Shown here: piece by piece, positions 1 to 64,000 of the stretch
How positions within the stretch are numbered: the stretch's first letter is position 1
Layout of the letters: each line of letters begins with the position of its first letter
Assembly: GCA_944384855.1 (NCBI GenBank)
Contig: CALWUY010000056.1
Location: forward strand, 1 to 64,000
DNA length: 64,000 nt
Direction of reading: 5' to 3'
DNA from: an uncultured Clostridia bacterium
GTDB lineage: Bacteria; Bacillota; Clostridia; Oscillospirales; Acutalibacteraceae
The notes under the pieces: generated by a model
The model's input: only the letters and a program-made list of their open reading frames with translations
Database searches by the model: none
Told to the model about the DNA's origin: nothing
Translations under genes and position numbers: made by a program

Positions 1-50
1 TTCCGCTCGCCTTTTATTACATAAAAGGCAACCGCGAAACATACCGATAT

Positions 51-121
51 AATCTCCATTCGCCGCTGTCGGAGATTTCATAACCTATTTGTGCTGACGA
101 TTTAGCGGCAGAATGGAGATT
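51..121 (+). promoter_or_regulatory. Switch-like 5' leader that can hide the ribosome binding site
   Basis: Bases 51-67 pair with 104-121 to give a 17-bp stem with one bulged A (110). The 3' arm contains the GGAG (115-118) used by the next gene, so this fold would block translation. Bases 51-57 (AATCTCC) can instead pair with 71-77 (GGAGATT), which would free the ribosome binding site. A separate 9-bp hairpin lies at 9-29. Two exclusive folds around a ribosome binding site are typical of translational riboswitches. I recognise no known aptamer, and the upstream part may be outside the window. Confidence 0.55.
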
Positions 122-124
122 ATT

Positions 125-664
125 ATGACAGAATATTTTAAAAATAAACCGATACATGAATACAGAATTATAGATTCTCAGGTAATACCGTTTTCACAGA
201 GTGTAGTTGATGCCTGCAAGGCCAATCGCTGCGGTAAATACGGAACCTGTTGGACTTGTCCTCCCGGGGTAGGAGATTTCAGAGATTTAGAGTGTAAAAT
301 AAAAAGCTATAAAACCGCCGCAGTATTTACGCAGAAATTTGATCTTGAAGACAGTTTTGACTTTGAAGGTATGATTGAAGGAGCTAAAACTGCCGCTAAG
401 ACTCTCTTAAGTATAAAGGAAGAACTGGACAGGGACGGAATTGAATATATGGCGCTTGGCTGCGAAGGCTGCGGACTGTGCGAAAAATGCACCTATCCGG
501 ATTCGCCCTGCAGGTTTCCTGAAAAAGCCACACCGTCGGTTGAAGCGTGCGGGATAAATGTTGTTGAATTATCGAGGATAATCGATGTAAAATATAACAA
601 CGGTCCGAATACGGTAACATATTTTTGTGTGATATTATTTGATAAGAATGGGGATAAAACATGA
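125..664 (+). CDS. DUF2284 putative metal-binding protein
   Basis: About 179 residues, rich in paired cysteines: C-x3-C and C-x2-C in the first third (RCGKYGTCWTCPPG) and a second cluster (GCEGCGLCEKC). This is the pattern of the DUF2284 family, presumed to bind metal or an Fe-S cluster; its biochemical role is not established. Start 125 is preferred because GGAG at 115-118 is 6 bases upstream; an in-frame ATG at 113 overlaps that site. The stop overlaps the next start (ATGA), so the gene is translationally coupled to a MtaA-like methyltransferase. DUF2284 genes often sit next to corrinoid methyltransfer genes, which fits an accessory role there. Confidence 0.8.
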   Translation: MTEYFKNKPIHEYRIIDSQVIPFSQSVVDACKANRCGKYGTCWTCPPGVGDFRDLECKIKSYKTAAVFTQKFDLEDSFDFEGMIEGAKTAAKTLLSIKEELDRDGIEYMALGCEGCGLCEKCTYPDSPCRFPEKATPSVEACGINVVELSRIIDVKYNNGPNTVTYFCVILFDKNGDKT

Positions 665-1647
665 AAGCAAAGGTACAAAAAATTTTAAGTCATAAAGAAA
701 AAACCGTGCCTATCCTTTCTTTTCCGTCTACACAGCTTTTAGGGATAACTGTAAAAGAACTAATATCCTCCTCAGACAAGCAGGTAGAAGGTATGAAAGC
801 AATTGCGGAAAAATGCGATATAGGTGCATCGCTCAATATGATGGATCTGTCTGTTGAAGCGGAATGTTTCGGCGCTGCCATCCGTTTTTCCGATGATGAA
901 ATTCCTACTGTGGAAAAAGGATGCATAGAAGATATTTCACAAGCGTCGCAGATTGCAGTACCCGAAATTACCGCCGGAAGAGCCGGAATATATATTGAAG
1001 GGGTCAGAAAGGCAAAAACCGTTATAAAAGATTTGCCAGTATTCTGCGGGGTTATTGGTCCCTATTCACTTGCAGGCAGGCTTTTTGATATGACCGAACT
1101 TATGATGGAATGTTACGACAGTCCCGAAGATGTGGAAATATTACTCAGAAAAGCGACAGATTTCATAAAAAAATATTTGTCGGCGTTCAAAGCTGCCGGA
1201 GCAGACGGAGTAATTATGGCAGAACCTGCAGCAGGACTCCTATCCCCTGCCTTAGCCGAAGAATTTTCAATGCCTTATGTTAAAGAGTTGCTTGATTCGG
1301 TCAATGATAACGACTTTATCGTATGTTATCATAACTGCGGCAACGCTGTCATTGATATGACAGATCAGATATCTGCATTAGGTGCTGATATTTATCATTT
1401 CGGCAATGCCGTTGATATGAAGGAAATCATTCCGAAAATGCCTTCAGATGCAGTTATAATGGGAAACGTAGATCCGGTTTTATTCAGAAACGGAACACCG
1501 GAAGAGATTAAGCGTAGCGTACAGACGCTTTTTGACGAGTGTTCAAAACATGATAATTTTATGATTTCATCCGGATGTGATATCCCTGCGGAATCAAAAT
1601 GGGAAAATATAAACGCTTACTTCGATAAAATCAAAGAACTTTATTGA
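661..1647 (+). CDS. Uroporphyrinogen decarboxylase-like (MtaA/CmuA type) methyltransferase
   Basis: 328 residues with the URO-D fold typical of MtaA/MtbA-type methylcobamide methyltransferases, which move a methyl group from a corrinoid protein to a thiol. The zinc-binding pattern of that group, His-x-Cys plus a distant Cys, is visible as H224-N-C226 and C306 (SSGCDIP). True haem-pathway HemE lacks this motif, so a methyltransferase role is favoured. It overlaps the DUF2284 gene by four bases and is followed 15 bases later by a second URO-D-like gene. No corrinoid-binding protein is in the window; it may lie upstream. Substrate unknown. Confidence 0.75.
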   Translation: MKAKVQKILSHKEKTVPILSFPSTQLLGITVKELISSSDKQVEGMKAIAEKCDIGASLNMMDLSVEAECFGAAIRFSDDEIPTVEKGCIEDISQASQIAVPEITAGRAGIYIEGVRKAKTVIKDLPVFCGVIGPYSLAGRLFDMTELMMECYDSPEDVEILLRKATDFIKKYLSAFKAAGADGVIMAEPAAGLLSPALAEEFSMPYVKELLDSVNDNDFIVCYHNCGNAVIDMTDQISALGADIYHFGNAVDMKEIIPKMPSDAVIMGNVDPVLFRNGTPEEIKRSVQTLFDECSKHDNFMISSGCDIPAESKWENINAYFDKIKELY

Positions 1648-1662
1648 ACGGAGGTTTTTAAA

Positions 1663-2619
1663 ATGACCGAACGCGAAAGATTTATAAAAGCGCTTAAGCG
1701 TGAACCTATTACGGGACACTGTCCTACATTTGAGCTGGTATTTTTTCTTACGCTTGAATCAATAGGAAAAATACATGTAAGCCAGCAGAGTTTCGGACAA
1801 TGGGATCAGATGAGCAAGACTGAGCAAAAACTGCATTTTGATTATATAGCGGATATGTATATAGAGACCGCTGAAAAATACGGTCACAGCGCGATATTTG
1901 TGCATCCGAATCCCGGTGACTATGACAGTATTGTAAGAATACTCGAAACTATCCGTGAAAAATCAGGAGATAAATACTTTCTGATGATGCACGGTGATCC
2001 TACATTTGAAATTCCTAACGGCGACAATATGATGGATTTTACCGTAAGGCTATATGAAGATATGGATGGATTAAAAAAAGAGCAGGAAGAAAGACTGAAT
2101 AGTCTGGCAGATACTGCTGAAAAACTTTATAAATGCGGCGGTTTACTTGACGGGTTTGCTCTTTGTGCCGACTACTGCTTTAACGTTAATCCTTTCTATT
2201 CCCCATCGGTTTTTGCTGAATTAATCGCTCCGTGTCTTAAAAAGACCATCGACACATACAGGGCTATGGGATATTATACTATTAAGCACACCGACGGTAA
2301 TATAATGCCGATTATAGATCAGATTGTACAGTGCGGACCGGACGCGCTCCATTCATTGGACCCTCAGGGAGGAGTTGATTTAGGAGAAGTCAAACGGCTG
2401 TACGGCGATAAGGTGGCGCTTTGCGGAAACGTCAACTGCGGATTGCTGCAGACAGGTACCGAGGAGGAAGTAATTGCCGATGTCCACCGTTCGCTCCGTC
2501 AGGGCATGGAAGGCTGGGGATATATATTCTGTACTTCAAACTGCGCATATACTGGACTATCTCTTGAGCGTTATGAGCTTATGAACCGCATCTGGCGCGA
2601 TGAAGGTATATACAGATAA
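1663..2619 (+). CDS. Second uroporphyrinogen decarboxylase-like protein
   Basis: 318 residues, URO-D superfamily: the N-terminal MTERERFIKALKRE, the region around KHTDGN (about residue 205) and the GNVNCG loop (about residue 263) match the family. Unlike its upstream neighbour it has His-Thr-Asp instead of the His-x-Cys zinc ligands, so it probably has a different substrate or metal use. A GGAGG site at about 1650 precedes the ATG. It is the last gene of the operon, with a strong terminator just downstream. A dedicated role in methyl transfer from an O- or N-methylated compound is inference from context. Confidence 0.7.
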   Translation: MTERERFIKALKREPITGHCPTFELVFFLTLESIGKIHVSQQSFGQWDQMSKTEQKLHFDYIADMYIETAEKYGHSAIFVHPNPGDYDSIVRILETIREKSGDKYFLMMHGDPTFEIPNGDNMMDFTVRLYEDMDGLKKEQEERLNSLADTAEKLYKCGGLLDGFALCADYCFNVNPFYSPSVFAELIAPCLKKTIDTYRAMGYYTIKHTDGNIMPIIDQIVQCGPDALHSLDPQGGVDLGEVKRLYGDKVALCGNVNCGLLQTGTEEEVIADVHRSLRQGMEGWGYIFCTSNCAYTGLSLERYELMNRIWRDEGIYR

Positions 2620-2635
2620 CCGGATAATTTTTTTG

Positions 2636-2671
2636 CCGCCTTTTGTAAAACAAAAGGCGGTTTTAATATTT
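2636..2671 (+). terminator. Rho-independent terminator
   Basis: Perfect 11-bp stem (2636-2646 with 2650-2660, loop AAA) followed by TTTTAATATTT. It closes the DUF2284/URO-D operon. Confidence 0.85.
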
Positions 2672-2697
2672 ACTTTCTTGTCAATATGTGATAAAAT
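2669..2697 (+). promoter_or_regulatory. Probable sigma-A promoter
   Basis: TTTACT (2669-2674), 17-base spacer, TAAAAT (2692-2697), just after the terminator and upstream of the membrane protein gene. Confidence 0.45.
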
Positions 2698-2737
2698 AAC
2701 TAAAAATCAGTTTTTTTACAGAAAAGGATTAAAGACA

Positions 2738-3238
2738 ATGAGAAAATTAAAGGAATTTCTGTTTTTTCCGCTGGCATTAATACTGCTGATTGCGATTTTT
2801 GTGGGGGTTTTTTTGCTTTTGGTCCCCGACAATGCATATTACAGCGGCGGAGAATATCTGAAACTTATGGTTAAAGACGAATATTTTATGTCGGCAATGT
2901 TTATTACATTTTCAATACCTTTGTTGATTTCTTCTGTTGTTACAGTTATCTCAGCAGCAATTATGGCGGTTCTGCATTTCAGAAAAAAGGCAAAAATAAC
3001 ACGTAACAATTTTTATATGATAACCGGATTTTTGTCTGCAGGTTTTTCCATCGCATACTTTGCCCTGTTCACTAACGCCATGCAGATAACAGATGAAATG
3101 AATCTTTCCGTACAAATGACAGTATTTGCGGTTATTTTTTCTGTGATGATAGCCGTAGTAACTTCATTTTTGCTTTGGATTGCAGAACTCGTATCAAGAG
3201 CAATAATTAAATATGTCAGGAAGAAAAAAAAGGCATGA
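2738..3238 (+). CDS. Small four-helix membrane protein of unknown function
   Basis: 166 residues with four hydrophobic segments at about 7-29, 52-78, 90-110 and 123-150, and basic ends (RKKKKA at the C-terminus). The ATG at 2738 follows AAAGG with normal spacing; an open frame further upstream runs through the terminator and is not credible. The stop overlaps the start of the next lipoprotein gene (ATGA), so the pair is coupled. I do not recognise a family. A membrane/lipoprotein pair could form one envelope unit, but nothing in the sequence says what it does. Confidence 0.6.
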   Translation: MRKLKEFLFFPLALILLIAIFVGVFLLLVPDNAYYSGGEYLKLMVKDEYFMSAMFITFSIPLLISSVVTVISAAIMAVLHFRKKAKITRNNFYMITGFLSAGFSIAYFALFTNAMQITDEMNLSVQMTVFAVIFSVMIAVVTSFLLWIAELVSRAIIKYVRKKKKA

Positions 3239-3672
3239 AAAAATTATCGGTCATATTATTAATTTTCATTTTTATATTTATCTGCGGATGCAGCGCAGAA
3301 AATAACAGCAGCGTTTCACAGCCTACGCAGTCAGACAGCAGTAACGATAACTTATATATTTCCGACATTGTATACGGAACTTTTTCATATGCTGAGGACT
3401 GTGAAAAGTATAAAATCGGAGATAAAGGTGTAATTAACTGGGATTTAAAAAATACTTCGGAGCAGGAAGTAAAAGACGGGTATGCAGCTGTTACACTGGC
3501 CTGTAATGAGCTGAAAGTTATTTATGATCTGATTGCGGCAGATTATGATGAAGAAGCAAAAGTCTGGAGAGTAAATTTTTATGTTAAAGATTCAGACGAT
3601 TTTGCGAATCAGGTTGTATACATAGATGAAAACGGAAAAACAATTATGTATCTCTGGGGTTATAACAAATAA
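3235..3672 (+). CDS. Small lipoprotein of unknown function
   Basis: 145 residues. The N-terminus has a lysine pair, a hydrophobic stretch and a lipobox ending FICGC, so processing and lipidation at the Cys before SAENN is expected, followed by a Ser/Asn/Gln-rich linker. The remaining ~100 residues look like a small beta-rich extracytoplasmic domain; I do not recognise it. It overlaps the preceding membrane protein gene by four bases, which suggests they act together at the cell surface. Confidence 0.65.
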   Translation: MKKLSVILLIFIFIFICGCSAENNSSVSQPTQSDSSNDNLYISDIVYGTFSYAEDCEKYKIGDKGVINWDLKNTSEQEVKDGYAAVTLACNELKVIYDLIAADYDEEAKVWRVNFYVKDSDDFANQVVYIDENGKTIMYLWGYNK

Positions 3673-3706
3673 AATTTAACCTGCAAATAACAGAAAGGTG
3701 AAAATT

Positions 3707-4411
3707 ATGGATTTTAAAAATCAAACCAAGCTTAAAGCGGTAACCTTCAGCTATGATGACGGTGTAAAACAGGACATCAGATTGATAGAATTACTTAACA
3801 AATATGGCCTAAAATCGACATTTAATATTAATTCTCAGCTTTTGGGTCTTGAAGGAAGTCTTATAATCAATAATAAAAAAATCGACCATAATAAAGTTAA
3901 TCCCAAAGATGTTAAAAGCATTTACAGCGGTCATGAAGTAGCGGTACATACACTTACGCATCCTAATCTTACCGAACTTGAAAAAGATGATATTATAAAT
4001 CAGGTGGAACAGGACCGGCTGCAGCTGTCAGAGTTAGCCGGATACGAGATATTCGGTATGGCCTATCCGTGCGGAGGCGTTAATAATGACGATCGTGTAG
4101 CGGAAATTATCAAAAATAATACAAATGTAAAATACAGCCGTACAATAACTTCCACAGGCAGCTTTGAACCCCAGGATAATCTTTACAGATTTAACCCAAG
4201 CGTATACCACCTTGAGTTTGACAAACTTTTTGAATTGGGAGAAAAATTTGTCAAGCTTAATCCCGAATCACCTCAGATATTTTATATTTGGGGTCATTCC
4301 TACGAATTAGATATTGAGCCCGATAACTGGGATAAAATAGAAGAGTTTTTTAAATTGATAAGCAATAAAGACGATATATTTTACGGAACAAATAAAGAAG
4401 TTTTATTATAA
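3707..4411 (+). CDS. Polysaccharide deacetylase family protein (NodB fold)
   Basis: 234 residues. The NodB signatures are visible: TFSYDDG near residue 14 (catalytic base and first metal Asp), the His-x3-His element in AVHTLTHPNL, and the YPCGG segment corresponding to the substrate-groove motif. These enzymes remove N- or O-acetyl groups from peptidoglycan, chitin-like or other glycans. No signal peptide or membrane anchor is seen, so it may act in the cytoplasm on small sugars or be exported by another route. The ATG at 3707 is 6 bases after AAAGGTG; the GTG at 3698 overlaps that site. Confidence 0.8.
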   Translation: MDFKNQTKLKAVTFSYDDGVKQDIRLIELLNKYGLKSTFNINSQLLGLEGSLIINNKKIDHNKVNPKDVKSIYSGHEVAVHTLTHPNLTELEKDDIINQVEQDRLQLSELAGYEIFGMAYPCGGVNNDDRVAEIIKNNTNVKYSRTITSTGSFEPQDNLYRFNPSVYHLEFDKLFELGEKFVKLNPESPQIFYIWGHSYELDIEPDNWDKIEEFFKLISNKDDIFYGTNKEVLL

Positions 4412-4419
4412 CAGACATA

Positions 4420-4447
4420 AAAACCCTTTGCAGCTGCAAAGGGTTTT
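4420..4447 (+). terminator. Rho-independent terminator (perfect palindrome)
   Basis: 14-bp inverted repeat centred on CAG|CTG with poly-A on the left and poly-T on the right. It ends the deacetylase gene and could work in both directions. Confidence 0.85.
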
Positions 4448-4496
4448 TAATATGCAAAAAAATTATGGGAAATATGTCAGTACTGCTGGTTTTCCG

Positions 4497-4740
4497 TTAT
4501 ATATCATTTAAGCCGACAATAAACATAACTGCTCCCCTTTTTGAATTTATATAATTTAATGTTGCAATTATATAAAGTTTTCCGTCTGCTTCAAATGCAG
4601 CCGGATAGTGACAAGCACCGGATTTGCTTATTTGTGTCGTTTTACTGTCAAATAATGTAGAACATTTTGTAAATTTTACGGTATTTCTGAAGTTTAACTG
4701 CCAGCAGCATATCTTCAAAATCGTAGAATTGATGAAAACA
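4497..4740 (-). pseudogene. Remnant of a sialidase-like glycoside hydrolase (C-terminus only)
   Basis: On the minus strand about 80 residues can be read, ending with SGACHYPAAFEADGKLY, IIATLNY and KRGAVMF. This resembles the C-terminal blades of exo-alpha-sialidase-like beta-propeller proteins. There is no start codon with a ribosome binding site and the reading frame is closed by a stop on its 5' side, so only the tail of a gene is left. Family assignment rests on recognition of the GACHYP/RGAVMF segments and is moderate. Confidence 0.5.
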
Positions 4741-4749
4741 TATACCTTT

Positions 4750-4960
4750 TTTATGTGTCCTGAAATTTGACGGTGATAAACCGATTACCTTAGAAAAGGT
4801 CTCAGTAAAATAACTTACATTTTCTCACCGCTTCTATTATCGCGGTTAAAAGCTGCTGATCACAGTCCCTGCTGTCATAAAATTCTCTTATAAGTTTATC
4901 GAGATATGAAGAATTTATATGGCATCTTTCTGTACAGTCAAACTTAATTGCTTCACATTA
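4750..4960 (-). pseudogene. Remnant of an AraC-family regulator
   Basis: The minus strand between about 4755 and 4827 reads SYFTETFSKVIGLSPSNFR, which matches the second helix-turn-helix of AraC/XylS regulators (pattern yFs..Fkk.iG.sPs.yR). Upstream the reading frame is broken by stops; another frame around 4835-4950 reads a helical stretch (YLDKLIREFYDSRDCDQQ) that may belong to the same or another lost gene. Frameshifted and truncated. Confidence 0.45.
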
Positions 4961-4962
4961 AT

Positions 4963-5010
4963 AAAAAACATAAGGCTTGAATTCCAAAATCTCCAACGGA
5001 ATCAAGCCTT
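4963..5010 (-). terminator. Terminator of spoVAC
   Basis: AAGGCTTGA (4972-4980) pairs with TCAAGCCTT (5002-5010), extended by TTCC/GGAA with one bulge. On the minus strand it is followed by a T-rich run. Confidence 0.75.
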
Positions 5011-5018
5011 AATATAAT

Positions 5019-5462
5019 TTACAAAGTGTTTATAATCCAGAAAATAATTCCGTAGATTACCGAAGCTGCGGTACCGTACACTATAACCGGTCCCGCAATA
5101 GAAAACATTTTAGCTCCAAGCCCCAGAACAAAACCCTCGCTCTTAAATTCTATAGCCGGCGAAACAACTGCGTTTGCAAAACCGGTAATCGGTACTAAAG
5201 TGCCCGCTCCTGCATGCTTTGCAATCTTATCAAATAATTTTAATCCGGTTAAAACCGCCGCTATGAAAATAATGGTTACCGGTACAGCCATTTTTATCTG
5301 TTTTTCAAACATACCTAAATTTGTATATAACTCTGTAAAAAGCTGACCTATAACACATATCAAACCTCCTACACAGTACGCCCAAATAAAATCCTTCCAT
5401 TTTGGCGATGTAGGTGATATTTTTTTTATCATTTGCGAATATTCTGTATTGCTTATATTCAT
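5019..5462 (-). CDS. spoVAC: Stage V sporulation protein AC
   Basis: 147 residues, the normal SpoVAC length. The family core is plain: PITGFANAVVSP, IEFKSEGFVLGLGAKMF and IAGPVIVYG. Membrane segments lie at about 30-50, 63-83 and 118-145. SpoVAC is a mechanosensitive-type channel subunit in the inner forespore membrane, needed for Ca-dipicolinic acid transport into the spore and release at germination. ATG 5462 lies 9 bases after GAGGA; a GTG at 5471 is too close to that site. The usual partners spoVAD and spoVAE are not adjacent; downstream is only decayed DNA. Confidence 0.92.
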   Translation of the reverse strand: MNISNTEYSQMIKKISPTSPKWKDFIWAYCVGGLICVIGQLFTELYTNLGMFEKQIKMAVPVTIIFIAAVLTGLKLFDKIAKHAGAGTLVPITGFANAVVSPAIEFKSEGFVLGLGAKMFSIAGPVIVYGTAASVIYGIIFWIINTL

Positions 5463-5474
5463 AAAAAACACTCC

Positions 5475-5505
5475 TCACAGCTATTTTTAACTGTAAGGAG
5501 CGGTT
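5475..5505 (-). terminator. Hairpin between cyclophilin gene and spoVAC
   Basis: On the minus strand CTCCTTACAG pairs with CTGTGAGGAG (one mismatch) and is followed by TGTTTTTTAT. The second arm contains the spoVAC ribosome binding site, so the hairpin could terminate read-through and also limit spoVAC translation from it. Confidence 0.5.
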
Positions 5506-5509
5506 TATT

Positions 5510-6106
5510 CTATATTTTTGAAATTTCAATTGATTCGATTATTACATCATTAAGCGGTTTATCCTGCGGTCCGACATCAACACCTGCGATACTGTCCACA
5601 ATATCCATACCTTCCAAAACCTGACCGAAAACAGTATGCCGATAATCGAGCCACGGTGTTCCTCCGAGCTCTTTGTAAAGCTTGACTGACTCCTCCGGAA
5701 AAGCCTGCGGCATATCTTTCATCTGACCCAGTAAATGCTCAGGTACAGTAGATGCCTGGACTATAAAAAACTGACTTCCGTTAGTATTCGGTCCTGCATT
5801 CGCCATCGAAAGCGCACCGCGCAGATTATGAAGCAGCGGAGAAAACTCATCTTCAAAATTTCCGCCCCAGATAGATTCACCGCCCGTTCCGGTTCCTGTA
5901 GGATCTCCGCCCTGAATCATAAAATCTTTTATTACACGATGAAAAATCAGTCCGTTATAATAACCGCTTTCAGCATGCGCGGTAAAGTTTTCGACAGTTT
6001 TCGGCGCTTGTTCGGGGAACAATTTAATCTTAATTTCACCGAAATTGGTTTTCATCACCGCAATAATATCATTTTTTTCTGCCGGTTTGATTTGAAATTC
6101 CGTCAT
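5510..6106 (-). CDS. Cyclophilin-type peptidyl-prolyl cis-trans isomerase
   Basis: 198 residues. Cyclophilin motifs in order: [38 protein letters not shown] (catalytic Arg in FHRV), [19 protein letters not shown] and [17 protein letters not shown]. It catalyses proline cis/trans isomerisation during protein folding. No signal peptide, so cytoplasmic. About 45 residues between the Gln-Phe-Phe segment and HTVFG are longer than in minimal cyclophilins, as in many Clostridia homologues. The ribosome binding site AGGAGG precedes the ATG. The DUF1294 gene ends 13 bases upstream, so the two may be cotranscribed. Confidence 0.92.
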
Positions 6107-6119
6107 TTTAATCCTCCTG

Positions 6120-6401
6120 TTAAAATTGTTTATTAAAATAAAAAAACAAAGATATAAAAATCAACTGAAAAAAAATTATGACCGGTATTCCAATCATAAA
6201 TTTTCTTTTTCTGGTTTTATGCCTTACTGTTTTCATTGTCAGATACATAGCGGGAGAGCCTCCCAAAATAGATAAAACCAATAAATTTTTTTCACTAATT
6301 CTCCTGCCAGAGATACGTGACTGTCTTTTGTCATAACAGCAGACAGCGCAGGAAATTAAATTTACTGCAATTAAATAGAAAAATAAAATGCTGATTGACA
6401 T
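6120..6401 (-). CDS. DUF1294 family membrane protein
   Basis: 93 residues. Two hydrophobic segments at the ends (about 3-22 and 70-90) flank a basic loop with the DUF1294 signature: YDKRQSR...RISEKNLL...GGSPAMYL...RHKTRKRKF. Function of the family is unknown; some longer homologues carry a cold-shock domain, which is absent here. It lies between sigE and the cyclophilin gene on the same strand, in the position where many Clostridia have sigG. Confidence 0.85.
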
Positions 6402-6453
6402 AAAAGCGTACCTTAAATTGTTAAATTAGTAATTTGATTTATTTAAAATTATA

Positions 6454-7152
6454 TCACAGCGTAACGGCTTTTTCAATCTGTTTTTTAAGTTTACCAATTA
6501 TTCTTTTTTCAAGGCGAGATATGTAAGACTGCGATATTCCTAAGGTGTCAGCAACCTCTTTTTGGGTATATTCGTTATAACCGTTCATACCGAACCGCAT
6601 TTCCATTATTTGTTTTTCTCTTGCAGGCAACAGCTTTACGAAATTGTTGAGCTGAAACCGTTCATCTTCTATTTCCACTCCCCTGCCGACTTCGTCTCCG
6701 TCACTGCCTAAAACATCTGAAAGCAGCAGTTCGTTTCCGTCCCAATCAATATTTAAAGGTTCGTCAATGGAAATTTCATTCTTATGTGAAGATGTTTTTC
6801 TTAAATACATCAAAATTTCGTTTTCTATGCACCGGGAAGCGTATGTTGCGAGTTTAATATTTCGGTCGCTGCAGAATGTATTTACCGCCTTTATAAGACC
6901 TATTGTTCCGATTGATATTAAATCTTCAATGTTTACTCCGGAATTATCGAATTTTTTTGCAATATATACTACCAGCCGTAGATTATGCACTATCAGTTTG
7001 TTACGGGTCGCTTCTGTATTCTCATTCAATAAATCCTGTTCCTGTTCAATAGAAAGAGGCTCCGGCAAAGTTTCAGGACCGTTTATGTAAAATAGAGGCT
7101 TAACTATACCTAACTTTTTTAAAATTTTATTTATAAAATCTATTACTTTCAT
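6454..7152 (-). CDS. sigE: Sporulation sigma factor SigE (mother-cell)
   Basis: 232 residues. Very close to the SigE pattern: [12 protein letters not shown] and [19 protein letters not shown] (region 2), [19 protein letters not shown] (2.3-2.4), [22 protein letters not shown], and [19 protein letters not shown] (region 4). The first ~28 residues before the conserved ETLPEPLS segment correspond to the pro-sequence removed by SpoIIGA, including a hydrophobic/amphipathic stretch. It directs early mother-cell sporulation genes. The ATG at 7152 follows a GGGGG site and begins 14 bases after the spoIIGA stop. sigG is not downstream. Confidence 0.95.
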
Positions 7153-7165
7153 TTTAAACCCCCGC

Positions 7166-7984
7166 TTAATCAAGAATTTCAGGATTTACGATACCTTCAT
7201 ATTCGTCTTTTATCTGTATTTTGGATGCCGCCAGTATAGGTTCTTTCAATATGATTTCTTTGCTTTCACTTGTAATTATTCCCTTGTCACATCTATAACC
7301 GTCCAGCAATCCGTATCCCGATACGCTGTTGTAAGGAATAGCCCTGTACCGTGTCTTATTTTTAGCATCACCGCTTATAAATAGTGTGTCTATAATTGAA
7401 GGATCGACAATTATTACTTCTGATCTGCCGAATATATCGCATACCGAGTTTCCTGTATCCACAATTGCTTTGAAATTGACGTTCTTATCACCGTAAAAAA
7501 CTGTTATTTCACAATCCTTAGCATAAATATTGTTTTTTGCAAAAACTTTCATAATTAATGTGAAAACAATATAAGCTGCCGCAGAAAAAGCGACCAACAT
7601 TAACGGTGATATATTAAAATATACTACCGAATTATTTATGACCATACCGTTTGGTTTGAATATTTTCCATACAGCTATCATTATGCCTGCATAGGCACAT
7701 GTTACCGTAAATAGCACGCCTGAGGCTTTTAAAAAAGATTTAACCGATTTTATGCCGAACACCGCCAGTGTTATAACCAGACATAAAACTATCTTAAATA
7801 AAACCTCCGCTGCCAAATTGACTTCGGGCAGAAATATGTACAGGGAAGCCACAGCACCTATTAAAGAACCGAGTAGTATCCTAATAATTTTAACTTTTTT
7901 TCTTAAAAATTTTGCCGACGCTAATATTATAAAATAATTAACAAGTAAATTAAGTACAACTAAAACATCTGCATATACAACCAT
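7166..7984 (-). CDS. spoIIGA: Sigma-E processing peptidase SpoIIGA
   Basis: 272 residues from the ATG at 7984. The N-terminal half has five predicted membrane helices; the C-terminal half has the aspartic-protease motif AIVDTGNS with the catalytic Asp, followed by the flap region PYNSVSGYG. SpoIIGA removes the pro-sequence of SigE in the mother cell after septation, triggered by the forespore protein SpoIIR. Gene order spoIIGA-sigE is the classical spoIIG operon. A start further upstream would extend across the probable promoter. Confidence 0.92.
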
Positions 7985-8005
7985 TATTATCAGCCTTTCA
8001 AATAT

Positions 8006-8021
8006 ATTATACACTTTCGCA
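8006..8021 (-). promoter_or_regulatory. Possible spoIIG promoter with Spo0A-like box
   Basis: On the minus strand TATAAT (8006-8011) lies upstream of spoIIGA and TGCGAAA (8015-8021) sits 3 bases before it. The latter resembles a 0A box (TGTCGAA). No good -35 is present, as at Spo0A-activated promoters. Suggestive only. Confidence 0.3.
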
Positions 8022-8047
8022 GATATCAAAAAAGGTCGTTATGACGG

Positions 8048-8093
8048 CAAAAAAAAAAGCACATAATCGATTAAAAAATCGAAAAATGTGCTT
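8048..8093 (-). terminator. Terminator of the papain-like hydrolase gene
   Basis: AAGCACAT/ATGTGCTT outer stem with an inner TCGATT/AATCGA stem. The minus-strand transcript ends in ten T residues. Confidence 0.8.
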
Positions 8094-8110
8094 ATATAAA
8101 TTATGTAAAA

Positions 8111-8665
8111 TCATAAATCGGTTCTCATTCTGTAATCTTGCAGCCTGCCTTTGTAAATAATGTCGGTATAAGGAATATTTAAAAAATGAATAGGCTGTAC
8201 AATCGGTGACATATCTTCTGCTCCTTCAATATTGAACTTTTGCAGAAAATCACGTACAAATTCTGAACAATAATATCTGTTATGCTTTTTTTTAACTATA
8301 TGTACAGCTGCCAGAAACAAACCGGCATAGTTATAATGATAAAACTTGCGGTTATCGATCATTTCGTTTACAAATTCCGTCATCTGAAGTTTAATATCAC
8401 TGTCTACGTTGATAGACAGTATAATTGCCTCTGTGTTTTTGAACCGCCTGAATGTGCCGTGATTTATTGATTCTACCACAAAACCGCCGTAAAACGGGAA
8501 ATAGGCATAGCGTCTTCCGAATGAATACATACTTTCAAGATTTTCGTTCATACACAACGAAACGTGGTTGTACTCTGCTCCTGTAATTGCTTTTAGTATT
8601 CTTGAAAGAATAGTACCGGTTTGAGATATTACTATATAAATTTGTTGCTTATCATTATGTATCAT
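8111..8665 (-). CDS. Permuted papain-like hydrolase (YiiX/C92 type)
   Basis: 184 residues. The circularly permuted NlpC/P60-like arrangement is visible: His first in GAEYNHVSLCM (about residue 34) and the nucleophile Cys later in RYYCSEFV (about residue 137). Homologues act as amidases or cysteine peptidases on cell-wall peptides or lipids. No signal peptide is seen, which suggests an intracellular role or a substrate other than mature peptidoglycan. It is followed by a strong terminator and lies 41 bases downstream of an oligopeptide-binding lipoprotein gene, so the two may be cotranscribed. Confidence 0.75.
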   Translation of the reverse strand: MIHNDKQQIYIVISQTGTILSRILKAITGAEYNHVSLCMNENLESMYSFGRRYAYFPFYGGFVVESINHGTFRRFKNTEAIILSINVDSDIKLQMTEFVNEMIDNRKFYHYNYAGLFLAAVHIVKKKHNRYYCSEFVRDFLQKFNIEGAEDMSPIVQPIHFLNIPYTDIIYKGRLQDYRMRTDL

Positions 8666-8706
8666 AAAACTTTCTCCGCTTTAAATTGTAAAATCTCCTC
8701 AATTTA

Positions 8707-10185
8707 TTACTCATATTTGATTAAAAAGGAAAAATCTATATATCCGTTTCCATAATCAAAAATTACATTGTCCAATGAATCAGAATAGGCAATGTTAGTA
8801 TTCTGAAAAAATAACGGTATGGTATTAATGTTTTTTAAAATTTTTTCCTGCAAATCATAAAGTTCCTCACCATTATATGAAACTCCGAATTTCTTTAAAT
8901 ACTCGGCAACCTCCGAACTTTCTGCGCTTACAGGAAATATTGCAAAGGAATATGTGGGTTCTGTCAGTTCAGACAAAAGAAGCTCACTGTCAGATACCGC
9001 CTCGATATTTATAAAGGCGGAAAGGTTATTCTGCCAGTGCCCCACAATGTTCGTAACAGCATTTTTGACATATCCGTCATCGTAGTAATACAGTACAACG
9101 TCTGAGGGAAACTTACCGTTTTCAAAATTAACAATTTCTTGAGAAAAAATTTCTTTTGCAGCATCCGCATTATAAACTACGGTTCCATTAATGAAAGAAT
9201 TGTCACCGAATATCGAGGGATATATCGATGCAGCGACGGTATACCCTTCCGGCAGACCGGCGGAATATATATCACCGTTTACGAGCATTGCAAAAGATTT
9301 TCTTACATTATAAGAAAATTGGTTGCTTATAGTCATGACCCAGCATATATTCTCAAATTCTTTGACAGTAAGTCCGCTGTTCTCAGCTTCACTCTTTTCC
9401 GCCGTCTCAATGAAGGCCATATCAACACTGTTTTTTTTCAGTCTCTGCAAAGGTGTTTCATCTTCATCACAGGTTAAAAAAACCGCCGCGTTATTTGACA
9501 CAAAGTTTCCTCGGTAATTTTCATTTCTGTAAAGTCTGATGCCAAACGGATCTTTTCTCCAACGGGTGATTTCGTAACTGCCGTTACATAAAATTGTTTC
9601 GGAAAGCAAACCGTATTTGCCGGAAGTATCCTCAAAAAAAACGCGGTTGCACGGCATAGCAACGGAAGTGGTCAGCGTATTTTCAAAATGAGTATCTTCA
9701 CTTATCAAAGTGATCTGAAGCGTTTTTTCATCGACTGCCTTAACTCCGAGAGTGGAAATATCAGCTTCTGAAGCGTTTATCTGCTCAGCGCCTTTAATTG
9801 CGAACAGGCGTGAAACAAACGGAGACTTTGTAGATGGCTCTACTGCTCTTTGAAAACCATATTCAAAATCATAAGCGGTTAATTTCTCACCGTTACTCCA
9901 TACTGCATCTTCACGTATATTAAAAGTATAAACCAAACCATCCTTATGGAAATCCGCCGCAGCCCCACAGACAATGTTTCCTTCCTCGTCCTTTCTTAAA
10001 AGGCCTTCAAAAATATTTTTAACTATAAGAAGTTCTTGCTCGGTTTCAGCGGTCTGGGGATCTAATGTATCAGGCTGAGCCGTCAGTTCAAAATATATGT
10101 ATGCGTCCTCCGGGCTGTCACATCCGCAAAAAACTGTTACAGACAATATTACGCAAAGAAACAAACAAAATAACTTCTTAACCAT
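8707..10185 (-). CDS. Peptide-type ABC transporter substrate-binding lipoprotein (orphan)
   Basis: 492 residues, SBP family 5 (OppA/DppA type): lipobox ending VFCGC near residue 22, then QPDTLDPQTAETEQEL, NIFEGLLRKDEEGNIV, WSNGEKLTAYDFEYGFQRA and later LQEKILKNINTIPLFF. It would bind peptides or similar solutes outside the membrane. No permease or ATPase gene is adjacent, so it must work with transporter subunits encoded elsewhere, or serve as a sensor. A good sigma-A promoter lies upstream. A second orphan of this family is at 20650-22281. Confidence 0.85.
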   Translation of the reverse strand: MVKKLFCLFLCVILSVTVFCGCDSPEDAYIYFELTAQPDTLDPQTAETEQELLIVKNIFEGLLRKDEEGNIVCGAAADFHKDGLVYTFNIREDAVWSNGEKLTAYDFEYGFQRAVEPSTKSPFVSRLFAIKGAEQINASEADISTLGVKAVDEKTLQITLISEDTHFENTLTTSVAMPCNRVFFEDTSGKYGLLSETILCNGSYEITRWRKDPFGIRLYRNENYRGNFVSNNAAVFLTCDEDETPLQRLKKNSVDMAFIETAEKSEAENSGLTVKEFENICWVMTISNQFSYNVRKSFAMLVNGDIYSAGLPEGYTVAASIYPSIFGDNSFINGTVVYNADAAKEIFSQEIVNFENGKFPSDVVLYYYDDGYVKNAVTNIVGHWQNNLSAFINIEAVSDSELLLSELTEPTYSFAIFPVSAESSEVAEYLKKFGVSYNGEELYDLQEKILKNINTIPLFFQNTNIAYSDSLDNVIFDYGNGYIDFSFLIKYE

Positions 10186-10216
10186 ACGACTCCCCTTTCT
10201 TAAATCATTTTAATTT

Positions 10217-10245
10217 ATTATAAATGATTTTTGTCGAAATTTCAA
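10217..10245 (-). promoter_or_regulatory. Sigma-A promoter of the peptide-binding lipoprotein gene
   Basis: Minus strand: TTGAAA (10240-10245), 17-base spacer, TATAAT (10217-10222), about 30 bases before the start codon. Confidence 0.65.
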
Positions 10246-10321
10246 ATTACATATTTGTAAGAAAATAATAAATTCTGTTATTTAACCGTTTGAAAACAAT
10301 CGCAGAAAACAACGGCCCCTT

Positions 10322-10366
10322 AAAAAATCCGGCAAAAACCGCACAAGCGAATTCTGCCGGATTTTT
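10322..10366 (-). terminator. Terminator of guaB
   Basis: AAATCCGGCA (10325-10334) pairs with TGCCGGATTT (10355-10364). The minus strand continues into a T run; the plus strand also has a short T run. Confidence 0.8.
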
Positions 10367-10370
10367 ATGC

Positions 10371-11879
10371 TTATTTAATTGTACCGCCGGTTGTATCCTT
10401 CTGAATTACGTCATGCGCTCCGCCCTCAATAATGCTTGTGGATGAAACAAGCGTGAGTTTGGCTTTGCGCTGAAGCTCCGGGATAGTAAGTGCTCCGCAG
10501 TTGCACATAGTTGATTTTACTTTGCTGAGAGAAAGGTTTACATTATCCTTTAAAGAACCGGCATACGGAACGTAGGAATCTACGCCTTCTTCAAAAGACA
10601 GCTTTTTATCACCGCCAAGATCATATCTCTGCCAGTTGCGTGCCCTGTTAGAGCCCTCACCCCAGTATTCCTTATAATAGTTTCCGTTGATTGAAATTTT
10701 ATTGGTAGGACTTTCATCAAAGCGGGCAAAATACCTGCCCAGCATCAAGAAATCAGCTCCCATGGCAAGCGCAAGGGTCATGTGATGGTCATGAACTATT
10801 CCGCCGTCCGAGCAAACAGGTACGTAAATTCCGGTTTTTTCAAGATATTCTTCCCTTGCTTTGCATACCTCTATAAGCGCAGTGGCCTGTCCGCGACCTA
10901 TTCCCTTAGTCTCTCTGGTAATACAAATCGAACCTCCGCCTATCCCGACCTTTACAAAATCAGCGCCGGCCTCGGCAAGAAACAGAAAACCGTCACGGTC
11001 AACAACATTTCCTGCTCCAACCTTTACTGTATCGCCGTAATTGTCACGAATAAACTTGATTGTTCTGCTTTGCCACTCACTGAAACCTTCGGAAGAGTCA
11101 ATGCAAAGAACATCGGCGCCTGCTTCTATAAGAGCCGGAACGCGTTCTTCGTAGTCTCTTGTATTTATTCCTGCTCCTACTACATATCTCTTGTCTTTGT
11201 CGAGCAGCTCATTCGGATTTTCTTTATGTGCATCATAGTCCTTTCGGAATACAAAATATAACAGATTTCCTTTTTTATCAATAATAGGAAGTGAATTCAG
11301 CTTATTATCCCAAATGATATCATTGGCCATTTTCAGCGTGGTATCTTCATCAGCTACAATTAACGAATCAAAAGGAGTCATAAATTCCTTTACTTTGGTA
11401 TCAGTAGACATACGGCTTACTCTGTAATCCCTGCCGGTTACTATCCCCAAAAGTTTTCCGTTCGAAGTTCCGTCGGAAGTGACCGCAACCGTGGAAAACC
11501 CGTTTGCCGCTTTTAATTCTAATATGTCCGCGAGTGTATTTTCAGGAGTAACATTTGACGCGCTTATTACAAATCCTGCTTTGTAGGATTTTGCTCTGGC
11601 AACCATTGCCGCTTCATCTTCAATTGACTGCGAACCGTAAATAAACGATACTCCGCCTTCCCGGGCAAGAGCAACCGCCAATTTTTCTCCTGAAACTGAC
11701 TGCATTATAGCAGAAGTCATGGGAATGTTCATTGAAATAGCCGGTTCTTCACCCTTTTTAAATTTTACAAGGGGTGTTTTTAGGCTGACATTTGACGGTA
11801 TGCATTCCGAAGAAGAATAACCGGGAACAAGCAGATACTCATTGAAGGTGTGTGACATTTCATTAAAATAATAAGCCAT
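10371..11879 (-). CDS. guaB: IMP dehydrogenase
   Basis: 502 residues. Catalyses NAD-dependent IMP to XMP, the first step of GMP synthesis. It has a TIM barrel interrupted by two CBS domains (about 95-225: [25 protein letters not shown]), then [20 protein letters not shown] and the active-site loop [12 protein letters not shown] with catalytic Cys319. Downstream [28 protein letters not shown] is the phosphate-binding part. The loop ([15 protein letters not shown]) and the segment [10 protein letters not shown] differ from the textbook bacterial form, so it belongs to a divergent IMPDH subgroup. Consensus promoter upstream; single-gene unit. Confidence 0.9.
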
Positions 11880-11916
11880 TTTTCTACTCCTTTATCTTAT
11901 AAAATATATTTTTACT

Positions 11917-11945
11917 ATTATAATAAATTTTCAAATTATTGTCAA
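11917..11945 (-). promoter_or_regulatory. Consensus sigma-A promoter of guaB
   Basis: Minus strand: TTGACA (11940-11945), 17-base spacer, TATAAT (11917-11922), both perfect. No purine riboswitch was recognised in the short leader. Confidence 0.85.
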
Positions 11946-11970
11946 CCTGAAAAGTATCAGAATTATTGGC

Positions 11971-12005
11971 AAAGGGCCGGACTGCTGTTAACAGTTCGGC
12001 CCTTA
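11971..12005 (-). terminator. Probable terminator after the P-loop gene
   Basis: AAGGGCCG-ACTG inverted repeat (11972-12004) with a 7-base loop. The T run is short, so termination strength is uncertain. Confidence 0.55.
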
Positions 12006-12026
12006 TAAAATTTGTGATTATATCAA

Positions 12027-12434
12027 TTATACAATTTCAGCAATATCAAAAAGTTTCTTCGGAAGTTCGTCACGGTCAGCTGATATTGTAAAAAGGAACT
12101 CAATATCATCAATTTTAGAAACTCTTTCCAAAAATGCTATTAATTCATCATAATTACGCGTACCTATACGAAGCGTAGCGTCACCGAAAATATGGGTGAC
12201 ATCATTGTTTCCCGATTTTATGCCGCTTATCATACCGTAATATTCTCCGTAACCGGAAATTCCATAAGTATCTGCGTCTATAAGACGCGCTTTATGTGTA
12301 ACGGAATAGGTCAAAGTGTCGCCCTTTTCAATACAGACAACATTACCAAGACTTTCAGCGGTTGCAGCATTTACCAAATCCACTAATTTTTTTGTCTTGC
12401 CCGAACCTTTTCTTCCGATAATAAGTTTAATCAT
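12027..12434 (-). CDS. Small P-loop NTPase-like protein of unknown function
   Basis: 135 residues. It starts with a Walker A motif, GRKGSGKTKK, at residues 7-16, and has hydrophobic strands fitting a P-loop fold (NVVCIEKGD, DVTHIFGDAT, IEFLFTISAD). No clear Walker B beyond these strands. Similar short proteins occur in many Clostridia but I know of no assigned function. AAAGGAG precedes the ATG. The gene begins 52 bases after pgi on the same strand with no terminator between, so it is probably cotranscribed with it. Confidence 0.65.
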   Translation of the reverse strand: MIKLIIGRKGSGKTKKLVDLVNAATAESLGNVVCIEKGDTLTYSVTHKARLIDADTYGISGYGEYYGMISGIKSGNNDVTHIFGDATLRIGTRNYDELIAFLERVSKIDDIEFLFTISADRDELPKKLFDIAEIV

Positions 12435-12486
12435 TTATACCAGCTCCTTTTTATAATTCACCGTACTGCGACGGTTGATTCCCTGC

Positions 12487-13830
12487 TCAATTTTTACCTA
12501 ATCTTACCTCAAGTTCAGCTTTTTGTGCTTCGTATCCCGGCTTGCCCAGCAAAGCAAACATATTTTTCTTATAGTTCTCAACACCCGGTTGATCAAACGG
12601 ATTAACACCTAAAATATAACCTGACATTGCACATGCTTTTTCAAAGAAGTAAATTAATTCTCCCAGATTTTCCTCATCCGGTCTGTCAACACTAATTACT
12701 AAATTCGGCACTCCTCCGTCTGTATGAGCAAGTACAGTTCCCTCAAAGGCTTTCCTGTTGACATAGGACATATTCTTGCCGGCAAGGAAATTAAGACCGT
12801 CACCGTTATTCTGCTCCTGTTCAATGATGATATCTTTATCCGTTTCATTGAATGTTACAACCGTTTCAAACATCACACGGCTGCCGTCCTGAATAAACTG
12901 CCCCATAGAATGCAAATCCGTAGAAAAGGTTACTGATGCCGGGAACAAACCTTTATTGTCTTTGCCTTCACTTTCGCCGAATAGCTGTTTAAACCATTCG
13001 GACATCATTGTGAAGCGAGGTTCGTAAGATACCAGCAGTTCAACCGATTTGCCTTTGCGGTAAAAAGCGTTGCGGAGAGCCGCGTAAATATAGCAATCAT
13101 TCCGGCTTATATCCGGGTTGTTATATTTATTAACGGCAACTGCTGCACCTTGCATCAGTTTATCTATATCCGCGCCTGCCGCTGCGATAGGCAATAGTCC
13201 AACTGCCGTAAGCACTGAAAATCTACCGCCCACATCGTCAGGTACAACAAAACATTCATAGCCTTTTTCATCTGCCAGCTGTTTTAACGTACCGCGCGCC
13301 TTATCGGTAGTACAGTAAATTCTTCTTGCCGCTTCCTCTTCTCCGTAAAGCTCTTCAAGATATTTTCTGAAAACTCTGAAAGCCACAGCGGGTTCGGTAG
13401 TAGTTCCGGATTTTGAAATTATATTGACCGATACACGTTTGCCCTCGCAGAGTTTCAGTACATCTGCCAAATCGGAACCGCTGATACTGTTGCCTGAAAA
13501 GTAAATTTCAGGAGCACCGTTTCTTAAAGAGTTATAATACGGTCCTTTAAGAAATTCAATAGCAGCGCGCGCGCCCAGATAAGAACCTCCGATACCTATT
13601 ACTATCAGTATGTCTGTATCATTGCGAATTTTTTCCGCTGCTTTTTTAATCCTGGCAAATTCGTCTCTGTCATAATCAACAGGCAGATTTACCCAACCTA
13701 AAAAATCATTGCCCAAACCGCTTTTGCTGTTAATAATATTGTGAGCGGACTCCACCTGAGCTTCAAGACCTTTAAGGTCATTTTCCCTAATAAATTGCTT
13801 AGCATATCCGTAATTAAATTTAATTGACAT
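12487..13830 (-). CDS. pgi: Glucose-6-phosphate isomerase
   Basis: 447 residues, the size of the short Bacillus/Clostridia type. Interconverts glucose 6-phosphate and fructose 6-phosphate. Seen: [14 protein letters not shown] (phosphate loop), the SIS-like part [35 protein letters not shown], and the C-terminal [16 protein letters not shown] with the catalytic Lys region. ATG 13830 follows GGAGGAAAAAGA; longer open frame upstream has no ribosome binding site and crosses the promoter. Cytoplasmic glycolytic enzyme; the small P-loop gene follows. Confidence 0.95.
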
Positions 13831-13922
13831 TCTTTTTCCTCCAAAGCCTGAATCTTTTTTGTCCAATGTTATGTACTGGCAAAACTGACAGCACAAACAA
13901 GTAAAATATTGATTCTGTTATT

Positions 13923-13951
13923 ATTTTACAATACAATTATGTTTTTTTCAA
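13923..13951 (-). promoter_or_regulatory. Sigma-A promoter of pgi
   Basis: Minus strand: TTGAAA (13946-13951), 17-base spacer, TAAAAT (13923-13928), roughly 90 bases before the pgi start. Confidence 0.65.
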
Positions 13952-13980
13952 GTTAAATTACATATATTCATTAAAAGTTT

Positions 13981-15195
13981 TTAAATTTTAAAGATTCCGT
14001 TCAAAATCCAAATCAAAGTTACCCAAAAGTCAAGTTTTTCAATTTCTTCGGCAGCCGTAATTTCTATTTTACCGGCCTCGTTGTCCCCTACCGTTACGGT
14101 GACGTATCCCAATACATCTCCTTTTTTCACAGGAGCGGCTATATTCTTGTTCCACTCAGTCGTTCTTTTAATTTCCTCTTTATTGTTTTTAGGCAGCAAA
14201 AGATTGAGGGAATTGTTTGTTTCTACTTTCACTGTCTTTTTGACTCCGTTTTCTATTGAAATTTCTTTTTCTTCAAGCTCGGATTCAAGGGTTTTAAAAC
14301 TGTAGTTCGCAAAACCGTAATCTAACAGCTTTTTTGCTCCCTCAAATCTGTCGTCACTTGTTTCGCCGGCCATAACAACAGCTGCGAGTTCCAGACCGTC
14401 GCGTTCCGCCGTTGCAGCCAGGCAGTATTTTGCTGTACTTGTGGTACCTGTTTTCAGACCGGTTGTACCGTCATAAAACCTGACGAGTTTATTCGTATTT
14501 ACAAGTTCGGATTTTCCGTCTCTTAGACTATCCATCCAAACAGTAGAGTAATTTTTGATGAGATCATGCTTTATCAGTTCGGCTGACATTATAGCAACAT
14601 CGTGAGCGCTTGTCAGATGGCCTTCAGCATCAAGTCCCGTGCAGTTGACGAAATTTGTATTGTTCATACCCAATTCCCTGGCGCGCTGGTTCATCGAAGC
14701 TACAAATCCTTCCTCACTGCCGGCGAGAAATTCTCCCAAGGCTACACACGCGTCATTTGCCGAGGCTATTACTGTAGCTTTCAGCAAATCGTCTACGGTC
14801 ATATCCTCTCCGGGTTCCAGCCAGATTTGTGATCCTCCCATACTGCAGGCATGGTCACTTGCCGTTACAACTGTATCCAGTGTTATATCGCCGCGGTCAA
14901 TGGCTTCCATTACGAGCAAAAGCGACATTATTTTGGTGATTGACGCCGGAGGAAGCTGTTCATCACAATTTGCTTCATACAATATTTCACCTGTGTTTAC
15001 TTCCATCAAAATCGCGGATTTTGCTTTGATATCCAATGTCTGTCCAATAGCTGCCGGAGAAGAAGCATCTTTGATAGGAACATCTATATCTGAGATATCA
15101 CATTCGCTTGATACAGTTACTGAATTTTCTGCCGCGTATACCGTAGTATTGAAACACAATATTATTGCGGTAAACAAAACAATTAGTTTTTTCAA
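13981..15195 (-). CDS. D-alanyl-D-alanine carboxypeptidase (PBP5/DacF type)
   Basis: 404 residues from a TTG start at 15195, chosen because GGGG lies 7 bases upstream and the product begins with a clean signal peptide (MKKLIVLFTA...TTVYA-AENS). Serine peptidase S11 motifs: S85-I-T-K88 (nucleophile and base), S145-A-N147, K248-T-G250. A C-terminal PBP5-type domain (about 300-380) and a final hydrophobic/amphipathic tail (FWVTLIWILNGIFKI) for membrane association follow. It trims the terminal D-Ala of peptidoglycan stem peptides. Similarity to sporulation DacF is possible, but vegetative DacA cannot be excluded. Confidence 0.88.
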   Translation of the reverse strand: MKKLIVLFTAIILCFNTTVYAAENSVTVSSECDISDIDVPIKDASSPAAIGQTLDIKAKSAILMEVNTGEILYEANCDEQLPPASITKIMSLLLVMEAIDRGDITLDTVVTASDHACSMGGSQIWLEPGEDMTVDDLLKATVIASANDACVALGEFLAGSEEGFVASMNQRARELGMNNTNFVNCTGLDAEGHLTSAHDVAIMSAELIKHDLIKNYSTVWMDSLRDGKSELVNTNKLVRFYDGTTGLKTGTTSTAKYCLAATAERDGLELAAVVMAGETSDDRFEGAKKLLDYGFANYSFKTLESELEEKEISIENGVKKTVKVETNNSLNLLLPKNNKEEIKRTTEWNKNIAAPVKKGDVLGYVTVTVGDNEAGKIEITAAEEIEKLDFWVTLIWILNGIFKI

Positions 15196-15300
15196 CTGAA
15201 ACACCCCATACATATTATTTATAAAATAATATGCCGTTTTAAGTATAATTAGAATTGCAATGTTGGCAGTTCGTACCGCTGTTTTTACTCGTTTAATACA

Positions 15301-15333
15301 AGACGGATCCAGCAAAATTGCTGAATCCGTCTT
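15301..15333 (-). terminator. Probable terminator between coat protein gene and carboxypeptidase gene
   Basis: GACGGATCCAGC pairs with GCTGAATCCGTC around an AAAATT loop (one mismatch). Only a short T run follows on the minus strand. Confidence 0.5.
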
Positions 15334-15348
15334 CTGTGTAATAAATTA

Positions 15349-15807
15349 TTATGAATACATGTTATTAGTTGACATATAATCGTAAATCATTTTGCCGTGC
15401 TGCTGTTCTTCTTTCTGAATATGATTTAAAGCGTCACGCACAGCGGTATCTTTAAACTCGAATATACAAGTGTCATAAACTGAAGAAACGTGTTTTTCGT
15501 CTGCAAGCAAATCAGAACAGAGATAACAGTCTGCCTGCTTATCCGGAGTGTCACCCATGCCGTAGTTTGAGCTGAAAGAAGTATTGACAGTTTGCTTGGC
15601 GCCTGACTGAGCGGAGGGTTGATTACCGCTTTCAATCTGAGAAATAGTATTAAGATGCTGCTGCTCAATATTTGATATCGAGGTAAACAGTTCTTTTAAC
15701 TGCGGGTCTAATGCAGAAGAAGCGTATTTTGTATATTTATCAACGCATAGTTTCTCCTGACTTTTTAAATCTTTCAGTAAATCTGTTTCCTTTTGTGTTA
15801 ATTGCAT
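15349..15807 (-). CDS. Spore coat protein F-like (ferritin-like helical) protein
   Basis: 152 residues, all-helical with two long heptad-like helix pairs. QEKLCVDKYTKYA, IEQQHLNTI, DEKHVSSVYDT and IQKEEQQHGKMIYDYM match the CotF/ferritin-like coat protein family. The Glu-x2-His elements resemble ferritin metal ligands but metal binding is not shown. A Ser/Gln/Asn-rich linker (about 60-85) joins the two halves. AGAGGTGA precedes the ATG. It follows the AEC transporter gene by 40 bases on the same strand. A role in spore coat assembly is inferred from family. Confidence 0.75.
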   Translation of the reverse strand: MQLTQKETDLLKDLKSQEKLCVDKYTKYASSALDPQLKELFTSISNIEQQHLNTISQIESGNQPSAQSGAKQTVNTSFSSNYGMGDTPDKQADCYLCSDLLADEKHVSSVYDTCIFEFKDTAVRDALNHIQKEEQQHGKMIYDYMSTNNMYS

Positions 15808-15847
15808 AAAATCACCTCTGCAGTAGTTTTTCCTGCAAACAAATTAT

Positions 15848-16765
15848 TTATGCAATTTTTTCAGCCAGCGTAATCAAACACGGCATAGACAGAAGAGAAA
15901 ATATTGTGCTCAGAGATACCATATTAACCGAAAGCGGTGTATCCGCAGAAAATTTAGAAGCGAACATTGTTGTTATTGCCGCCGTAGGAGCGCTGCAGGA
16001 TATAACAGAGGATATTAGCATTTCACCCCGTATTCCGCAGGCGTATATTGCCCCCAAAGCGCAAAGCGGAAACATTACCGTTTTTAAAAGTATGGCAAAT
16101 ACGCATTTTAAACTTCTCAAACCGTCAAAAATATTTGATTGTGTAAGATGGTAACCGATAATAATCATCGGAAGCGGCGTATTGAGCGAAGCGATATACC
16201 CTATAGGTTCGGATATAATTTTAGGCATTGGCACTGAAAACAGAAATATTATAAGTCCTGCTGCGAGTCCGATCATTCCCGGATTGAAAATCATTTTTTT
16301 AGGAGTTAAATATTTTTTATTGCCGCTTATCATTATTATACCGTAACTCCATATAAAAAGATTAAATATAGCTATAAAAGACGAACCGTAAAAAACCCCT
16401 ATTTCTCCCAAAAGAGCTTGCTGCAGAGGTATCGACATATAACCGCAGTTAGAAAATATTGCTCCGAAACGCAGAACTTTTTCACTTGCTTTTTTTTCGG
16501 AATGAAGCATCAAATGGCTTAAAATTATAAAACCTATGTGCAGCAAAAAGGCTATCAAGAAACTGATGAGCAGGTTTTTCAGCACCGATTTATCAAATTC
16601 ACGTATAAAGGATTTTATTATGACACACGGTGTTACAATCAACAGTACCATATCTGTCATACCGGTAATTCCCTGTTTAGTCAGAATTCCTGATTTTGTA
16701 AGAATAACTCCCAACAGAATAAGTAAAAAAAGAATAGCTACCTGAGTAAATACATTTATAAACAT
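15848..16765 (-). CDS. AEC (auxin efflux carrier) family transporter
   Basis: 305 residues, about ten predicted membrane helices in two five-helix halves. Family marks: FLLILLGVILTKSGILTKQG near the N-terminus, VTPCVIIKSF, FSNCGYMSIPLQQALLGEIG in the centre, and SCSAPTAAITTMFA in the second half. Bacterial AEC members export or import malate, malonate or other organic acids; the substrate here is unknown. ATG 16765 has AGAGGG 8 bases upstream and gives the usual short N-terminus. Same strand as the coat protein gene that follows. Confidence 0.88.
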   Translation of the reverse strand: MFINVFTQVAILFLLILLGVILTKSGILTKQGITGMTDMVLLIVTPCVIIKSFIREFDKSVLKNLLISFLIAFLLHIGFIILSHLMLHSEKKASEKVLRFGAIFSNCGYMSIPLQQALLGEIGVFYGSSFIAIFNLFIWSYGIIMISGNKKYLTPKKMIFNPGMIGLAAGLIIFLFSVPMPKIISEPIGYIASLNTPLPMIIIGYHLTQSNIFDGLRSLKCVFAILLKTVMFPLCALGAIYACGIRGEMLISSVISCSAPTAAITTMFASKFSADTPLSVNMVSLSTIFSLLSMPCLITLAEKIA

Positions 16766-16837
16766 AAAATATGCCCTCTTCAGCCGCAAACTTGTTGTAT
16801 TAATAAGCGACAAACATTTGAAAACTAAAATATCCTA

Positions 16838-16880
16838 TAAAAATCAGCCTCAAAAGCTTAATTACTCTTAAGACTGATTT
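16838..16880 (-). terminator. Terminator of the pseudokinase gene
   Basis: AAATCAGCCT pairs with AGACTGATTT (one mismatch). The minus strand continues TTTTTATAGG. Confidence 0.65.
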
Positions 16881-16885
16881 ATATA

Positions 16886-18628
16886 TTATTCCTGCTGCTG
16901 TGTAGACGAAATATTTGTCGATTCTTCTGAAGATTCGTTTAAAGAGGATTCACTGTCTTCATCACCTGTATATGAATTGATAAAAAATTCGACCGCTATG
17001 TCGGTACTGACCATTGTGCCGTACTCAGGATATTGGTCAACAACAACACCCGGTTTACTGTCCTCATCATATTTTACATATTCTTTTTCAGTATCTGAAT
17101 TTATAAATTCATACATAAAACCCTGTTTAAGCAGTTCTACAATTGCGGCATCTTTTTCCATACCTATAAGATTCGGCATTTTTATTTGCTGTGGACCCAA
17201 GCTGATTACAAGCTCAATTTTGGTATCTCTCACTACTTCGCTTTTTGCTGCTACCGACTGAGAACATATAGTGCCTTTGGGAAAATCATCGGAATATGCT
17301 TTATCCGTGACAACCAAATCAAACATTTCATATTCGTCGTTTTCGCATATATCGGCATAGTATTTTCCTCTGAATTCAGGAACCGAATACTGTTTTGCAG
17401 TAACTTCTGCGCCGCTGTCAATAGTACCTATCGACTCCACTTTAGGCGGATTTACGGAAGTTTCTTCGCTTGAGGAAGATTCGGTTTTATCAGGAAAAAC
17501 ATCCTCTTTAAAAACCGTAAATATCAGTACTGCCGCAAGGACCAGAAACACCATAGCTGTACACGCTGCTGAAATAACAGCGTATTTTGCCGAACTTGAT
17601 TTTTTGCCGTTTTTTAAATTTTCGGCGGGTTCATTCTGGGTATGCGCACTATGAGCCGGAGAATTCTCGGAAATTTCGGCATAAACAAGTTCATTTTTTA
17701 ACTGTTCAATATTACGCGTACGGTTTTCCGGCAATACCTGAAGTCCGTTAGCTAAAGCTGCCAAAACATGCCTTGGAAGTTCTTCGGCGAATTTCGCCGG
17801 AACGGTCATTGAATCATCGCGCAGCCTCACCAGAGCTTCCGGGGGTGCTATGCCAATAAGTACCCTGAAGAGTACGGCGCACAGTCCGTATACATCTGTG
17901 TAATAGCCGTCATGCATGTTTTCAAATCCGTACAGTTCCACAGGACTGTATCCGGGATATAACTGAGATTCGAGCTCGGAATCATCGTATCTTAATTTTT
18001 TTATACTGTAGTTGGCAATCCGGAGTTTCCCGTCACGGCTCACAATTATATTTTCCGCAGATATGCCTCTATGTATAATATTAAGATCATTCATTCCTTT
18101 TATTGTATCTATCAGAGGCAGAAACAAAGCCCGCGCTTGCTCCCATTTCAATGATCCGCCGTTTTTTTCCAAAAACCGTTCAAGAGTTATACCTGTAATA
18201 TGGGCGGATATGGCATATACAGTGCCGTTTTCCTCAAATACCGACATTACCGGTATGAGAGAAGGAAGTTCACTGCCAATAATGTTTTCGTTTATCTCGG
18301 CAAACTCCATCAAACCTTCGTTAAAAGTGTATTCTCCGCCTTTCACCATGGAAACAGTTTTGTCAGGATTGCGCCTGGCGAATCCTTTTGGGAAATATTC
18401 TTTGATTTCCACAACGGAAGACTCGATGTTATCCCAGCCGATATAGGTTATTGACTCGCCGTTTGCTGAAATCACCTTTCCGACCAGGTATCTGTTATTG
18501 ACCGTAAATTTTACCGGTAATGTGTCTTCAGGATTTTTAGAGGCAGAATCGTACCCGCATACAGGGCAAATTTTTTCTCCCCCGTTATCATTCATACAAC
18601 CAAAGCAAAGTCTTTCGGTATTAATCAT
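16886..18628 (-). CDS. Zinc-ribbon, PASTA-containing Ser/Thr kinase-like protein (probable pseudokinase)
   Basis: 580 residues. Order: zinc ribbon (C8-x2-C11, C21-x2-C24), kinase-like domain (about 45-315), Ser/Ala-rich juxtamembrane part, one membrane helix (about 349-372), Ser/Glu linker, two PASTA domains (about 415-485 and 487-552) and an acidic Ser-rich tail. The ATP-site Lys (K76 in VVEIK) is kept. The catalytic loop reads HRGISAEN, with Gly188 in place of the catalytic Asp, and the DFG position reads ANY (205-207), so both essential Asp residues are gone. It is likely a non-catalytic receptor that senses peptidoglycan through PASTA domains. No PP2C phosphatase gene is adjacent. Confidence 0.85.
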   Translation of the reverse strand: MINTERLCFGCMNDNGGEKICPVCGYDSASKNPEDTLPVKFTVNNRYLVGKVISANGESITYIGWDNIESSVVEIKEYFPKGFARRNPDKTVSMVKGGEYTFNEGLMEFAEINENIIGSELPSLIPVMSVFEENGTVYAISAHITGITLERFLEKNGGSLKWEQARALFLPLIDTIKGMNDLNIIHRGISAENIIVSRDGKLRIANYSIKKLRYDDSELESQLYPGYSPVELYGFENMHDGYYTDVYGLCAVLFRVLIGIAPPEALVRLRDDSMTVPAKFAEELPRHVLAALANGLQVLPENRTRNIEQLKNELVYAEISENSPAHSAHTQNEPAENLKNGKKSSSAKYAVISAACTAMVFLVLAAVLIFTVFKEDVFPDKTESSSSEETSVNPPKVESIGTIDSGAEVTAKQYSVPEFRGKYYADICENDEYEMFDLVVTDKAYSDDFPKGTICSQSVAAKSEVVRDTKIELVISLGPQQIKMPNLIGMEKDAAIVELLKQGFMYEFINSDTEKEYVKYDEDSKPGVVVDQYPEYGTMVSTDIAVEFFINSYTGDEDSESSLNESSEESTNISSTQQQE

Positions 18629-18658
18629 ATATAACCTCCGAAATTAGCATTATTTTTT

Positions 18659-18687
18659 AGTATAACACATTAAGCAAGAAATTTCAA
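18659..18687 (-). promoter_or_regulatory. Sigma-A promoter of the pseudokinase gene
   Basis: Minus strand: TTGAAA (18682-18687), 17-base spacer, TATACT (18659-18664), about 30 bases before the start codon. Confidence 0.65.
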
Positions 18688-18691
18688 TAGG

Positions 18692-18739
18692 ATATATCTA
18701 GGCTGCTAAACGGCAATATATCTAGGCTGCTAAACGGCA
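18692..18739. repeat. Perfect tandem duplication of a 24-bp unit
   Basis: Two identical, adjacent 24-bp copies (18692-18715 and 18716-18739) containing TATCTAGGCTGCTAAACGGC. They begin 4 bases upstream of the pseudokinase -35 box, a position typical of activator-binding sites. No other copy was noticed in the window. Confidence 0.9.
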
Positions 18740-18921
18740 CCATTAAAAAAATAAAAAGCGAAGAAACAGTTTTTACTTCAAAAACAGCTCTTTTTAAAAT
18801 TATGTAACTATTATACATATATTTATGATTATTTCAATTGTTATTTGCCGACATAAAGGAAAAAATATTTATATATTAACCAAATACGAAATATTATACA
18901 AATATGAGGTGTATTTACAAT

Positions 18922-19779
18922 ATGAAAAATATAAAGCTAAAAAAAATAGCAACCGATATTATATTTTATATATTAGGAAGTTTCATATATTCAATAGCAG
19001 TTACGGGATTTATATCAGCCAATCAGATTTCTCCCGGCGGATTTACCGGTATTACAACACTTTTAAACTACCTGTTTGCTCTACCGAGCGGTATTATATT
19101 GTTTATACTGAATATACCTGTTCTCATATTGGGATTTATTAAATTCGGCGGGTATTTTATAATAAAAACTTCGATCGCGACCCTGACAGTTTCTTTTGCA
19201 CTGACTGTTACTGACCTGACGGTTCCGGAATTTACAATCGATAAGGTTTTGGCATCGGTGTTCGGCGGACTTTTAATGGGATTAGGACTCAGCCTGATAA
19301 TGCTGAGGGGCGCCACAACCGGCGGAGTGGATATCATAGCAAAATTAATTAATAAACGCTTCAGACATCTGACGGTAGGCAGAATAATACTGTTAATAGA
19401 CGCGGTAGTAATAACAGTAGCATCTTTGGTTTACAGAAATATTGAAAGTGCTCTTTACTCTGTGATCTCAATGTATGTATCATCTACCATAATGGACAAA
19501 GTTCTGTACGGAGCGGATAAAGGCAAGATGATTTATGTTGTTACTTCACACGCAGATGAGATATGTCGCGATATAAACAGTATTATTCACAGAGGCATAA
19601 CCAAATTATCTGCCAAAGGAGGATATACCGATAAGGAACGCAGCCTGCTTTTATGCACGGTCAGAAGATACGAAGTCTCCGGAGTATATGACGTGATAAA
19701 TAAATACGACAAAAACGCATTTATAGTTGTAAGCGATGCCGGAGAAATAATCGGCGAGGGGTTCAAAGGATTTTCATAA
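18922..19779 (+). CDS. YitT family membrane protein
   Basis: 285 residues. DUF161 membrane part with five to six helices (GFISANQISPGGFTGITTLL, FGGLLMGLGLSLIMLRGATTGGVDIIAKLI) followed by a cytoplasmic DUF2179 domain (about 215-283, MIYVVTSHADEICRDIN... RGITKLSAKGGYTDKE). The transport substrate of the family is not established. ATG 18922 follows GAGGTG at 18906-18911; an ATG at 18904 overlaps that site. Codon use is ordinary. It is divergently oriented to the pseudokinase gene across a 290-base spacer holding the 24-bp tandem repeat. Confidence 0.85.
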   Translation: MKNIKLKKIATDIIFYILGSFIYSIAVTGFISANQISPGGFTGITTLLNYLFALPSGIILFILNIPVLILGFIKFGGYFIIKTSIATLTVSFALTVTDLTVPEFTIDKVLASVFGGLLMGLGLSLIMLRGATTGGVDIIAKLINKRFRHLTVGRIILLIDAVVITVASLVYRNIESALYSVISMYVSSTIMDKVLYGADKGKMIYVVTSHADEICRDINSIIHRGITKLSAKGGYTDKERSLLLCTVRRYEVSGVYDVINKYDKNAFIVVSDAGEIIGEGFKGFS

Positions 19780-19810
19780 GGCAATTCTTGTGTATGCCAC
19801 TCAAAAATAT

Positions 19811-19839
19811 TTGACTTTTCACTCAATATAAAATATAAT
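19811..19839 (+). promoter_or_regulatory. Sigma-A promoter upstream of ymdB
   Basis: TTGACT (19811-19816), 17-base spacer, TATAAT (19834-19839), about 30 bases before the ymdB start. Confidence 0.75.
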
Positions 19840-19869
19840 ATTTGTGTTTAGAGTTATCGGAGGTGGGTT

Positions 19870-20649
19870 ATGCGTCTGTTGGCGGTTGGTGATGTTTGTG
19901 GAGATGCAGGTTGTGAATATGTACAGAAAATTCTGCCTTTGATCAAGAAAAACAAAAAAATCGATGCTGTGATAATAAACGGTGAAAACTCGTCGCAGGA
20001 TAACGGGATAACCCCTCAGAGCGCACGATTTTTATTTAACTGCGGCGCAGATATTATAACCGGCGGAAATCATTCGGCAAGGCACAGCGAAATAAACTCG
20101 TATGCTGAAAATAACCCTTTTTTGCTTCGGCCGCATAATATACCGGATATTCAGTTCGGCTCAGGATACTGTCTCGCCGATTTCGGATACTGCTCGTTGG
20201 CGGTAATAAATCTTTCGGGAAAAATATATCTTGATTCTCTGAACGCGCAGAATCCTTTTGAAGCGGCTGACAAACTTTTGGAAAAAGCAGCAGCAGATCA
20301 CGCGGACGCAGTTGTTGTGGATTTTCATGCTGAGGCTACAAGCGAAAAGCGTGCCTTAGGACTGTATCTTGACGGTAAAGTTTCCGCTTTTTTCGGCACA
20401 CACACCCATGTTCAGACTGCTGACGAACAGATTTTGCCGGGAGGTACCGGTTATATAACAGATCTCGGGATGACCGGACCGATAAATTCAGTTTTGGGTG
20501 TAAAAAGCGAGATTATTATTAACCGACTTAAGTCAAACGATATGTCAAAATTCATTTTTGCGCAGGGAGAATGTTTTTTTTGCGGCTGTATATTTGATAT
20601 AGATATAAAAACCGGTAAAACCGTCGATATAGAAAGAATTTGTATTTAA
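19870..20649 (+). CDS. ymdB: YmdB-type metallophosphoesterase (TIGR00282 family)
   Basis: 259 residues. Metal-binding motifs: GDVCGDAG (7-14), NGENSS, GGNHSARHSE, VVVDFHAEATSEKRALG and FFGTHTHVQTADEQILPGGTGYITDLGMTG, all diagnostic of YmdB. The Bacillus enzyme hydrolyses 2',3'-cyclic nucleotides and influences motility and biofilm decisions. The ribosome binding site GGAGGTG is strong. The next gene, an SBP lipoprotein, begins directly after the stop codon. rny (RNase Y), the common neighbour, is not present here. Confidence 0.88.
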   Translation: MRLLAVGDVCGDAGCEYVQKILPLIKKNKKIDAVIINGENSSQDNGITPQSARFLFNCGADIITGGNHSARHSEINSYAENNPFLLRPHNIPDIQFGSGYCLADFGYCSLAVINLSGKIYLDSLNAQNPFEAADKLLEKAAADHADAVVVDFHAEATSEKRALGLYLDGKVSAFFGTHTHVQTADEQILPGGTGYITDLGMTGPINSVLGVKSEIIINRLKSNDMSKFIFAQGECFFCGCIFDIDIKTGKTVDIERICI

Positions 20650-22281
20650 ATGAAAAAAATTTTTCTTAAAAAAGCATTAGCCGTATTATTGCTGCTTATT
20701 ATTTTTTCTTTAAGCGGCTGCAGAAAATCACCGCAGAATGTATCAAGTGAAATTTCATCTGAAACGGTAAAAGACAACGGCAGAAATTATCTTACACTTC
20801 TCTACTCTGCATCGGATACTTTTAATCCGTATACCGCCAAGACCGATATCAACCGGCAGCTTTGCCAGTTGATTTACGACCCGCTGCTCAGCCTTGACAA
20901 TGAGTTCAATCCGGTTTATAAAATTGCCCGATCGGCGGTGGTTTCCGGAAAATCATGCACTGTAAAATTAAACAGTATCCGTTTTTCAGACGGCAGTACT
21001 GTTACCGCTGATGATGTCGTATATTCCTGTAATCTGGCAAAAAGCACTTCAGGTATTTATTCGGCTTCACTTTACGAAGTAAAATCAGTATCCGCAAAAG
21101 ACCAGTCTACCGTATATTTCAGTCTGACAAAGAATGACCCGTATTTTATTAATAATCTCACATTTCCAATCATAAAAGCCGGCAGTGAAAAGATAACCGA
21201 CTCTGACAGTGTTTTGCAGCCTCCTGTAGGCAGCGGTCGTTTTAAGGTCAGTGATGATAAGCTGAGTCTTATTGCCAACGAAAACTACTACGGCAAAACC
21301 GGTAACATCACTGTTATAAGGCTTATCAATGCCCCTGATGAAGAATCGGTCGCACATTATGTTGAGGTCGGCGCTGCCGATATTTATTATACCAGTATTT
21401 CGGACGGAAATCTGATTCGTATGAGCGGAAAGAAAATCAGCATAAATTTAAACAACCTGATTTATATAGGTGTTAACCAGAATTACGGCCCGCTTACAGA
21501 AAGTATGCTGCGCCAGGCAATCTCCACCGGAATTGACCGCAAAAAGATATGCCAGGATTCTTTTTATAATAATGCGATGCCGGCCGAAGGCTTTTTCAAC
21601 CCGGTATGGAATCAGACAAAATCAGTTCAGAATATCCAAACTCAGTCCGATCCTCAAATAACTGTTGAGATTTTGGAGAAAATAGGATATAATAAATTTG
21701 ACAGTAAAAATATTCGTACAAATGAATCTGGAGAAAAACTTTCTTTTACGCTTCTTGTAAACTCAGAGAACCGTATCCGTGCGGTTGCTGCACAACAGAT
21801 AGCATCGCAGCTTAAAGAATACGGAATTTCTGTAACGGTAGTGGAAAAAACTTTTAACGAATATACAGAATGTCTGAAAAAGGGAGATTTTCAACTTTAT
21901 TTAGGCGAAATCAGACTGACTGAAAATATGGATATCTCAAGTTTGGTAACTGAGGGCGGCAGCGCAGCGTACGGACTGAAAACCTCAGACAATAAGGATA
22001 AAGATACTGACAATTCCAAAGACTCTGATGATGACAGCAAGGATCAGACCGATAATCAAGACACGGGCTCTGAGGAAAATCAATGTGCAGTAGTTATCAA
22101 CGGATTTTACGGCGGAAACAATACTATCGCCGACGTTGCATCTGTTCTTCAGACTCAAATGCCGGTAATACCGGTGTGTTATCGTACAGGCGCACTGTTT
22201 TATAATGACAATATTGAAAATATAAATAACCCATCAGCAAGCGATATTTATTTTTCGATTGGATCATATATTTATAAATAA
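20650..22281 (+). CDS. Second orphan peptide-type substrate-binding lipoprotein
   Basis: 543 residues, SBP family 5. Lipobox SLSGC near residue 23; then TFNPYTAKTDINRQLCQLIYDPL, FSDGSTVTADDVVYS, PPVGSGRFKV and LRQAISTGIDRKKI. An Asp/Lys/Ser-rich insert of about 35 residues lies near 445-480 (SKDSDDDSKDQTDNQ), interrupting the C-terminal lobe; such a charged linker is unusual in the family. No permease or ATPase is adjacent. It directly abuts ymdB and is followed 14 bases later by the Asp23 gene, so it probably shares their transcript. Confidence 0.82.
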   Translation: MKKIFLKKALAVLLLLIIFSLSGCRKSPQNVSSEISSETVKDNGRNYLTLLYSASDTFNPYTAKTDINRQLCQLIYDPLLSLDNEFNPVYKIARSAVVSGKSCTVKLNSIRFSDGSTVTADDVVYSCNLAKSTSGIYSASLYEVKSVSAKDQSTVYFSLTKNDPYFINNLTFPIIKAGSEKITDSDSVLQPPVGSGRFKVSDDKLSLIANENYYGKTGNITVIRLINAPDEESVAHYVEVGAADIYYTSISDGNLIRMSGKKISINLNNLIYIGVNQNYGPLTESMLRQAISTGIDRKKICQDSFYNNAMPAEGFFNPVWNQTKSVQNIQTQSDPQITVEILEKIGYNKFDSKNIRTNESGEKLSFTLLVNSENRIRAVAAQQIASQLKEYGISVTVVEKTFNEYTECLKKGDFQLYLGEIRLTENMDISSLVTEGGSAAYGLKTSDNKDKDTDNSKDSDDDSKDQTDNQDTGSEENQCAVVINGFYGGNNTIADVASVLQTQMPVIPVCYRTGALFYNDNIENINNPSASDIYFSIGSYIYK

Positions 22282-22295
22282 CGGGAGGATTTTTT

Positions 22296-22646
22296 ATGGT
22301 GGCTTATGAAACCAGATTAGGAAAAATAGATATATCTCAGGAATATCTTTCAAAACTTATCGGTCATGAGGTAACCTCTTGCTTCGGCGTTGTAGGAATG
22401 GTTCCGAGCGGAAACAAGCAGCGGATTTTCAACAGGATTTCTAAACACGAACCGCTTAACACCGGCATTAAAGTATTCGGCAACAGCGAAAGTATAATTG
22501 TCGAACTTCATATTATGGTTACTTACGGAATGAATATAAACGCAATCGCTACAAGTATAACTGAAAAGGTGAAATATGTTGTTAAAGAAACCGCAGGTAT
22601 TACTGTAGATAAAGTTATAGTCAAAATTGACGGTATTACAGAATAA
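22296..22646 (+). CDS. Asp23/Gls24 family protein (YloU type)
   Basis: 116 residues: GKIDISQEYLSKLIGHEV, CFGVVGM, VELHIMVTYGMNINAIA and VDKVIVKIDGI follow the Asp23/Gls24 pattern. In Firmicutes this protein is almost always encoded just upstream of the fatty acid kinase FakA, as here. The role is not settled; some relatives associate with the membrane or respond to stress. GGGAGG lies 9 bases before the ATG. Part of the plus-strand series leading to recG. Confidence 0.88.
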   Translation: MVAYETRLGKIDISQEYLSKLIGHEVTSCFGVVGMVPSGNKQRIFNRISKHEPLNTGIKVFGNSESIIVELHIMVTYGMNINAIATSITEKVKYVVKETAGITVDKVIVKIDGITE

Positions 22647-22680
22647 ACCTTATACAAGGTTTCTTTAAGGAGTGTTATAA

Positions 22681-24354
22681 TTGATTAACGGCAATACATT
22701 GCGTGACGCCTTGATATCAGCGGCGAATAATCTCGCAAACAACCGCAAACAATGCGATGATTTAAATATATTCCCCGTCCCTGACGGAGATACCGGCACC
22801 AATATGTCCATGACTCTGTCAAATTCGGCAAGAGAACTTGAAAAATTATCAGGAGCAACAGCTGGAAAAATTGCATCTGTAAATGCTTCCGCACTTCTGA
22901 GAGGCGCCAGAGGTAACTCGGGTGTTATTACTTCCCTTTTGTTCCGTGGGTTTGCCAAAGGCATAGGTGACGATGAATTCGTAACTTCCAAAAATCTGGC
23001 CGACGCATTCTGTGCCGGCGTTGAAGCCGCATATAAAGCGGTTATGAAACCTACAGAAGGCACCATTCTTACAGTTGCAAGGGTTGCCTCCGAATATGCC
23101 AAAGCGGCAAATGAAGCCGGAAAAGATGAACTTGAAGTATTTGAATCGGCAATCGAAGGCGCGGAAAAGGCACTGTCTGAAACTCCGGAGCTTTTACCTG
23201 TTCTAAAAAAAGCCGGCGTAGTTGACGCAGGCGGATTTGGATTTGTTTTAATACTCAAGGGAATGCTTTCGGTATTCAAAGACGGTATCATTATCGCATC
23301 CAGCGAAGTTGCCGACAGCGCTGAATCTTATGAAGAAACAAGAAACGCCGCCGGTGAGTTTGACGCTGAAATCACCTTCACTTATTGCACCGAATTTATT
23401 GTGAACCGTGACAGCGAATGTGAAAAGGAACCCTCGGAGCTCAGAAGTTATCTTGAAACCATAGGAGACTGTGTTGTAGTTGTTGACGACGACGAGATAA
23501 TTAAAGTACACGTTCACACCGATCACCCAGGAAATGCGATAGAAAACGCGCTTACCTTCGGTCAGCTGGTACATTTGAAAATCGAGAACATGCGTGATCA
23601 GCACGAAAGAGCAAAGCATGACGCTGACAACGCAAAGAAAAAACCCGCTAAAAGTGCTGACAGAACCGAGGTATATACGCCTGCCGATCCTAAAAATCCC
23701 GTAGGTTTTGTATCGGTTTGCGCCGGAGACGGTTTAGCAGAGCTGTTTAAGGATTTGGGTGTTGACACAATAGTAAGCGGCGGTCAGACAATGAACCCGT
23801 CTACAGATGATATTCTCAAAGCTATTGAGACCACACCCGCGCAGACAGTATTTGTTCTGCCTAACAATAAAAATATAATAATGGCCGCTGAGCAGGCAAT
23901 ACCTATAAGCACGCGAAAAGTAATCGTACTTCATACACGCACTATACCCCAGGGTATAACGGCTATGCTCACTTATGATCCTGACACCGACAATGAATCA
24001 AACGCTATCGCAATGCAGAAAGCGGCCGAGGCAATTGTCACAGGTCAGATTACCTATGCTGCAAGGGACTCTGAATTTGACGGTCACTCCATAAAGAAAG
24101 GTGAACTGATGGCGCTTTTGGGCGGAAAAATTTCTTTTGTGGATACCGACCTTGAAAAAACGGTTATGAAGCTTCTGAAGCAGATGGTCAAGCGAGACAG
24201 CCAGTTTATTACGGTAATTTACGGTGCAGATGTCAGCGAAAGCCAAGCGTCTGCAATCGAAGAGCAGATTACGCAGAAATACGGTTCAAAATCAGAGGTT
24301 ACTGTAATTAACGGCGGCCAGCCCATATATTACTATATAATTTCCGTTGAATAG
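22681..24354 (+). CDS. fakA: Fatty acid kinase subunit A (DAK2 domain, YloV type)
   Basis: 557 residues from a TTG start at 22681, with AAGGAG 10 bases upstream. N-terminal DAK2 nucleotide-binding domain (1-200): NIFPVPDGDTGTNMSMTL (metal-binding Asp cluster), LLRGARGNSGVI, TEGTILTVAR, VDAGGFGFVLIL. Middle domain (about 225-330) with a CTEFIVN and HVHTDHPG segment, and a C-terminal DegV-like lobe (GGQTMNPSTDDIL). FakA phosphorylates fatty acids carried by a FakB protein, feeding exogenous fatty acids into phospholipids. No fakB gene is adjacent. Between yloU and recG, the usual Firmicutes order. Confidence 0.9.
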   Translation: MINGNTLRDALISAANNLANNRKQCDDLNIFPVPDGDTGTNMSMTLSNSARELEKLSGATAGKIASVNASALLRGARGNSGVITSLLFRGFAKGIGDDEFVTSKNLADAFCAGVEAAYKAVMKPTEGTILTVARVASEYAKAANEAGKDELEVFESAIEGAEKALSETPELLPVLKKAGVVDAGGFGFVLILKGMLSVFKDGIIIASSEVADSAESYEETRNAAGEFDAEITFTYCTEFIVNRDSECEKEPSELRSYLETIGDCVVVVDDDEIIKVHVHTDHPGNAIENALTFGQLVHLKIENMRDQHERAKHDADNAKKKPAKSADRTEVYTPADPKNPVGFVSVCAGDGLAELFKDLGVDTIVSGGQTMNPSTDDILKAIETTPAQTVFVLPNNKNIIMAAEQAIPISTRKVIVLHTRTIPQGITAMLTYDPDTDNESNAIAMQKAAEAIVTGQITYAARDSEFDGHSIKKGELMALLGGKISFVDTDLEKTVMKLLKQMVKRDSQFITVIYGADVSESQASAIEEQITQKYGSKSEVTVINGGQPIYYYIISVE

Positions 24355-24387
24355 TATTATCATTTATTCGCTTAAGGAGTGTTTCAA

Positions 24388-26412
24388 ATGTTGACAGCCT
24401 CAACAGATATTCAGTATCTGAAAGGAGTAGGCGAAAAAAAGGCTGTTGCTTTAAGAAAATTGGGCATCGATACTGTCGGTGCCCTTTTGCGTTATTATCC
24501 GCGCGCATATATAGACTGGACTGATATCAGCTTAATCGAAGATGCGCCTTTTTATGAAAATGTATGCATAAAAGCGAGAATTATCACACCGGTTGAATCA
24601 AGAAAAATACGCAGCGGTATGACAATATACCGTTTTACAGTTGAAGATTCATCAGGAACGGCTGAAATTACGCTGTTCAACCGAAGGTTTTTAGCACAAC
24701 AGCTGAGAGTTGAGCGTGAATATCTGTTTTACGGAAAAATTGACGGCGGTTTTTTTACCAAAAAAATGTCGTCGCCCATGATCGCGGAAAACTCTTTCAA
24801 CGGATTGGAACCTGTTTATTCAGTCACCTCTTCCCTCACCTCAAAATCTGTCGAAAAGCTTGTAAGAACAGCATTTGCGGCGGTTAAATTTTCCGAAACT
24901 CTTCCGGAAAGTGTAAAGGAACGCAACGATCTTTGTGATATTAATTTTGCCATAGAAAACATACATTTTCCAAGAACATCGCATGGGCTGCAAAAAGCGG
25001 TTAAGCGTCTTGTGTTTGAAGAACTATTTGTACTACAGGCAGGGCTTGCGTTTTTAAAAAAACGCAATCGGGGAAAGACTGGCTGTATAATCAGAAACGG
25101 TTATTTTGAAGAATTTCAAAAATGCCTTAAATTTGAACTGACTTCGGCTCAAAAACGGGTAGTTAACGAAGCTCTTGCCGATATGGCGTCAGGACGGCCC
25201 ATGAACAGGCTTGTGCAAGGTGACGTGGGTAGTGGAAAGACCGCAGTGGCCTGCGCGCTGATGTATGCCGCCGCTAAAAACGGTTTTCAGTCTGCACTTA
25301 TGGCGCCCACGGAAATCTTAGCCGAACAGCATTACAGCACTTTGGTTTCACTGACGGAAAATTCCGGAATCAAATGTGCCCTTCTCACCGGAGCCCTTAC
25401 AAAAAAGCAAAAAACTTCTGTCAAACTGCTGCTTAAAAACGGTGATATAGATATAATAATAGGCACACACGCCCTGCTTACAGACGATGTTGAGTTCAGA
25501 AATTTAGGTCTTGTAATAACAGACGAACAGCACCGTTTCGGAGTAGCCCAGCGCGGTAAGCTTTCATCAAAAGGAGAAAACCCGCATACACTTGTTATGT
25601 CCGCAACCCCTATACCCAGGACGTTAGGGCTTATAATTTACGGGGATTTGGATATAAGTATTATTGATGAGTATCCAAAAGGCAGACAAAAGGTAAATAC
25701 ATATTGCGTTGACAGTTCTTACCGCGAAAGAATATACAATTATATAAAAAAATTTTTAGATACCGGAAGGCAGGGATATATTGTCTGCCCGCTGGTGGTA
25801 GAAAACGAAACACTGGATATAGCCCCTGCTACAGAGTATTTTGAAAAACTTTCGGCAAATCAGTTTAAAGATTATGCTTTGGGACTTCTTCACGGTAAAA
25901 TGAAGCCTAAAGAAAAAGATGAACTTATGAGAAATTTTGCCGCGGGAAATATACAGCTTTTAATATCCACAACTGTTATTGAGGTTGGAATTGACGTACC
26001 TAACGCGGTAATAATGGTTATAGAAAACGCCGAACGTTTCGGACTTTCACAGTTGCATCAGCTGCGTGGGCGTATCGGACGCGGAAATCACAAATCAGAC
26101 TGTATTTTAATTTCTGACAGCAAATCGGAAGATACAATAAAAAGGCTAAACATAATAAAAAATACCACAGACGGTTTCAAGATAGCCGACGCGGATTTTG
26201 AGCTGAGAGGTCCGGGCGACTTTCTCGGTAAAAGGCAGCACGGACTTCCGGATATGAAAATAGCCGATATATTTGCTGACCGGGATATACTGCATATTGC
26301 AGGTAAAGAGGTTGAAATACTGCTTAAGGATGATCCGAATTTAAAATCCGCTGAAAATGAAGGCTTAAGAGCCGAAATTATTTCGCTGTACAAAAAAATA
26401 AATGAAAATTAG
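24388..26412 (+). CDS. recG: ATP-dependent DNA helicase RecG
   Basis: 674 residues, normal length. Wedge/OB domain first (YLKGVGEKKAVALRKLGI, RYYPRAYIDW), then the helicase core: GDVGSGKTAVA (Walker A), MAPTEILAEQHY, DEQHRFGVAQR (DExH box), SATPIPRTL, TTVIEVGIDVPNA and QLRGRIGRG (motif VI). It remodels stalled forks and Holliday junctions. ATG 24388 is 8 bases after AAGGAG. It follows fakA by 33 bases and its end is close to the flavin reductase start. Confidence 0.95.
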   Translation: MLTASTDIQYLKGVGEKKAVALRKLGIDTVGALLRYYPRAYIDWTDISLIEDAPFYENVCIKARIITPVESRKIRSGMTIYRFTVEDSSGTAEITLFNRRFLAQQLRVEREYLFYGKIDGGFFTKKMSSPMIAENSFNGLEPVYSVTSSLTSKSVEKLVRTAFAAVKFSETLPESVKERNDLCDINFAIENIHFPRTSHGLQKAVKRLVFEELFVLQAGLAFLKKRNRGKTGCIIRNGYFEEFQKCLKFELTSAQKRVVNEALADMASGRPMNRLVQGDVGSGKTAVACALMYAAAKNGFQSALMAPTEILAEQHYSTLVSLTENSGIKCALLTGALTKKQKTSVKLLLKNGDIDIIIGTHALLTDDVEFRNLGLVITDEQHRFGVAQRGKLSSKGENPHTLVMSATPIPRTLGLIIYGDLDISIIDEYPKGRQKVNTYCVDSSYRERIYNYIKKFLDTGRQGYIVCPLVVENETLDIAPATEYFEKLSANQFKDYALGLLHGKMKPKEKDELMRNFAAGNIQLLISTTVIEVGIDVPNAVIMVIENAERFGLSQLHQLRGRIGRGNHKSDCILISDSKSEDTIKRLNIIKNTTDGFKIADADFELRGPGDFLGKRQHGLPDMKIADIFADRDILHIAGKEVEILLKDDPNLKSAENEGLRAEIISLYKKINEN

Positions 26413-26425
26413 GAGAATGATAGCT

Positions 26426-26920
26426 ATGTTCAAAGAAATAAACGCAAAAAGTATTGAAGGAAATCTGATTAAAGCCATATCAGATGAATGGATGCTGATT
26501 TCAGCTGGTGATAAGTCAGGATATAATATGATGACGGCTTCATGGGGATTTATGGGAGAAGTATGGGGCAACGACAGCGTCATAGTTCTGATAAGACCTC
26601 AAAGATATACAATGGAATACATTAATAATAATGACTACTTCACGTTAAGCTTTTACGGAGACAACAAAGCCGTACATACGGTATGCGGATCGAAATCAGG
26701 AAGAGACGTCAATAAAACCGAGCTTACCGGTTTAACTCCGGTATTCAGTGACAATACCGTTTATTTTGAGGAAGCCAGAATGGTTATTGTTTGCAAAAAG
26801 CAATACGTAAGCCAATTTGAAGAAAGCAACTTCTGTGACAAAGAGCCTCTTTCCTGCTACACTGCCGGAGATTATCACAATATAATTATCGGTAAAATAG
26901 AAAAGGTGCTGGTAAAGTAA
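26426..26920 (+). CDS. Flavin reductase-like FMN-binding protein
   Basis: 164 residues, flavin reductase-like split-barrel: MTASWGFMGEVWGNDSVIVLIRPQRYTMEYI and FTLSFYGDN..HTVCGSKSGRDVNK fit the family, which binds FMN and reduces flavins or partner redox proteins with NAD(P)H. ATG 26426 is preferred, 10 bases after AGGAG at 26411-26415; earlier in-frame ATGs overlap recG or sit on the ribosome binding site. It follows recG directly and stops 2 bases before the YfcE-type gene, so the three are probably one transcript. Confidence 0.8.
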   Translation: MFKEINAKSIEGNLIKAISDEWMLISAGDKSGYNMMTASWGFMGEVWGNDSVIVLIRPQRYTMEYINNNDYFTLSFYGDNKAVHTVCGSKSGRDVNKTELTGLTPVFSDNTVYFEEARMVIVCKKQYVSQFEESNFCDKEPLSCYTAGDYHNIIIGKIEKVLVK

Positions 26921-26921
26921 A

Positions 26922-27470
26922 ATGAAACTTCTTATTGCGTCGGATATACACGGTTCTGCATACTGCTGCAAAAAGCTTCTGGATGCGTTTAAAGCCGAAA
27001 ACGCCGACAGGATTTTGCTGTTAGGAGATATTTTATATCACGGTCCGCGGAATGACCTGCCTGAAGAATACTCCCCGAAAGCCGTTATTGAATTACTCAA
27101 CGGGATAAAAGAGCATATTTTTTGTATCAGAGGCAACTGTGACACCGAAGTAGATCAAATGGTACTTGAATTTCCGATTTTGGCAGACTATTGTATTTTA
27201 CCGGTCAATAATAGAATTATATACGCAACCCACGGTCATAAATACAATCCCGGCAATCCGCCGCCTCTAAGTAAAGGCGATATACTTCTTAACGGACATA
27301 CGCATATTCCCATGCATGCCGAATATGAAAAATTTATATATATAAATCCCGGCTCGGTCTCTATTCCGAAAAATGATACCTGCCGCAGCTATATTATTCT
27401 GCAGGACGGGATTTTTTTCTGGAAAAATCTTGAAACCTTTGACGAATACGACAGATTATGTATACTATAA
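26922..27470 (+). CDS. YfcE-type metallophosphoesterase
   Basis: 182 residues. Calcineurin-like motifs: SDIHGSAYCC (7-16), LLGDILYHGPRN, IRGNCDTEVD, ATHGHKYNPG, and NGHTHIPMH followed by INPGSVSIPK. This order and size match YfcE/MJ0936 phosphodiesterases, active on bis-pNPP and similar phosphodiesters; the natural substrate is unknown. It is the last gene of the recG series and ends at a strong bidirectional terminator facing tepA. Confidence 0.88.
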   Translation: MKLLIASDIHGSAYCCKKLLDAFKAENADRILLLGDILYHGPRNDLPEEYSPKAVIELLNGIKEHIFCIRGNCDTEVDQMVLEFPILADYCILPVNNRIIYATHGHKYNPGNPPPLSKGDILLNGHTHIPMHAEYEKFIYINPGSVSIPKNDTCRSYIILQDGIFFWKNLETFDEYDRLCIL

Positions 27471-27502
27471 AAATGTTTGCGGTAAATACCGCAAACATTT
27501 TT
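27470..27502. terminator. Bidirectional terminator between yfcE-type gene and tepA
   Basis: AAAATGTTTGCGGTA pairs with TACCGCAAACATTTT with a 2-base loop. It has T runs on both strands and serves two converging genes. Confidence 0.9.
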
Positions 27503-27510
27503 TATATAAT

Positions 27511-28194
27511 TTATTTTTTATCTTTTTCAATAAGGTCGTACAGTCCGCTGATTACCGAGTTAAGATTTCCTATTTCATCTATCAGACCTTCTTCTACCGC
27601 AGTTTCTCCAGAAAGTACGGAACCGACATCCGTAACCAGTTCTTTTGTATTCATCATAAGACTTGTAAAACGTTCTGCCGATATTCCGGAATTTCTTACC
27701 ACAAATTCTGTTATTCTTGCCTGCATTCTGGCGAAATGATTCATCATCTGAGGTACTCCTATGACCAATCCGTTAGTCCTGACAGGATGGACTGTCATAG
27801 TTGCAGACGGCGCAATATATGATTTCTTTGCCGCGACCGCCAAAGGTACTCCGATTGAATGCCCTCCTCCTAACACAAAGGATACTGTGGGTTTTTTCAT
27901 GCCGGATATCAGTTCGGCAATCGCAAGGCCGGCCTCTACATCTCCGCCTACAGTATTCAGGATTACAAGCAGGCCTTCTATTTCTTCACTTTCTTCAATT
28001 GCAACAAGCTGAGGTATTACATGCTCATATTTTGTAGTCTTGCTCTGTTCCGGAAGCACATTATGTCCTTCGATTTCTCCTATAATTGTAAGACAGTGTA
28101 TTTTATGCTTGCCTCCTAAATCAGAAAGTGTACCAAGTTCTTTTATTTCTTCAAGTTCTTCTTTACGGTTATCGTTATTAGAATTTTCGTTCAT
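27511..28194 (-). CDS. tepA: ClpP-like serine protease TepA (YmfB type)
   Basis: 227 residues. ClpP/crotonase fold: LLVILNTVGGDVEAGLAIAELI (oxyanion region), GGGHSIGVPLAVAAKKSY with the nucleophile Ser, and ATMTVHPVRTNG with the catalytic His. An N-terminal acidic tail of about 30 residues precedes the core. YmfB/TepA of Bacillus has been linked to protein translocation and to degradation of small acid-soluble spore proteins. ATG 28194 is 8 bases after GGGAG. Convergent with the YfcE-type gene and divergent from the rlmD-like gene. Confidence 0.85.
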   Translation of the reverse strand: MNENSNNDNRKEELEEIKELGTLSDLGGKHKIHCLTIIGEIEGHNVLPEQSKTTKYEHVIPQLVAIEESEEIEGLLVILNTVGGDVEAGLAIAELISGMKKPTVSFVLGGGHSIGVPLAVAAKKSYIAPSATMTVHPVRTNGLVIGVPQMMNHFARMQARITEFVVRNSGISAERFTSLMMNTKELVTDVGSVLSGETAVEEGLIDEIGNLNSVISGLYDLIEKDKK

Positions 28195-28265
28195 ACATTT
28201 CACTCCCAGTTTAGTATTAGATAAAAAATGCGGTTTAATACACTGTTTTTATATATGTTAAATAT

Positions 28266-28294
28266 TTGACGTAATTAATAAAATATGTTAAAAT
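28266..28294 (+). promoter_or_regulatory. Sigma-A promoter of the rlmD-like gene
   Basis: TTGACG (28266-28271), 17-base spacer, TAAAAT (28289-28294), giving a leader of about 25 bases. Confidence 0.7.
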
Positions 28295-28327
28295 ATTATG
28301 ATTTTATTTAAAGCCGAAGGAATAAAT

Positions 28328-29671
28328 ATGAATAAAAACGATGAATTGATACTAAAAATCACCGATGTAACATACGAAGGCAACGGCATAGGTAAATATG
28401 ACGGTATGGCGGTATTTGTGCCCTTGACGGCTGTAGGAGATACAGTAAAAGCAAAGATACTCAAAGTAAAGAAAAATTTTGCTTACGGTAAAGTTCTGGA
28501 AATACTGTCGCCTTCTCCGGACCGAATTTCTGCTGACTGTGACAGTTTCAGCAAATGCGGAGGCTGTGCTTTCCGGCATATCAATTATAAAACGGAATTG
28601 AATCTGAAAACAGCAAAGGTTTACGAGGCGGTTAAGCGTTTAGGCGGTATTGATATGGATCCGGAACCCATAATGTACGGGGATACCGCGGAATACCGCA
28701 ACAAAGCTCAGTATCCTGTAAACGCTGACGGCAAAGCAGGGTTTTACGCTCATCATTCACACAGAATAGTCCCCTGCTCCGACTGCAAACTTCAGCCCGC
28801 AGTTTTTAATAACATAATCAGTCTGTGCGAAAACTGGATAAAAAAATATTCTATAAGTGTATACAACGAAAGCTGCCATAAAGGTCTGCTTCGACATATA
28901 TATCTGCGGGAAGCAAAAAAAACCGGTGATATCATGCTGGTGTTGGTTATCAACGGCGACAGCCTTCCTTACGATAACGAGCTGGTAAAATCAGTAACCG
29001 AAAATATAAAGCAGGTCAAAAGCATTCAGCTTAATATAAATAAAGCCGATACCAATGTGATTTTAGGCGAAAAATGCGTAACTGTTTTCGGAGACGATTA
29101 TATTACGGATATTATCTGCGGATTAAAAATCAGGCTCTCCGCCCTGTCATTTTATCAGGTCAATCATGAAATGGCAGAAAAAATATACTTAAAAGCGGCA
29201 GAATACGCTGAGCCTGAAAACAAAGTTATACTTGATCTTTACTGCGGCGCAGGCACAATCGGACTTTCGATGTCCGATAAGGCAAAACAGATAATAGGCG
29301 TTGAAATTGTGCCGCAGGCCGTGGAAGATGCCAAATTCAACGCGGCGCAAAACGGCATAGAAAACGCAAGGTTTATCTGCGGCGACGCAGCGCTTGCCGC
29401 AAAAACTTTAGCAGATGAAGGAATCAGACCGGATATAGTTATAGTTGACCCTCCGCGCAAGGGGCTCACAGAAGATTTGATACGCACTATAGCCGAGCAG
29501 TTCAAACCTATTCGTACCGTATATGTCTCGTGCGATCCGGCAACACTTGCGCGCGATATTAAAATTTTTGAATCATACGGATACAGATTGGCTGAATATA
29601 CTCCCGCAGACCTTTTTCCTCGAACAAGCCATGTTGAAACTGTTGTGCTGCTTTTAAAAAATCAGGAGTAA
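28328..29671 (+). CDS. rlmD: 23S rRNA (uracil-5)-methyltransferase, RlmD/RlmCD type
   Basis: 447 residues. N-terminal TRAM domain (about 5-60), a 4Fe-4S cluster motif (C-x5-C-x2-C in CDSFSKCGGC, with a later Cys in PCSDC), then the SAM-binding domain: DLYCGAGTIGLSM, VEIVPQAVEDAKFNA, IVDPPRKGL and VSCDPATLARD with the catalytic Cys. It makes m5U in 23S rRNA from SAM. Whether it methylates one or two positions (RlmD or RlmCD) cannot be told by eye. ATG 28328 has AAGG 7 bases upstream; an ATG at 28298 lies too close to the promoter. Confidence 0.9.
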   Translation: MNKNDELILKITDVTYEGNGIGKYDGMAVFVPLTAVGDTVKAKILKVKKNFAYGKVLEILSPSPDRISADCDSFSKCGGCAFRHINYKTELNLKTAKVYEAVKRLGGIDMDPEPIMYGDTAEYRNKAQYPVNADGKAGFYAHHSHRIVPCSDCKLQPAVFNNIISLCENWIKKYSISVYNESCHKGLLRHIYLREAKKTGDIMLVLVINGDSLPYDNELVKSVTENIKQVKSIQLNINKADTNVILGEKCVTVFGDDYITDIICGLKIRLSALSFYQVNHEMAEKIYLKAAEYAEPENKVILDLYCGAGTIGLSMSDKAKQIIGVEIVPQAVEDAKFNAAQNGIENARFICGDAALAAKTLADEGIRPDIVIVDPPRKGLTEDLIRTIAEQFKPIRTVYVSCDPATLARDIKIFESYGYRLAEYTPADLFPRTSHVETVVLLLKNQE

Positions 29672-29675
29672 AGAA

Positions 29676-30461
29676 ATGAAAAAATCATTATTGAAAAAAA
29701 TTCCCGATAACATACCGCAGAATATCATGCGCTGCATTTCGGATGCGGATATCTACGACAGTTCCTGCTCACCGGAAGCAAAAGTATATTATATCGAAAA
29801 AGGAAACGGATATTATTTAAAATGTTCAGGCAAGTTATCGCTCAAAAAAGAGGCTGAGATGACATCGTATTTTCACTCTAAAGAAATCGGAGCGGAAATG
29901 CTTGACTATATTTCAGAGGACCGTGACTGGCTATTCACATCTGCTGTTTTCGGGGATGACTGTATTCACGAAAGATACCTCACAGATCCGATTCGTTTAT
30001 GTGACACTATAGCATACGAATTAAGAAAATTACACGAACTGGATTATTCAGGCTGTCCTGTCCCTGACAGAACCGCAGAATATATTGCGGCGGCAATGCA
30101 AAATTACGAAACGGGCAATTATGATAAATCCCATTTCCCTGACAATTTCGGATACCGTTCGGCAGATGAGGCATATACCGAACTGAAAAACGGAATGGGT
30201 GAATTGAAAAGTAAGGTTTTGCTTCACGGCGACTACTGTCTGCCGAATATCATTTTGAACGACTGGAAGCTGTCGGGGTTTGTCGATGTCGGCAGCGGCG
30301 GAGTCGGTGACAGGCATATTGATATTTTCTGGGGAGTATGGACCCTGTGGTTCAATTTGAAAACAAATAGATACCGCGATCGCTTTTTGGACGCATACGG
30401 TCGTGACAAAGTAAATAAAGAACTGCTCAAAGTTATCGCTGCGGCTGAAGTTTTCGGATAA
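29676..30461 (+). CDS. APH(3')-like aminoglycoside phosphotransferase family protein
   Basis: 261 residues, close in length to APH(3') enzymes. Seen: YYLKCSGKLSLKKEAEMTSYF (ATP-binding Lys region), TSAVFGDDCIHE, LRKLHELDYSGCPV, the catalytic loop LHGDYCLPNIILND (Asp and Asn present) and GFVDVGSGGVGDRHIDIF (metal-binding Asp). All catalytic residues are in place. Acquired APH(3') genes phosphorylate kanamycin-type drugs; a chromosomal gene with host-like codon use, four bases after rlmD, may have another substrate. Substrate and any resistance are not shown. Confidence 0.75.
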   Translation: MKKSLLKKIPDNIPQNIMRCISDADIYDSSCSPEAKVYYIEKGNGYYLKCSGKLSLKKEAEMTSYFHSKEIGAEMLDYISEDRDWLFTSAVFGDDCIHERYLTDPIRLCDTIAYELRKLHELDYSGCPVPDRTAEYIAAAMQNYETGNYDKSHFPDNFGYRSADEAYTELKNGMGELKSKVLLHGDYCLPNIILNDWKLSGFVDVGSGGVGDRHIDIFWGVWTLWFNLKTNRYRDRFLDAYGRDKVNKELLKVIAAAEVFG

Positions 30462-30682
30462 TCTGTAACGTCAATGTCAGAGCTGACATATCCTAAATAC
30501 GGTCATAAAGGCTTTTGTGTAGAAATATACGAGAAACTATTATAAAATAAGGAAAATCAGCAGCACATCTGAAAAATCCGTAAACCTCCCTGCTGTTTAG
30601 CAGAGAATTTTACATTTAAAATAGTGATAAAATATTAAAATTTATATATAATAATTTTACTCGACTGCGAAGTGATATAAAA

Positions 30683-32200
30683 ATGAGAGCGAGCGGTATT
30701 CTTATGCCGATTTTTTCTTTGCCGTCAAAATATGGGATCGGTACTTTAGGCGAAGAAGCATATAAATTTATAGACTTTTTAAAAAAATCAGGTCAAACCT
30801 ATTGGCAAATTCTTCCTATAGGTACTACAGGATTCGGGGATTCACCGTATCAGTCCTTTTCGGCTTACGCCGGCAATCCTTATTTTATAGATTTGGATTT
30901 TTTAATAAACGAAGGTCTGCTTAATAAAGAAGACGTAGAAAATATTAAATGGTATGAAGAACCGGATAAAGTAGATTATGAGATTTTGTATAAATCACGC
31001 TATCAGGTTTTAAGAAAGGCATACGAAAAATTCAGGATCTCTCCCCCGCCGGACTTTGAAAAATTCAAATTCGAAAACGATTACTGGCTTAAGAATTACG
31101 CTATGTATTCCGCAATAAAGGATTATCATAGCGGAATGCCGTTTTATATGTGGGAGGACGGATATAAATTCAGGAAAAAAGAATATATACTGAAAGCGGA
31201 AAATGAATTAAGCGACCGAATCTGTTTTTACGAAATACTTCAGTATCTATTCAGTGCACAGTGGTTCAAACTCAAAGAATATGCAAACCGAAACGGAATC
31301 AAAATAATCGGCGATATTCCGATTTACGTTGCGGCGGACAGCGCGGATGTTTGGGGAGAACCGGAACAGTTCTCGCTTGACAAAGACCTTATGCCTACCG
31401 CTGTGGCAGGTTGTCCGCCCGATGCTTTTTCTGATGACGGCCAGCTATGGGGAAATCCGCTGTATGACTGGAAATATATGAAGAAAGACGGGTACGGATG
31501 GTGGATCCGCCGTATCGCATATTCCTCAAAGCTTTATGATATCGTCAGAATAGATCATTTCAGAGCTTTTTCCGCTTATTACAGTATACCCTACGGTGAT
31601 AAAAATGCCGTAAACGGAAAATGGGTCAAAGGTCCGTCAAACGAACTGTTTGACGCATTTGAAAAGAAGTTAGGCAAACTGAGCATAATAGCAGAAGATC
31701 TCGGTACAATAGACAACGATGCGAGAGAGCTTTTAAGCTACACAAAGTATCCCGGAATGAGGGTTTTGCAGTTTGCTTTTACCCCGGATACCGAAAGCAG
31801 TTATCTCCCACACAATATCACAAAAAACTGTGTAGTCTATACAGGCACTCACGATAACGATACTGCAGTTGGGTTTATGAAAGACGGCGACGGCAGTCAG
31901 GTAGCCTTTATGAAGGAATATCAGAGAATTGATGACGGCGACAGCTTTAACTGGTCGCTTATTAAAGCGGCTATGGCCACAAGCGCAGATACTGTCATTT
32001 TGCAGATGCAGGATTTTTTGGGACTTGACAATTCCGCTCGTATCAATATACCGTCGACTCTCGGCGGCAACTGGCAGTGGAGAATTAGTGAAAACTGCTG
32101 TAATGACTGGCTGGCCAAAATTATTTATGACTGCACAAAAACATATTTCCGGGTACCCGAAATCAAAAAAGCCCGTGAAAAACAAAGCAATTTTGCATAA
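30683..32200 (+). CDS. malQ: 4-alpha-glucanotransferase (amylomaltase)
   Basis: 505 residues, GH77. Motifs: MPIFSLPSKYGIGTLG at the start, YWQILPIGTTGFGDSPYQSFSAYAGNPYFI, GDIPIYVAADSADVW, VRIDHFRAF (catalytic nucleophile Asp), IIAEDLGTI (acid/base Glu) and YTGTHDNDTAVG. It transfers alpha-1,4-glucan segments in maltodextrin or glycogen metabolism. The ribosome binding site is weak. It stands alone between the APH-like gene and ppdK; the 220 bases before it hold a small CTGCT/AGCAG hairpin and no clear promoter. Confidence 0.94.
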   Translation: MRASGILMPIFSLPSKYGIGTLGEEAYKFIDFLKKSGQTYWQILPIGTTGFGDSPYQSFSAYAGNPYFIDLDFLINEGLLNKEDVENIKWYEEPDKVDYEILYKSRYQVLRKAYEKFRISPPPDFEKFKFENDYWLKNYAMYSAIKDYHSGMPFYMWEDGYKFRKKEYILKAENELSDRICFYEILQYLFSAQWFKLKEYANRNGIKIIGDIPIYVAADSADVWGEPEQFSLDKDLMPTAVAGCPPDAFSDDGQLWGNPLYDWKYMKKDGYGWWIRRIAYSSKLYDIVRIDHFRAFSAYYSIPYGDKNAVNGKWVKGPSNELFDAFEKKLGKLSIIAEDLGTIDNDARELLSYTKYPGMRVLQFAFTPDTESSYLPHNITKNCVVYTGTHDNDTAVGFMKDGDGSQVAFMKEYQRIDDGDSFNWSLIKAAMATSADTVILQMQDFLGLDNSARINIPSTLGGNWQWRISENCCNDWLAKIIYDCTKTYFRVPEIKKAREKQSNFA

Positions 32201-32278
32201 ATTGTCACGCAAAAGAACTATTTTATCTATTAAATATGACTTTTTTTCAAAATTTATTGTTATTTAGCAAAAAAAGCC

Positions 32279-32307
32279 TTTATTTTTCGTGCGGAATTTG
32301 CTATAAT
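32279..32307 (+). promoter_or_regulatory. Extended -10 promoter of ppdK
   Basis: TTTATT (32279-32284), 17-base spacer and TGCTATAAT ending at 32307: an extended -10 with weak -35. The leader of about 80 bases contains a GGATAC/GTATCC hairpin (about 32311-32332). Confidence 0.55.
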
Positions 32308-32394
32308 ATTTTGGATACTTTAATGGGCGTATCCTGTTAAGTATAATCAGTTAATATTGGGTAAAACCATAAATTTTTTAGGAGGTTGATTCTG

Positions 32395-35022
32395 ATGAGT
32401 CACAAGTTTGTTTACCTTTTCTCTGAAGGCGATGCAGGTATGCGTGAGCTTTTGGGCGGTAAAGGCGCTAACCTTGCCGAAATGACCAAAATCGGTCTTC
32501 CGGTTCCTCAAGGTTTCACTGTAACTACCGAAGCCTGCACACAGTATTATGAAGATGGCAGAAAGATTAACGATGAAATCCAGGCACAGATTATGGAATA
32601 CATCGATAAAATGGAAGGCATCACAGGAAAGAAATTCGGAGATAAAACCAATCCTCTTTTGGTATCTGTACGTTCAGGTGCGCGCGCTTCCATGCCCGGC
32701 ATGATGGATACTATTCTTAACCTCGGCCTTAATGAAGAAGTTGTTGAAACTATGGCTGAACAGTCGGGAAATCCCCGCTGGGCCTACGACTGCTACAGAA
32801 GATTTATTCAAATGTATTCCGATGTTGTTATGGAAGTCGGCAAAAAGTACTTTGAAGAATTAATCGATAAAATGAAAGAGGAAAAAGGCGTAACTCAGGA
32901 CGTTGAGCTTACCGCCGAAGACCTTAAGACTCTTGCGGAACAGTTCAAGGCTGAATACAAGAGCAAGATCGGAAAAGACTTCCCCTCTGATCCTAAGGAA
33001 CAGTTAATGGGCGCTGTTGAAGCTGTTTTCCGTTCATGGGACAACCCCCGCGCTAACGTATACCGCCGTGATAACGATATTCCCTACTCTTGGGGTACAG
33101 CCGTTAACGTACAGATGATGGCTTTCGGAAATATGGGCGATGACTGCGGTACCGGTGTTGCGTTTACCCGTGATCCTGCAACCGGCGAAAAAGGACTTAT
33201 GGGCGAATTCCTTACGAATGCTCAGGGCGAAGACGTTGTTGCCGGCGTTCGTACTCCTATGCCGATCGCAGAAATGGCTGACAAGTTCCCCGAAGCTTTT
33301 GCTGAATTCAATAAAGTATGCGCTATCCTTGAAGATCACTACCGCGATATGCAGGATATGGAATTTACCGTTGAACATGGCAAACTCTTTATGCTTCAGA
33401 CACGTAACGGTAAGAGAACTGCTAAAGCGGCTCTTAAAATCGCCTGTGATTTAGTTGATGAGGGAATGATCGATAAGAAACAGGCAGTTGCAATGATTGA
33501 CCCGAGAAACCTCGATACACTTCTTCATCCTCAGTTTGATGCAAAAGCTCTTAAGGCTTCTGCTCCTGCCGGCAAAGGCTTAGGTGCTTCTCCCGGTGCT
33601 GCTTGCGGTAAAGTTGTATTCACCGCAGAAGACGCTGAGGCATGGAACGGCCGCGGAGAAAAAGTAATTCTTGTTCGTCTTGAAACCTCACCTGAAGACA
33701 TTACCGGTATGAAAGCTTCTCAGGGTATCCTTACGGTTCGAGGCGGTATGACCTCTCATGCAGCAGTTGTTGCGCGCGGTATGGGTACATGCTGCGTTTC
33801 AGGCTGCGGCGATATAGTTATGGACGAAGCCAATAAGCAATTTACCCTTGCCGGAAAAACCTATCATGAAGGCGATTATATTTCAATCGACGGTTCTACA
33901 GGTAATATATATGACGGTATTATTCCGACTGTAGACGCTGAGATAGCCGGTGAGTTCGGAAGAATTATGCAGTGGGCTGATGAATTCAGAACACTTAAGG
34001 TACGTACAAATGCCGATACTCCCGCTGATGCTAAAAAGGCACGTGAATTAGGAGCAGAAGGTATCGGACTGTGCCGTACAGAGCATATGTTCTTTGAGGC
34101 TGACAGAATAGCTGCGTTCAGAGAAATGATTTGCTCTGATACTGTTGAGGAGAGAGAAACCGCACTTGCAAAGATTCTCCCCTATCAGCAGGGCGACTTT
34201 GAAAAACTTTATGAGGCACTTGAAGGCAATCCGGTTACCATACGTTTCCTGGATCCTCCGCTTCACGAGTTTGTTCCCACAGAAGAAGCTGATATCGAAG
34301 CTTTGGCTAAGGCTCAGGGCAAATCTGTTACAGATATCAAAAATATCATCAATGGTCTGCACGAGTTTAACCCGATGATGGGCCACCGTGGATGCCGTCT
34401 GGCAGTAACCTATCCTGAAATTGCCAAAATGCAGACACAGGCTGTAATCCGCGCTGCTATTACGGTTCAGAAAAAGCATGCTGACTGGAGTATTGTTCCC
34501 GAAATTATGATCCCGCTTACCGGCGAATCTAAAGAGTTCAAGTATGTTAAGGATATCGTTGTAGCTACCGCTGACAAAGAAATTGCCGACGCAGGCGTAG
34601 AGCTTAAGTATGAAGTAGGCACCATGATGGAAATTCCGAGAGCCTGCCTTACTGCTGATGAAATCGCTAAAGACGCTGAGTTCTTCTGCTTCGGAACCAA
34701 TGACCTTACTCAGATGACATTTGGTTTCAGCCGTGACGATGCAGGCAAATTCCTTGATGCGTATTATGATAAGAAGATATTCGAGAATGATCCGTTTGCC
34801 AAGCTTGACCAGAACGGTGTAGGCAAGCTGATGAAGATGGCTGTATCTCTCGGTAAAGAAGTACGCCCGACAATTCACTGCGGTATCTGCGGTGAGCACG
34901 GCGGTGATCCTGTATCAGTGGAATTCTGCCACAATATTGGTCTTGATTATGTATCATGCTCACCTTTCCGTGTTCCGATTGCACGTCTTGCTGCTGCACA
35001 GGCAGCTATCAAAAGTAGGTAG
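32395..35022 (+). CDS. ppdK: Pyruvate phosphate dikinase
   Basis: 875 residues, full family length. Interconverts pyruvate, ATP and Pi with PEP, AMP and PPi. N-terminal ATP-grasp domain (GGKGANLAEM, VSVRSGARASMPGMMDTILNLG), central swivelling domain with the phosphorylated His (GGMTSHAAVVARGMG), and C-terminal PEP/pyruvate barrel (GLCRTEHMFFE, FGTNDLTQMTFG, IHCGICGEHGGDP with catalytic Cys). ATG 32395 follows AGGAGG. The last residues (AAIKSR) and stop codon coincide with the start of the mobile element, so the very C-terminus may be supplied by the insertion. Confidence 0.95.
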   Translation: MSHKFVYLFSEGDAGMRELLGGKGANLAEMTKIGLPVPQGFTVTTEACTQYYEDGRKINDEIQAQIMEYIDKMEGITGKKFGDKTNPLLVSVRSGARASMPGMMDTILNLGLNEEVVETMAEQSGNPRWAYDCYRRFIQMYSDVVMEVGKKYFEELIDKMKEEKGVTQDVELTAEDLKTLAEQFKAEYKSKIGKDFPSDPKEQLMGAVEAVFRSWDNPRANVYRRDNDIPYSWGTAVNVQMMAFGNMGDDCGTGVAFTRDPATGEKGLMGEFLTNAQGEDVVAGVRTPMPIAEMADKFPEAFAEFNKVCAILEDHYRDMQDMEFTVEHGKLFMLQTRNGKRTAKAALKIACDLVDEGMIDKKQAVAMIDPRNLDTLLHPQFDAKALKASAPAGKGLGASPGAACGKVVFTAEDAEAWNGRGEKVILVRLETSPEDITGMKASQGILTVRGGMTSHAAVVARGMGTCCVSGCGDIVMDEANKQFTLAGKTYHEGDYISIDGSTGNIYDGIIPTVDAEIAGEFGRIMQWADEFRTLKVRTNADTPADAKKARELGAEGIGLCRTEHMFFEADRIAAFREMICSDTVEERETALAKILPYQQGDFEKLYEALEGNPVTIRFLDPPLHEFVPTEEADIEALAKAQGKSVTDIKNIINGLHEFNPMMGHRGCRLAVTYPEIAKMQTQAVIRAAITVQKKHADWSIVPEIMIPLTGESKEFKYVKDIVVATADKEIADAGVELKYEVGTMMEIPRACLTADEIAKDAEFFCFGTNDLTQMTFGFSRDDAGKFLDAYYDKKIFENDPFAKLDQNGVGKLMKMAVSLGKEVRPTIHCGICGEHGGDPVSVEFCHNIGLDYVSCSPFRVPIARLAAAQAAIKSR

Positions 35023-35152
35023 GAGTTCTCTTTCCTTTGAATTACCGCTTGGTTTCAAGGAAGCAGAAGCCTATCGAAAGGCTAACGGCAAGTATGTGAG
35101 AAAAAATCAATGGAGAGATACCACTGTAACCGTGGAAATCGACCTTGATTAA
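35018..35152 (+). pseudogene. C-terminal gene fragment at the element edge
   Basis: An open frame without its own start reads SLSFELPLGFKEAEAYRK and ends TVTVEIDLD, followed at once by a strong terminator. It looks like the last ~40 residues of a gene cut off at the element boundary. I do not recognise the family. Codon use is element-like. Confidence 0.4.
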
Positions 35153-35166
35153 CAACACAAATAACG

Positions 35167-35206
35167 ATAAGCGTATCATTAGAAATAGTGATACGCTTAT
35201 TTTTTT
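35167..35206 (+). terminator. Rho-independent terminator
   Basis: 12-bp perfect stem (35167-35178 with 35189-35200) then TTTTTT. It isolates the element genes from ppdK transcription. Confidence 0.9.
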
Positions 35207-35212
35207 GCACAT

Positions 35213-35241
35213 TTGTTATATATCCCTTCCTTATATATAAT
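35213..35241 (+). promoter_or_regulatory. Sigma-A promoter of the 55-residue protein gene
   Basis: TTGTTA (35213-35218), 17-base spacer, TATAAT (35236-35241). Confidence 0.7.
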
Positions 35242-35263
35242 GAGATTGTAAGGAGGAGTAGAT

Positions 35264-35431
35264 ATGAAGAACAAACGATATTTATATTTAGACAGCGTAC
35301 AACACAGCACCTTGCTCCGCTGCCTTGTGGAGTTTAAGAACGACCTCGTTCGTCAAGGCAGAACCGCCGATATTGTGGACGAGGTAATCCTTAAAGTGAT
35401 GAACGCTCCCGTGAAAAAGTTAAGAGTATGA
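35264..35431 (+). CDS. 55-residue conserved element protein, paralogue of the one at 60090
   Basis: The product starts MKNKRYLYLDSVQHS and ends APVKKLRV. AAGGAGGAG lies just before the ATG, with a promoter upstream and a terminator downstream, so this is a complete single-gene unit. It shares the pattern L-x-LD-x2-QH, NDL, R-x2-DIVDEV-x-LK and AP-x-KK-x-R with the 62-residue protein at 60090-60278. Predicted mostly helical and basic at the C-terminus; a small DNA- or protein-binding regulator is possible but unproven. No known family recognised. Confidence 0.75.
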   Translation: MKNKRYLYLDSVQHSTLLRCLVEFKNDLVRQGRTADIVDEVILKVMNAPVKKLRV

Positions 35432-35447
35432 CCTACATAGCCGCTAC

Positions 35448-35481
35448 GCCGCTTATTCCAAAAGAATAGGCGGCTTTTTTT
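35448..35481 (+). terminator. Rho-independent terminator
   Basis: 11-bp stem (35448-35458 with 35464-35474, one G-T pair) followed by seven T residues. A further AGCCGA/TCGGCT hairpin (35494-35518) lies in the parA leader. Confidence 0.88.
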
Positions 35482-35544
35482 ATTCCCCTACATAGCCGAT
35501 CATTCGCCGTGGTCGGCTAAATCTGTATAAAGGAGGACACGCAA

Positions 35545-36366
35545 ATGGCGAAAACAAAGGTTATTGCCGTAGCAAACCAAAAGGGCGGCGTGGGTAAAAC
35601 CACAACCGTGTATAATCTCGGAGCCGGTCTTGCGATGCACGGCAAAAAGGTCTTGCTTGTGGATGTTGACCCACAGGGCGATTTAACCAAGATGTTGGGA
35701 CAGCGCAAACCCCACGATATGCCGTTGACCCTCGGTAACTGTATGAACGATATTGTTGCGGGAAACGAGGTCACGGAGCATCCGGAAATCCTGCACCATT
35801 ATGAAGGCTTCGACTTTGTACCCGGCAACCGCACTTTATCTGCGGTGGAAACGGGACTTGTCAATGCGTTCAGTCGTGAAACCGTACTGCGACAATATAT
35901 TGACAGCGTAAAAGACGGTTACGACTACGTGCTACTTGATTGCCGCCCGTCCCTTGGTATGTTGGTTATTAATGCACTGTCTGCATCCGATTACGTGCTT
36001 GTCCCCGTACAAGCGGAGTATTTTGCGGCGGAAGATATGACCGAATTACTCGGCACGGTACGGCAGGTAAAGCGGCAGATCAATCCCAAGTTAGATGTAG
36101 GCGGAATATTTTTGACGATGGCAAATGATACCAACTTCCGCAAGGACGTGGTAAAGGCTATCAAAGAGAACTACAAACGGCACTTTCCCGTCTTCGATAC
36201 GGTTATCCCCGCTACCGTAAGACTTGGAGAAATCAGTACCAAGGACAAGAGCATATTCAAGCACGACCCAAACGGCAAAGCCGCAAAAGCGTATGCGAAC
36301 TTGGTAAAGGAGGTGCAAGGAATTGGCGAAAGACAGCGTATCCAGCCTTCTGACCTCAGTAGATGA
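35545..36366 (+). CDS. parA: ParA family partition ATPase
   Basis: 273 residues. Deviant Walker A NQKGGVGKTTTVYNL (with signature Lys), Walker B-like DYVLLDCRPSLGML, and LLVDVDPQGDLTKML. No N-terminal helix-turn-helix, so it is a short Soj-type ParA. With the overlapping parB it should position the excised circular form of the element or aid its maintenance. AGGAGG precedes the ATG. First gene of the long element transcript. Confidence 0.93.
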   Translation: MAKTKVIAVANQKGGVGKTTTVYNLGAGLAMHGKKVLLVDVDPQGDLTKMLGQRKPHDMPLTLGNCMNDIVAGNEVTEHPEILHHYEGFDFVPGNRTLSAVETGLVNAFSRETVLRQYIDSVKDGYDYVLLDCRPSLGMLVINALSASDYVLVPVQAEYFAAEDMTELLGTVRQVKRQINPKLDVGGIFLTMANDTNFRKDVVKAIKENYKRHFPVFDTVIPATVRLGEISTKDKSIFKHDPNGKAAKAYANLVKEVQGIGERQRIQPSDLSR

Positions 36367-37246
36367 GCTTTTTACCATCCAAGAGGAACGGGATATAGCC
36401 AAGAGAGAAACCGTGATGGATATTCCGTTAGCGGAAATCAGCGACTTTCCCAATCATCCGTTCAAGGTAACGGTGGATGAAAAGATGCTTGAAATGGCAG
36501 ACAGCGTAAAGCGGTACGGCGTGTTAGTCCCTGCCATTGTACGACCGAAGCAAAACGGCGGTTATGAAATGATTGCCGGACATAGGCGTAAAAAGGCAAG
36601 CGAGCTTGCACAGCGACCGACACTTAACTGTATCGTCCGTGATCTGACCGACGATGAAGCCATTATTATAATGGTGGACTCCAACCTCCAACGAGAGGTT
36701 ATCTTGCCCAGCGAAAAGGCGTATGCTTATAAAATGAAGTTGGACGCTATGAAAAGGCAAGGACAAAGGACGGATTTAACTTTATCGCCAATGGCGACAA
36801 AGTTGGATTCTGCGGCGGAACTTGGAAAACAGAGTGGCGAAAGCCGTGACCAAGTATTCCGCTATATGCGTTTAACTAACCTTATCCCCGAATTGCTTGA
36901 TATGGTGGACGAAAACAAAATTGCATTAAGACCCGCCGTAGAGCTTTCCTATCTCGCCGAAAAAGAACAACGGTTACTGTACGAGGAAATCGGGTACTCC
37001 GATTGCACACCGTCCCACGCTCAGGCAATTAAAATGCGTAAGTTTGCAGAGCAAGGTCAATTAAACGCCGAGGTCATTTCTTCTATTATGCAGGAGGAAA
37101 AACCGAACCAAAAGGAGCAGTTTAGGATGCCAAGAGAAAAAATCAGCAAGTATTTTCCTGCGGGGACGCCTGCGGAAAAGATTGAGGACACCATTATCAA
37201 GGCGCTGGAGCTGTATCGCAGACGACAGCGTGATATGGAGCGTTGA
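36323..37246 (+). CDS. parB: ParB/RepB/Spo0J family partition protein
   Basis: 307 residues from a TTG start at 36323, eight bases after AAGGAGGTG. It overlaps the end of parA by 44 bases. ParB N-terminal nuclease/CTPase-like part: IPLAEISDFPNHPFKV, MADSVKRYGVLVPAIVRP, MIAGHRRKKASELA, VDSNLQREVILPSEKA; then a helix-turn-helix (SGESRDQVFRYMRLTNLIPELL) and a C-terminal EKIEDTIIKALELYRRR segment. It should bind parS-like sites; none was identified by eye. Confidence 0.93.
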   Translation: MAKDSVSSLLTSVDELFTIQEERDIAKRETVMDIPLAEISDFPNHPFKVTVDEKMLEMADSVKRYGVLVPAIVRPKQNGGYEMIAGHRRKKASELAQRPTLNCIVRDLTDDEAIIIMVDSNLQREVILPSEKAYAYKMKLDAMKRQGQRTDLTLSPMATKLDSAAELGKQSGESRDQVFRYMRLTNLIPELLDMVDENKIALRPAVELSYLAEKEQRLLYEEIGYSDCTPSHAQAIKMRKFAEQGQLNAEVISSIMQEEKPNQKEQFRMPREKISKYFPAGTPAEKIEDTIIKALELYRRRQRDMER

Positions 37247-37284
37247 TGTGACTACCAAGGGGTTAGTGTACCCTTTTATATCAA

Positions 37285-37312
37285 GGGGAACGACGGTGGT
37301 CGTTTGCTCCCC
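37285..37312 (+). other. Stable hairpin after parB without T run
   Basis: GGGGAACGAC (37285-37294) pairs with GTCGTT (37299-37304) and, after a 4-base bulge, CCCC (37309-37312). It lies in the 180-base gap between parB and the lipoprotein gene. More likely a processing or stability element than a terminator. Confidence 0.4.
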
Positions 37313-37428
37313 CTCTCCACACCTCACCCCCTCAAAAACCTGCTGTACCTGCCGAAAAAAGAGATATTATCGCAGACTTGCAAATTATCGAAATCTCCGT
37401 AAACTGAAAGCCAAAAGGAGGTTTTACG

Positions 37429-38157
37429 ATGAAACGCATATTTTTGATTTTGGCGGTTATCCTCATTCTCTTAACAGGCTGTAACAATTCGACGGAATTA
37501 TCGGATACGCCTACGGAGAGCATACCCGCTATTGTGATAACGGAAACGGTCACAACACCCACTACCGAGAACGAAGATCCGAAAGGGACAACTGATATTG
37601 CTGATGCGGCATCTTCTTTTTCGGCAAGTAAAGAAACCGAAACGACCAAACCCGAAGAAACAGTAAGCGAAACAAAAAACTCCGTGAACACCGAGCAGCC
37701 TGCTACAACCAAGAAAAAGGAAACGGCAACTACTACACCTACCGAAACAAAACCCACTGTAACTACTACTGAACCAAAGGAAACCGAACTCGCAGAAACA
37801 CAGCCGATTGAGCAACCGCAAGAGAATATACCCGAAACGACCATACCAACCGAGAATAAAAACGAGCCTACGGAAGAACAAACACCCGAAACAAAAGAGT
37901 CACCCAAAGCTTTTGATATTGACTATTGGCTCAATTACGCAAAAAACTATGCACAGAGCAAAGGTCTTGTTTTAGATGCTGCCGCAGTCGATTGTTGGGA
38001 TAATCCCATACGAGCAGGTTCACATTGTGTCTATCTTGAACGAGATATACAAAGCCGCTTGAACCGATATGCAAACGATGAAGATATAACCGATGTTTGG
38101 ATATGGGCAGAGTCTGTCGGAAACGATTGTTACGATATTTATATCGGTTACGCTTAA
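37429..38157 (+). CDS. Surface lipoprotein with Thr/Glu/Pro-rich stalk
   Basis: 242 residues. Lipobox ILLTGC at about residue 18, then some 140 residues of low-complexity Thr/Glu/Pro/Lys stalk (TTKKKETATTTPTETKPT) and a compact C-terminal domain of about 80 residues (AFDIDYWLNYAKNYAQSKGL...NDCYDIYIGYA) with three Cys. The stalk would lift this domain off the membrane. I do not recognise the domain; similar short domains occur in element-borne Firmicutes lipoproteins. AAAGGAGG precedes the ATG. A terminator follows, before the adhesin gene. Confidence 0.75.
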   Translation: MKRIFLILAVILILLTGCNNSTELSDTPTESIPAIVITETVTTPTTENEDPKGTTDIADAASSFSASKETETTKPEETVSETKNSVNTEQPATTKKKETATTTPTETKPTVTTTEPKETELAETQPIEQPQENIPETTIPTENKNEPTEEQTPETKESPKAFDIDYWLNYAKNYAQSKGLVLDAAAVDCWDNPIRAGSHCVYLERDIQSRLNRYANDEDITDVWIWAESVGNDCYDIYIGYA

Positions 38158-38172
38158 CAAAATAATCTAATG

Positions 38173-38202
38173 AACGCACCGTGAAAAATCGGTGCGTTTT
38201 TC
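38173..38202 (+). terminator. Rho-independent terminator between lipoprotein and adhesin genes
   Basis: AACGCACCG (38173-38181) pairs with CGGTGCGTT (38190-38198) followed by a T run. Confidence 0.8.
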
Positions 38203-38222
38203 TATTTCAAAGGAGGATTTTT

Positions 38223-41200
38223 ATGAAAAGTAAATTCTTTAAGAAGGTTACTTCGGTATTTCTTGCCGCAGTAATATGTCTTTCTAATTTTATCGGCATA
38301 GGCTCAATAACTGCCTTCGCCGCAGAAAACACAACTGATGAGGTTGTTATGATTGCTTTCCCACGTGAGGGCGATGAAAACTTCAGCGGAGCTTGGGGGC
38401 ATAACGGACTTCGCTTTATGAATGGGTGGTATGAAGACAAGGTAACAAGAGAAACGATTTATACCATCGGCTCGTGGACAGGCAATGTGTGTTATTGCAT
38501 TGAACCCGGTACACCGCTTAACATTGGCGATGTTATGACAAAGCGTGATGAAAGTTATTGGGACAATTACCCATCAACCTATAATAAAACAATTTCTGCC
38601 GATGAAATCAAATTGTTTATTGGTCGAATTTTTCAGTATGGTTATACGGGTAGTGTAAGTAGCGAGTGGCGCACTCAAAATGCAAGCGACGCAGACAAAC
38701 TTGCACACATTATGGCAACACAGACTCTCATTTGGGAAACAGTTGTCGGTGAGCGTGACGGCAACTTTAACCACGTTGATACGGGTAGCTATGATGCAGT
38801 AAACGACCGTGTAAGCAAGAACCATCCGCTTTACAGTCAATATATCAGCTACTACAACAGTATGGTATCCCATATGCAGAAACACTCCAAAGTACCGAGC
38901 TTCTTTGCGAAGTCTACTTCTAAGGCTCAGGATATTGAACTTGAGTGGAACGGCATAAACTATTCCACTACACTCACCGATACCAATAACGTGTTGGGTA
39001 ATTATTCTTTTTCCGCAAGTGAATCGGGTGTTGATTTCTCCGTGAGTGGTAATAAGTTGACTATCACAGCAACCAAAGCACCTACAAGTAAAGTGAGCAT
39101 TACCGCAACGAAGAATGATTCCGTGCGAAAAGGCGTTGTTATTTGGTCTGATGGTGTTTTGTCGCCCGGTAAAAATCTGCAAGACTTATCAACATTTGCC
39201 GCAGAAGTAAACGACCCCGTGAGGGGTTATCTCAATATCAAGGTCAGCTTGGGTTCTGCCAAAATCATTAAGACCTCTGAGGACGGTAATGTATCGGGCA
39301 TTTCTTTTACCATTACCGGCAACGGTGTTAATAAGACCGTAAAGACGGGTTCTAATGGCGAAGTTGTCATTGATAACCTTAGTCCCGGCACTTACACCGT
39401 TACAGAGCAGTCTATCGGTTATTATGAGCCGCAGCAGTCCAAGACTGTAACGGTCGTGAGTGGTCAGACGACTTCGGTAAGCTTTAAGAACGTTCTCAAG
39501 CGTAGCGATTTGAAAGTTATCAAGACTTCCGAAGATAATATGAATGAGGGCGTAAAGTTCCACCTTTACGGAAAGTCCACTTCGGGACAGAGCGTTGACC
39601 TCTATGCCACTACCGATAAAAGCGGTGTGGCGATGTTCAAAAATGTGCTTGTAGGCACAAACTACACCCTTGAAGAAGTCGAAACCGCAGAAAGATATAT
39701 TATCCCTGACAGTCAGGTTGTGGTTATCGAATGGGAAAAAGTTACCGAGAACGACTTTTATAACGAACTCAAGCGTGGCGATCTTAAAGTCGTAAAGACC
39801 TCCGAAGATAATATGGTTGAGGGGGTGAAGTTCCACCTTTACGGTACTTCTCTCAGCGGTCATAAGGTGGACGAATACGCAGTTACCGATAAAAACGGTG
39901 TTGCAATGTTTGAAGATGTACTCATTGGCTCTCGTTATACCCTTGAGGAAGTAAACACCGCAGAAAAGTATATCGTTCCCAAAGCACAGACTGTTGAAAT
40001 CGAATGGAACAAGGTCGTAAACAAGTCCTTTGAGAACATTCTGAAGCGTGGCGATCTCAAGGTGGTTAAGACTGCCGAAGATAAGCTCGTTGAAGGACTT
40101 AAGTTCCATTTGTACGGCACTTCTCTCAGCGGAATTAAGGTCGATGAATATGTAATTACCGACAAGAACGGTGTTGCCACTTTCAAGAATATTCTTATCG
40201 GTTCTAACTTCACTATTGAAGAAGTAAATACCCCTATCCGCTATGTCATTCCTGAAAGTCAGAGTGCAGTCATTGAGTGGAACAAAGTAACCGAGAAATC
40301 TTTTGAGAACATTTTGAAAAAGTGGAGAGCTGATGTATATAAGCTTGACTCCGAACTTGCCGACAAAAATGGCGGTAGTGGTGTTCCCGTAAAGTTAGTT
40401 GACGGTGATTCCGATGAAATGATTGAGAAGTTGGGCGGAGCTTACGGACAGACTCAGGGCGATGCCACTCTCGGCGGCGCTGTGTACGGTGTATATAAGG
40501 GCGAAACTCTTGTAGACACTTATACAACTGATGAAAAAGGATACTTTATCACCAACTACTATGTATGCGGTGATGATTGGAGCATCCGTGAAATCACTCC
40601 GTCTGAGGGTTACTTGCTCGACACTACTATCTATCACGTTGACTGCTCGGCTGAAAACTACACCGTAGAACTCAATACCGAGTACCCTGATGTTTATGAG
40701 AAAGTCATTAAGGGTAATATCGCTATTATCAAACACACCGATGACGGCAGCACCAAAATCGAAACTCCCGAAGAAGGTGCAAAGTTTGAGATCTTCTTGA
40801 AAGCCGCAGGCAGTTATAAGAACGCAAAGGAAACCGAGCGTGATATTATCGTCTGTGATGAACACGGCTTCGGACAGACAAAGATGCTCCCTTACGGTGT
40901 ATATACCGTGCATCAGGTTAGCGGTTGGGACGGTCGTGAGTTGATGCCTGACTTTGATGTGTATATCGCACAGAACGAAACAACCTACCGTTACCTTATC
41001 AATAACGCTAACTTTGAGAGCTATGTGCGAGTGGTAAAGGTGGATGCAGAAACGGAAAAGACTATCCCTTATGCGGGTGCAGCCTTCAAGATTTACAATC
41101 CTGACGGTGAGCTTGTAAAGATGACTTTCACTTATCCTACACCTACTACCATTGATACCTTCTACACCGATGCCAACGGTTCGCTCGTTACCCCTGAAAA

Positions 41201-43121
41201 GCTCCCTTACGGCAAGGGTTACTACCTTGTAGAAGTCGAAGCTCCTTTCGGGTATGTGCTTGACACTACTCCCGTGTATTTTGATGTAACGGAAGATAAT
41301 TCTACTACTGAGGAAAGCGGGGTTACTGTGATTAAGGTCAACAAAGCGAACATTGCACAGAAAGGCACAATTACCATCACCAAGCAAGGCGAGGTCTTTT
41401 CCTCCGTTACCGAGCAGGACGGCGTGTATCAGCCTGTATATGAAATCAAGGGTCTTGCAGGTGCGGTCTATGAAATTACCGCAGCCGAGGACATTGTGAC
41501 CCTTGACGGCACAACCCGTTATACCAAGGGTGAGGTTGTCGATACAATCACCACGGCGGCAGATGGAACTGCTGAGAGCTGCGAACTCTATCTCGGAAAA
41601 TACCAAATTTCCGAAATCACTGCCCCTTTTGGAATGGTGCTCAACGGCGAAAAGGTTGATGTGGAGCTTGTGTATTCCGGACAGGAAGTTGCCGTTACAA
41701 GTACCTCTGCCTCCTTTGTCAATGAGCGACAGAAGGTAGAAATCGACCTTGTAAAGAACCTTGAAATTGACGAGCTTTTCGGCATCGGCAATAACGGTGA
41801 AATCAGCAAGGTACAGTTTGGCTTGTATGCGGCTGAGGATATGACAGCCGAGGACGGTAAGGTTATCCCCAAGGACGGACTTATTGAAACCGCCTACTGT
41901 GATGAAAACGGCAAGATTGCCTTTACAACAGACCTTCCCGTGGGAGCAAGCGTGTATATCAAGGAAATTGCAACCGACTCCCACTATATTCTCTCCGATA
42001 CCGTTTATCCCGTAGTCTTTGAGTATGCGGGACAGGACACCGATACCGTGAAAATTAGCGTGAATGACGGTGCTGCCATTGAAAACGAGATTGTTCGTGG
42101 CAACATTCTCGGCAAGAAATTGGACGAGGACGGCTTTGCCATCTGCGGTGCGCTGTTTGGCTTGTTCCGTGAAAATGAAACCGAGTTTACCGCAGATACC
42201 GCATTGATGACCTGCGAAAGTAACGAAATCGGTGTTTTCCTCTTTGAAAACGTACCTTTCGGCAGATACGTTGTGCGTGAAATTAAGGCGGCTCCTGCTT
42301 TCGTGCTGAACGAAAACAGTTATGCCGTGACGGTGAGCGAGGACGATAAAACGGTGGGAATCGTCATTGAGAACCGCTTTATTGTCGGCTCTGTGCAGAC
42401 CACAAAGGTTGACAAGGATTATCCCGAAAACAAGCTGACGGGTGCCGTGTTTGAAATCTATGCGGACGTGGACGGCAACGGCGAGTTTAATGCGGAAATC
42501 GACAAGCTCGTAGGTGAAATGACCGAGGTGGAAACGGGCATTTACCGTATGGATAACTTGCGATATAACGGCTATTTCCTTTACGAAAAGACCGCACCCG
42601 AATTTTTTAACAAGGATGACGGTTACTATTATTTTGAGATCACCGCAGACGGTGAAACCGTTATTGTTGAAAACGAAGCAGGTGTTGGCTTTACGAATAC
42701 CGCCAAGGTTGGCTCTCTTAAAATCGTAAAGACCTCCTCTGACGGCGTTGTGGGAGGCTTCTCCTTCCGTGTCACCGGCACAAACGGTTATGACGAGGTA
42801 TTCACCACCGATGCAAACGGTGAAATTATCATTGAAAACCTCCGTATTGACGGTGAGTACGTTGTATCCGAGGTGTCCGATGATAAGAACGCCGATTATA
42901 TTCTCCCCGAAGATAAAACGGCGGCAGTTATTGAGGGTTCCGTTACTATCGTAGAGATGCACAATGAACGCAAACCCGAACCCGTACCCGAAGTGCCTGA
43001 CTCTCCGCAGACGGGCGATAACAGTAATCTGCCCCTTTGGTTCGGCTTGATGGGTCTGTCGGGTGCATCCCTTATCGGCATTACTCTTTACAGCAGAAAA
43101 CGACGCAGAGAGGAGATGTAA
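38223..43121 (+). CDS. Large thioester/Cna-B adhesin anchored by sortase
   Basis: 1632 residues. Signal peptide (MKSKFFKKVTSVFLAAVICL...TAFA). Thioester-type domain with C92 in CYCIEPG and Q167 in MATQTLIWE, able to form an internal Cys-Gln thioester for covalent host binding. Then a run of Cna-B/SpaA-like domains, including three 91-residue repeats. The C-terminus has an LPXTG-like signal SPQTG (about 1594), a membrane helix and a KRRR tail. Isopeptide-forming Lys/Glu/Asn positions are expected in Cna-B domains but were not assigned. No sortase gene is in the window. AAAGGAGG precedes ATG 38223. This is element cargo, likely for adhesion or mating contact. Confidence 0.9.
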   Translation: MKSKFFKKVTSVFLAAVICLSNFIGIGSITAFAAENTTDEVVMIAFPREGDENFSGAWGHNGLRFMNGWYEDKVTRETIYTIGSWTGNVCYCIEPGTPLNIGDVMTKRDESYWDNYPSTYNKTISADEIKLFIGRIFQYGYTGSVSSEWRTQNASDADKLAHIMATQTLIWETVVGERDGNFNHVDTGSYDAVNDRVSKNHPLYSQYISYYNSMVSHMQKHSKVPSFFAKSTSKAQDIELEWNGINYSTTLTDTNNVLGNYSFSASESGVDFSVSGNKLTITATKAPTSKVSITATKNDSVRKGVVIWSDGVLSPGKNLQDLSTFAAEVNDPVRGYLNIKVSLGSAKIIKTSEDGNVSGISFTITGNGVNKTVKTGSNGEVVIDNLSPGTYTVTEQSIGYYEPQQSKTVTVVSGQTTSVSFKNVLKRSDLKVIKTSEDNMNEGVKFHLYGKSTSGQSVDLYATTDKSGVAMFKNVLVGTNYTLEEVETAERYIIPDSQVVVIEWEKVTENDFYNELKRGDLKVVKTSEDNMVEGVKFHLYGTSLSGHKVDEYAVTDKNGVAMFEDVLIGSRYTLEEVNTAEKYIVPKAQTVEIEWNKVVNKSFENILKRGDLKVVKTAEDKLVEGLKFHLYGTSLSGIKVDEYVITDKNGVATFKNILIGSNFTIEEVNTPIRYVIPESQSAVIEWNKVTEKSFENILKKWRADVYKLDSELADKNGGSGVPVKLVDGDSDEMIEKLGGAYGQTQGDATLGGAVYGVYKGETLVDTYTTDEKGYFITNYYVCGDDWSIREITPSEGYLLDTTIYHVDCSAENYTVELNTEYPDVYEKVIKGNIAIIKHTDDGSTKIETPEEGAKFEIFLKAAGSYKNAKETERDIIVCDEHGFGQTKMLPYGVYTVHQVSGWDGRELMPDFDVYIAQNETTYRYLINNANFESYVRVVKVDAETEKTIPYAGAAFKIYNPDGELVKMTFTYPTPTTIDTFYTDANGSLVTPEKLPYGKGYYLVEVEAPFGYVLDTTPVYFDVTEDNSTTEESGVTVIKVNKANIAQKGTITITKQGEVFSSVTEQDGVYQPVYEIKGLAGAVYEITAAEDIVTLDGTTRYTKGEVVDTITTAADGTAESCELYLGKYQISEITAPFGMVLNGEKVDVELVYSGQEVAVTSTSASFVNERQKVEIDLVKNLEIDELFGIGNNGEISKVQFGLYAAEDMTAEDGKVIPKDGLIETAYCDENGKIAFTTDLPVGASVYIKEIATDSHYILSDTVYPVVFEYAGQDTDTVKISVNDGAAIENEIVRGNILGKKLDEDGFAICGALFGLFRENETEFTADTALMTCESNEIGVFLFENVPFGRYVVREIKAAPAFVLNENSYAVTVSEDDKTVGIVIENRFIVGSVQTTKVDKDYPENKLTGAVFEIYADVDGNGEFNAEIDKLVGEMTEVETGIYRMDNLRYNGYFLYEKTAPEFFNKDDGYYYFEITADGETVIVENEAGVGFTNTAKVGSLKIVKTSSDGVVGGFSFRVTGTNGYDEVFTTDANGEIIIENLRIDGEYVVSEVSDDKNADYILPEDKTAAVIEGSVTIVEMHNERKPEPVPEVPDSPQTGDNSNLPLWFGLMGLSGASLIGITLYSRKRRREEM
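39495..40313 (+). repeat. Three in-frame 273-bp repeats in the adhesin gene
   Basis: Units at 39495-39767, 39768-40040 and 40041-40313, each starting with codons for (L)KR(G/S)DLKV and containing GVKFHLYG or GLKFHLYG. The period is exactly 273 bases (91 codons). The protein repeats are closely similar while the DNA has many silent differences, so they are not a very recent duplication. Confidence 0.9.
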
Positions 43122-43124
43122 ACC

Positions 43125-43217
43125 GTGGATGTTAAAACATTGATAGGTTTAGGCTTATTCTTGGCGGTAGGCGCTTTGCTGATTTACTTCCGCATCCGCA
43201 ACGCCAAAAAGAAATGA
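43125..43217 (+). CDS. 30-residue single-helix membrane microprotein
   Basis: GTG start with AGGAG at 43111-43115, inside the last codons of the adhesin gene. The product (MDVKTLIGLGLFLAVGALL, then IYFRIRNAKKK) is one membrane helix with a basic cytoplasmic tail. It begins three bases after the adhesin stop and is followed by a stable hairpin. It may help adhesin assembly or sorting; this is inference from position. Confidence 0.6.
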   Translation: MDVKTLIGLGLFLAVGALLIYFRIRNAKKK

Positions 43218-43223
43218 CCCCGT

Positions 43224-43245
43224 GGGGCGGCTGAAAAGCCGTCCC
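43224..43245 (+). other. GAAA-tetraloop hairpin after the adhesin/microprotein genes
   Basis: GGGGCGGCT (43224-43232) pairs with AGCCGTCCC (43237-43245) around GAAA. There is no T run, so it probably protects or punctuates the mRNA rather than terminating it. Confidence 0.5.
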
Positions 43246-43284
43246 TGTTACATACCGATAATTCAGTAAAAGGAGATGCGAACA

Positions 43285-43899
43285 ATGGAACAGGAAAAGC
43301 GAATGGCGGAAAACTATGAGATTAAAAACGCTTTCCGCATTGGCAAAAGTGAGGTCGTTTTCGGTGTAGATGAGCACAGCGAAAACCCGTTTTTCTGCGG
43401 CTTTTGCGAAAAAGAAAACCTTATCGTTATGGTTCGTGAACGGTACACGGAATGTATGGTGGGCAATGACTACATTGGTATGTTGGAACTCTTTGCCGAC
43501 CGTGTGAAAGAGCTGACCGAAAAGGTACGGGCGGAGTGGGCAAAGATTACCGTCCCTCGTACACCTATCACACCCGATATGTGTTTCCCCAACGACTACG
43601 ATAAAAATATCGAAGGTCAGGTCGTGGCAATCAGCAAGACGGTGTTTCGCCCCGAATATCAGAGCGCCGATCATCAGCTCGTATATGTTACGGGCGGTAA
43701 CGGAGCCAAGGGCAACCCCCACGGCAGAGCGTGTTTCTGTAAGAACCTCTATACCGGTAAAGAACTGCGCTACGAGCGTTATGAGGTCGAGGGTGTTGTT
43801 AAGCCGGAGTGTATGCCCGAATGGGCAAAGGAACGGCTTGCGGAAATCCAAAAGCAGATACAAGCCGAAAAACAAGCACAACGGAGGGAGGAACGATAA
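43285..43899 (+). CDS. Conserved element protein of unknown function
   Basis: 204 residues, soluble, no signal. Start ATG 43285 with AAAGGAG upstream. The N-terminal segment NYEIKNAFRIGKSEVVFGVDE resembles the N-terminal part of the next protein (AGYTITDSIFIGKAEFVIG), so the two may share a small domain. A C-terminal charged helix (about 180-204) follows. Overlaps the next start (TAATG). Genes like this are common between adhesin or cargo and the helicase gene in Tn1549-like elements. Function unknown. Confidence 0.7.
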   Translation: MEQEKRMAENYEIKNAFRIGKSEVVFGVDEHSENPFFCGFCEKENLIVMVRERYTECMVGNDYIGMLELFADRVKELTEKVRAEWAKITVPRTPITPDMCFPNDYDKNIEGQVVAISKTVFRPEYQSADHQLVYVTGGNGAKGNPHGRACFCKNLYTGKELRYERYEVEGVVKPECMPEWAKERLAEIQKQIQAEKQAQRREER

Positions 43900-44174
43900 T
43901 GAGCAGAACCAACGCAGGATATACCATTACCGACTCTATCTTTATCGGTAAGGCAGAGTTTGTAATCGGACATAACCCCTCATTCTCTACGCCGTATGTT
44001 ACTTGGGAATGTAAGGACGGCGATAATTACTTTTGGGGGCATTATCTGACCGAGAGAAAAGCCGCCGAAAGAGATTTGTTGGAACGAGCACAGACCGAAC
44101 TCAGCCTGCAGGAGCAGCAGAAACCGTCGCAGGAGCAGAACACTCAAAACAAAGGAAAGGAGCGTGACCGCTAA
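43899..44174 (+). CDS. Small conserved element protein
   Basis: 91 residues. N-terminal domain of about 60 residues (GYTITDSIFIGKAEFVIG, PYVTWECKDGDNYFWGHYL) and a Gln/Glu/Lys-rich helical tail. GGAGG lies before the ATG, which overlaps the previous stop; its own stop overlaps the next start. It shares the FxIGK/F-VIG pattern with its upstream neighbour. No known family recognised with confidence. Confidence 0.7.
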   Translation: MSRTNAGYTITDSIFIGKAEFVIGHNPSFSTPYVTWECKDGDNYFWGHYLTERKAAERDLLERAQTELSLQEQQKPSQEQNTQNKGKERDR

Positions 44175-45127
44175 TGAATATGACGTTACAGGTACTACCC
44201 GAAAAGCACCGACTATACACCTATGCCCAAAGTCAGCAGATCTATGGGCAGACGGGATGTATCGGACATCTGCGTGGCGATATGGACAGCAACGGTACGG
44301 GGTTCTTTACCTCTTGGGATAACCATTGTGCGAACCTTAAAACCGATGCTTTTAAGGCGGAATTTGACACCGTTATCAATATGCTCCGCTTTGATGAGCG
44401 ATACGGCGGTGTTCTAAAAAACCGTAGCAGTATGGCGGGATATTGCTATGCCAATCCCGAAAGCGGTTTTGACGGCAATTATTGCCGTGAATACGCCTTT
44501 AGAGCCGATACCGACAAATACTCATACCTTATGCGGCTGAACCCCAACAAGGGCGACTATAACTTTTATATTTACGCCTATGAGCGTGAATGGCTTGACC
44601 GCCATTTGAAGAACGCAGAGAAAGGTATCCGCTTTATCAAGCCGGACTATACAACGCTATTCCGTATAGCAGACTTTGACAAGGTGCGTATCACATTTTA
44701 TAACGGCGATAGCGTGGACTACACCTGCCGCTATATTGACGAGTATCACGTGGAGGTTGGCTCAAATCTCTATCATATCTGTCAGTTTGCAGAGATTATG
44801 CAGAGGAACGGAAATACGGTTATTCCGCTTCGTGCATCCCTGCCCGAAACCTGTTACAGCACCCTTGCCAATACGGGAGAAATCGTCATTATCAAGCGTG
44901 GTGAAAGCGGCTATTATCCAACCGATATTCCCGCAAAAAACCTTGCAGAGGCAAAGGAAATCGTTGATGAAATGAACGAGAAAGGCGGTGTTTCCAAAGC
45001 ACAAGCCGAAGCTATGAAGGTCGGCTCGATGTTTGGCTGGGCGACTCCTGCCGCTGATCCTGCAAGTTACGATAAAAACGGCAAATTGATACCGCCGAAT
45101 AGGAATGGTCGGGGTGATGAACGATGA
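44174..45127 (+). CDS. Conserved ICE protein with an LPD28-like domain
   Basis: 317 residues. The N-terminal half (about 1-150) contains YGQTGCIGHLRGDMDSNGTGFFTSW and DKYSYLMRLNPNKGDYNFYIYAYE, a pattern repeated in many conjugative-element proteins. The middle (about 165-220) reads FRIADFDKVRITFYNGD and CRYIDEYHVEVG, YHICQFAE, resembling the large polyvalent protein-associated domain 28. The end has the recurrent FGWATPAADPASYDKNGK segment. Function unknown; possibly an antirestriction or establishment factor. Four-base overlaps with both neighbours show translational coupling. Confidence 0.65.
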   Translation: MNMTLQVLPEKHRLYTYAQSQQIYGQTGCIGHLRGDMDSNGTGFFTSWDNHCANLKTDAFKAEFDTVINMLRFDERYGGVLKNRSSMAGYCYANPESGFDGNYCREYAFRADTDKYSYLMRLNPNKGDYNFYIYAYEREWLDRHLKNAEKGIRFIKPDYTTLFRIADFDKVRITFYNGDSVDYTCRYIDEYHVEVGSNLYHICQFAEIMQRNGNTVIPLRASLPETCYSTLANTGEIVIIKRGESGYYPTDIPAKNLAEAKEIVDEMNEKGGVSKAQAEAMKVGSMFGWATPAADPASYDKNGKLIPPNRNGRGDER

Positions 45128-45666
45128 CCGAGCAGAAACGCATTATCTGGAGTAACGACCTTAATTACGAGGATTGGCGTGAGGACTTGGAGGCGGAATA
45201 CCCCGATATGACCGAGAGCGAGCGTATTGCCTTAATGTATGAAATCAACGGTAATTACCTTGATGACGAGCGCAGTAATCTCAACGTACAGTTATCACAG
45301 CCTATCCTTGTGATTGCAGACCTTGGGTTATGGCACGGCAGGCGTATGGGTTACAAAGAGATTAACAGCGGTAACATCAAGGATTGTCTGTATCCCGATA
45401 CCGATTATGTGACTTGGTATGTTGACCGTTTGGGAGATCTTCGGTGCGATGCTGCACACCACGACGGCACGAACCATTACCTCTACCGCACCTATAAGGC
45501 AGGCGTGAGTGAAACTCAAATCGACAACTTAAAAGAGAAATTATATTACGGCACGGCGACCCGCACCGATATAACGAGATTGACCCGTAGGCTTGGCGAT
45601 GATATTGCCAAGGTTTACGGGTTTTCTATTCCCCGAATGGTGCAGACCGCCGACCGAGAAAGGTAG
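45124..45666 (+). CDS. Conserved element protein of unknown function
   Basis: 180 residues, soluble and charged. Central segment (about 60-125) LSQPILVIADLGLWHGRRMGYKEI ... DYVTWYVDRLGDLRCDAAHHDGTNHYLYR with several His that might form a fold, but I cannot assign a family. The N-terminus has DWREDLEAEYPDMTESERIALMYEIN. It overlaps the upstream gene by four bases. Common as an accessory gene beside the helicase in Tn1549-like elements; possible DNA-entry role is speculative. Confidence 0.65.
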   Translation: MTEQKRIIWSNDLNYEDWREDLEAEYPDMTESERIALMYEINGNYLDDERSNLNVQLSQPILVIADLGLWHGRRMGYKEINSGNIKDCLYPDTDYVTWYVDRLGDLRCDAAHHDGTNHYLYRTYKAGVSETQIDNLKEKLYYGTATRTDITRLTRRLGDDIAKVYGFSIPRMVQTADRER

Positions 45667-45675
45667 GAATGAATT

Positions 45676-45972
45676 ATGGCACAGTACCCCTCAATAAAAC
45701 TGACAATGCACCCGTCAATGTTCAATCTGCTTATGACCGTTTTGGAGGAAAACGCAAATAACGTCCCGCAGGAGCGTGAACGGGAGCAAGCAAAAGATTT
45801 AATTGAGAAGCGTATGCGTTTCAGCCGTGTATATTCTGATGAGGACGGCGAATACGTCAGCGTTCTTATGTACGACAACGAAGCGGCGGCAACGGTATGG
45901 CAGCTCCTTGTTGCCTGTACCAATCATTACGAGGTCACAAAAGACTATACAGAAAAACTCAAACGAGGATAA
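45676..45972 (+). CDS. Small conserved element protein
   Basis: 98 residues, predicted alpha/beta, no membrane segment. Features: an amphipathic helix with ENANNVPQEREREQAKDLIE and a C-terminal part YVSVLMYDNEAAATVWQLL. AGGA precedes the ATG. Lies 12 bases before the giant helicase gene. No family recognised. Confidence 0.6.
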   Translation: MAQYPSIKLTMHPSMFNLLMTVLEENANNVPQEREREQAKDLIEKRMRFSRVYSDEDGEYVSVLMYDNEAAATVWQLLVACTNHYEVTKDYTEKLKRG

Positions 45973-45984
45973 GGAGGTGTTACA

Positions 45985-48900
45985 ATGGCAAGCAAATATG
46001 AGATTATTACGGCATTATACCGTGAAAGCGTAAAAGGGCTTGCTAAAAATCATCATACTTGGACAGCGTTTCTTCACTCCGCTTGCTATAACTACCGTTT
46101 ACCCTTTGATGAACAAGTGCTTATTCACGCACAGCGGCCCGATGCGACGGCTGTGCTTGAGATTGAGGGCAAAAACGGATGGAATCAGAAGTTTGGTAGA
46201 TGGGTCAACCGCTATGCAACGGGTATTGCGGTGTTCGACCGTCATCACGCAGGACGGCAAAGGCTGAAATACTACTTTGATATTTCCGATACCCACGAAA
46301 GCCGCTTTGCAAGACCGGTGCCGATATGGGAATATAAACCCGAATATGAAGCGGCGGTTATCGAAGCGCTTAAAAACCGCTTCGGTGAACTGAGAGATAA
46401 ATCCGATCTGCAATCGGCATTACATTCCGTTGCGAAAAATGCGGTTGAGGACAATCTTCCCGACTATCTCTCCGAACTGATCCGCTACCGTGCGGACAGT
46501 TTCTTGGAGGATTACGATGACCTTAACGTAGAGGTTATCTACCGCAGATTGCTTGAAAACAGCGTTGCCTATATGCTGATGTCAAGGTGCGGCTTGGATG
46601 TGGACGAATACTTTGAGGTTGACGATTTTAACGACGTTATCAACTTTAATTCTCCCGACACGATGAACACACTGGGCGTTTCTACAAGCGATATTGCCGA
46701 AAACTGCCTTGGTGCTATTGCCTTGACCGTAAGAAATCTGCAACGGGAAGAAAAAAAGGAAAATCGCACATTTGCGGAAAATGCTGAAAAAGAGTATCCT
46801 ATTGTCAGCAAGCCGAAAACTATGAGCGAAAGGAGTATTGAAGATGGAACTGACCTACACGATGAAGAACGGCTATCGTCTGCCGAACCTGTTGCCCCCG
46901 CAAGAGCCGGAGGTTCACCTTGGGAAATACGCATTGCTTCGCAGAAGGTATCTGCAACAGAACCGAAAAGTGAGGTTCACCAATCTGCTGACGTCGGGCA
47001 AGCTGAACGAGCACCTGATGGAAGTGGACAAAGCGGCAAACGAGAGGATGGAACTCTTGGTAGCACAGATGGCACAAGCCGAGGGCATCACGGAGGAAAT
47101 GAAAGCCACCGATCAGATGAAATGGGTGGGACTGATGAACAACATCCGAATGTCGGCGGAGGAGCAAGTGCTGAAAGAGCTGATTTACGAATAAACGACG
47201 AAAACGCAGGTGGTGAGGAACTACCTGCGTTTTTGGATGAAAGGCTCATTATGGGTATCATCGCCAACAAGGAGGATGACCTTAAATTCAAAAAGCACCA
47301 AATTGAGCTTTTCTTCTCGGTTCACACCGACCCGAAAGAACGGGCGGAATATCTTAAATCGGCGTATCACGACCGTTATACCGAGGTCATCTTGGATGGC
47401 GGTGTACGGTGCGGATATAAGCCGCAGGAGGACGGACTTCTTATGTGGGAGGGTGCATACCTTTCCCGCACAAAGGAGTCCGTTTTTTCGTGGGATTGTA
47501 TTGTCGGTTTTACCGACCAACTTATCAAGAAAAAGGAATACTCTCCCGGTATTATCAACCGCCGTACAAAGAAACTGCCCCCGCAGGACTCTAATCAGCT
47601 AACCTTATTTGACGTGTTTGATATGGGTGTGGATGAACCTTCTGAGGAAACGCCGCAGCTATCCCTTTTTCCCAAGTGGGAGGCTTCACAGCAGATTATT
47701 GATGAAACCCTTTGCATCGGAGCCAACGAGCGTAAAAGCCTTTTGGATATTTGCGCTCGCTTTATGAAGGATAAGTCCGTAGAGGAAAACGCCGAATGGC
47801 TGAAAGAACATTACGGCACAAGCGGCACGGGATTTTTCTTTGAAGGTCGCAGAATTGCCGTATGGTACAACGAAAACGGCATCCGTATCGGTGAGGGTGA
47901 CACCGCACAGCGCTCTACGGCCACGGTTGTCACTTGGGAGCAATCCGCAAAGCGTATCCGAGAACTGCTTGACCTTGGACGGTATATGCCGCAGAGCTTA
48001 ATCGACCAAGTGGTAGATTATGAATACAAAGAGATTGCAGAAAATCTTTTGTATATCACAAGCGATTTTTCGGATCGTTCCGCACCCTATAATCAAACTG
48101 TAATGGGGGTTGTAAATCAGCGGGGCGGTTATCCCGATATGACAGAACGCCTTGTGGCGTTACTGAAAGAGCCGGACACTCTTGCTCAGATTGTAGATGA
48201 ATGGAAGGTGTTTACTGCCGCCCATAAAGAGAACCCCGACCTTTTGCGTTTCCGTTGGTATCGACCGCAAAAGTGGTTGGAGCGTTTGCAGGATCTTCAG
48301 CGAGAGCCGGTTATCTTCCAAGCCGCAGAAGGCTTTGAGCCTAAACGAGAGCATTTTATTACCAAAGACGAATTGGATATGCTTTTGCGGGGTTCGGAAC
48401 GCCGTTCCGACTTCCGCCTTGGCGTTTATGCCTTTTATCGTACTCATAAAGACCAAAAAGAACGTGAGAAATACTTGCGTGATAAGTTTGGTACGGGCGG
48501 CGGCACTACGGACGGAAACGGTTATGGTAATCATGACGGCAAAGGATACTCCTTTAGCCGTGGGGATATTATGAAGCCTTTTGCTAAAATCAGCCTATCC
48601 TGGGCGCAAGTTGCGAACAGGATTAAGGAACTGATTGCCCAAGGAAAATTCCTTACCGATAAAGACAAGGAAGGTATGGCGGACTTTGAACTTCGTGAGC
48701 TTGGGCATATCGTTCATAATGGCTTTTTCGGTGCTTCGGATGAGCACCCCAAGCCCTTTACCGATAATGATACGGTGAAATATTGGGATAATGTAAAATC
48801 CGTTGCCGAGCAGTTAAAAGACCCCAACCGAGCAGAGGTTATCTATACGACAATGCTCCTGCCTTTATGGGAAAGTACCCTGCCCAACGACCGCTATTAT

Positions 48901-51900
48901 GAGCACCGCAAAAAGGCGGTTGAAGCCTTACAGCAGTACCGTGACGGTGTGTTCTCTGTGTTTGGAAACGGTCGCAACTTATGGTTGGAGCAGTTAAAGA
49001 AACAGCCGCAGACCGCAGAACCCGAAAAGCCGATGAACCCTATATTGAAACGGCTGACGGAAAATCGGGCAAAATACCCCGAAGCAATCATCCTTTTGCG
49101 TGTTGACGACTTTTACGAAGCCTTTGATGAAGATGCTCATATTCTTGCGAAAACCTTTGATTATACGCTTGCCTCCCGTCCGTTGGACGGTGAGCGCAAG
49201 GCTATGGTAGGTTTTCCGCAGCATATCTTTGAGAAAAACATTGATAAGCTGATGAAAACGGGTGTCCCGGTGGTTGTAAACTATCCCGACGGCAAAACGG
49301 ACATTTACCCCGAACCCGTACAAAGCAAAGAAACAGACGGCTCCAACCGTGAGGTGGATACGCTCTGCAAAATCCTTGACCGCTTGGGTATTGATGATAT
49401 TACCATCGAATACGAAAACGGCGAGCTTGTTGCCCGTGACGAGGATAACGTATGGTACAGTAAGCAGTTATACGATTTCCTTGCCGATGAAGCCTTTGTC
49501 TATACCGAGGACGGCGTATTGGGGATTGAGGGTGAACTGCTTGCCGACTTTGCGGAGCTTGCCAAACGGTACGGAATTGAGATTCCGACCTACAATGCCG
49601 AAAAAGAACAAGGCGACGTGCGTGATGATGTTGACCCTGCCGCCATTCGTGAGAAACTTGCTCAAAGCGGTATCGTAAACGGCGAGGTCGTGGACGAGGA
49701 TGCTTTGAACAATTCACCTTTTATCCGTCAAGTTATGGCTGATGCAGAAGCGGCGCAGGAAGAAACGGAAACACGGATCGTTGTAAGGTATCAATCTGAT
49801 AATGAGATTATCGTAATACAGCAGTATCTTAACGGTCAGTTTTATAACCGCTACGGCTATGATGAGAACACGGACTTTGCAGCATCTACTGCAGGCGGGT
49901 TTGTTACTCTTGATGAAGCAGAAAACGCTCTCCGTTCCCATCGTCCTATGGCAGTAAAGGTTGAGCCGAGCATCGCAATACCAACCAACCTTGCACCGCC
50001 CAAGCCACGGAAAGAGCGTGTGCGGTTTACCACCCTGCACCCTGAAATCCCTGCGGAACAGCGTCACAATTTCCGTATTACCGACCCTGAACTCGGATAT
50101 GGTACGGCAAGCGAGAAATATGCTGCCAACGTAGCCGCCATCCGTCTGCTTAAAAAGATCGAAAGCGAGAAACGGCTTGCCACTCCCGACGAGCAGAAAA
50201 TCCTATCCCGCTATGTTGGTTGGGGCGGTCTTGCGGATTGCTTCAAGGAAGAACACAGCCGATATAACGAGCTGAAAAGCCTGTTAGAACCCGATGAATA
50301 TGCCGCAGCAAGAGCGAGCAGTTTGACCGCCTTTTATACCTCCCCCGTTATTGTGGAGGCAATGTATAAGGCACTCGGACAGATGGGGTTCAAAAACGGC
50401 AACCTCTTGGAGCCTGCCTGCGGTGTCGGTAACTTTATCGGTATGCTCCCCGAAGGAATGACGGGCGGCAAAGCCTACGGTGTGGAACTTGACAGTATCT
50501 CCGGCAGAATTGCACAGCAGTTGTATCAGAACAGCAATATTGCCGTGAACGGCTTTGAAAAGGTGGAAATGCCCGACAGCTTCTTTGACGTAGCAATCGG
50601 CAACGTGCCTTTCGGAGATCTTCGCCTTGCCGACCGTAAGTACGACAAGCACCATTGGCTCATACACGACTATTTCTTTGGTAAGACCTTGGATAAAGTG
50701 CGACCGGGCGGTATTATCGCCTTTATTACGAGTAAGGGTACGATGGATAAGGAAAGCTCCGCCGTGCGTAAATACCTTGCGCAAAGAGCCGATCTGATCG
50801 GCGCTATCCGCTTGCCGAACACCGCCTTTAAGAAGAACGCCGGCACCGAGGTCACAAGCGATATTATCTTCTTGCAGAAGCGTGACCGCATTATCGACAT
50901 TGAACCCGATTGGGTGCATCTTGATACCGATGAGAACGGCATTAAGATGAACAGTTACTTTGTGCAGCACCCCGAAATGGTACTTGGCGATATGGTTATG
51001 GAGTCCTCCCGTTTCGGTATGGAGAGCACCTGCAGACCCTATGAGGATGCAGACCTTGGCGACTTGCTCAATAATGCTATCTCCAACCTTCACGCAGAGC
51101 TGACCGACTATGAGGTGGACGAACTTTCGGACGAGGAGGATTTATCAATCCCCGCAGATCCCAACGTGCGTAATTTCAGTTACACGGTAGTGGACGGCAA
51201 ACTGTATTTCCGTGAAAACAGCCGTATGCACCCCGCAAATCTCCCCTTGACTACTGAAAACCGTGTAAGGGGTATGATACTTCTGCGAGATTGTGTGCGG
51301 CAGCTTATTGAGTACCAAACCGAGAACTATCCCGATGAGATTATCAAGCGTGAGCAGGAAAAGCTGAACACCCTTTACGATAACTTCGTAAAGAAATATG
51401 GGCGTCTGTTCACCCGTGGCAATAACCTTGCTTTCCGTGATGACAGCAGTTATTGTCTGCTTTGCTCCCTTGAGGTACTTGACAATGAGGGTAACTTTGA
51501 GCGCAAGGCGGATATGTTCACCAAGCGTACTATCAAACCCCACGAACCCGTAACCAAGGTTGATACTTCAAGTGAGGCACTTGCCGTATCCATTTCCGAA
51601 AAGGCGTGTGTGGATCTTGAATATATGGCAGAGCTGTCCGGAAAGAGCGAGGAAGAACTGATTGCCGACCTTAAAGGCGTTATCTACCGTGACATTAAGT
51701 GTCCTATCAATACTGAGGAAATCTCTCCTGCCCACCAAGAACTTGATTTTTATGACTTTGTAATGGCGGACGAATATCTGTCGGGCAATGTGCGAAACAA
51801 GTTGAAAATGGCACGGGCATTGTGTTCGGTATTACCCGCCGAAAAAAGAGCAGAAATCGAGCACTGTATCCCTGCTCTGGAGGCGGTGCAACCCGAAGAT

Positions 51901-54864
51901 CTGAGTGCGGGTGAAATCAGCGTCCACATCGGAACGCCGTGGATACCTGCCGAGGTATATCAGCAGTTTATGTTTGAAACCTTTGGTACGAACCGCTACG
52001 CACAGGACAGAATGGGCGTTCTTTATTCCCGATATAACGGTACTTGGAACATCACCAACAAGAGTGCCGACAGCGGTAATATCAAAACCACGACCACCTA
52101 CGGCACAAGGCGTATCAACGCCTACCACATTTTCGAGCAATGCTTAAATCAGAAGGATGTACGCATCTTCGATACGGTCATTGAAAACGGCAAAGAGAAA
52201 CCCGTGCTCAACAAGAAGGAAACGGCGATTGCCCAAGACAGACAGGAGCTTATCAAGCAGAAGTTTGTGGAATGGATATGGCGGGATATTGACCGCCGTG
52301 AGATGCTTTGCACTCTCTATAACGAAACCTATAACTCCATTCGTCCCCGTGAGTATGACGGTCAGCATATCCGCTTTACGGGTATGAACCCCGAAATCTC
52401 TCTGCGACCGCACCAAATCAATGCGATTGCCCATATTCTTTACGGCGGTAATACCTTGCTTGCCCACGAAGTAGGCGCAGGTAAAACCTTTGAAATGGTT
52501 GCGGCGGCAATGGAACTGAAACGCTTGGGACTCTGCAATAAGTCGATGATCGTCGTGCCAAACCACATCACCGAGCAATGGGCGGCAGAATGGTTGCAGT
52601 TATATCCTGCGGCGAATGTGCTGATAGCCACCGAGCGTGACTTTGAAAAGCAAAACCGCCGTAAGCTCTGCGCCCGTATCGCCACCGGTGATTACGATGC
52701 CGTTATTATCGGTCACAGCCAACTGCAAAAGATACCGATGTCAAAGGAGCGACAGCAAGCCATTATCGAGCGACAAATCGAGCAGGTTATGATCGCCATT
52801 CAGCTTGCCAAAAAGGAAAAAGCCGAAAACTTTACCGTCAAGCAGATGGAACGCACCCGTAAATCCCTTGAAACAAGGCTTGAACGGCTTAACGACATTG
52901 AGCGTGATGATACCGTAACCTTTGAAGAACTCGGTGTTGACCGCTTGTTTATTGACGAGAGCCACTATTTCAAGAACTTGTTTCTTGCCACCAAAATGCG
53001 TAACGTGGGCGGTATCGCACAGACCGAAGCGCAGAAGTCCTCCGACCTCTTTATGAAATGTCAGTACCTTGACGAAATCACCGAGGGTCGAGGGGTTATC
53101 TTTGCAACGGGTACGCCTATCAGCAATTCAATGGTGGAACTCTACACCATACAGCGGTATTTGCAGTATGGCTTGCTTGATGAATTGGGACTCCAGCATT
53201 TTGATGATTGGGCGGCAAACTACGGTGAAACCACCACGACCATTGAGCTTTCCCCCGAAGGTAGCGGATACAGACCGAAAACAAGGTTTTCCAAGTTTAT
53301 CAACCTGCCCGAACTGATGGCACACTTTAAGATGTGCGCCGATATTCAGACGGCGGACATGCTCAAACTTCCCGTACCCGAAGCGATATTTCACAATGAG
53401 GTTATCAAGCCTTCCGACCTGCAAAAAGAAGCCATAACGGGACTTGCGGAACGAGCCGAAGCAGTGCGTGGCGGTAACGTCGATCCGAGCGTAGATAATA
53501 TGCTTAAAATCACCAACGACGGCAGAAAGTTAGCACTTGATATGCGGCTTTTCAATCCACTTGCCCCCGATGATGAAAACGGCAAGGTTGCCTCCTGCGC
53601 CCGTAACGTATTCCGTATATGGGACGAGGGCAAAGAGGAACGGACAACGCAGCTTGTGTTCTGCGACCTTTCCACCCCGAAGGGTGACGGCAGTTTTAAT
53701 GTTTATGACGATCTGAAGCAGAAACTTGTGGAGCGTGGTATCCCGGAGGAAGAAATCGCCTTTATTCACGATGCCAATACCGATGCCCGTAAAAAGGAAC
53801 TGTTCGCCAAGGTTCGCTCCGGTCAGGTGCGTATCCTTATGGGCAGTACGCCGAAGATGGGTGCAGGAACCAACGTGCAGGATAGACTTGTGGCTCTCCA
53901 CGACCTTGATTGTCCGTGGCGACCGAGCGACCTTGCACAGCGCCTTGGCCGTATAGTACGGCAAGGCAACCGCAATAAAAAGGTCGATATTTTCCGTTAC
54001 GTTACCGAGGGAACCTTTGACGCATATCTGTATCAGCTTGTAGAAAACAAGCAGAAATTCATTGCACAGATTATGACGAGCAAGGCTCCCGTCCGTATTG
54101 CATCCGACGTGGACGAAACGGCGCTGAACTATGCGGAGATCAAAGCCTTGGCAACGGGTAATCCGATGATTATTGAGAAATGCACCCTTGATATGGAGGT
54201 CAGCAAACTCAATATGTTAAAGGCAAGCTACCTCAATCAGAAATACGCCTTGGAGGAACTTGTACTGCGAAAATATCCCGCAGATATGAGCGAGGTTCGG
54301 GAGCGTATCGCAGGTTATGAGAAGGACTTGGAGATTGTCCGTGCTCACCCGAAAATCGAGGACGGTTTTACGGGTATGGTAATTATGGGCGTGACCCACA
54401 CCGAAAAGGAAACCGCAGGTAAAGCCATCATTGATGCGTGTACCCGTATGACAGACCCCGATGCCATCCCTTTGGGAGAGTATCGGGGTTTTGCTATGAC
54501 CCTTTCCTATGACGGGCAAGCAAACGAATACCGCATTACCTTAAAGGGTGCGCTTTCACACACGGTTGTTTTGGGTTCGGATATTTACGGTAATATCACC
54601 CGTATGGATAACCGCATTGACGGTATCGAGGAACAACTGAAGGTGCTGAATGAAAAACTTGCGGATACGCAAACACAGCTTGAAAATGCCCGTACCGAAA
54701 TGGAGGCTCCCTTCGCCCGTGAAGCGGAGCTTGCAGAGAAAACAAGGCGGCTCCAAGAACTTAACGTCCTGCTCAACTTGGATGCCAAGGATAAAACTCT
54801 TATGGCGGATGAGCCGGACGAGGGTGACAAGGTTGCACCACGTAAAAATGAATATGCAAGGTAA
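45985..54864 (+). CDS. Giant N6-adenine methylase/SNF2-type helicase of the conjugative element
   Basis: 2959 residues. In order: an ArdC-like N-terminal domain (about 20-100, YNYRLPFDEQVLIHAQRPDA); a low-complexity linker (about 285-405) that overlaps tnpV in another frame; repeated helical domains; a MutS domain I-like part (about 1018-1105, LLRVDDFYEAFDEDA); an N6-adenine methylase domain (LEPACGVGNFIGM about 1473, GNVPFGD about 1537 in place of NPPF); and a helicase core (HEVGAGKT about 2160, FIDESH about 2322, GAGTNVQDRL and QRLGRIVRQGN about 2625-2660). A coiled coil ends the protein. It probably protects or processes element DNA during transfer. AAGGAGGTG precedes ATG 45985. Confidence 0.9.
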   Translation: MASKYEIITALYRESVKGLAKNHHTWTAFLHSACYNYRLPFDEQVLIHAQRPDATAVLEIEGKNGWNQKFGRWVNRYATGIAVFDRHHAGRQRLKYYFDISDTHESRFARPVPIWEYKPEYEAAVIEALKNRFGELRDKSDLQSALHSVAKNAVEDNLPDYLSELIRYRADSFLEDYDDLNVEVIYRRLLENSVAYMLMSRCGLDVDEYFEVDDFNDVINFNSPDTMNTLGVSTSDIAENCLGAIALTVRNLQREEKKENRTFAENAEKEYPIVSKPKTMSERSIEDGTDLHDEERLSSAEPVAPARAGGSPWEIRIASQKVSATEPKSEVHQSADVGQAERAPDGSGQSGKREDGTLGSTDGTSRGHHGGNESHRSDEMGGTDEQHPNVGGGASAERADLRINDENAGGEELPAFLDERLIMGIIANKEDDLKFKKHQIELFFSVHTDPKERAEYLKSAYHDRYTEVILDGGVRCGYKPQEDGLLMWEGAYLSRTKESVFSWDCIVGFTDQLIKKKEYSPGIINRRTKKLPPQDSNQLTLFDVFDMGVDEPSEETPQLSLFPKWEASQQIIDETLCIGANERKSLLDICARFMKDKSVEENAEWLKEHYGTSGTGFFFEGRRIAVWYNENGIRIGEGDTAQRSTATVVTWEQSAKRIRELLDLGRYMPQSLIDQVVDYEYKEIAENLLYITSDFSDRSAPYNQTVMGVVNQRGGYPDMTERLVALLKEPDTLAQIVDEWKVFTAAHKENPDLLRFRWYRPQKWLERLQDLQREPVIFQAAEGFEPKREHFITKDELDMLLRGSERRSDFRLGVYAFYRTHKDQKEREKYLRDKFGTGGGTTDGNGYGNHDGKGYSFSRGDIMKPFAKISLSWAQVANRIKELIAQGKFLTDKDKEGMADFELRELGHIVHNGFFGASDEHPKPFTDNDTVKYWDNVKSVAEQLKDPNRAEVIYTTMLLPLWESTLPNDRYYEHRKKAVEALQQYRDGVFSVFGNGRNLWLEQLKKQPQTAEPEKPMNPILKRLTENRAKYPEAIILLRVDDFYEAFDEDAHILAKTFDYTLASRPLDGERKAMVGFPQHIFEKNIDKLMKTGVPVVVNYPDGKTDIYPEPVQSKETDGSNREVDTLCKILDRLGIDDITIEYENGELVARDEDNVWYSKQLYDFLADEAFVYTEDGVLGIEGELLADFAELAKRYGIEIPTYNAEKEQGDVRDDVDPAAIREKLAQSGIVNGEVVDEDALNNSPFIRQVMADAEAAQEETETRIVVRYQSDNEIIVIQQYLNGQFYNRYGYDENTDFAASTAGGFVTLDEAENALRSHRPMAVKVEPSIAIPTNLAPPKPRKERVRFTTLHPEIPAEQRHNFRITDPELGYGTASEKYAANVAAIRLLKKIESEKRLATPDEQKILSRYVGWGGLADCFKEEHSRYNELKSLLEPDEYAAARASSLTAFYTSPVIVEAMYKALGQMGFKNGNLLEPACGVGNFIGMLPEGMTGGKAYGVELDSISGRIAQQLYQNSNIAVNGFEKVEMPDSFFDVAIGNVPFGDLRLADRKYDKHHWLIHDYFFGKTLDKVRPGGIIAFITSKGTMDKESSAVRKYLAQRADLIGAIRLPNTAFKKNAGTEVTSDIIFLQKRDRIIDIEPDWVHLDTDENGIKMNSYFVQHPEMVLGDMVMESSRFGMESTCRPYEDADLGDLLNNAISNLHAELTDYEVDELSDEEDLSIPADPNVRNFSYTVVDGKLYFRENSRMHPANLPLTTENRVRGMILLRDCVRQLIEYQTENYPDEIIKREQEKLNTLYDNFVKKYGRLFTRGNNLAFRDDSSYCLLCSLEVLDNEGNFERKADMFTKRTIKPHEPVTKVDTSSEALAVSISEKACVDLEYMAELSGKSEEELIADLKGVIYRDIKCPINTEEISPAHQELDFYDFVMADEYLSGNVRNKLKMARALCSVLPAEKRAEIEHCIPALEAVQPEDLSAGEISVHIGTPWIPAEVYQQFMFETFGTNRYAQDRMGVLYSRYNGTWNITNKSADSGNIKTTTTYGTRRINAYHIFEQCLNQKDVRIFDTVIENGKEKPVLNKKETAIAQDRQELIKQKFVEWIWRDIDRREMLCTLYNETYNSIRPREYDGQHIRFTGMNPEISLRPHQINAIAHILYGGNTLLAHEVGAGKTFEMVAAAMELKRLGLCNKSMIVVPNHITEQWAAEWLQLYPAANVLIATERDFEKQNRRKLCARIATGDYDAVIIGHSQLQKIPMSKERQQAIIERQIEQVMIAIQLAKKEKAENFTVKQMERTRKSLETRLERLNDIERDDTVTFEELGVDRLFIDESHYFKNLFLATKMRNVGGIAQTEAQKSSDLFMKCQYLDEITEGRGVIFATGTPISNSMVELYTIQRYLQYGLLDELGLQHFDDWAANYGETTTTIELSPEGSGYRPKTRFSKFINLPELMAHFKMCADIQTADMLKLPVPEAIFHNEVIKPSDLQKEAITGLAERAEAVRGGNVDPSVDNMLKITNDGRKLALDMRLFNPLAPDDENGKVASCARNVFRIWDEGKEERTTQLVFCDLSTPKGDGSFNVYDDLKQKLVERGIPEEEIAFIHDANTDARKKELFAKVRSGQVRILMGSTPKMGAGTNVQDRLVALHDLDCPWRPSDLAQRLGRIVRQGNRNKKVDIFRYVTEGTFDAYLYQLVENKQKFIAQIMTSKAPVRIASDVDETALNYAEIKALATGNPMIIEKCTLDMEVSKLNMLKASYLNQKYALEELVLRKYPADMSEVRERIAGYEKDLEIVRAHPKIEDGFTGMVIMGVTHTEKETAGKAIIDACTRMTDPDAIPLGEYRGFAMTLSYDGQANEYRITLKGALSHTVVLGSDIYGNITRMDNRIDGIEEQLKVLNEKLADTQTQLENARTEMEAPFAREAELAEKTRRLQELNVLLNLDAKDKTLMADEPDEGDKVAPRKNEYAR
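46844..47194 (+). CDS. tnpV: TnpV family protein nested in another frame of the helicase gene
   Basis: 116 residues read in a different plus-strand frame from the helicase. AAAGGAG (46829-46835) lies 8 bases before ATG 46844, ideal spacing. The product matches the TnpV family along its length: MELTYTMKNGYRLPNLL, GKYALLRRRYLQ, FTNLLTSGKLNEHL, MAQAEGITEEMKA, WVGLMNNIRMSAEE. TnpV proteins are encoded by Clostridia transposons and ICEs; their function is not established. The helicase reads through the same bases as a Gly/Ser/Asp-rich linker, so the DNA is used twice. Confidence 0.88.
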   Translation: MELTYTMKNGYRLPNLLPPQEPEVHLGKYALLRRRYLQQNRKVRFTNLLTSGKLNEHLMEVDKAANERMELLVAQMAQAEGITEEMKATDQMKWVGLMNNIRMSAEEQVLKELIYE

Positions 54865-54876
54865 AGGAGGTCTTTT

Positions 54877-55857
54877 ATGGGATATGTAACACCGGAGCAA
54901 ATCGCAAAAGCCAAGGAGATGGATCTGCTGACCTACTTGCAGACGTTTGAACAAACCGAGCTTGTAAAGGTCAGTCCCAACACCTACTGCACCCGTGAGC
55001 ACGACAGCCTTAAAATATCCAACGGTAAATGGTGTTGGCACTCCCGTGGTATCGGCGGTAAAAATGCTCTCAAATATCTTATAGAGGTTAAAAACATTCC
55101 CTTTACCGAAGCGGTGGAGATTATTACGGGACAGGCGGCAGTAATGCCGTCTGTTTCCCGTTCTCCCGCTGTGAGTCCACCAAAACCCAAGGTGCTGTTA
55201 CTGCCAAAGGTCAACCGAACTGCAACGGCAGGATTTAACTATCTGCGGAGCCGTGGCATTGATGCGGAACTGATACACCATTGTATCCGCACAGGGCGGT
55301 TCTATGAAAGTTATCCCCATCATAGTGCCGTGTTCGTAGGATTGGATAAGGAGAACAAGCCACGGTATGCCACCATCCGAGGTATCGGAAACGACTTTAT
55401 AGGCGAAGCTAACGGCAGCGATAAGCGGTATTCTTTTTCCTTTCCCGCCGAGCACAGCGACACCTTATGTCTGTTTGAGTCAGCGGTTGACCTATTATCA
55501 TTTGCAACCCTTTTGAAGCTCTACGGCAAGCCGTGGAACGCAGATCATCTTGTTTCCTTGGCGGGGGTATATAAACCCAAACAAGAGATACAGGACAGCT
55601 CCTTGCCCCTTGCTCTGAGTCAGTACCTTTCCGACCACCCGAATGTCCGTACCGTGTATTTATGCCTGGATAATGATACGGGCGGTCGCTTGGCGGCGGA
55701 TGCCCTTAAAATACTTCTCCCCGAAAGGTACGGCGTGGAGGTCAATGAGCGTTTTCCGCCGAGGGGCAAGGATTATAACGATTACCTCTGCGACCTACTT
55801 GGGTTACAGAGAACTACAAGAAAAGCAAAGGAGAATACGACCAATGAAAGAGTATGA
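54877..55857 (+). CDS. DUF3991/TOPRIM domain protein (primase-like)
   Basis: 326 residues. N-terminal DUF3991-type part (IAKAKEMDLLTYLQTFEQTELVKV...YCTREHDSLKISNGKWCW, with a zinc-ribbon-like Cys/His set as in CHC2 primases), then FNYLRSRGIDAELI and a TOPRIM domain (about 205-300: LCLFESAVDLLSFATLL with the Glu, VYLCLDNDTGGRLAADAL with the DxD). Such proteins may prime the second strand after conjugative entry. AAAGGAGG precedes the ATG 12 bases after the helicase. It overlaps the next gene by 14 bases. Confidence 0.85.
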   Translation: MGYVTPEQIAKAKEMDLLTYLQTFEQTELVKVSPNTYCTREHDSLKISNGKWCWHSRGIGGKNALKYLIEVKNIPFTEAVEIITGQAAVMPSVSRSPAVSPPKPKVLLLPKVNRTATAGFNYLRSRGIDAELIHHCIRTGRFYESYPHHSAVFVGLDKENKPRYATIRGIGNDFIGEANGSDKRYSFSFPAEHSDTLCLFESAVDLLSFATLLKLYGKPWNADHLVSLAGVYKPKQEIQDSSLPLALSQYLSDHPNVRTVYLCLDNDTGGRLAADALKILLPERYGVEVNERFPPRGKDYNDYLCDLLGLQRTTRKAKENTTNERV

Positions 55858-56368
55858 AGTAAGCATTGTTGAAACGCTGAAAAAGACCATAACGGTTGAA
55901 GCGGAGTCACCGGAGGATGCCAAATACCGAGTGCAAAAGGCTTGGAGCAAAGGCGAATATATCCTTGATGCCGACGATTTTTCGGGGTTGGAATTTGAAC
56001 TGTCGCCCTACCAAGTGGATATGCCGTATCACGAAATGACAAAACTTTTCCGTGCGGCGGAACGAGCCAAGCAATCGGTAAGCGGCTATATCGTATTTAC
56101 CGCCGACAGCTTTGAAAAGCCGTATGCGGAGGATGCACGAACCTATGGTGTGTCGAGCAATAACAAAGCCTTTCAGGAAGGTATGGGCGGCTATTCCATT
56201 TACGGATCCTCCCTTGACGGGACTGACCCATGTGTGCGGTTGGAGCGATATATGGCGGTCGAAAAAGGCGGCAAGGACGGTTGGAAGATCGAGCGTTGCT
56301 ATATGATGAGCGACGTTGTGGAGCAGACCAAACCTCTGCTTCAATCCAAGCAGGACAAGGAACGCTGA
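55844..56368 (+). CDS. DpnD/PcfM-like element protein
   Basis: 174 residues. The N-terminus KEYEVSIVETLKKTITVEAESPEDA and GEYILDADDF is the DpnD/PcfM-like pattern seen in conjugative elements. The rest (about 60-174) is a separate domain with FTADSFEKPYAEDARTYGVSS and RCYMMSDVVEQ, not recognised. AAAGGAG lies 10 bases before ATG 55844 inside the previous gene. Function unknown; the name comes from genes near a restriction system and a pheromone plasmid and carries no mechanism. Confidence 0.72.
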   Translation: MKEYEVSIVETLKKTITVEAESPEDAKYRVQKAWSKGEYILDADDFSGLEFELSPYQVDMPYHEMTKLFRAAERAKQSVSGYIVFTADSFEKPYAEDARTYGVSSNNKAFQEGMGGYSIYGSSLDGTDPCVRLERYMAVEKGGKDGWKIERCYMMSDVVEQTKPLLQSKQDKER

Positions 56369-56414
56369 TTTATTTTCGGCAAGTAACAACGGGCGACCGA
56401 ATGGGAGAACGAAT

Positions 56415-56480
56415 ATGCACTATACCAGCAAGCATCGCCTTTGGTCACCCAAACGCAGACTTGTTAGGGATAATCCCTAA
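56415..56480 (+). CDS. Possible 21-residue basic peptide
   Basis: ATG 56415 lies 7 bases after GGGAG. The product is very basic (MHYTSKHRLWSPKRRLV...). Too short to support by similarity; listed because of its ribosome binding site and its place in a compact operon. It could be a leader peptide or chance. Confidence 0.25.
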   Translation: MHYTSKHRLWSPKRRLVRDNP

Positions 56481-56505
56481 AACCCTTATGAAAGCGAGTG
56501 ATGTA

Positions 56506-56586
56506 ATGAACAATCTTTTACCCTTTATAGCAGGCTACATCTGCGGCGTGCTGCAGGTGTATTTTTTATGTGCCTATTTCAAATAA
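56506..56586 (+). CDS. Possible 26-residue membrane peptide (DUF3789-like)
   Basis: Product MNNLLPFIAGYICGVLQVYF followed by LCAYFK: one membrane helix. Small single-helix proteins of this kind (DUF3789 type) are common just upstream of mobC in Tn1549-like elements. The ribosome binding site is weak, and an ATG at 56488 is an alternative start. Confidence 0.4.
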   Translation: MNNLLPFIAGYICGVLQVYFLCAYFK

Positions 56587-56614
56587 ACCGTAATGAAAGA
56601 AAGGATGACGAGCA

Positions 56615-56944
56615 ATGAGAAAACGAAACTGCCGTGTGCAGGTAAGACTTGACCGTGACGAATATCAAGCGTTTATGAAGTCCGTAAAAAAGACGGGGTT
56701 ATCCCAAGAGGTGTACCTTCGTCATCTTATCAAGGGCGAGGTGCCGAGAGAAGCACCGCCCCCGGAGTATTTTGATTTTATCCGTGAACTCCACAACGTA
56801 GGAAACAACCTTAACCAAGTGGCGCAGAAAGCCCACGTGCTGAATGTCATTGACGTAAAGCGTTATGACGAAAACTGCCGCCGTTTGGAAAAGTTCATCC
56901 GTGACGTAACGGCGGCGGTTATCCTCCCTGCAAAGAGGTGGTGA
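56615..56944 (+). CDS. mobC: MobC-type relaxosome accessory protein
   Basis: 109 residues. A ribbon-helix-helix-like N-terminus (CRVQVRLDRDEYQAFMKSVKKTGLSQEVYLRHLIKG split by a turn) followed by FIRELHNVGNNLNQVAQKAHV and YDENCRRLEKFIRDV, the MobC pattern. It binds the transfer origin and helps the relaxase nick. Directly upstream of the relaxase gene, as expected; oriT should lie nearby. Confidence 0.88.
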   Translation: MRKRNCRVQVRLDRDEYQAFMKSVKKTGLSQEVYLRHLIKGEVPREAPPPEYFDFIRELHNVGNNLNQVAQKAHVLNVIDVKRYDENCRRLEKFIRDVTAAVILPAKRW

Positions 56945-56948
56945 TTCT

Positions 56949-58379
56949 ATGGCAACCACCTCCATCTGGAGCGTGAAGGGTTGGCTTGGCAAGTTGGTTA
57001 TATATGTAGAAAATCCGAACAAGACCACCAACCCCCAATACTACGAAAAGGCGGAGCTGACCGAGAAACAGGCACAGACCCTTTTGGATGTTATCGACTA
57101 TGCCGCCGATCCGAGCAAGACCGACGCAGTAATGCACGATGAAAATATCGAAACTCATCAACAGTTTGTAACGGGTATCAACTGTTTACCCGCAACTGCT
57201 CGTGATGAAATGCAGGCGGTAAAAAAACGCTTTGGAAAAGAGGACGGTGTTATAGCATACCACGGGTATCAATCCTTTGCCCCCGGAGAAGCCGATCCGA
57301 AAACGGCACACGAAATCGGGATACGGCTTGCCAAAGAATTGTGGAGCGAAAAGTATCAAGTGGTGGTTGCAACCCACCTTGATAAAGAGAACCATCTGCA
57401 CAACCATTTTGTAGTCAATACCGTGTCCTTTGTTGACGGCATCCGTTACCACCGCACGGGTAAGGATTACCACGATATGCAGGTGGCTTCGGATAACCTT
57501 TGTCGTGAGTACGGCTTGTCGGTGATCGAGAATATTCAGTACGGCAAATCCAAGCACTACGGCGAATGGAAAGCCGAGCAGGAGCAACGCCCAACGTGGC
57601 GAGGATTTTTCAAGGCGGATATTGACGAAGCTATCCGTATGTCATTGACCGAAAGGCAGTTTTTTCGTCACTTGGAGGAAAAAGGCTATGAAATAAAAAT
57701 GGGCAAGGACATATCGGTACGCCCCCAAGGAAAAGAGCGTTTTGTAAGGCTTATGCGAAACTTCGGTGAGGAATATTCCATTGAGAATATCCGCAGACGG
57801 ATACTGTCGCAGTATATCCCCGAAAAACCTCTTGCAGAGCCGGAGCGTAAAACCCGTCATTACCGTATGCAAGGCAGTATGAAAACCGTCCGTAAGATTA
57901 CAGGATTTCGGGCGTTATATTTTCATTACTGCTATAAACTCGGCATCTTCCCAAAGGACAGACCGCAGAACCAAAAACGGCTCCATTTTCTCCTTCGGGA
58001 GGATCTGCTGAAGCTCAATAATATTTCACAGGAAGTAAGGTTGCTTGTGCGGCACAAAATTGATACCGCCGAGCAGCTTTCTTTATATAAAAACGGATTG
58101 GAGGTGCAAATTGAAAAACTATCCGCCGAGCGTAAGGCATTGTATAAAAAGCAACGCACCGTCAAGTGCCAAAGCGACCCTAAACTTGCCGAAGCCGTGA
58201 AGAAAGAAATTGACGGCTTGACCGAGCAATTAAAGAACCTGCGGAGAGAGGTGCATTTGTGTGATGACATTGCCCAGCGTTCCGGTGTGATAACCGAAAA
58301 ACTCAAAGCCGTCCGAGAGGACGAGCAGACCCAAGGAAAGGAGAAACAGCAAAATGAACCCATCAGGCGACGCAGCTGA
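56949..58379 (+). CDS. Relaxase (MobA/VirD2 family)
   Basis: 476 residues. Relaxase domain in the first ~260 residues with the metal-binding three-His motif in HLDKENHLHNHFVVN (about 140-154) and FAPGEADPKTAHEIGIRLA upstream of it. A catalytic Tyr is expected near the N-terminus (candidates Y19 and the Tyr pair at about 30). The C-terminal third is a long coiled coil (LEVQIEKLSAERKALYKKQR). It nicks at oriT and leads the transferred strand. Overlaps the PcfB-like gene by 26 bases. Confidence 0.9.
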   Translation: MATTSIWSVKGWLGKLVIYVENPNKTTNPQYYEKAELTEKQAQTLLDVIDYAADPSKTDAVMHDENIETHQQFVTGINCLPATARDEMQAVKKRFGKEDGVIAYHGYQSFAPGEADPKTAHEIGIRLAKELWSEKYQVVVATHLDKENHLHNHFVVNTVSFVDGIRYHRTGKDYHDMQVASDNLCREYGLSVIENIQYGKSKHYGEWKAEQEQRPTWRGFFKADIDEAIRMSLTERQFFRHLEEKGYEIKMGKDISVRPQGKERFVRLMRNFGEEYSIENIRRRILSQYIPEKPLAEPERKTRHYRMQGSMKTVRKITGFRALYFHYCYKLGIFPKDRPQNQKRLHFLLREDLLKLNNISQEVRLLVRHKIDTAEQLSLYKNGLEVQIEKLSAERKALYKKQRTVKCQSDPKLAEAVKKEIDGLTEQLKNLRREVHLCDDIAQRSGVITEKLKAVREDEQTQGKEKQQNEPIRRRS

Positions 58380-59160
58380 ACAGGTAGTCCGATTAAGTCT
58401 TGAAGGTATTGAGGTCGCTGCCCAAATTACGGGTAGCGCCGCAAAAGAGGTTGCCGCACTTTTATATGCCGCCCTCAAAAACCGAGATAAGAACAAAATC
58501 AAGGGTAAGCAAAGTCTGACCTCTATGCTCAAAAGCGGTAAGGAGCTTTCTATATTCTCCGTAAAAAACGAGGATATAAAACGCTTTGTTGCCGATGCCA
58601 AACGTTACGGCGTTGTGTATTGCGCTCTGCGTAATACCAAGGATAACCCGTCGGGTGAATGTGAGATTATGGTACGAGCCGAGGATGCGGCGAAGATCAA
58701 CCGTATTGTTGAAAACATCAAGATTGCTACCGTCACCAACGAAGAAGCAATCCGAAGCGAGGTTGAAGGCGGTATCCACGAAACTCCCACCGAGCATACC
58801 GCACCCGAAAGAGGTGTCCCGGAGCGTAGTCCCGATGACTTGCTTGTGGACGAAATGTTAGACCAGCCCAAGAAGAAACCGGAGGTAACACACCAAAACC
58901 CCCAAGCGGCGAGGACGACAAAATCCCGTCCGTCCGAGCCTTCCTCAGAACGCAGAGCGAGATCCGACGAGGGTGCAGTTAAAGCCGACCGTCCTTCCGT
59001 TAGACAGGAATTAAGGGACATTCAGCGTCAGCAGCAACGGCAGGAAACGGAAGCCCGCCGCAGAGAGGAACGCCCCGCAAGGAACAATTCTCAAAGGCGT
59101 ACCCCTCAGCACAGGCAACCTGAACGAAAAAAGAAACCATCTAAATCGAAAGAGAGGTAA
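58354..59160 (+). CDS. PcfB-like DUF3801 protein
   Basis: 268 residues. The first ~130 residues (AEQVVRLSLEGIEVAAQITG, LTSMLKSGKELSIFSVK, FVADAKRYGVVYCALR) match DUF3801, typified by PcfB of enterococcal pheromone plasmids, which links the relaxosome to the coupling protein. The rest is a disordered, Arg/Gln/Pro-rich tail (RQQQRQETEARRREERP). AAAGGAG precedes the ATG inside the relaxase gene. Position between relaxase and VirD4 gene fits this adaptor role. Confidence 0.87.
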   Translation: MNPSGDAAEQVVRLSLEGIEVAAQITGSAAKEVAALLYAALKNRDKNKIKGKQSLTSMLKSGKELSIFSVKNEDIKRFVADAKRYGVVYCALRNTKDNPSGECEIMVRAEDAAKINRIVENIKIATVTNEEAIRSEVEGGIHETPTEHTAPERGVPERSPDDLLVDEMLDQPKKKPEVTHQNPQAARTTKSRPSEPSSERRARSDEGAVKADRPSVRQELRDIQRQQQRQETEARRREERPARNNSQRRTPQHRQPERKKKPSKSKER

Positions 59161-59166
59161 TTTGTA

Positions 59167-60093
59167 ATGGCAAACTTTGATGACATTTTCACCGCACCTG
59201 CAGAACAGAAAAAGGAGCAAAACGAGCAAAAGAAACCCCGTCGCAATAATCGGGGGCGTATGAACCCCGATGAATGGGCGGCGAAGAAAAAAGCAGAACG
59301 CCTTGCCGCTTATGAGTTGGCGGATAAGACCACGGGTGAGATCTTCGCAGACGGAAACCGTTTTACCGAATATCTTGACCTGCAATCCCGTCTTGACCGA
59401 TATTCCGTTACCAACGTTCTGCTTGTGTTGGCGCACAACCCTAACGCCACACAGCTTCGTTCTAAAGCAAGTTGGGCAGAAGAAGGTGCATCTATTCTCC
59501 AAGACCAAAAGGCAATTCCCATCATTGAACCGGGTGATAAATTCTACCGTGACGATGATACAAGAGGCACCTACTACAACGTGAAATGGGTCTATGACAT
59601 TTCACAGACCGATGCCAAGGCAGAACCCACACCTACGGTAAACCGTGATGAAAGGCAGTTGCTTTCGGCGCTGATCGCAAAGCGACCCGTTCCCATCGAG
59701 CTTACGGACAACATCGAAACAGGTGCGGTATACGATGCTGCTCAAAAGAAAATCTTTGTCCGCAAAGGTATGGATGCTCCCGATATTTTCCGTAGTCTGT
59801 CCCTTGCCCTTGCCCGTGCGGAAATGGCGATTGATACCCGTAATTTCAGTAAAGATAATGCGGATTTCAAAGCCTACTGTGCATCCTATATGCTCTGCCG
59901 TAAATACGGCATTGATGTCAGCGGATACGATTTCCGTGAGATGCCCGACGTAGGAGGTGCCGAGCCGCAGGCTATCCGTGGCGAGCTTTCCGAAATCCGT
60001 GACGTGATGCGTACGATGTCTGCCCGTATGTATAAGGCAATGGAACAGAATAAAGTGCAAAGCCGCACCGGACAGGGGCGTGATGAACGATGA
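59167..60093 (+). CDS. ArdC-like ssDNA-binding protein
   Basis: 308 residues. After a basic N-terminus (KKPRRNNRGRMNPDEWAAKK) the segment LQSRLDRYSVTNVLLVLAHNPNA and WAEEGASIL resembles the ArdC N-terminal domain, which binds single-stranded DNA. The second part (about 150-260) has IFVRKGMDAPDIFRSLSLALARAEM in the place of the metallopeptidase part, but no HExxH is present, so a catalytic role is doubtful. It may protect entering DNA. Overlaps the next start by four bases. Confidence 0.7.
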   Translation: MANFDDIFTAPAEQKKEQNEQKKPRRNNRGRMNPDEWAAKKKAERLAAYELADKTTGEIFADGNRFTEYLDLQSRLDRYSVTNVLLVLAHNPNATQLRSKASWAEEGASILQDQKAIPIIEPGDKFYRDDDTRGTYYNVKWVYDISQTDAKAEPTPTVNRDERQLLSALIAKRPVPIELTDNIETGAVYDAAQKKIFVRKGMDAPDIFRSLSLALARAEMAIDTRNFSKDNADFKAYCASYMLCRKYGIDVSGYDFREMPDVGGAEPQAIRGELSEIRDVMRTMSARMYKAMEQNKVQSRTGQGRDER

Positions 60094-60278
60094 TGGAGCG
60101 TGAGGAAAGACGGGTCTTATCCCTTGACCAATATCAGCACGGCGTTATCGTCAATGCCCTTAACGATAAGCGAAATGACCTTATCAAAGAGAAGCGCCCC
60201 ACCGATATTGTGGATGAGGTCTTGTTGAAAGCACTTGACGCACCGAGAAAAAAGGTGCGTTGCAAGGATGAACGGTAA
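60090..60278 (+). CDS. 62-residue conserved element protein, paralogue of the one at 35264
   Basis: Product MMEREERRVLSLDQYQHGVI with RPTDIVDEVLLKALDAPRKK near the C-terminus. The ATG overlaps the previous stop and the gene overlaps the VirD4 gene start by 11 bases, so it is embedded in the transfer operon. It shares most conserved positions with the 55-residue protein at the element's left edge. Helical; function unknown. Confidence 0.75.
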   Translation: MMEREERRVLSLDQYQHGVIVNALNDKRNDLIKEKRPTDIVDEVLLKALDAPRKKVRCKDER

Positions 60279-62100
60279 GACAAGTCCGTGGCTTTATCTG
60301 CTCGGTATTATCCCTGCCGTATGGTTGGGTCTGCTGATCGCTCCAGCGGTCAGCGGTGGATTGATGGAGATTGTCACACAATTTCCGATAATGATGGAAA
60401 ACCCATTGAAAATAACGTGGTGCGAGGACAGCTTGAAAACTGTCCTCGTTTTCATTTTCGCTTATGCAATGGGTATCGGCATTTATATCTCCACCAAACG
60501 AACCTACCGCCGTGGCGAGGAACACGGCTCGGCTAAATGGGGCATTGTCGAGCGTATCAACAAAAAGTACCGTGCGAAAGAGCCGAAACCCAACAAGATC
60601 TTAACGCAAAACATCCGTATTGGTCTGAATGGCAAGAAACACCGCCGTAACCTTAACACAGTAGTCGTGGGCGGTAGCGGTGCGGGTAAAACCCGTTTCT
60701 ATGCCAAGCCTTGCATTTATGAAAGCATCACCGCAGGCAAAGATGGCGAGTTTTGCTCCTTTGTCTGCCTTGACCCCAAGGGTGAATTACTCCGTGATTC
60801 CGGTAACCTCCTTAAAGAGTGCGGTTATGAGATAAAGATACTTGACCTTATCAATATGCACAAAAGTCATTGCTATAACCCGTTTGTATATCTGCGGGAC
60901 GATGACGACGTGCAGCAGCTTGTAACCAACCTGTTTAAGAGCACCACGCCGAAAGGCACACACAGTAACGACCCCTTTTGGGATCAGATGGCGGAGGTTC
61001 TGCTGAAAGCATTGGTGTTTTATCTGTTTCACGAAGCACCGCCGGAGGAGCAGAACTTCCCGATGATAATGGAAATGCTGAGAGCCGGTGACGTGCGAGA
61101 GGATGACCCGTCCTACGAGTCGCCCCTGGACATTCTGTATCAGCGTTTGGAAATGGATAACCCCGACCACATTGCGGTGAAGTATTACAAGGACTACCGC
61201 AACGGTGCAGCAAAAACCATTAAATCCATTCAAATCACCTTGGCGGCAAGACTTGAAAAGTTTAACTTAACGTCGCTTATAGGTCTTACCTCCACCGACG
61301 AATTGGACTTGGCATCTCTCGGAGAGAAAAAGGTAGCATTATTTGCTCTTATCTCCGACCGTGACAAATCCTACAACTTCCTTGTATCCATTCTTTACAC
61401 CCAGCTTTTTCAAATGCTGTTTGATACGGCGGAAAACAAGTACGGCGGTTCGCTCCCCGTACCCGTGCACTTTTTGATGGATGAGTTTGCCAACGTGTCG
61501 CTCCCCGAAGACTTTGAAAACATCCTTTCAACGATGCGTTCCCGTAACGTGTTTGTATCTATCATTTTGCAGAATATCGCACAGCTCAAAGCCCTGTTTG
61601 AAAAACAATGGGAGTCCATCTTGGGCAACTGTGACGAGTTTTTGTACCTTGGCGGTAACGAGCAGAGCACCCACAAGTACGTGTCGGAATTGCTCGGCAA
61701 GTCCACCATTGATACCAACACCTACGGCAAGTCCACGGGTCATAGCGGTAATTACAGCACCAACTATCAGAACACGGGACGAGAACTGCTGACCCCCGAT
61801 GAAGTGCGTATGCTCGACAACTCCAAAGCCTTGTTGTTTATCCGAGGGGAACGCCCCGTGATGGATGATAAATTTGATGTTTTGAAGCATCCCGGTGTAT
61901 CGCTCACTCCCGATGGCGGCGGTAAGGTGTACGTTCACGGCACGACCGAACACGCCGTTGCCGGTATTACAAGCATTGTGGTGAAAAAGAAGGACAATAT
62001 CGTGTCGCAGAAATATGAAGCGACAGAACCCGTAACCCATTATGAGCTTCTTTCCAACGAGGAATTAGAAGCAATCTTTTTGACAAATCAGGAGGAGTAG
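60268..62100 (+). CDS. virD4: VirD4/TraG-type coupling protein
   Basis: 610 residues from ATG 60268. Two N-terminal membrane helices (about 5-29 and 53-72), Walker A VVGGSGAGKTRFY (about 133-145), FVCLDPKGELLRDSG, Walker B FLMDEFANVSLPEDFENIL (about 402), and the C-terminal LLTPDEVRMLDNSKALLFIRG typical of TraG/VirD4. It delivers the relaxase-DNA complex to the type IV secretion channel. The start overlaps the small paralogue gene; a longer frame upstream lacks a ribosome binding site. Confidence 0.93.
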   Translation: MNGKTSPWLYLLGIIPAVWLGLLIAPAVSGGLMEIVTQFPIMMENPLKITWCEDSLKTVLVFIFAYAMGIGIYISTKRTYRRGEEHGSAKWGIVERINKKYRAKEPKPNKILTQNIRIGLNGKKHRRNLNTVVVGGSGAGKTRFYAKPCIYESITAGKDGEFCSFVCLDPKGELLRDSGNLLKECGYEIKILDLINMHKSHCYNPFVYLRDDDDVQQLVTNLFKSTTPKGTHSNDPFWDQMAEVLLKALVFYLFHEAPPEEQNFPMIMEMLRAGDVREDDPSYESPLDILYQRLEMDNPDHIAVKYYKDYRNGAAKTIKSIQITLAARLEKFNLTSLIGLTSTDELDLASLGEKKVALFALISDRDKSYNFLVSILYTQLFQMLFDTAENKYGGSLPVPVHFLMDEFANVSLPEDFENILSTMRSRNVFVSIILQNIAQLKALFEKQWESILGNCDEFLYLGGNEQSTHKYVSELLGKSTIDTNTYGKSTGHSGNYSTNYQNTGRELLTPDEVRMLDNSKALLFIRGERPVMDDKFDVLKHPGVSLTPDGGGKVYVHGTTEHAVAGITSIVVKKKDNIVSQKYEATEPVTHYELLSNEELEAIFLTNQEE

Positions 62101-62104
62101 TCTT

Positions 62105-62461
62105 ATGAAAAAGTCTATCAAGAAAACCAACGAAGCCCGTCCTCTGTCTATGGGCAAAAAGACCCGCAGAGCATTTTCTGCCTACGTCTGCCTTGTGCTG
62201 ATGGTGTTTATGGTCAGTACCATGTCCGTGACCGCATTTGCGGCCACCAATGACCCGCTGACCGTAATCGACAATCTCTCAACCTTTATTTTCGGACTTA
62301 TCCGAGCCGTAGGTATTATCCTGCTCGGTTGGGGTATTGTGCAGATCGGTATTTCCCTCAAGAGCCACGACCCTTCGCAGAGAGCAAACGGCTTTTTGAC
62401 CTTGGCGGGCGGTGTTATCATCACCTTCGCAAAGGAAATCCTTGACCTTATCATTGCTTGA
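62105..62461 (+). CDS. Maff2 family VirB2-like pilin protein
   Basis: 118 residues. N-terminal basic stretch and signal-like helix (about 26-47, ending VTAFA), then two membrane helices (about 58-80 and 95-117) with FIFGLIRAVGIILLGWGIVQIG and LAGGVIITFAKEIL. This is the Maff2 family of ICEs and has the layout of VirB2-type pilin precursors. It likely forms or lines the conjugation channel. AGGAGGAG precedes the ATG. A strong hairpin without T run follows. Confidence 0.85.
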   Translation: MKKSIKKTNEARPLSMGKKTRRAFSAYVCLVLMVFMVSTMSVTAFAATNDPLTVIDNLSTFIFGLIRAVGIILLGWGIVQIGISLKSHDPSQRANGFLTLAGGVIITFAKEILDLIIA

Positions 62462-62471
62462 TGCGGATATT

Positions 62472-62499
62472 GGACGGGGCGGCATTTGCCGTCCCGTCC
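62472..62499 (+). other. Perfect 12-bp hairpin after the pilin-like gene
   Basis: GGACGGGGCGGC (62472-62483) pairs with GCCGTCCCGTCC (62488-62499, one G-T pair) around ATTT. No T run follows; it probably stabilises the upstream mRNA or marks a processing point. Confidence 0.6.
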
Positions 62500-62525
62500 T
62501 CTCTGAAGAAAGGAGGAAAACGTAA

Positions 62526-63362
62526 ATGAGTGATAATTGGGTCGTACAAAACCTCGAAAATGCACTCGAAACTTGGAACGAAAAATTAGCGGAAATATGG
62601 ACGCTTATCACACAATCGCCCGAACAGTTTAAGGGCGGAACAATATGGAATGTAGTCAAAGATATACACGGTGCAGTACAAGCAATCGGTCTTGGACTGC
62701 TTGTACTATTCTTTGTTGTTGGCGTAATGAAAACCTGCGGCAGCTTTGCCGAGGTGAAAAAGCCGGAAGTTGCCCTAAAACTCTTTATCCGCTTTGCCAT
62801 TGCAAAAGGCGTTGTCACCTACGGTCTGGAGCTGATGATAGCACTCTTTAATATCGTACAGGGTCTTATCTCTCAAATTATGACCGCCGCAGGTATGGGA
62901 ACGGCTACACGGACGGTATTGCCGTCCACCATCGTAACGGCAATCGAAGATTGCGGATTTTTTGAGAGTATTCCGCTATGGGCGGTTACGCTTATCGGCG
63001 GTCTGTTCATTACGATTTTGTCTTTTATTATGATTCTGACCGTGTACGGTCGTTTCTTTAAGCTGTATATCTACACGGCGATTGCTCCCGTTCCTCTGTC
63101 CACCTTTGCAGGTGAGCCAAGCCAACAGGTCGGCAAATCCTTCATCAAGTCTTATGCTGCCGTTTGCTTGGAGGGTGCGGTTATCGTTCTTGCGTGTATC
63201 ATCTTTTCGCTGTTTGCCGCATCACCGCCAACGGTTGACCCCAATGCTGCGGCGGTATCTATGGTGTGGAGTTATATCGGAGAGCTGATATTCAACCTGC
63301 TTGTGCTTGTAGGCACGGTGAAGATGTCCGATAGAGTTGTCCGTGAAATGATGGGTCTATAA
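62526..63362 (+). CDS. VirB6/TrbL-like conjugal transfer membrane protein
   Basis: 278 residues with about six membrane helices (about 55-75, 95-120, 145-170, 180-200, 212-235 and 245-265). The segment YIYTAIAPVPLSTFAGEPSQQVGKSFIKSYAAVCLEG, read in two parts, is the conserved centre of the VirB6/TrbL-like family of Clostridia ICEs. It forms part of the inner-membrane channel of the type IV secretion system. AAAGGAGG lies before ATG 62526. Confidence 0.85.
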   Translation: MSDNWVVQNLENALETWNEKLAEIWTLITQSPEQFKGGTIWNVVKDIHGAVQAIGLGLLVLFFVVGVMKTCGSFAEVKKPEVALKLFIRFAIAKGVVTYGLELMIALFNIVQGLISQIMTAAGMGTATRTVLPSTIVTAIEDCGFFESIPLWAVTLIGGLFITILSFIMILTVYGRFFKLYIYTAIAPVPLSTFAGEPSQQVGKSFIKSYAAVCLEGAVIVLACIIFSLFAASPPTVDPNAAAVSMVWSYIGELIFNLLVLVGTVKMSDRVVREMMGL

Positions 63363-63372
63363 GAGGTGCAGT

Positions 63373-63648
63373 ATGACAAACACAGAATTATTTGCAAAGC
63401 CGATAGAAGAAATCAAGCACGACCCGTTTTTCAGAGTTGATAACTTCAAGGATGAAAAATGGTACGGCGACCTTAAAATGTTTCTTTCCATCGGGATATG
63501 TGCAACGACCAAAAGAAAGTCCGATGAAATGCAAAAAGCATTAAAGGTGTTGGGTTATTCCTCGCATACGCAGGAAAAAGACGGAAAGCTGTTCCTGCTC
63601 CCCGGTGCAGAGCGTCCCCGAACACCTCAAAGAGATCTTGAAAGATAG
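63373..63648 (+). CDS. Small conserved transfer-operon protein
   Basis: 91 residues, soluble: NTELFAKPIEEIKHDPFFRV, DEKWYGDLKMFLSIGICATT, QKALKVLGYSSHTQEKDGKL. AGAGGTG precedes the ATG. It sits between VirB6-like and PrgI-like genes, a position usually occupied by a short protein of unknown role in these elements. Confidence 0.6.
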   Translation: MTNTELFAKPIEEIKHDPFFRVDNFKDEKWYGDLKMFLSIGICATTKRKSDEMQKALKVLGYSSHTQEKDGKLFLLPGAERPRTPQRDLER

Positions 63649-63659
63649 GAGGAATTATT

Positions 63660-64000
63660 TTGGAAGTTAAGATCAATAAAGAAATCCGTGAGTACACGGA
63701 GAATATGTTTTTTGGATTGTCGCTTAGACAATTCATTTTTTCAGTTGTTGCCTGCGGTGTAGCCGTGGGCATTTATTTTGGACTGCGTAACGTCCTCGGC
63801 ACAGAAACGGTGTCTTGGGTGTGCATCCTCGGTGCGGCTCCCTTTGCTATTATGGGCTTTGTGAAATACCACGGTATGACGGCGGAGCAGTTTGCGTGGG
63901 CGTGGATAAAGTCAGAGCTTTTACTGCCCAAGCGGTTAGTATTCCGTCCTACAAATCTCTACTACGAGTCCCTGCAGGAGCAGTACGCAGTTAAGGAAAA
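63660..64000 (+). CDS. PrgI family (VirB3-like) protein, cut by the window end
   Basis: 113 residues are visible from a TTG start, with AGGAGG (63647-63652) 7 bases upstream. MEVKINKEIREYTENMFFGLSLRQFIF is the PrgI family N-terminus, followed by two membrane helices (about 22-42 and 50-68). PrgI proteins are VirB3-like and usually lie just before the VirB4-type ATPase gene, which is expected after base 64,000. No stop codon before the end. Confidence 0.85.
   Translation, partial: MEVKINKEIREYTENMFFGLSLRQFIFSVVACGVAVGIYFGLRNVLGTETVSWVCILGAAPFAIMGFVKYHGMTAEQFAWAWIKSELLLPKRLVFRPTNLYYESLQEQYAVKE

Follow-up and report, generated by a model that had tools for sequence, protein, structure and literature searches.

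A tnpV gene nested in the +1 frame of polyvalent helicase genes of Bacillota conjugative elements: comparative evidence for long-kept dual coding

Neither the TnpV family nor polyvalent helicases are new, and mobile elements with nested genes are known as well. In RSF1010, mobB lies within mobA/repB in a different frame (available part of PMC2200642). The pair considered here, a tnpV gene inside a helicase gene, resembles that arrangement in that a mobile element carries a small DNA-transfer gene inside a large one. Unlike the RSF1010 pair, it consists of other genes, is found in well over 100 homologous cases in Bacillota, and has had selection measured at the level of residues in its linker frame. 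Long nested bacterial genes are also represented by htgA/yaaW and nog1/citC of E. coli, but in the available part of PMC4683798 these are antisense and narrowly distributed, whereas tnpV and the helicase gene share a strand and the pair is widespread. The large partner has MutS-I, the methylase-SNF2 dyad, and a putative ArdC-N-like start in common with the polyvalent proteins presented in the accessible portion of PMC5512222; the main text of that paper contains neither "TnpV" nor "overlap". The small partner is of the same family by name as TnpV of Tn4451 and Tn6104 (PF14198), and the protein encoded here matches PF14198. In the accessible part of PMC3158075, the Tn4451/Tn6104 protein is said to be encoded by an ORF of its own, and nesting goes unmentioned. 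No description of tnpV nesting in these helicases was found in the open-access literature searched, including the available portions of PMC5512222, PMC9815147, PMC5633684, PMC3158075, PMC11913394, PMC6868206, and PMC12942858.

The window is a stretch of 64,000 nucleotides from an uncultured Clostridia bacterium, and its features are collected in Table 1. The host protein is recognised by Pfam as MutS_I (E=2.8e-15), SNF2-rel_dom (1.7e-11), and Helicase_C (2.5e-6), with the methylase Eco57I (1e-4) falling just under its cut-off; the combination of MutS-I, methylase, and SNF2 in a single chain that marks polyvalent proteins is thus present, with Eco57I below cut-off. The ArdcN profile is weak on the N domain, reaching E<=0.1 in 6 of 66 homologues (best 0.0013), and a Listeria homologue carries an ArdC-like annotation. 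Downstream (3') of the helicase gene lie a relaxase (56949-58379), a VirD4-type coupling protein (60235-62100), DUF3991/Toprim, DpnD-PcfM, and other transfer genes, and the host gene is therefore part of a conjugative element, which by gene content we take to be of the general Tn1549 type. In the 35545-63362 region, the element seemingly starts at about 35.1-35.5 kb, with ParA, ParB, a lipoprotein, and a long SpaA-like ORF (1646 aa); its right end was not found within the window.

Table 1. Features of the tnpV/helicase locus in the window
Feature	Coordinates	Strand	Basis
Host polyvalent protein gene, 2959 aa	45985..54864	+	ORF without internal stop
Host domain order: ArdC-N-like N domain, linker, variable middle, MutS-I, methylase-like, SNF2 helicase	45985..54864	+	Pfam and homologues
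Helicase N domain (weakly ArdC-like), conserved, 5' of overlap	45985..46839	+	66 homologues aligned, 7 invariant columns
GAAAGGAG, likely tnpV ribosome-binding site	46828..46835	+	AGGAG in 84 of 132 embedded copies
Helicase linker, residues 287-403 (about)	46843..47193	+	G/D/R/E/S rich in family, no Cys
Nested tnpV, 116 aa, +1 frame of host	46844..47194	+	PF14198 E=8.9e-44

The nested gene begins with the ATG at 46844 and ends with the stop codon at 47192-47194, so that its offset (46844-45985=859) places it in the +1 frame of the helicase. Its product aligns with positions 1-111 of the 111 in PF14198 at 148 bits against a cut-off of 27, and thus belongs to the TnpV family. AAAGGAG (46829-46835) stands 8 nt before the ATG, and in the helicase frame GAAAGGAG together with the next base encodes E-R-S. 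A sequence-only reading of this DNA had claimed a full tnpV gene overprinted in the helicase gene, AAAGGAG at good spacing, TnpV family motifs from end to end, and a helicase frame open with domains on both sides; all of this was borne out, the N domain preceding and MutS-I/SNF2 following the overlap within one ORF. Its coordinates for the gene, 46829..47194, are right at the end and wrong at the start, since 46829 belongs to the ribosome site. The window's own genome (G000, L001-L007) has 7 tnpV matches, and this one is the sole copy with a helicase match around it in the fetched stretch.

These approximately 350 bases very probably encode two proteins from the same strand, a state that appears to have been kept for long in Bacillota conjugative elements. 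Ribosomes starting at 45985 would make the giant ArdC-like/MutS-I/methylase/SNF2 protein, reading the overlap as a disordered acidic linker, while others would initiate internally at GAAAGGAG/ATG and translate the +1 frame into TnpV. A single mRNA would most likely yield both proteins, TnpV by internal initiation, and the linker could tolerate the overlap because its composition is of the disordered-spacer type. Comparison of homologues provides the presence and frame of the nested gene, its start signals, selection in both frames, and co-divergence, and translation of both frames is what these would imply.

The nesting is not peculiar to this genome. When a genome collection was queried with tnpV, 8 loci were obtained, and in 8/8 tnpV lies inside a homologous helicase ORF. 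A helicase query of the first 1000 residues, which includes the linker in the helicase frame and thus is slightly biased toward similar linkers, matched 52 of 295 genomes at the level of order, 75 of 391 (class), and 14 of 398 (phylum), in sets that overlap, as well as 10 plasmid records. About 18 match places, mostly short or at contig ends, lie outside the fetched set, and the profiles used on homologues were built from the fetched loci. After repeats were removed by N-domain sequence (a step that leaves aside L040 and L044, whose N domain is missing or short), 155 distinct homologues remained, of which 147 carry tnpV inside the helicase gene, all in the +1 frame and on the same strand; 132 of these copies are full length and 15 partial or divergent. 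Six of the 155 (L037-L039, L041-L043) came from the tnpV query, and without them the count is 141/149; as the homologues share kinship, these are not counts of independent events. Stop codons in the tnpV frame of most homologues had been named beforehand as refuting evidence, and the outcome is the opposite. Among 13 Bacilli plasmid loci followed from one enterococcal and one Virgibacillus hit, 11 have the nested gene (9 of 11 distinct loci, L216/L251 and L258/L259 duplicating each other), and in those 11 it is the only same-strand nested ORF of at least 90 aa.

Such a distribution bears on the idea that a tnpV-bearing fragment was recently inserted by chance, with no role and with the helicase frame left open by luck. 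TnpV genes are indeed mobile, as seen in the 7 matches of the window's genome and in copies beside recombinase and resistance genes, and the snf2 genes of S. suis elements are reported to harbour mobilizable elements with TnpV (available part of PMC9815147). However, place, strand, and frame are common to those 147 of 155 homologues, with identities of 26-64% to the window's N domain where aligned; the two genes co-diverge; and by codon resampling an open frame is less than 0.1% likely per case. A recent chance insertion is refuted by the homologues and is given next to no credence.

Eight of the 155 homologues count as lacking tnpV inside (L091, L152, L157, L159, L167, L168, L171, and L185), and they are of several kinds. 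L091 has tnpV intact in place with the helicase frame broken by a stop, L152 matches tnpV weakly at +1 (E 4e-4 in an unfiltered search), and in L159 the contig end cuts the tnpV region. L167, L168, and L171 consist of the N domain alone or are truncated; in L168, where no tnpV was found, a large internal deletion joins the N domain in frame to the last ~100 residues. L157 carries tnpV just upstream of the helicase gene (148-490) and none inside. L185 has neither linker nor tnpV, and only 22 residues separate its N and middle matches; on the proposed check of whether helicases without the linker are also without tnpV, this supports dual coding. The Bacilli plasmid loci L260 and L261 have no nested tnpV. 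Thus, loss of the nested gene does happen. L123 has an extra tnpV just upstream, and its nested copy covers no more than the initial two thirds of the profile.

The double frame is not what tnpV sequences give by themselves. The helicase-equivalent frame is free of stops in 1 of 25 standalone tnpV copies and in 0 of 21 in a second standalone set drawn by PF14198 alone (total 1/46). This second set derives from the 28 best-scoring copies made into loci, 21 standalone and 7 embedded; the latter (L240, L242-L244, L247, L248, and L250) are all open and coincide with genome positions that the helicase query had already yielded, adding no new cases. Synonymous codon resampling that preserved the TnpV proteins left the helicase frame open with a mean probability of 0.0004-0.0008. 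A milder randomisation, which shuffled the codons already used by each gene, gave a mean of 0.097 and a median of 0.043, higher because those codons are already T-poor. As a baseline, 2445 of the 114612 111-codon windows from other parts of the same helicases (2.1%) have an open +1 frame; in nine Bacilli plasmid helicases (33-40% GC) the figure for 105-codon windows is 0/7751.

Selection in the two frames can be followed at the TnpV wobble base, which is the free base for the helicase frame. Across 132 embedded copies, a wobble T before AA, AG, or GA, where it would create a stop, occurs 0 times in 1411, and before GC or GT, where it would create Cys, 0 times in 230; two sets of standalone tnpV have the Cys-making T in 76/129 and 68/108 (144/237). 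A wobble T giving Tyr or Phe is reduced in embedded copies, while T giving Ser (before CA, CC, or CT; 809/1768 embedded) is little changed, as is Leu (TTA). The pattern has blemishes: a T that yields Leu as TTG is likewise scarcer (16/80 embedded vs 15/31 standalone) and one that yields Trp is hardly reduced (64/287 vs 18/67), and protein selection in the helicase frame does not account for these counts. Cys is absent from the linkers of 132 homologues (0/14768 residues, compared with 892/143966 elsewhere in the same ORFs) and from nine plasmid linkers (0/960). May a linker without Cys perhaps serve unfolded passage through a secretion channel? Across the family the linkers are G/D/R/E/S rich; the sequence-only reading had seen a Gly/Ser/Asp-rich linker.

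The fourfold-degenerate sites of TnpV, each the first position of a helicase codon, point the same way. For pairs with 70-80% TnpV identity, fourfold sites differ by 0.345 in embedded tnpV (176 pairs), compared with 0.535 in the helicase N domain for those 176 pairs and 0.556 in standalone tnpV (14 pairs). Within this band TnpV identity in the overlap is 0.7-0.8 against a mean of 0.53 for the helicase frame, and TnpV is thus the better conserved of the two. With protein, start, and ribosome site conserved in the TnpV frame, and with the wobble pattern and slow fourfold sites in the helicase frame, both frames look to be under purifying selection, which answers the proposed check on synonymous and non-synonymous change; the pair thereby shows the second frame, conserved and selected across homologues, by which nested genes are recognised.

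These data weigh on the possibility that TnpV alone is functional and the helicase is two proteins, the linker frame being open through codon bias. Database annotation lends this some colour. Some records already hold tnpV at the nested place, and among them are some that list it with an SNF2 CDS beginning after it; others show no helicase CDS there, in a gene table that omits pseudogenes. Of the annotated plasmid records that contain the pair, 15 in all, 4 list TnpV (L162, L163, L222, L251), with L162 having an early stop in the helicase frame, and 11 leave it out (L164, L216, L217, L252-L259); none of the 15 gives it together with an overlapping helicase CDS (pseudogenes again being omitted). 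The same 429-residue start is annotated in two ways, as a full SNF2 protein in L216:4974-10507 and as TnpV plus an SNF2 protein beginning right after tnpV in L251:1501-4287. The better conservation of TnpV in the overlap also fits this reading. Nevertheless, the frame is not open in standalone tnpV (1/25, 0/21), it is open in AT-rich plasmids too, and the absence of Cys, the reduction of Tyr and Phe, and the keeping of most Ser codons are hard to explain for an untranslated linker, so that a helicase in two pieces is highly improbable.

The start signals of embedded tnpV are conserved, both ATG and ribosome site. AGGAG is found 8-15 nt upstream of the start in 84 of 132 embedded copies, at 8 nt in 64 of them; it is missing from the usual place in 48, several of those shown having GAAAGGA or AGGGG. 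A six-base match is present in 73 of 121 embedded copies, a set with repeats that also served the open-frame analyses, and in 29 of 5198 control +1 ATGs; AGG makes up 9.9% of Arg codons elsewhere. A Shine-Dalgarno-like element within a gene can also stimulate frameshifting, and TnpV might be made as a fusion by programmed +1 frameshifting from the helicase N domain, with GAAAGGAG as stimulator; the direction is the same and the offset is +1. On the other hand, many loci have a tnpV-frame stop a few tens of bases before the ATG, leaving little room, although in some the tnpV-frame ORF extends further upstream. The ATG and its 8-nt spacing are kept, and standalone tnpV genes need no fusion. A frameshift product is accordingly rated very improbable beside internal initiation.

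The pair appears to be old. Distances in the TnpV and helicase N-domain trees are correlated (Mantel r=0.832, n=138; 500 permutations gave at most 0.175), and the five nearest neighbours overlap by 0.62 on average. The sequence-only reading had offered either an old overprinting or an insertion that kept the frame; the age is upheld by this co-divergence (r=0.83), and the event may have been an entry of tnpV into the helicase gene or, alternatively, an extension of the helicase reading frame across a tnpV already there. The nesting would have arisen once or very few times, long ago, in Bacillota conjugative elements and been retained since. If either protein segment is a newcomer, the helicase linker is probably a likelier candidate than TnpV, because of its disordered composition and its lower codon adaptation (lower than that of TnpV in 90/132). 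Most standalone copies form a single cluster inside the range of the embedded ones in unrooted trees, and the data do not reject one clade for all of them (p=0.62). L021, a standalone tnpV on a G042 contig, retains an open helicase-equivalent frame of about 270 codons; it clusters with embedded copies in a FastTree tree, is unplaced in another, and may be a recent escape from the helicase gene.

What TnpV does is a separate matter. From its association with the helicase, TnpV might act with the polyvalent protein in transfer or establishment of the element, a proposal that we put forward tentatively. One competitor, compatible with dual coding and different on function alone, makes TnpV an excisionase-like factor nested by happenstance, with no tie to the helicase protein. 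An excisionase was postulated for Tn4451 TnpV from similarity to lambda Xis (available part of PMC3158075), and standalone copies occur beside recombinases. Against it stand the near-neutral charge (pI 6.8) and the co-divergence of 138 embedded copies with the helicase. An AlphaFold2 model (pLDDT 90.9) predicts an N-terminal beta hairpin and long helices, with no clear PDB match in this or a second structural comparison, and rules nothing out, the winged-helix DNA-binding fold of Xis-like excisionases included. An excisionase thus seems somewhat unlikely. In our view the most likely role is that of a transfer accessory that would help the polyvalent protein or the transferred DNA; such a role fits because of the tie to the helicase and the upstream copies in L157 and L123. 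Standalone tnpV lies beside tet(O) in a Streptococcus phage and adjoins a recombinase gene in a Campylobacter plasmid (L221, L218), and comparable standalone copies occur in other plasmids (H35-H48).

Long same-strand nesting with both frames visibly selected is rarely documented in bacteria, and the pair exposes an annotation problem, in which one coding stretch receives conflicting gene calls between records. With well over 100 natural replicates, enterococcal and listerial plasmids among them, the evolution and persistence of dual coding become open to direct testing, and the pair links TnpV, an uncharacterised "transposon protein", to conjugation machinery. As a speculation that we hold to be possible but doubtful, the TnpV family may have been maintained, and perhaps first spread, inside a Bacillota transfer helicase, with free-standing copies as escapees and the linker as a read-through of tnpV shaped by selection (no Cys, little Tyr/Phe, acidic). 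If true, enzyme and accessory would be inseparable by recombination or by loss of a single gene.
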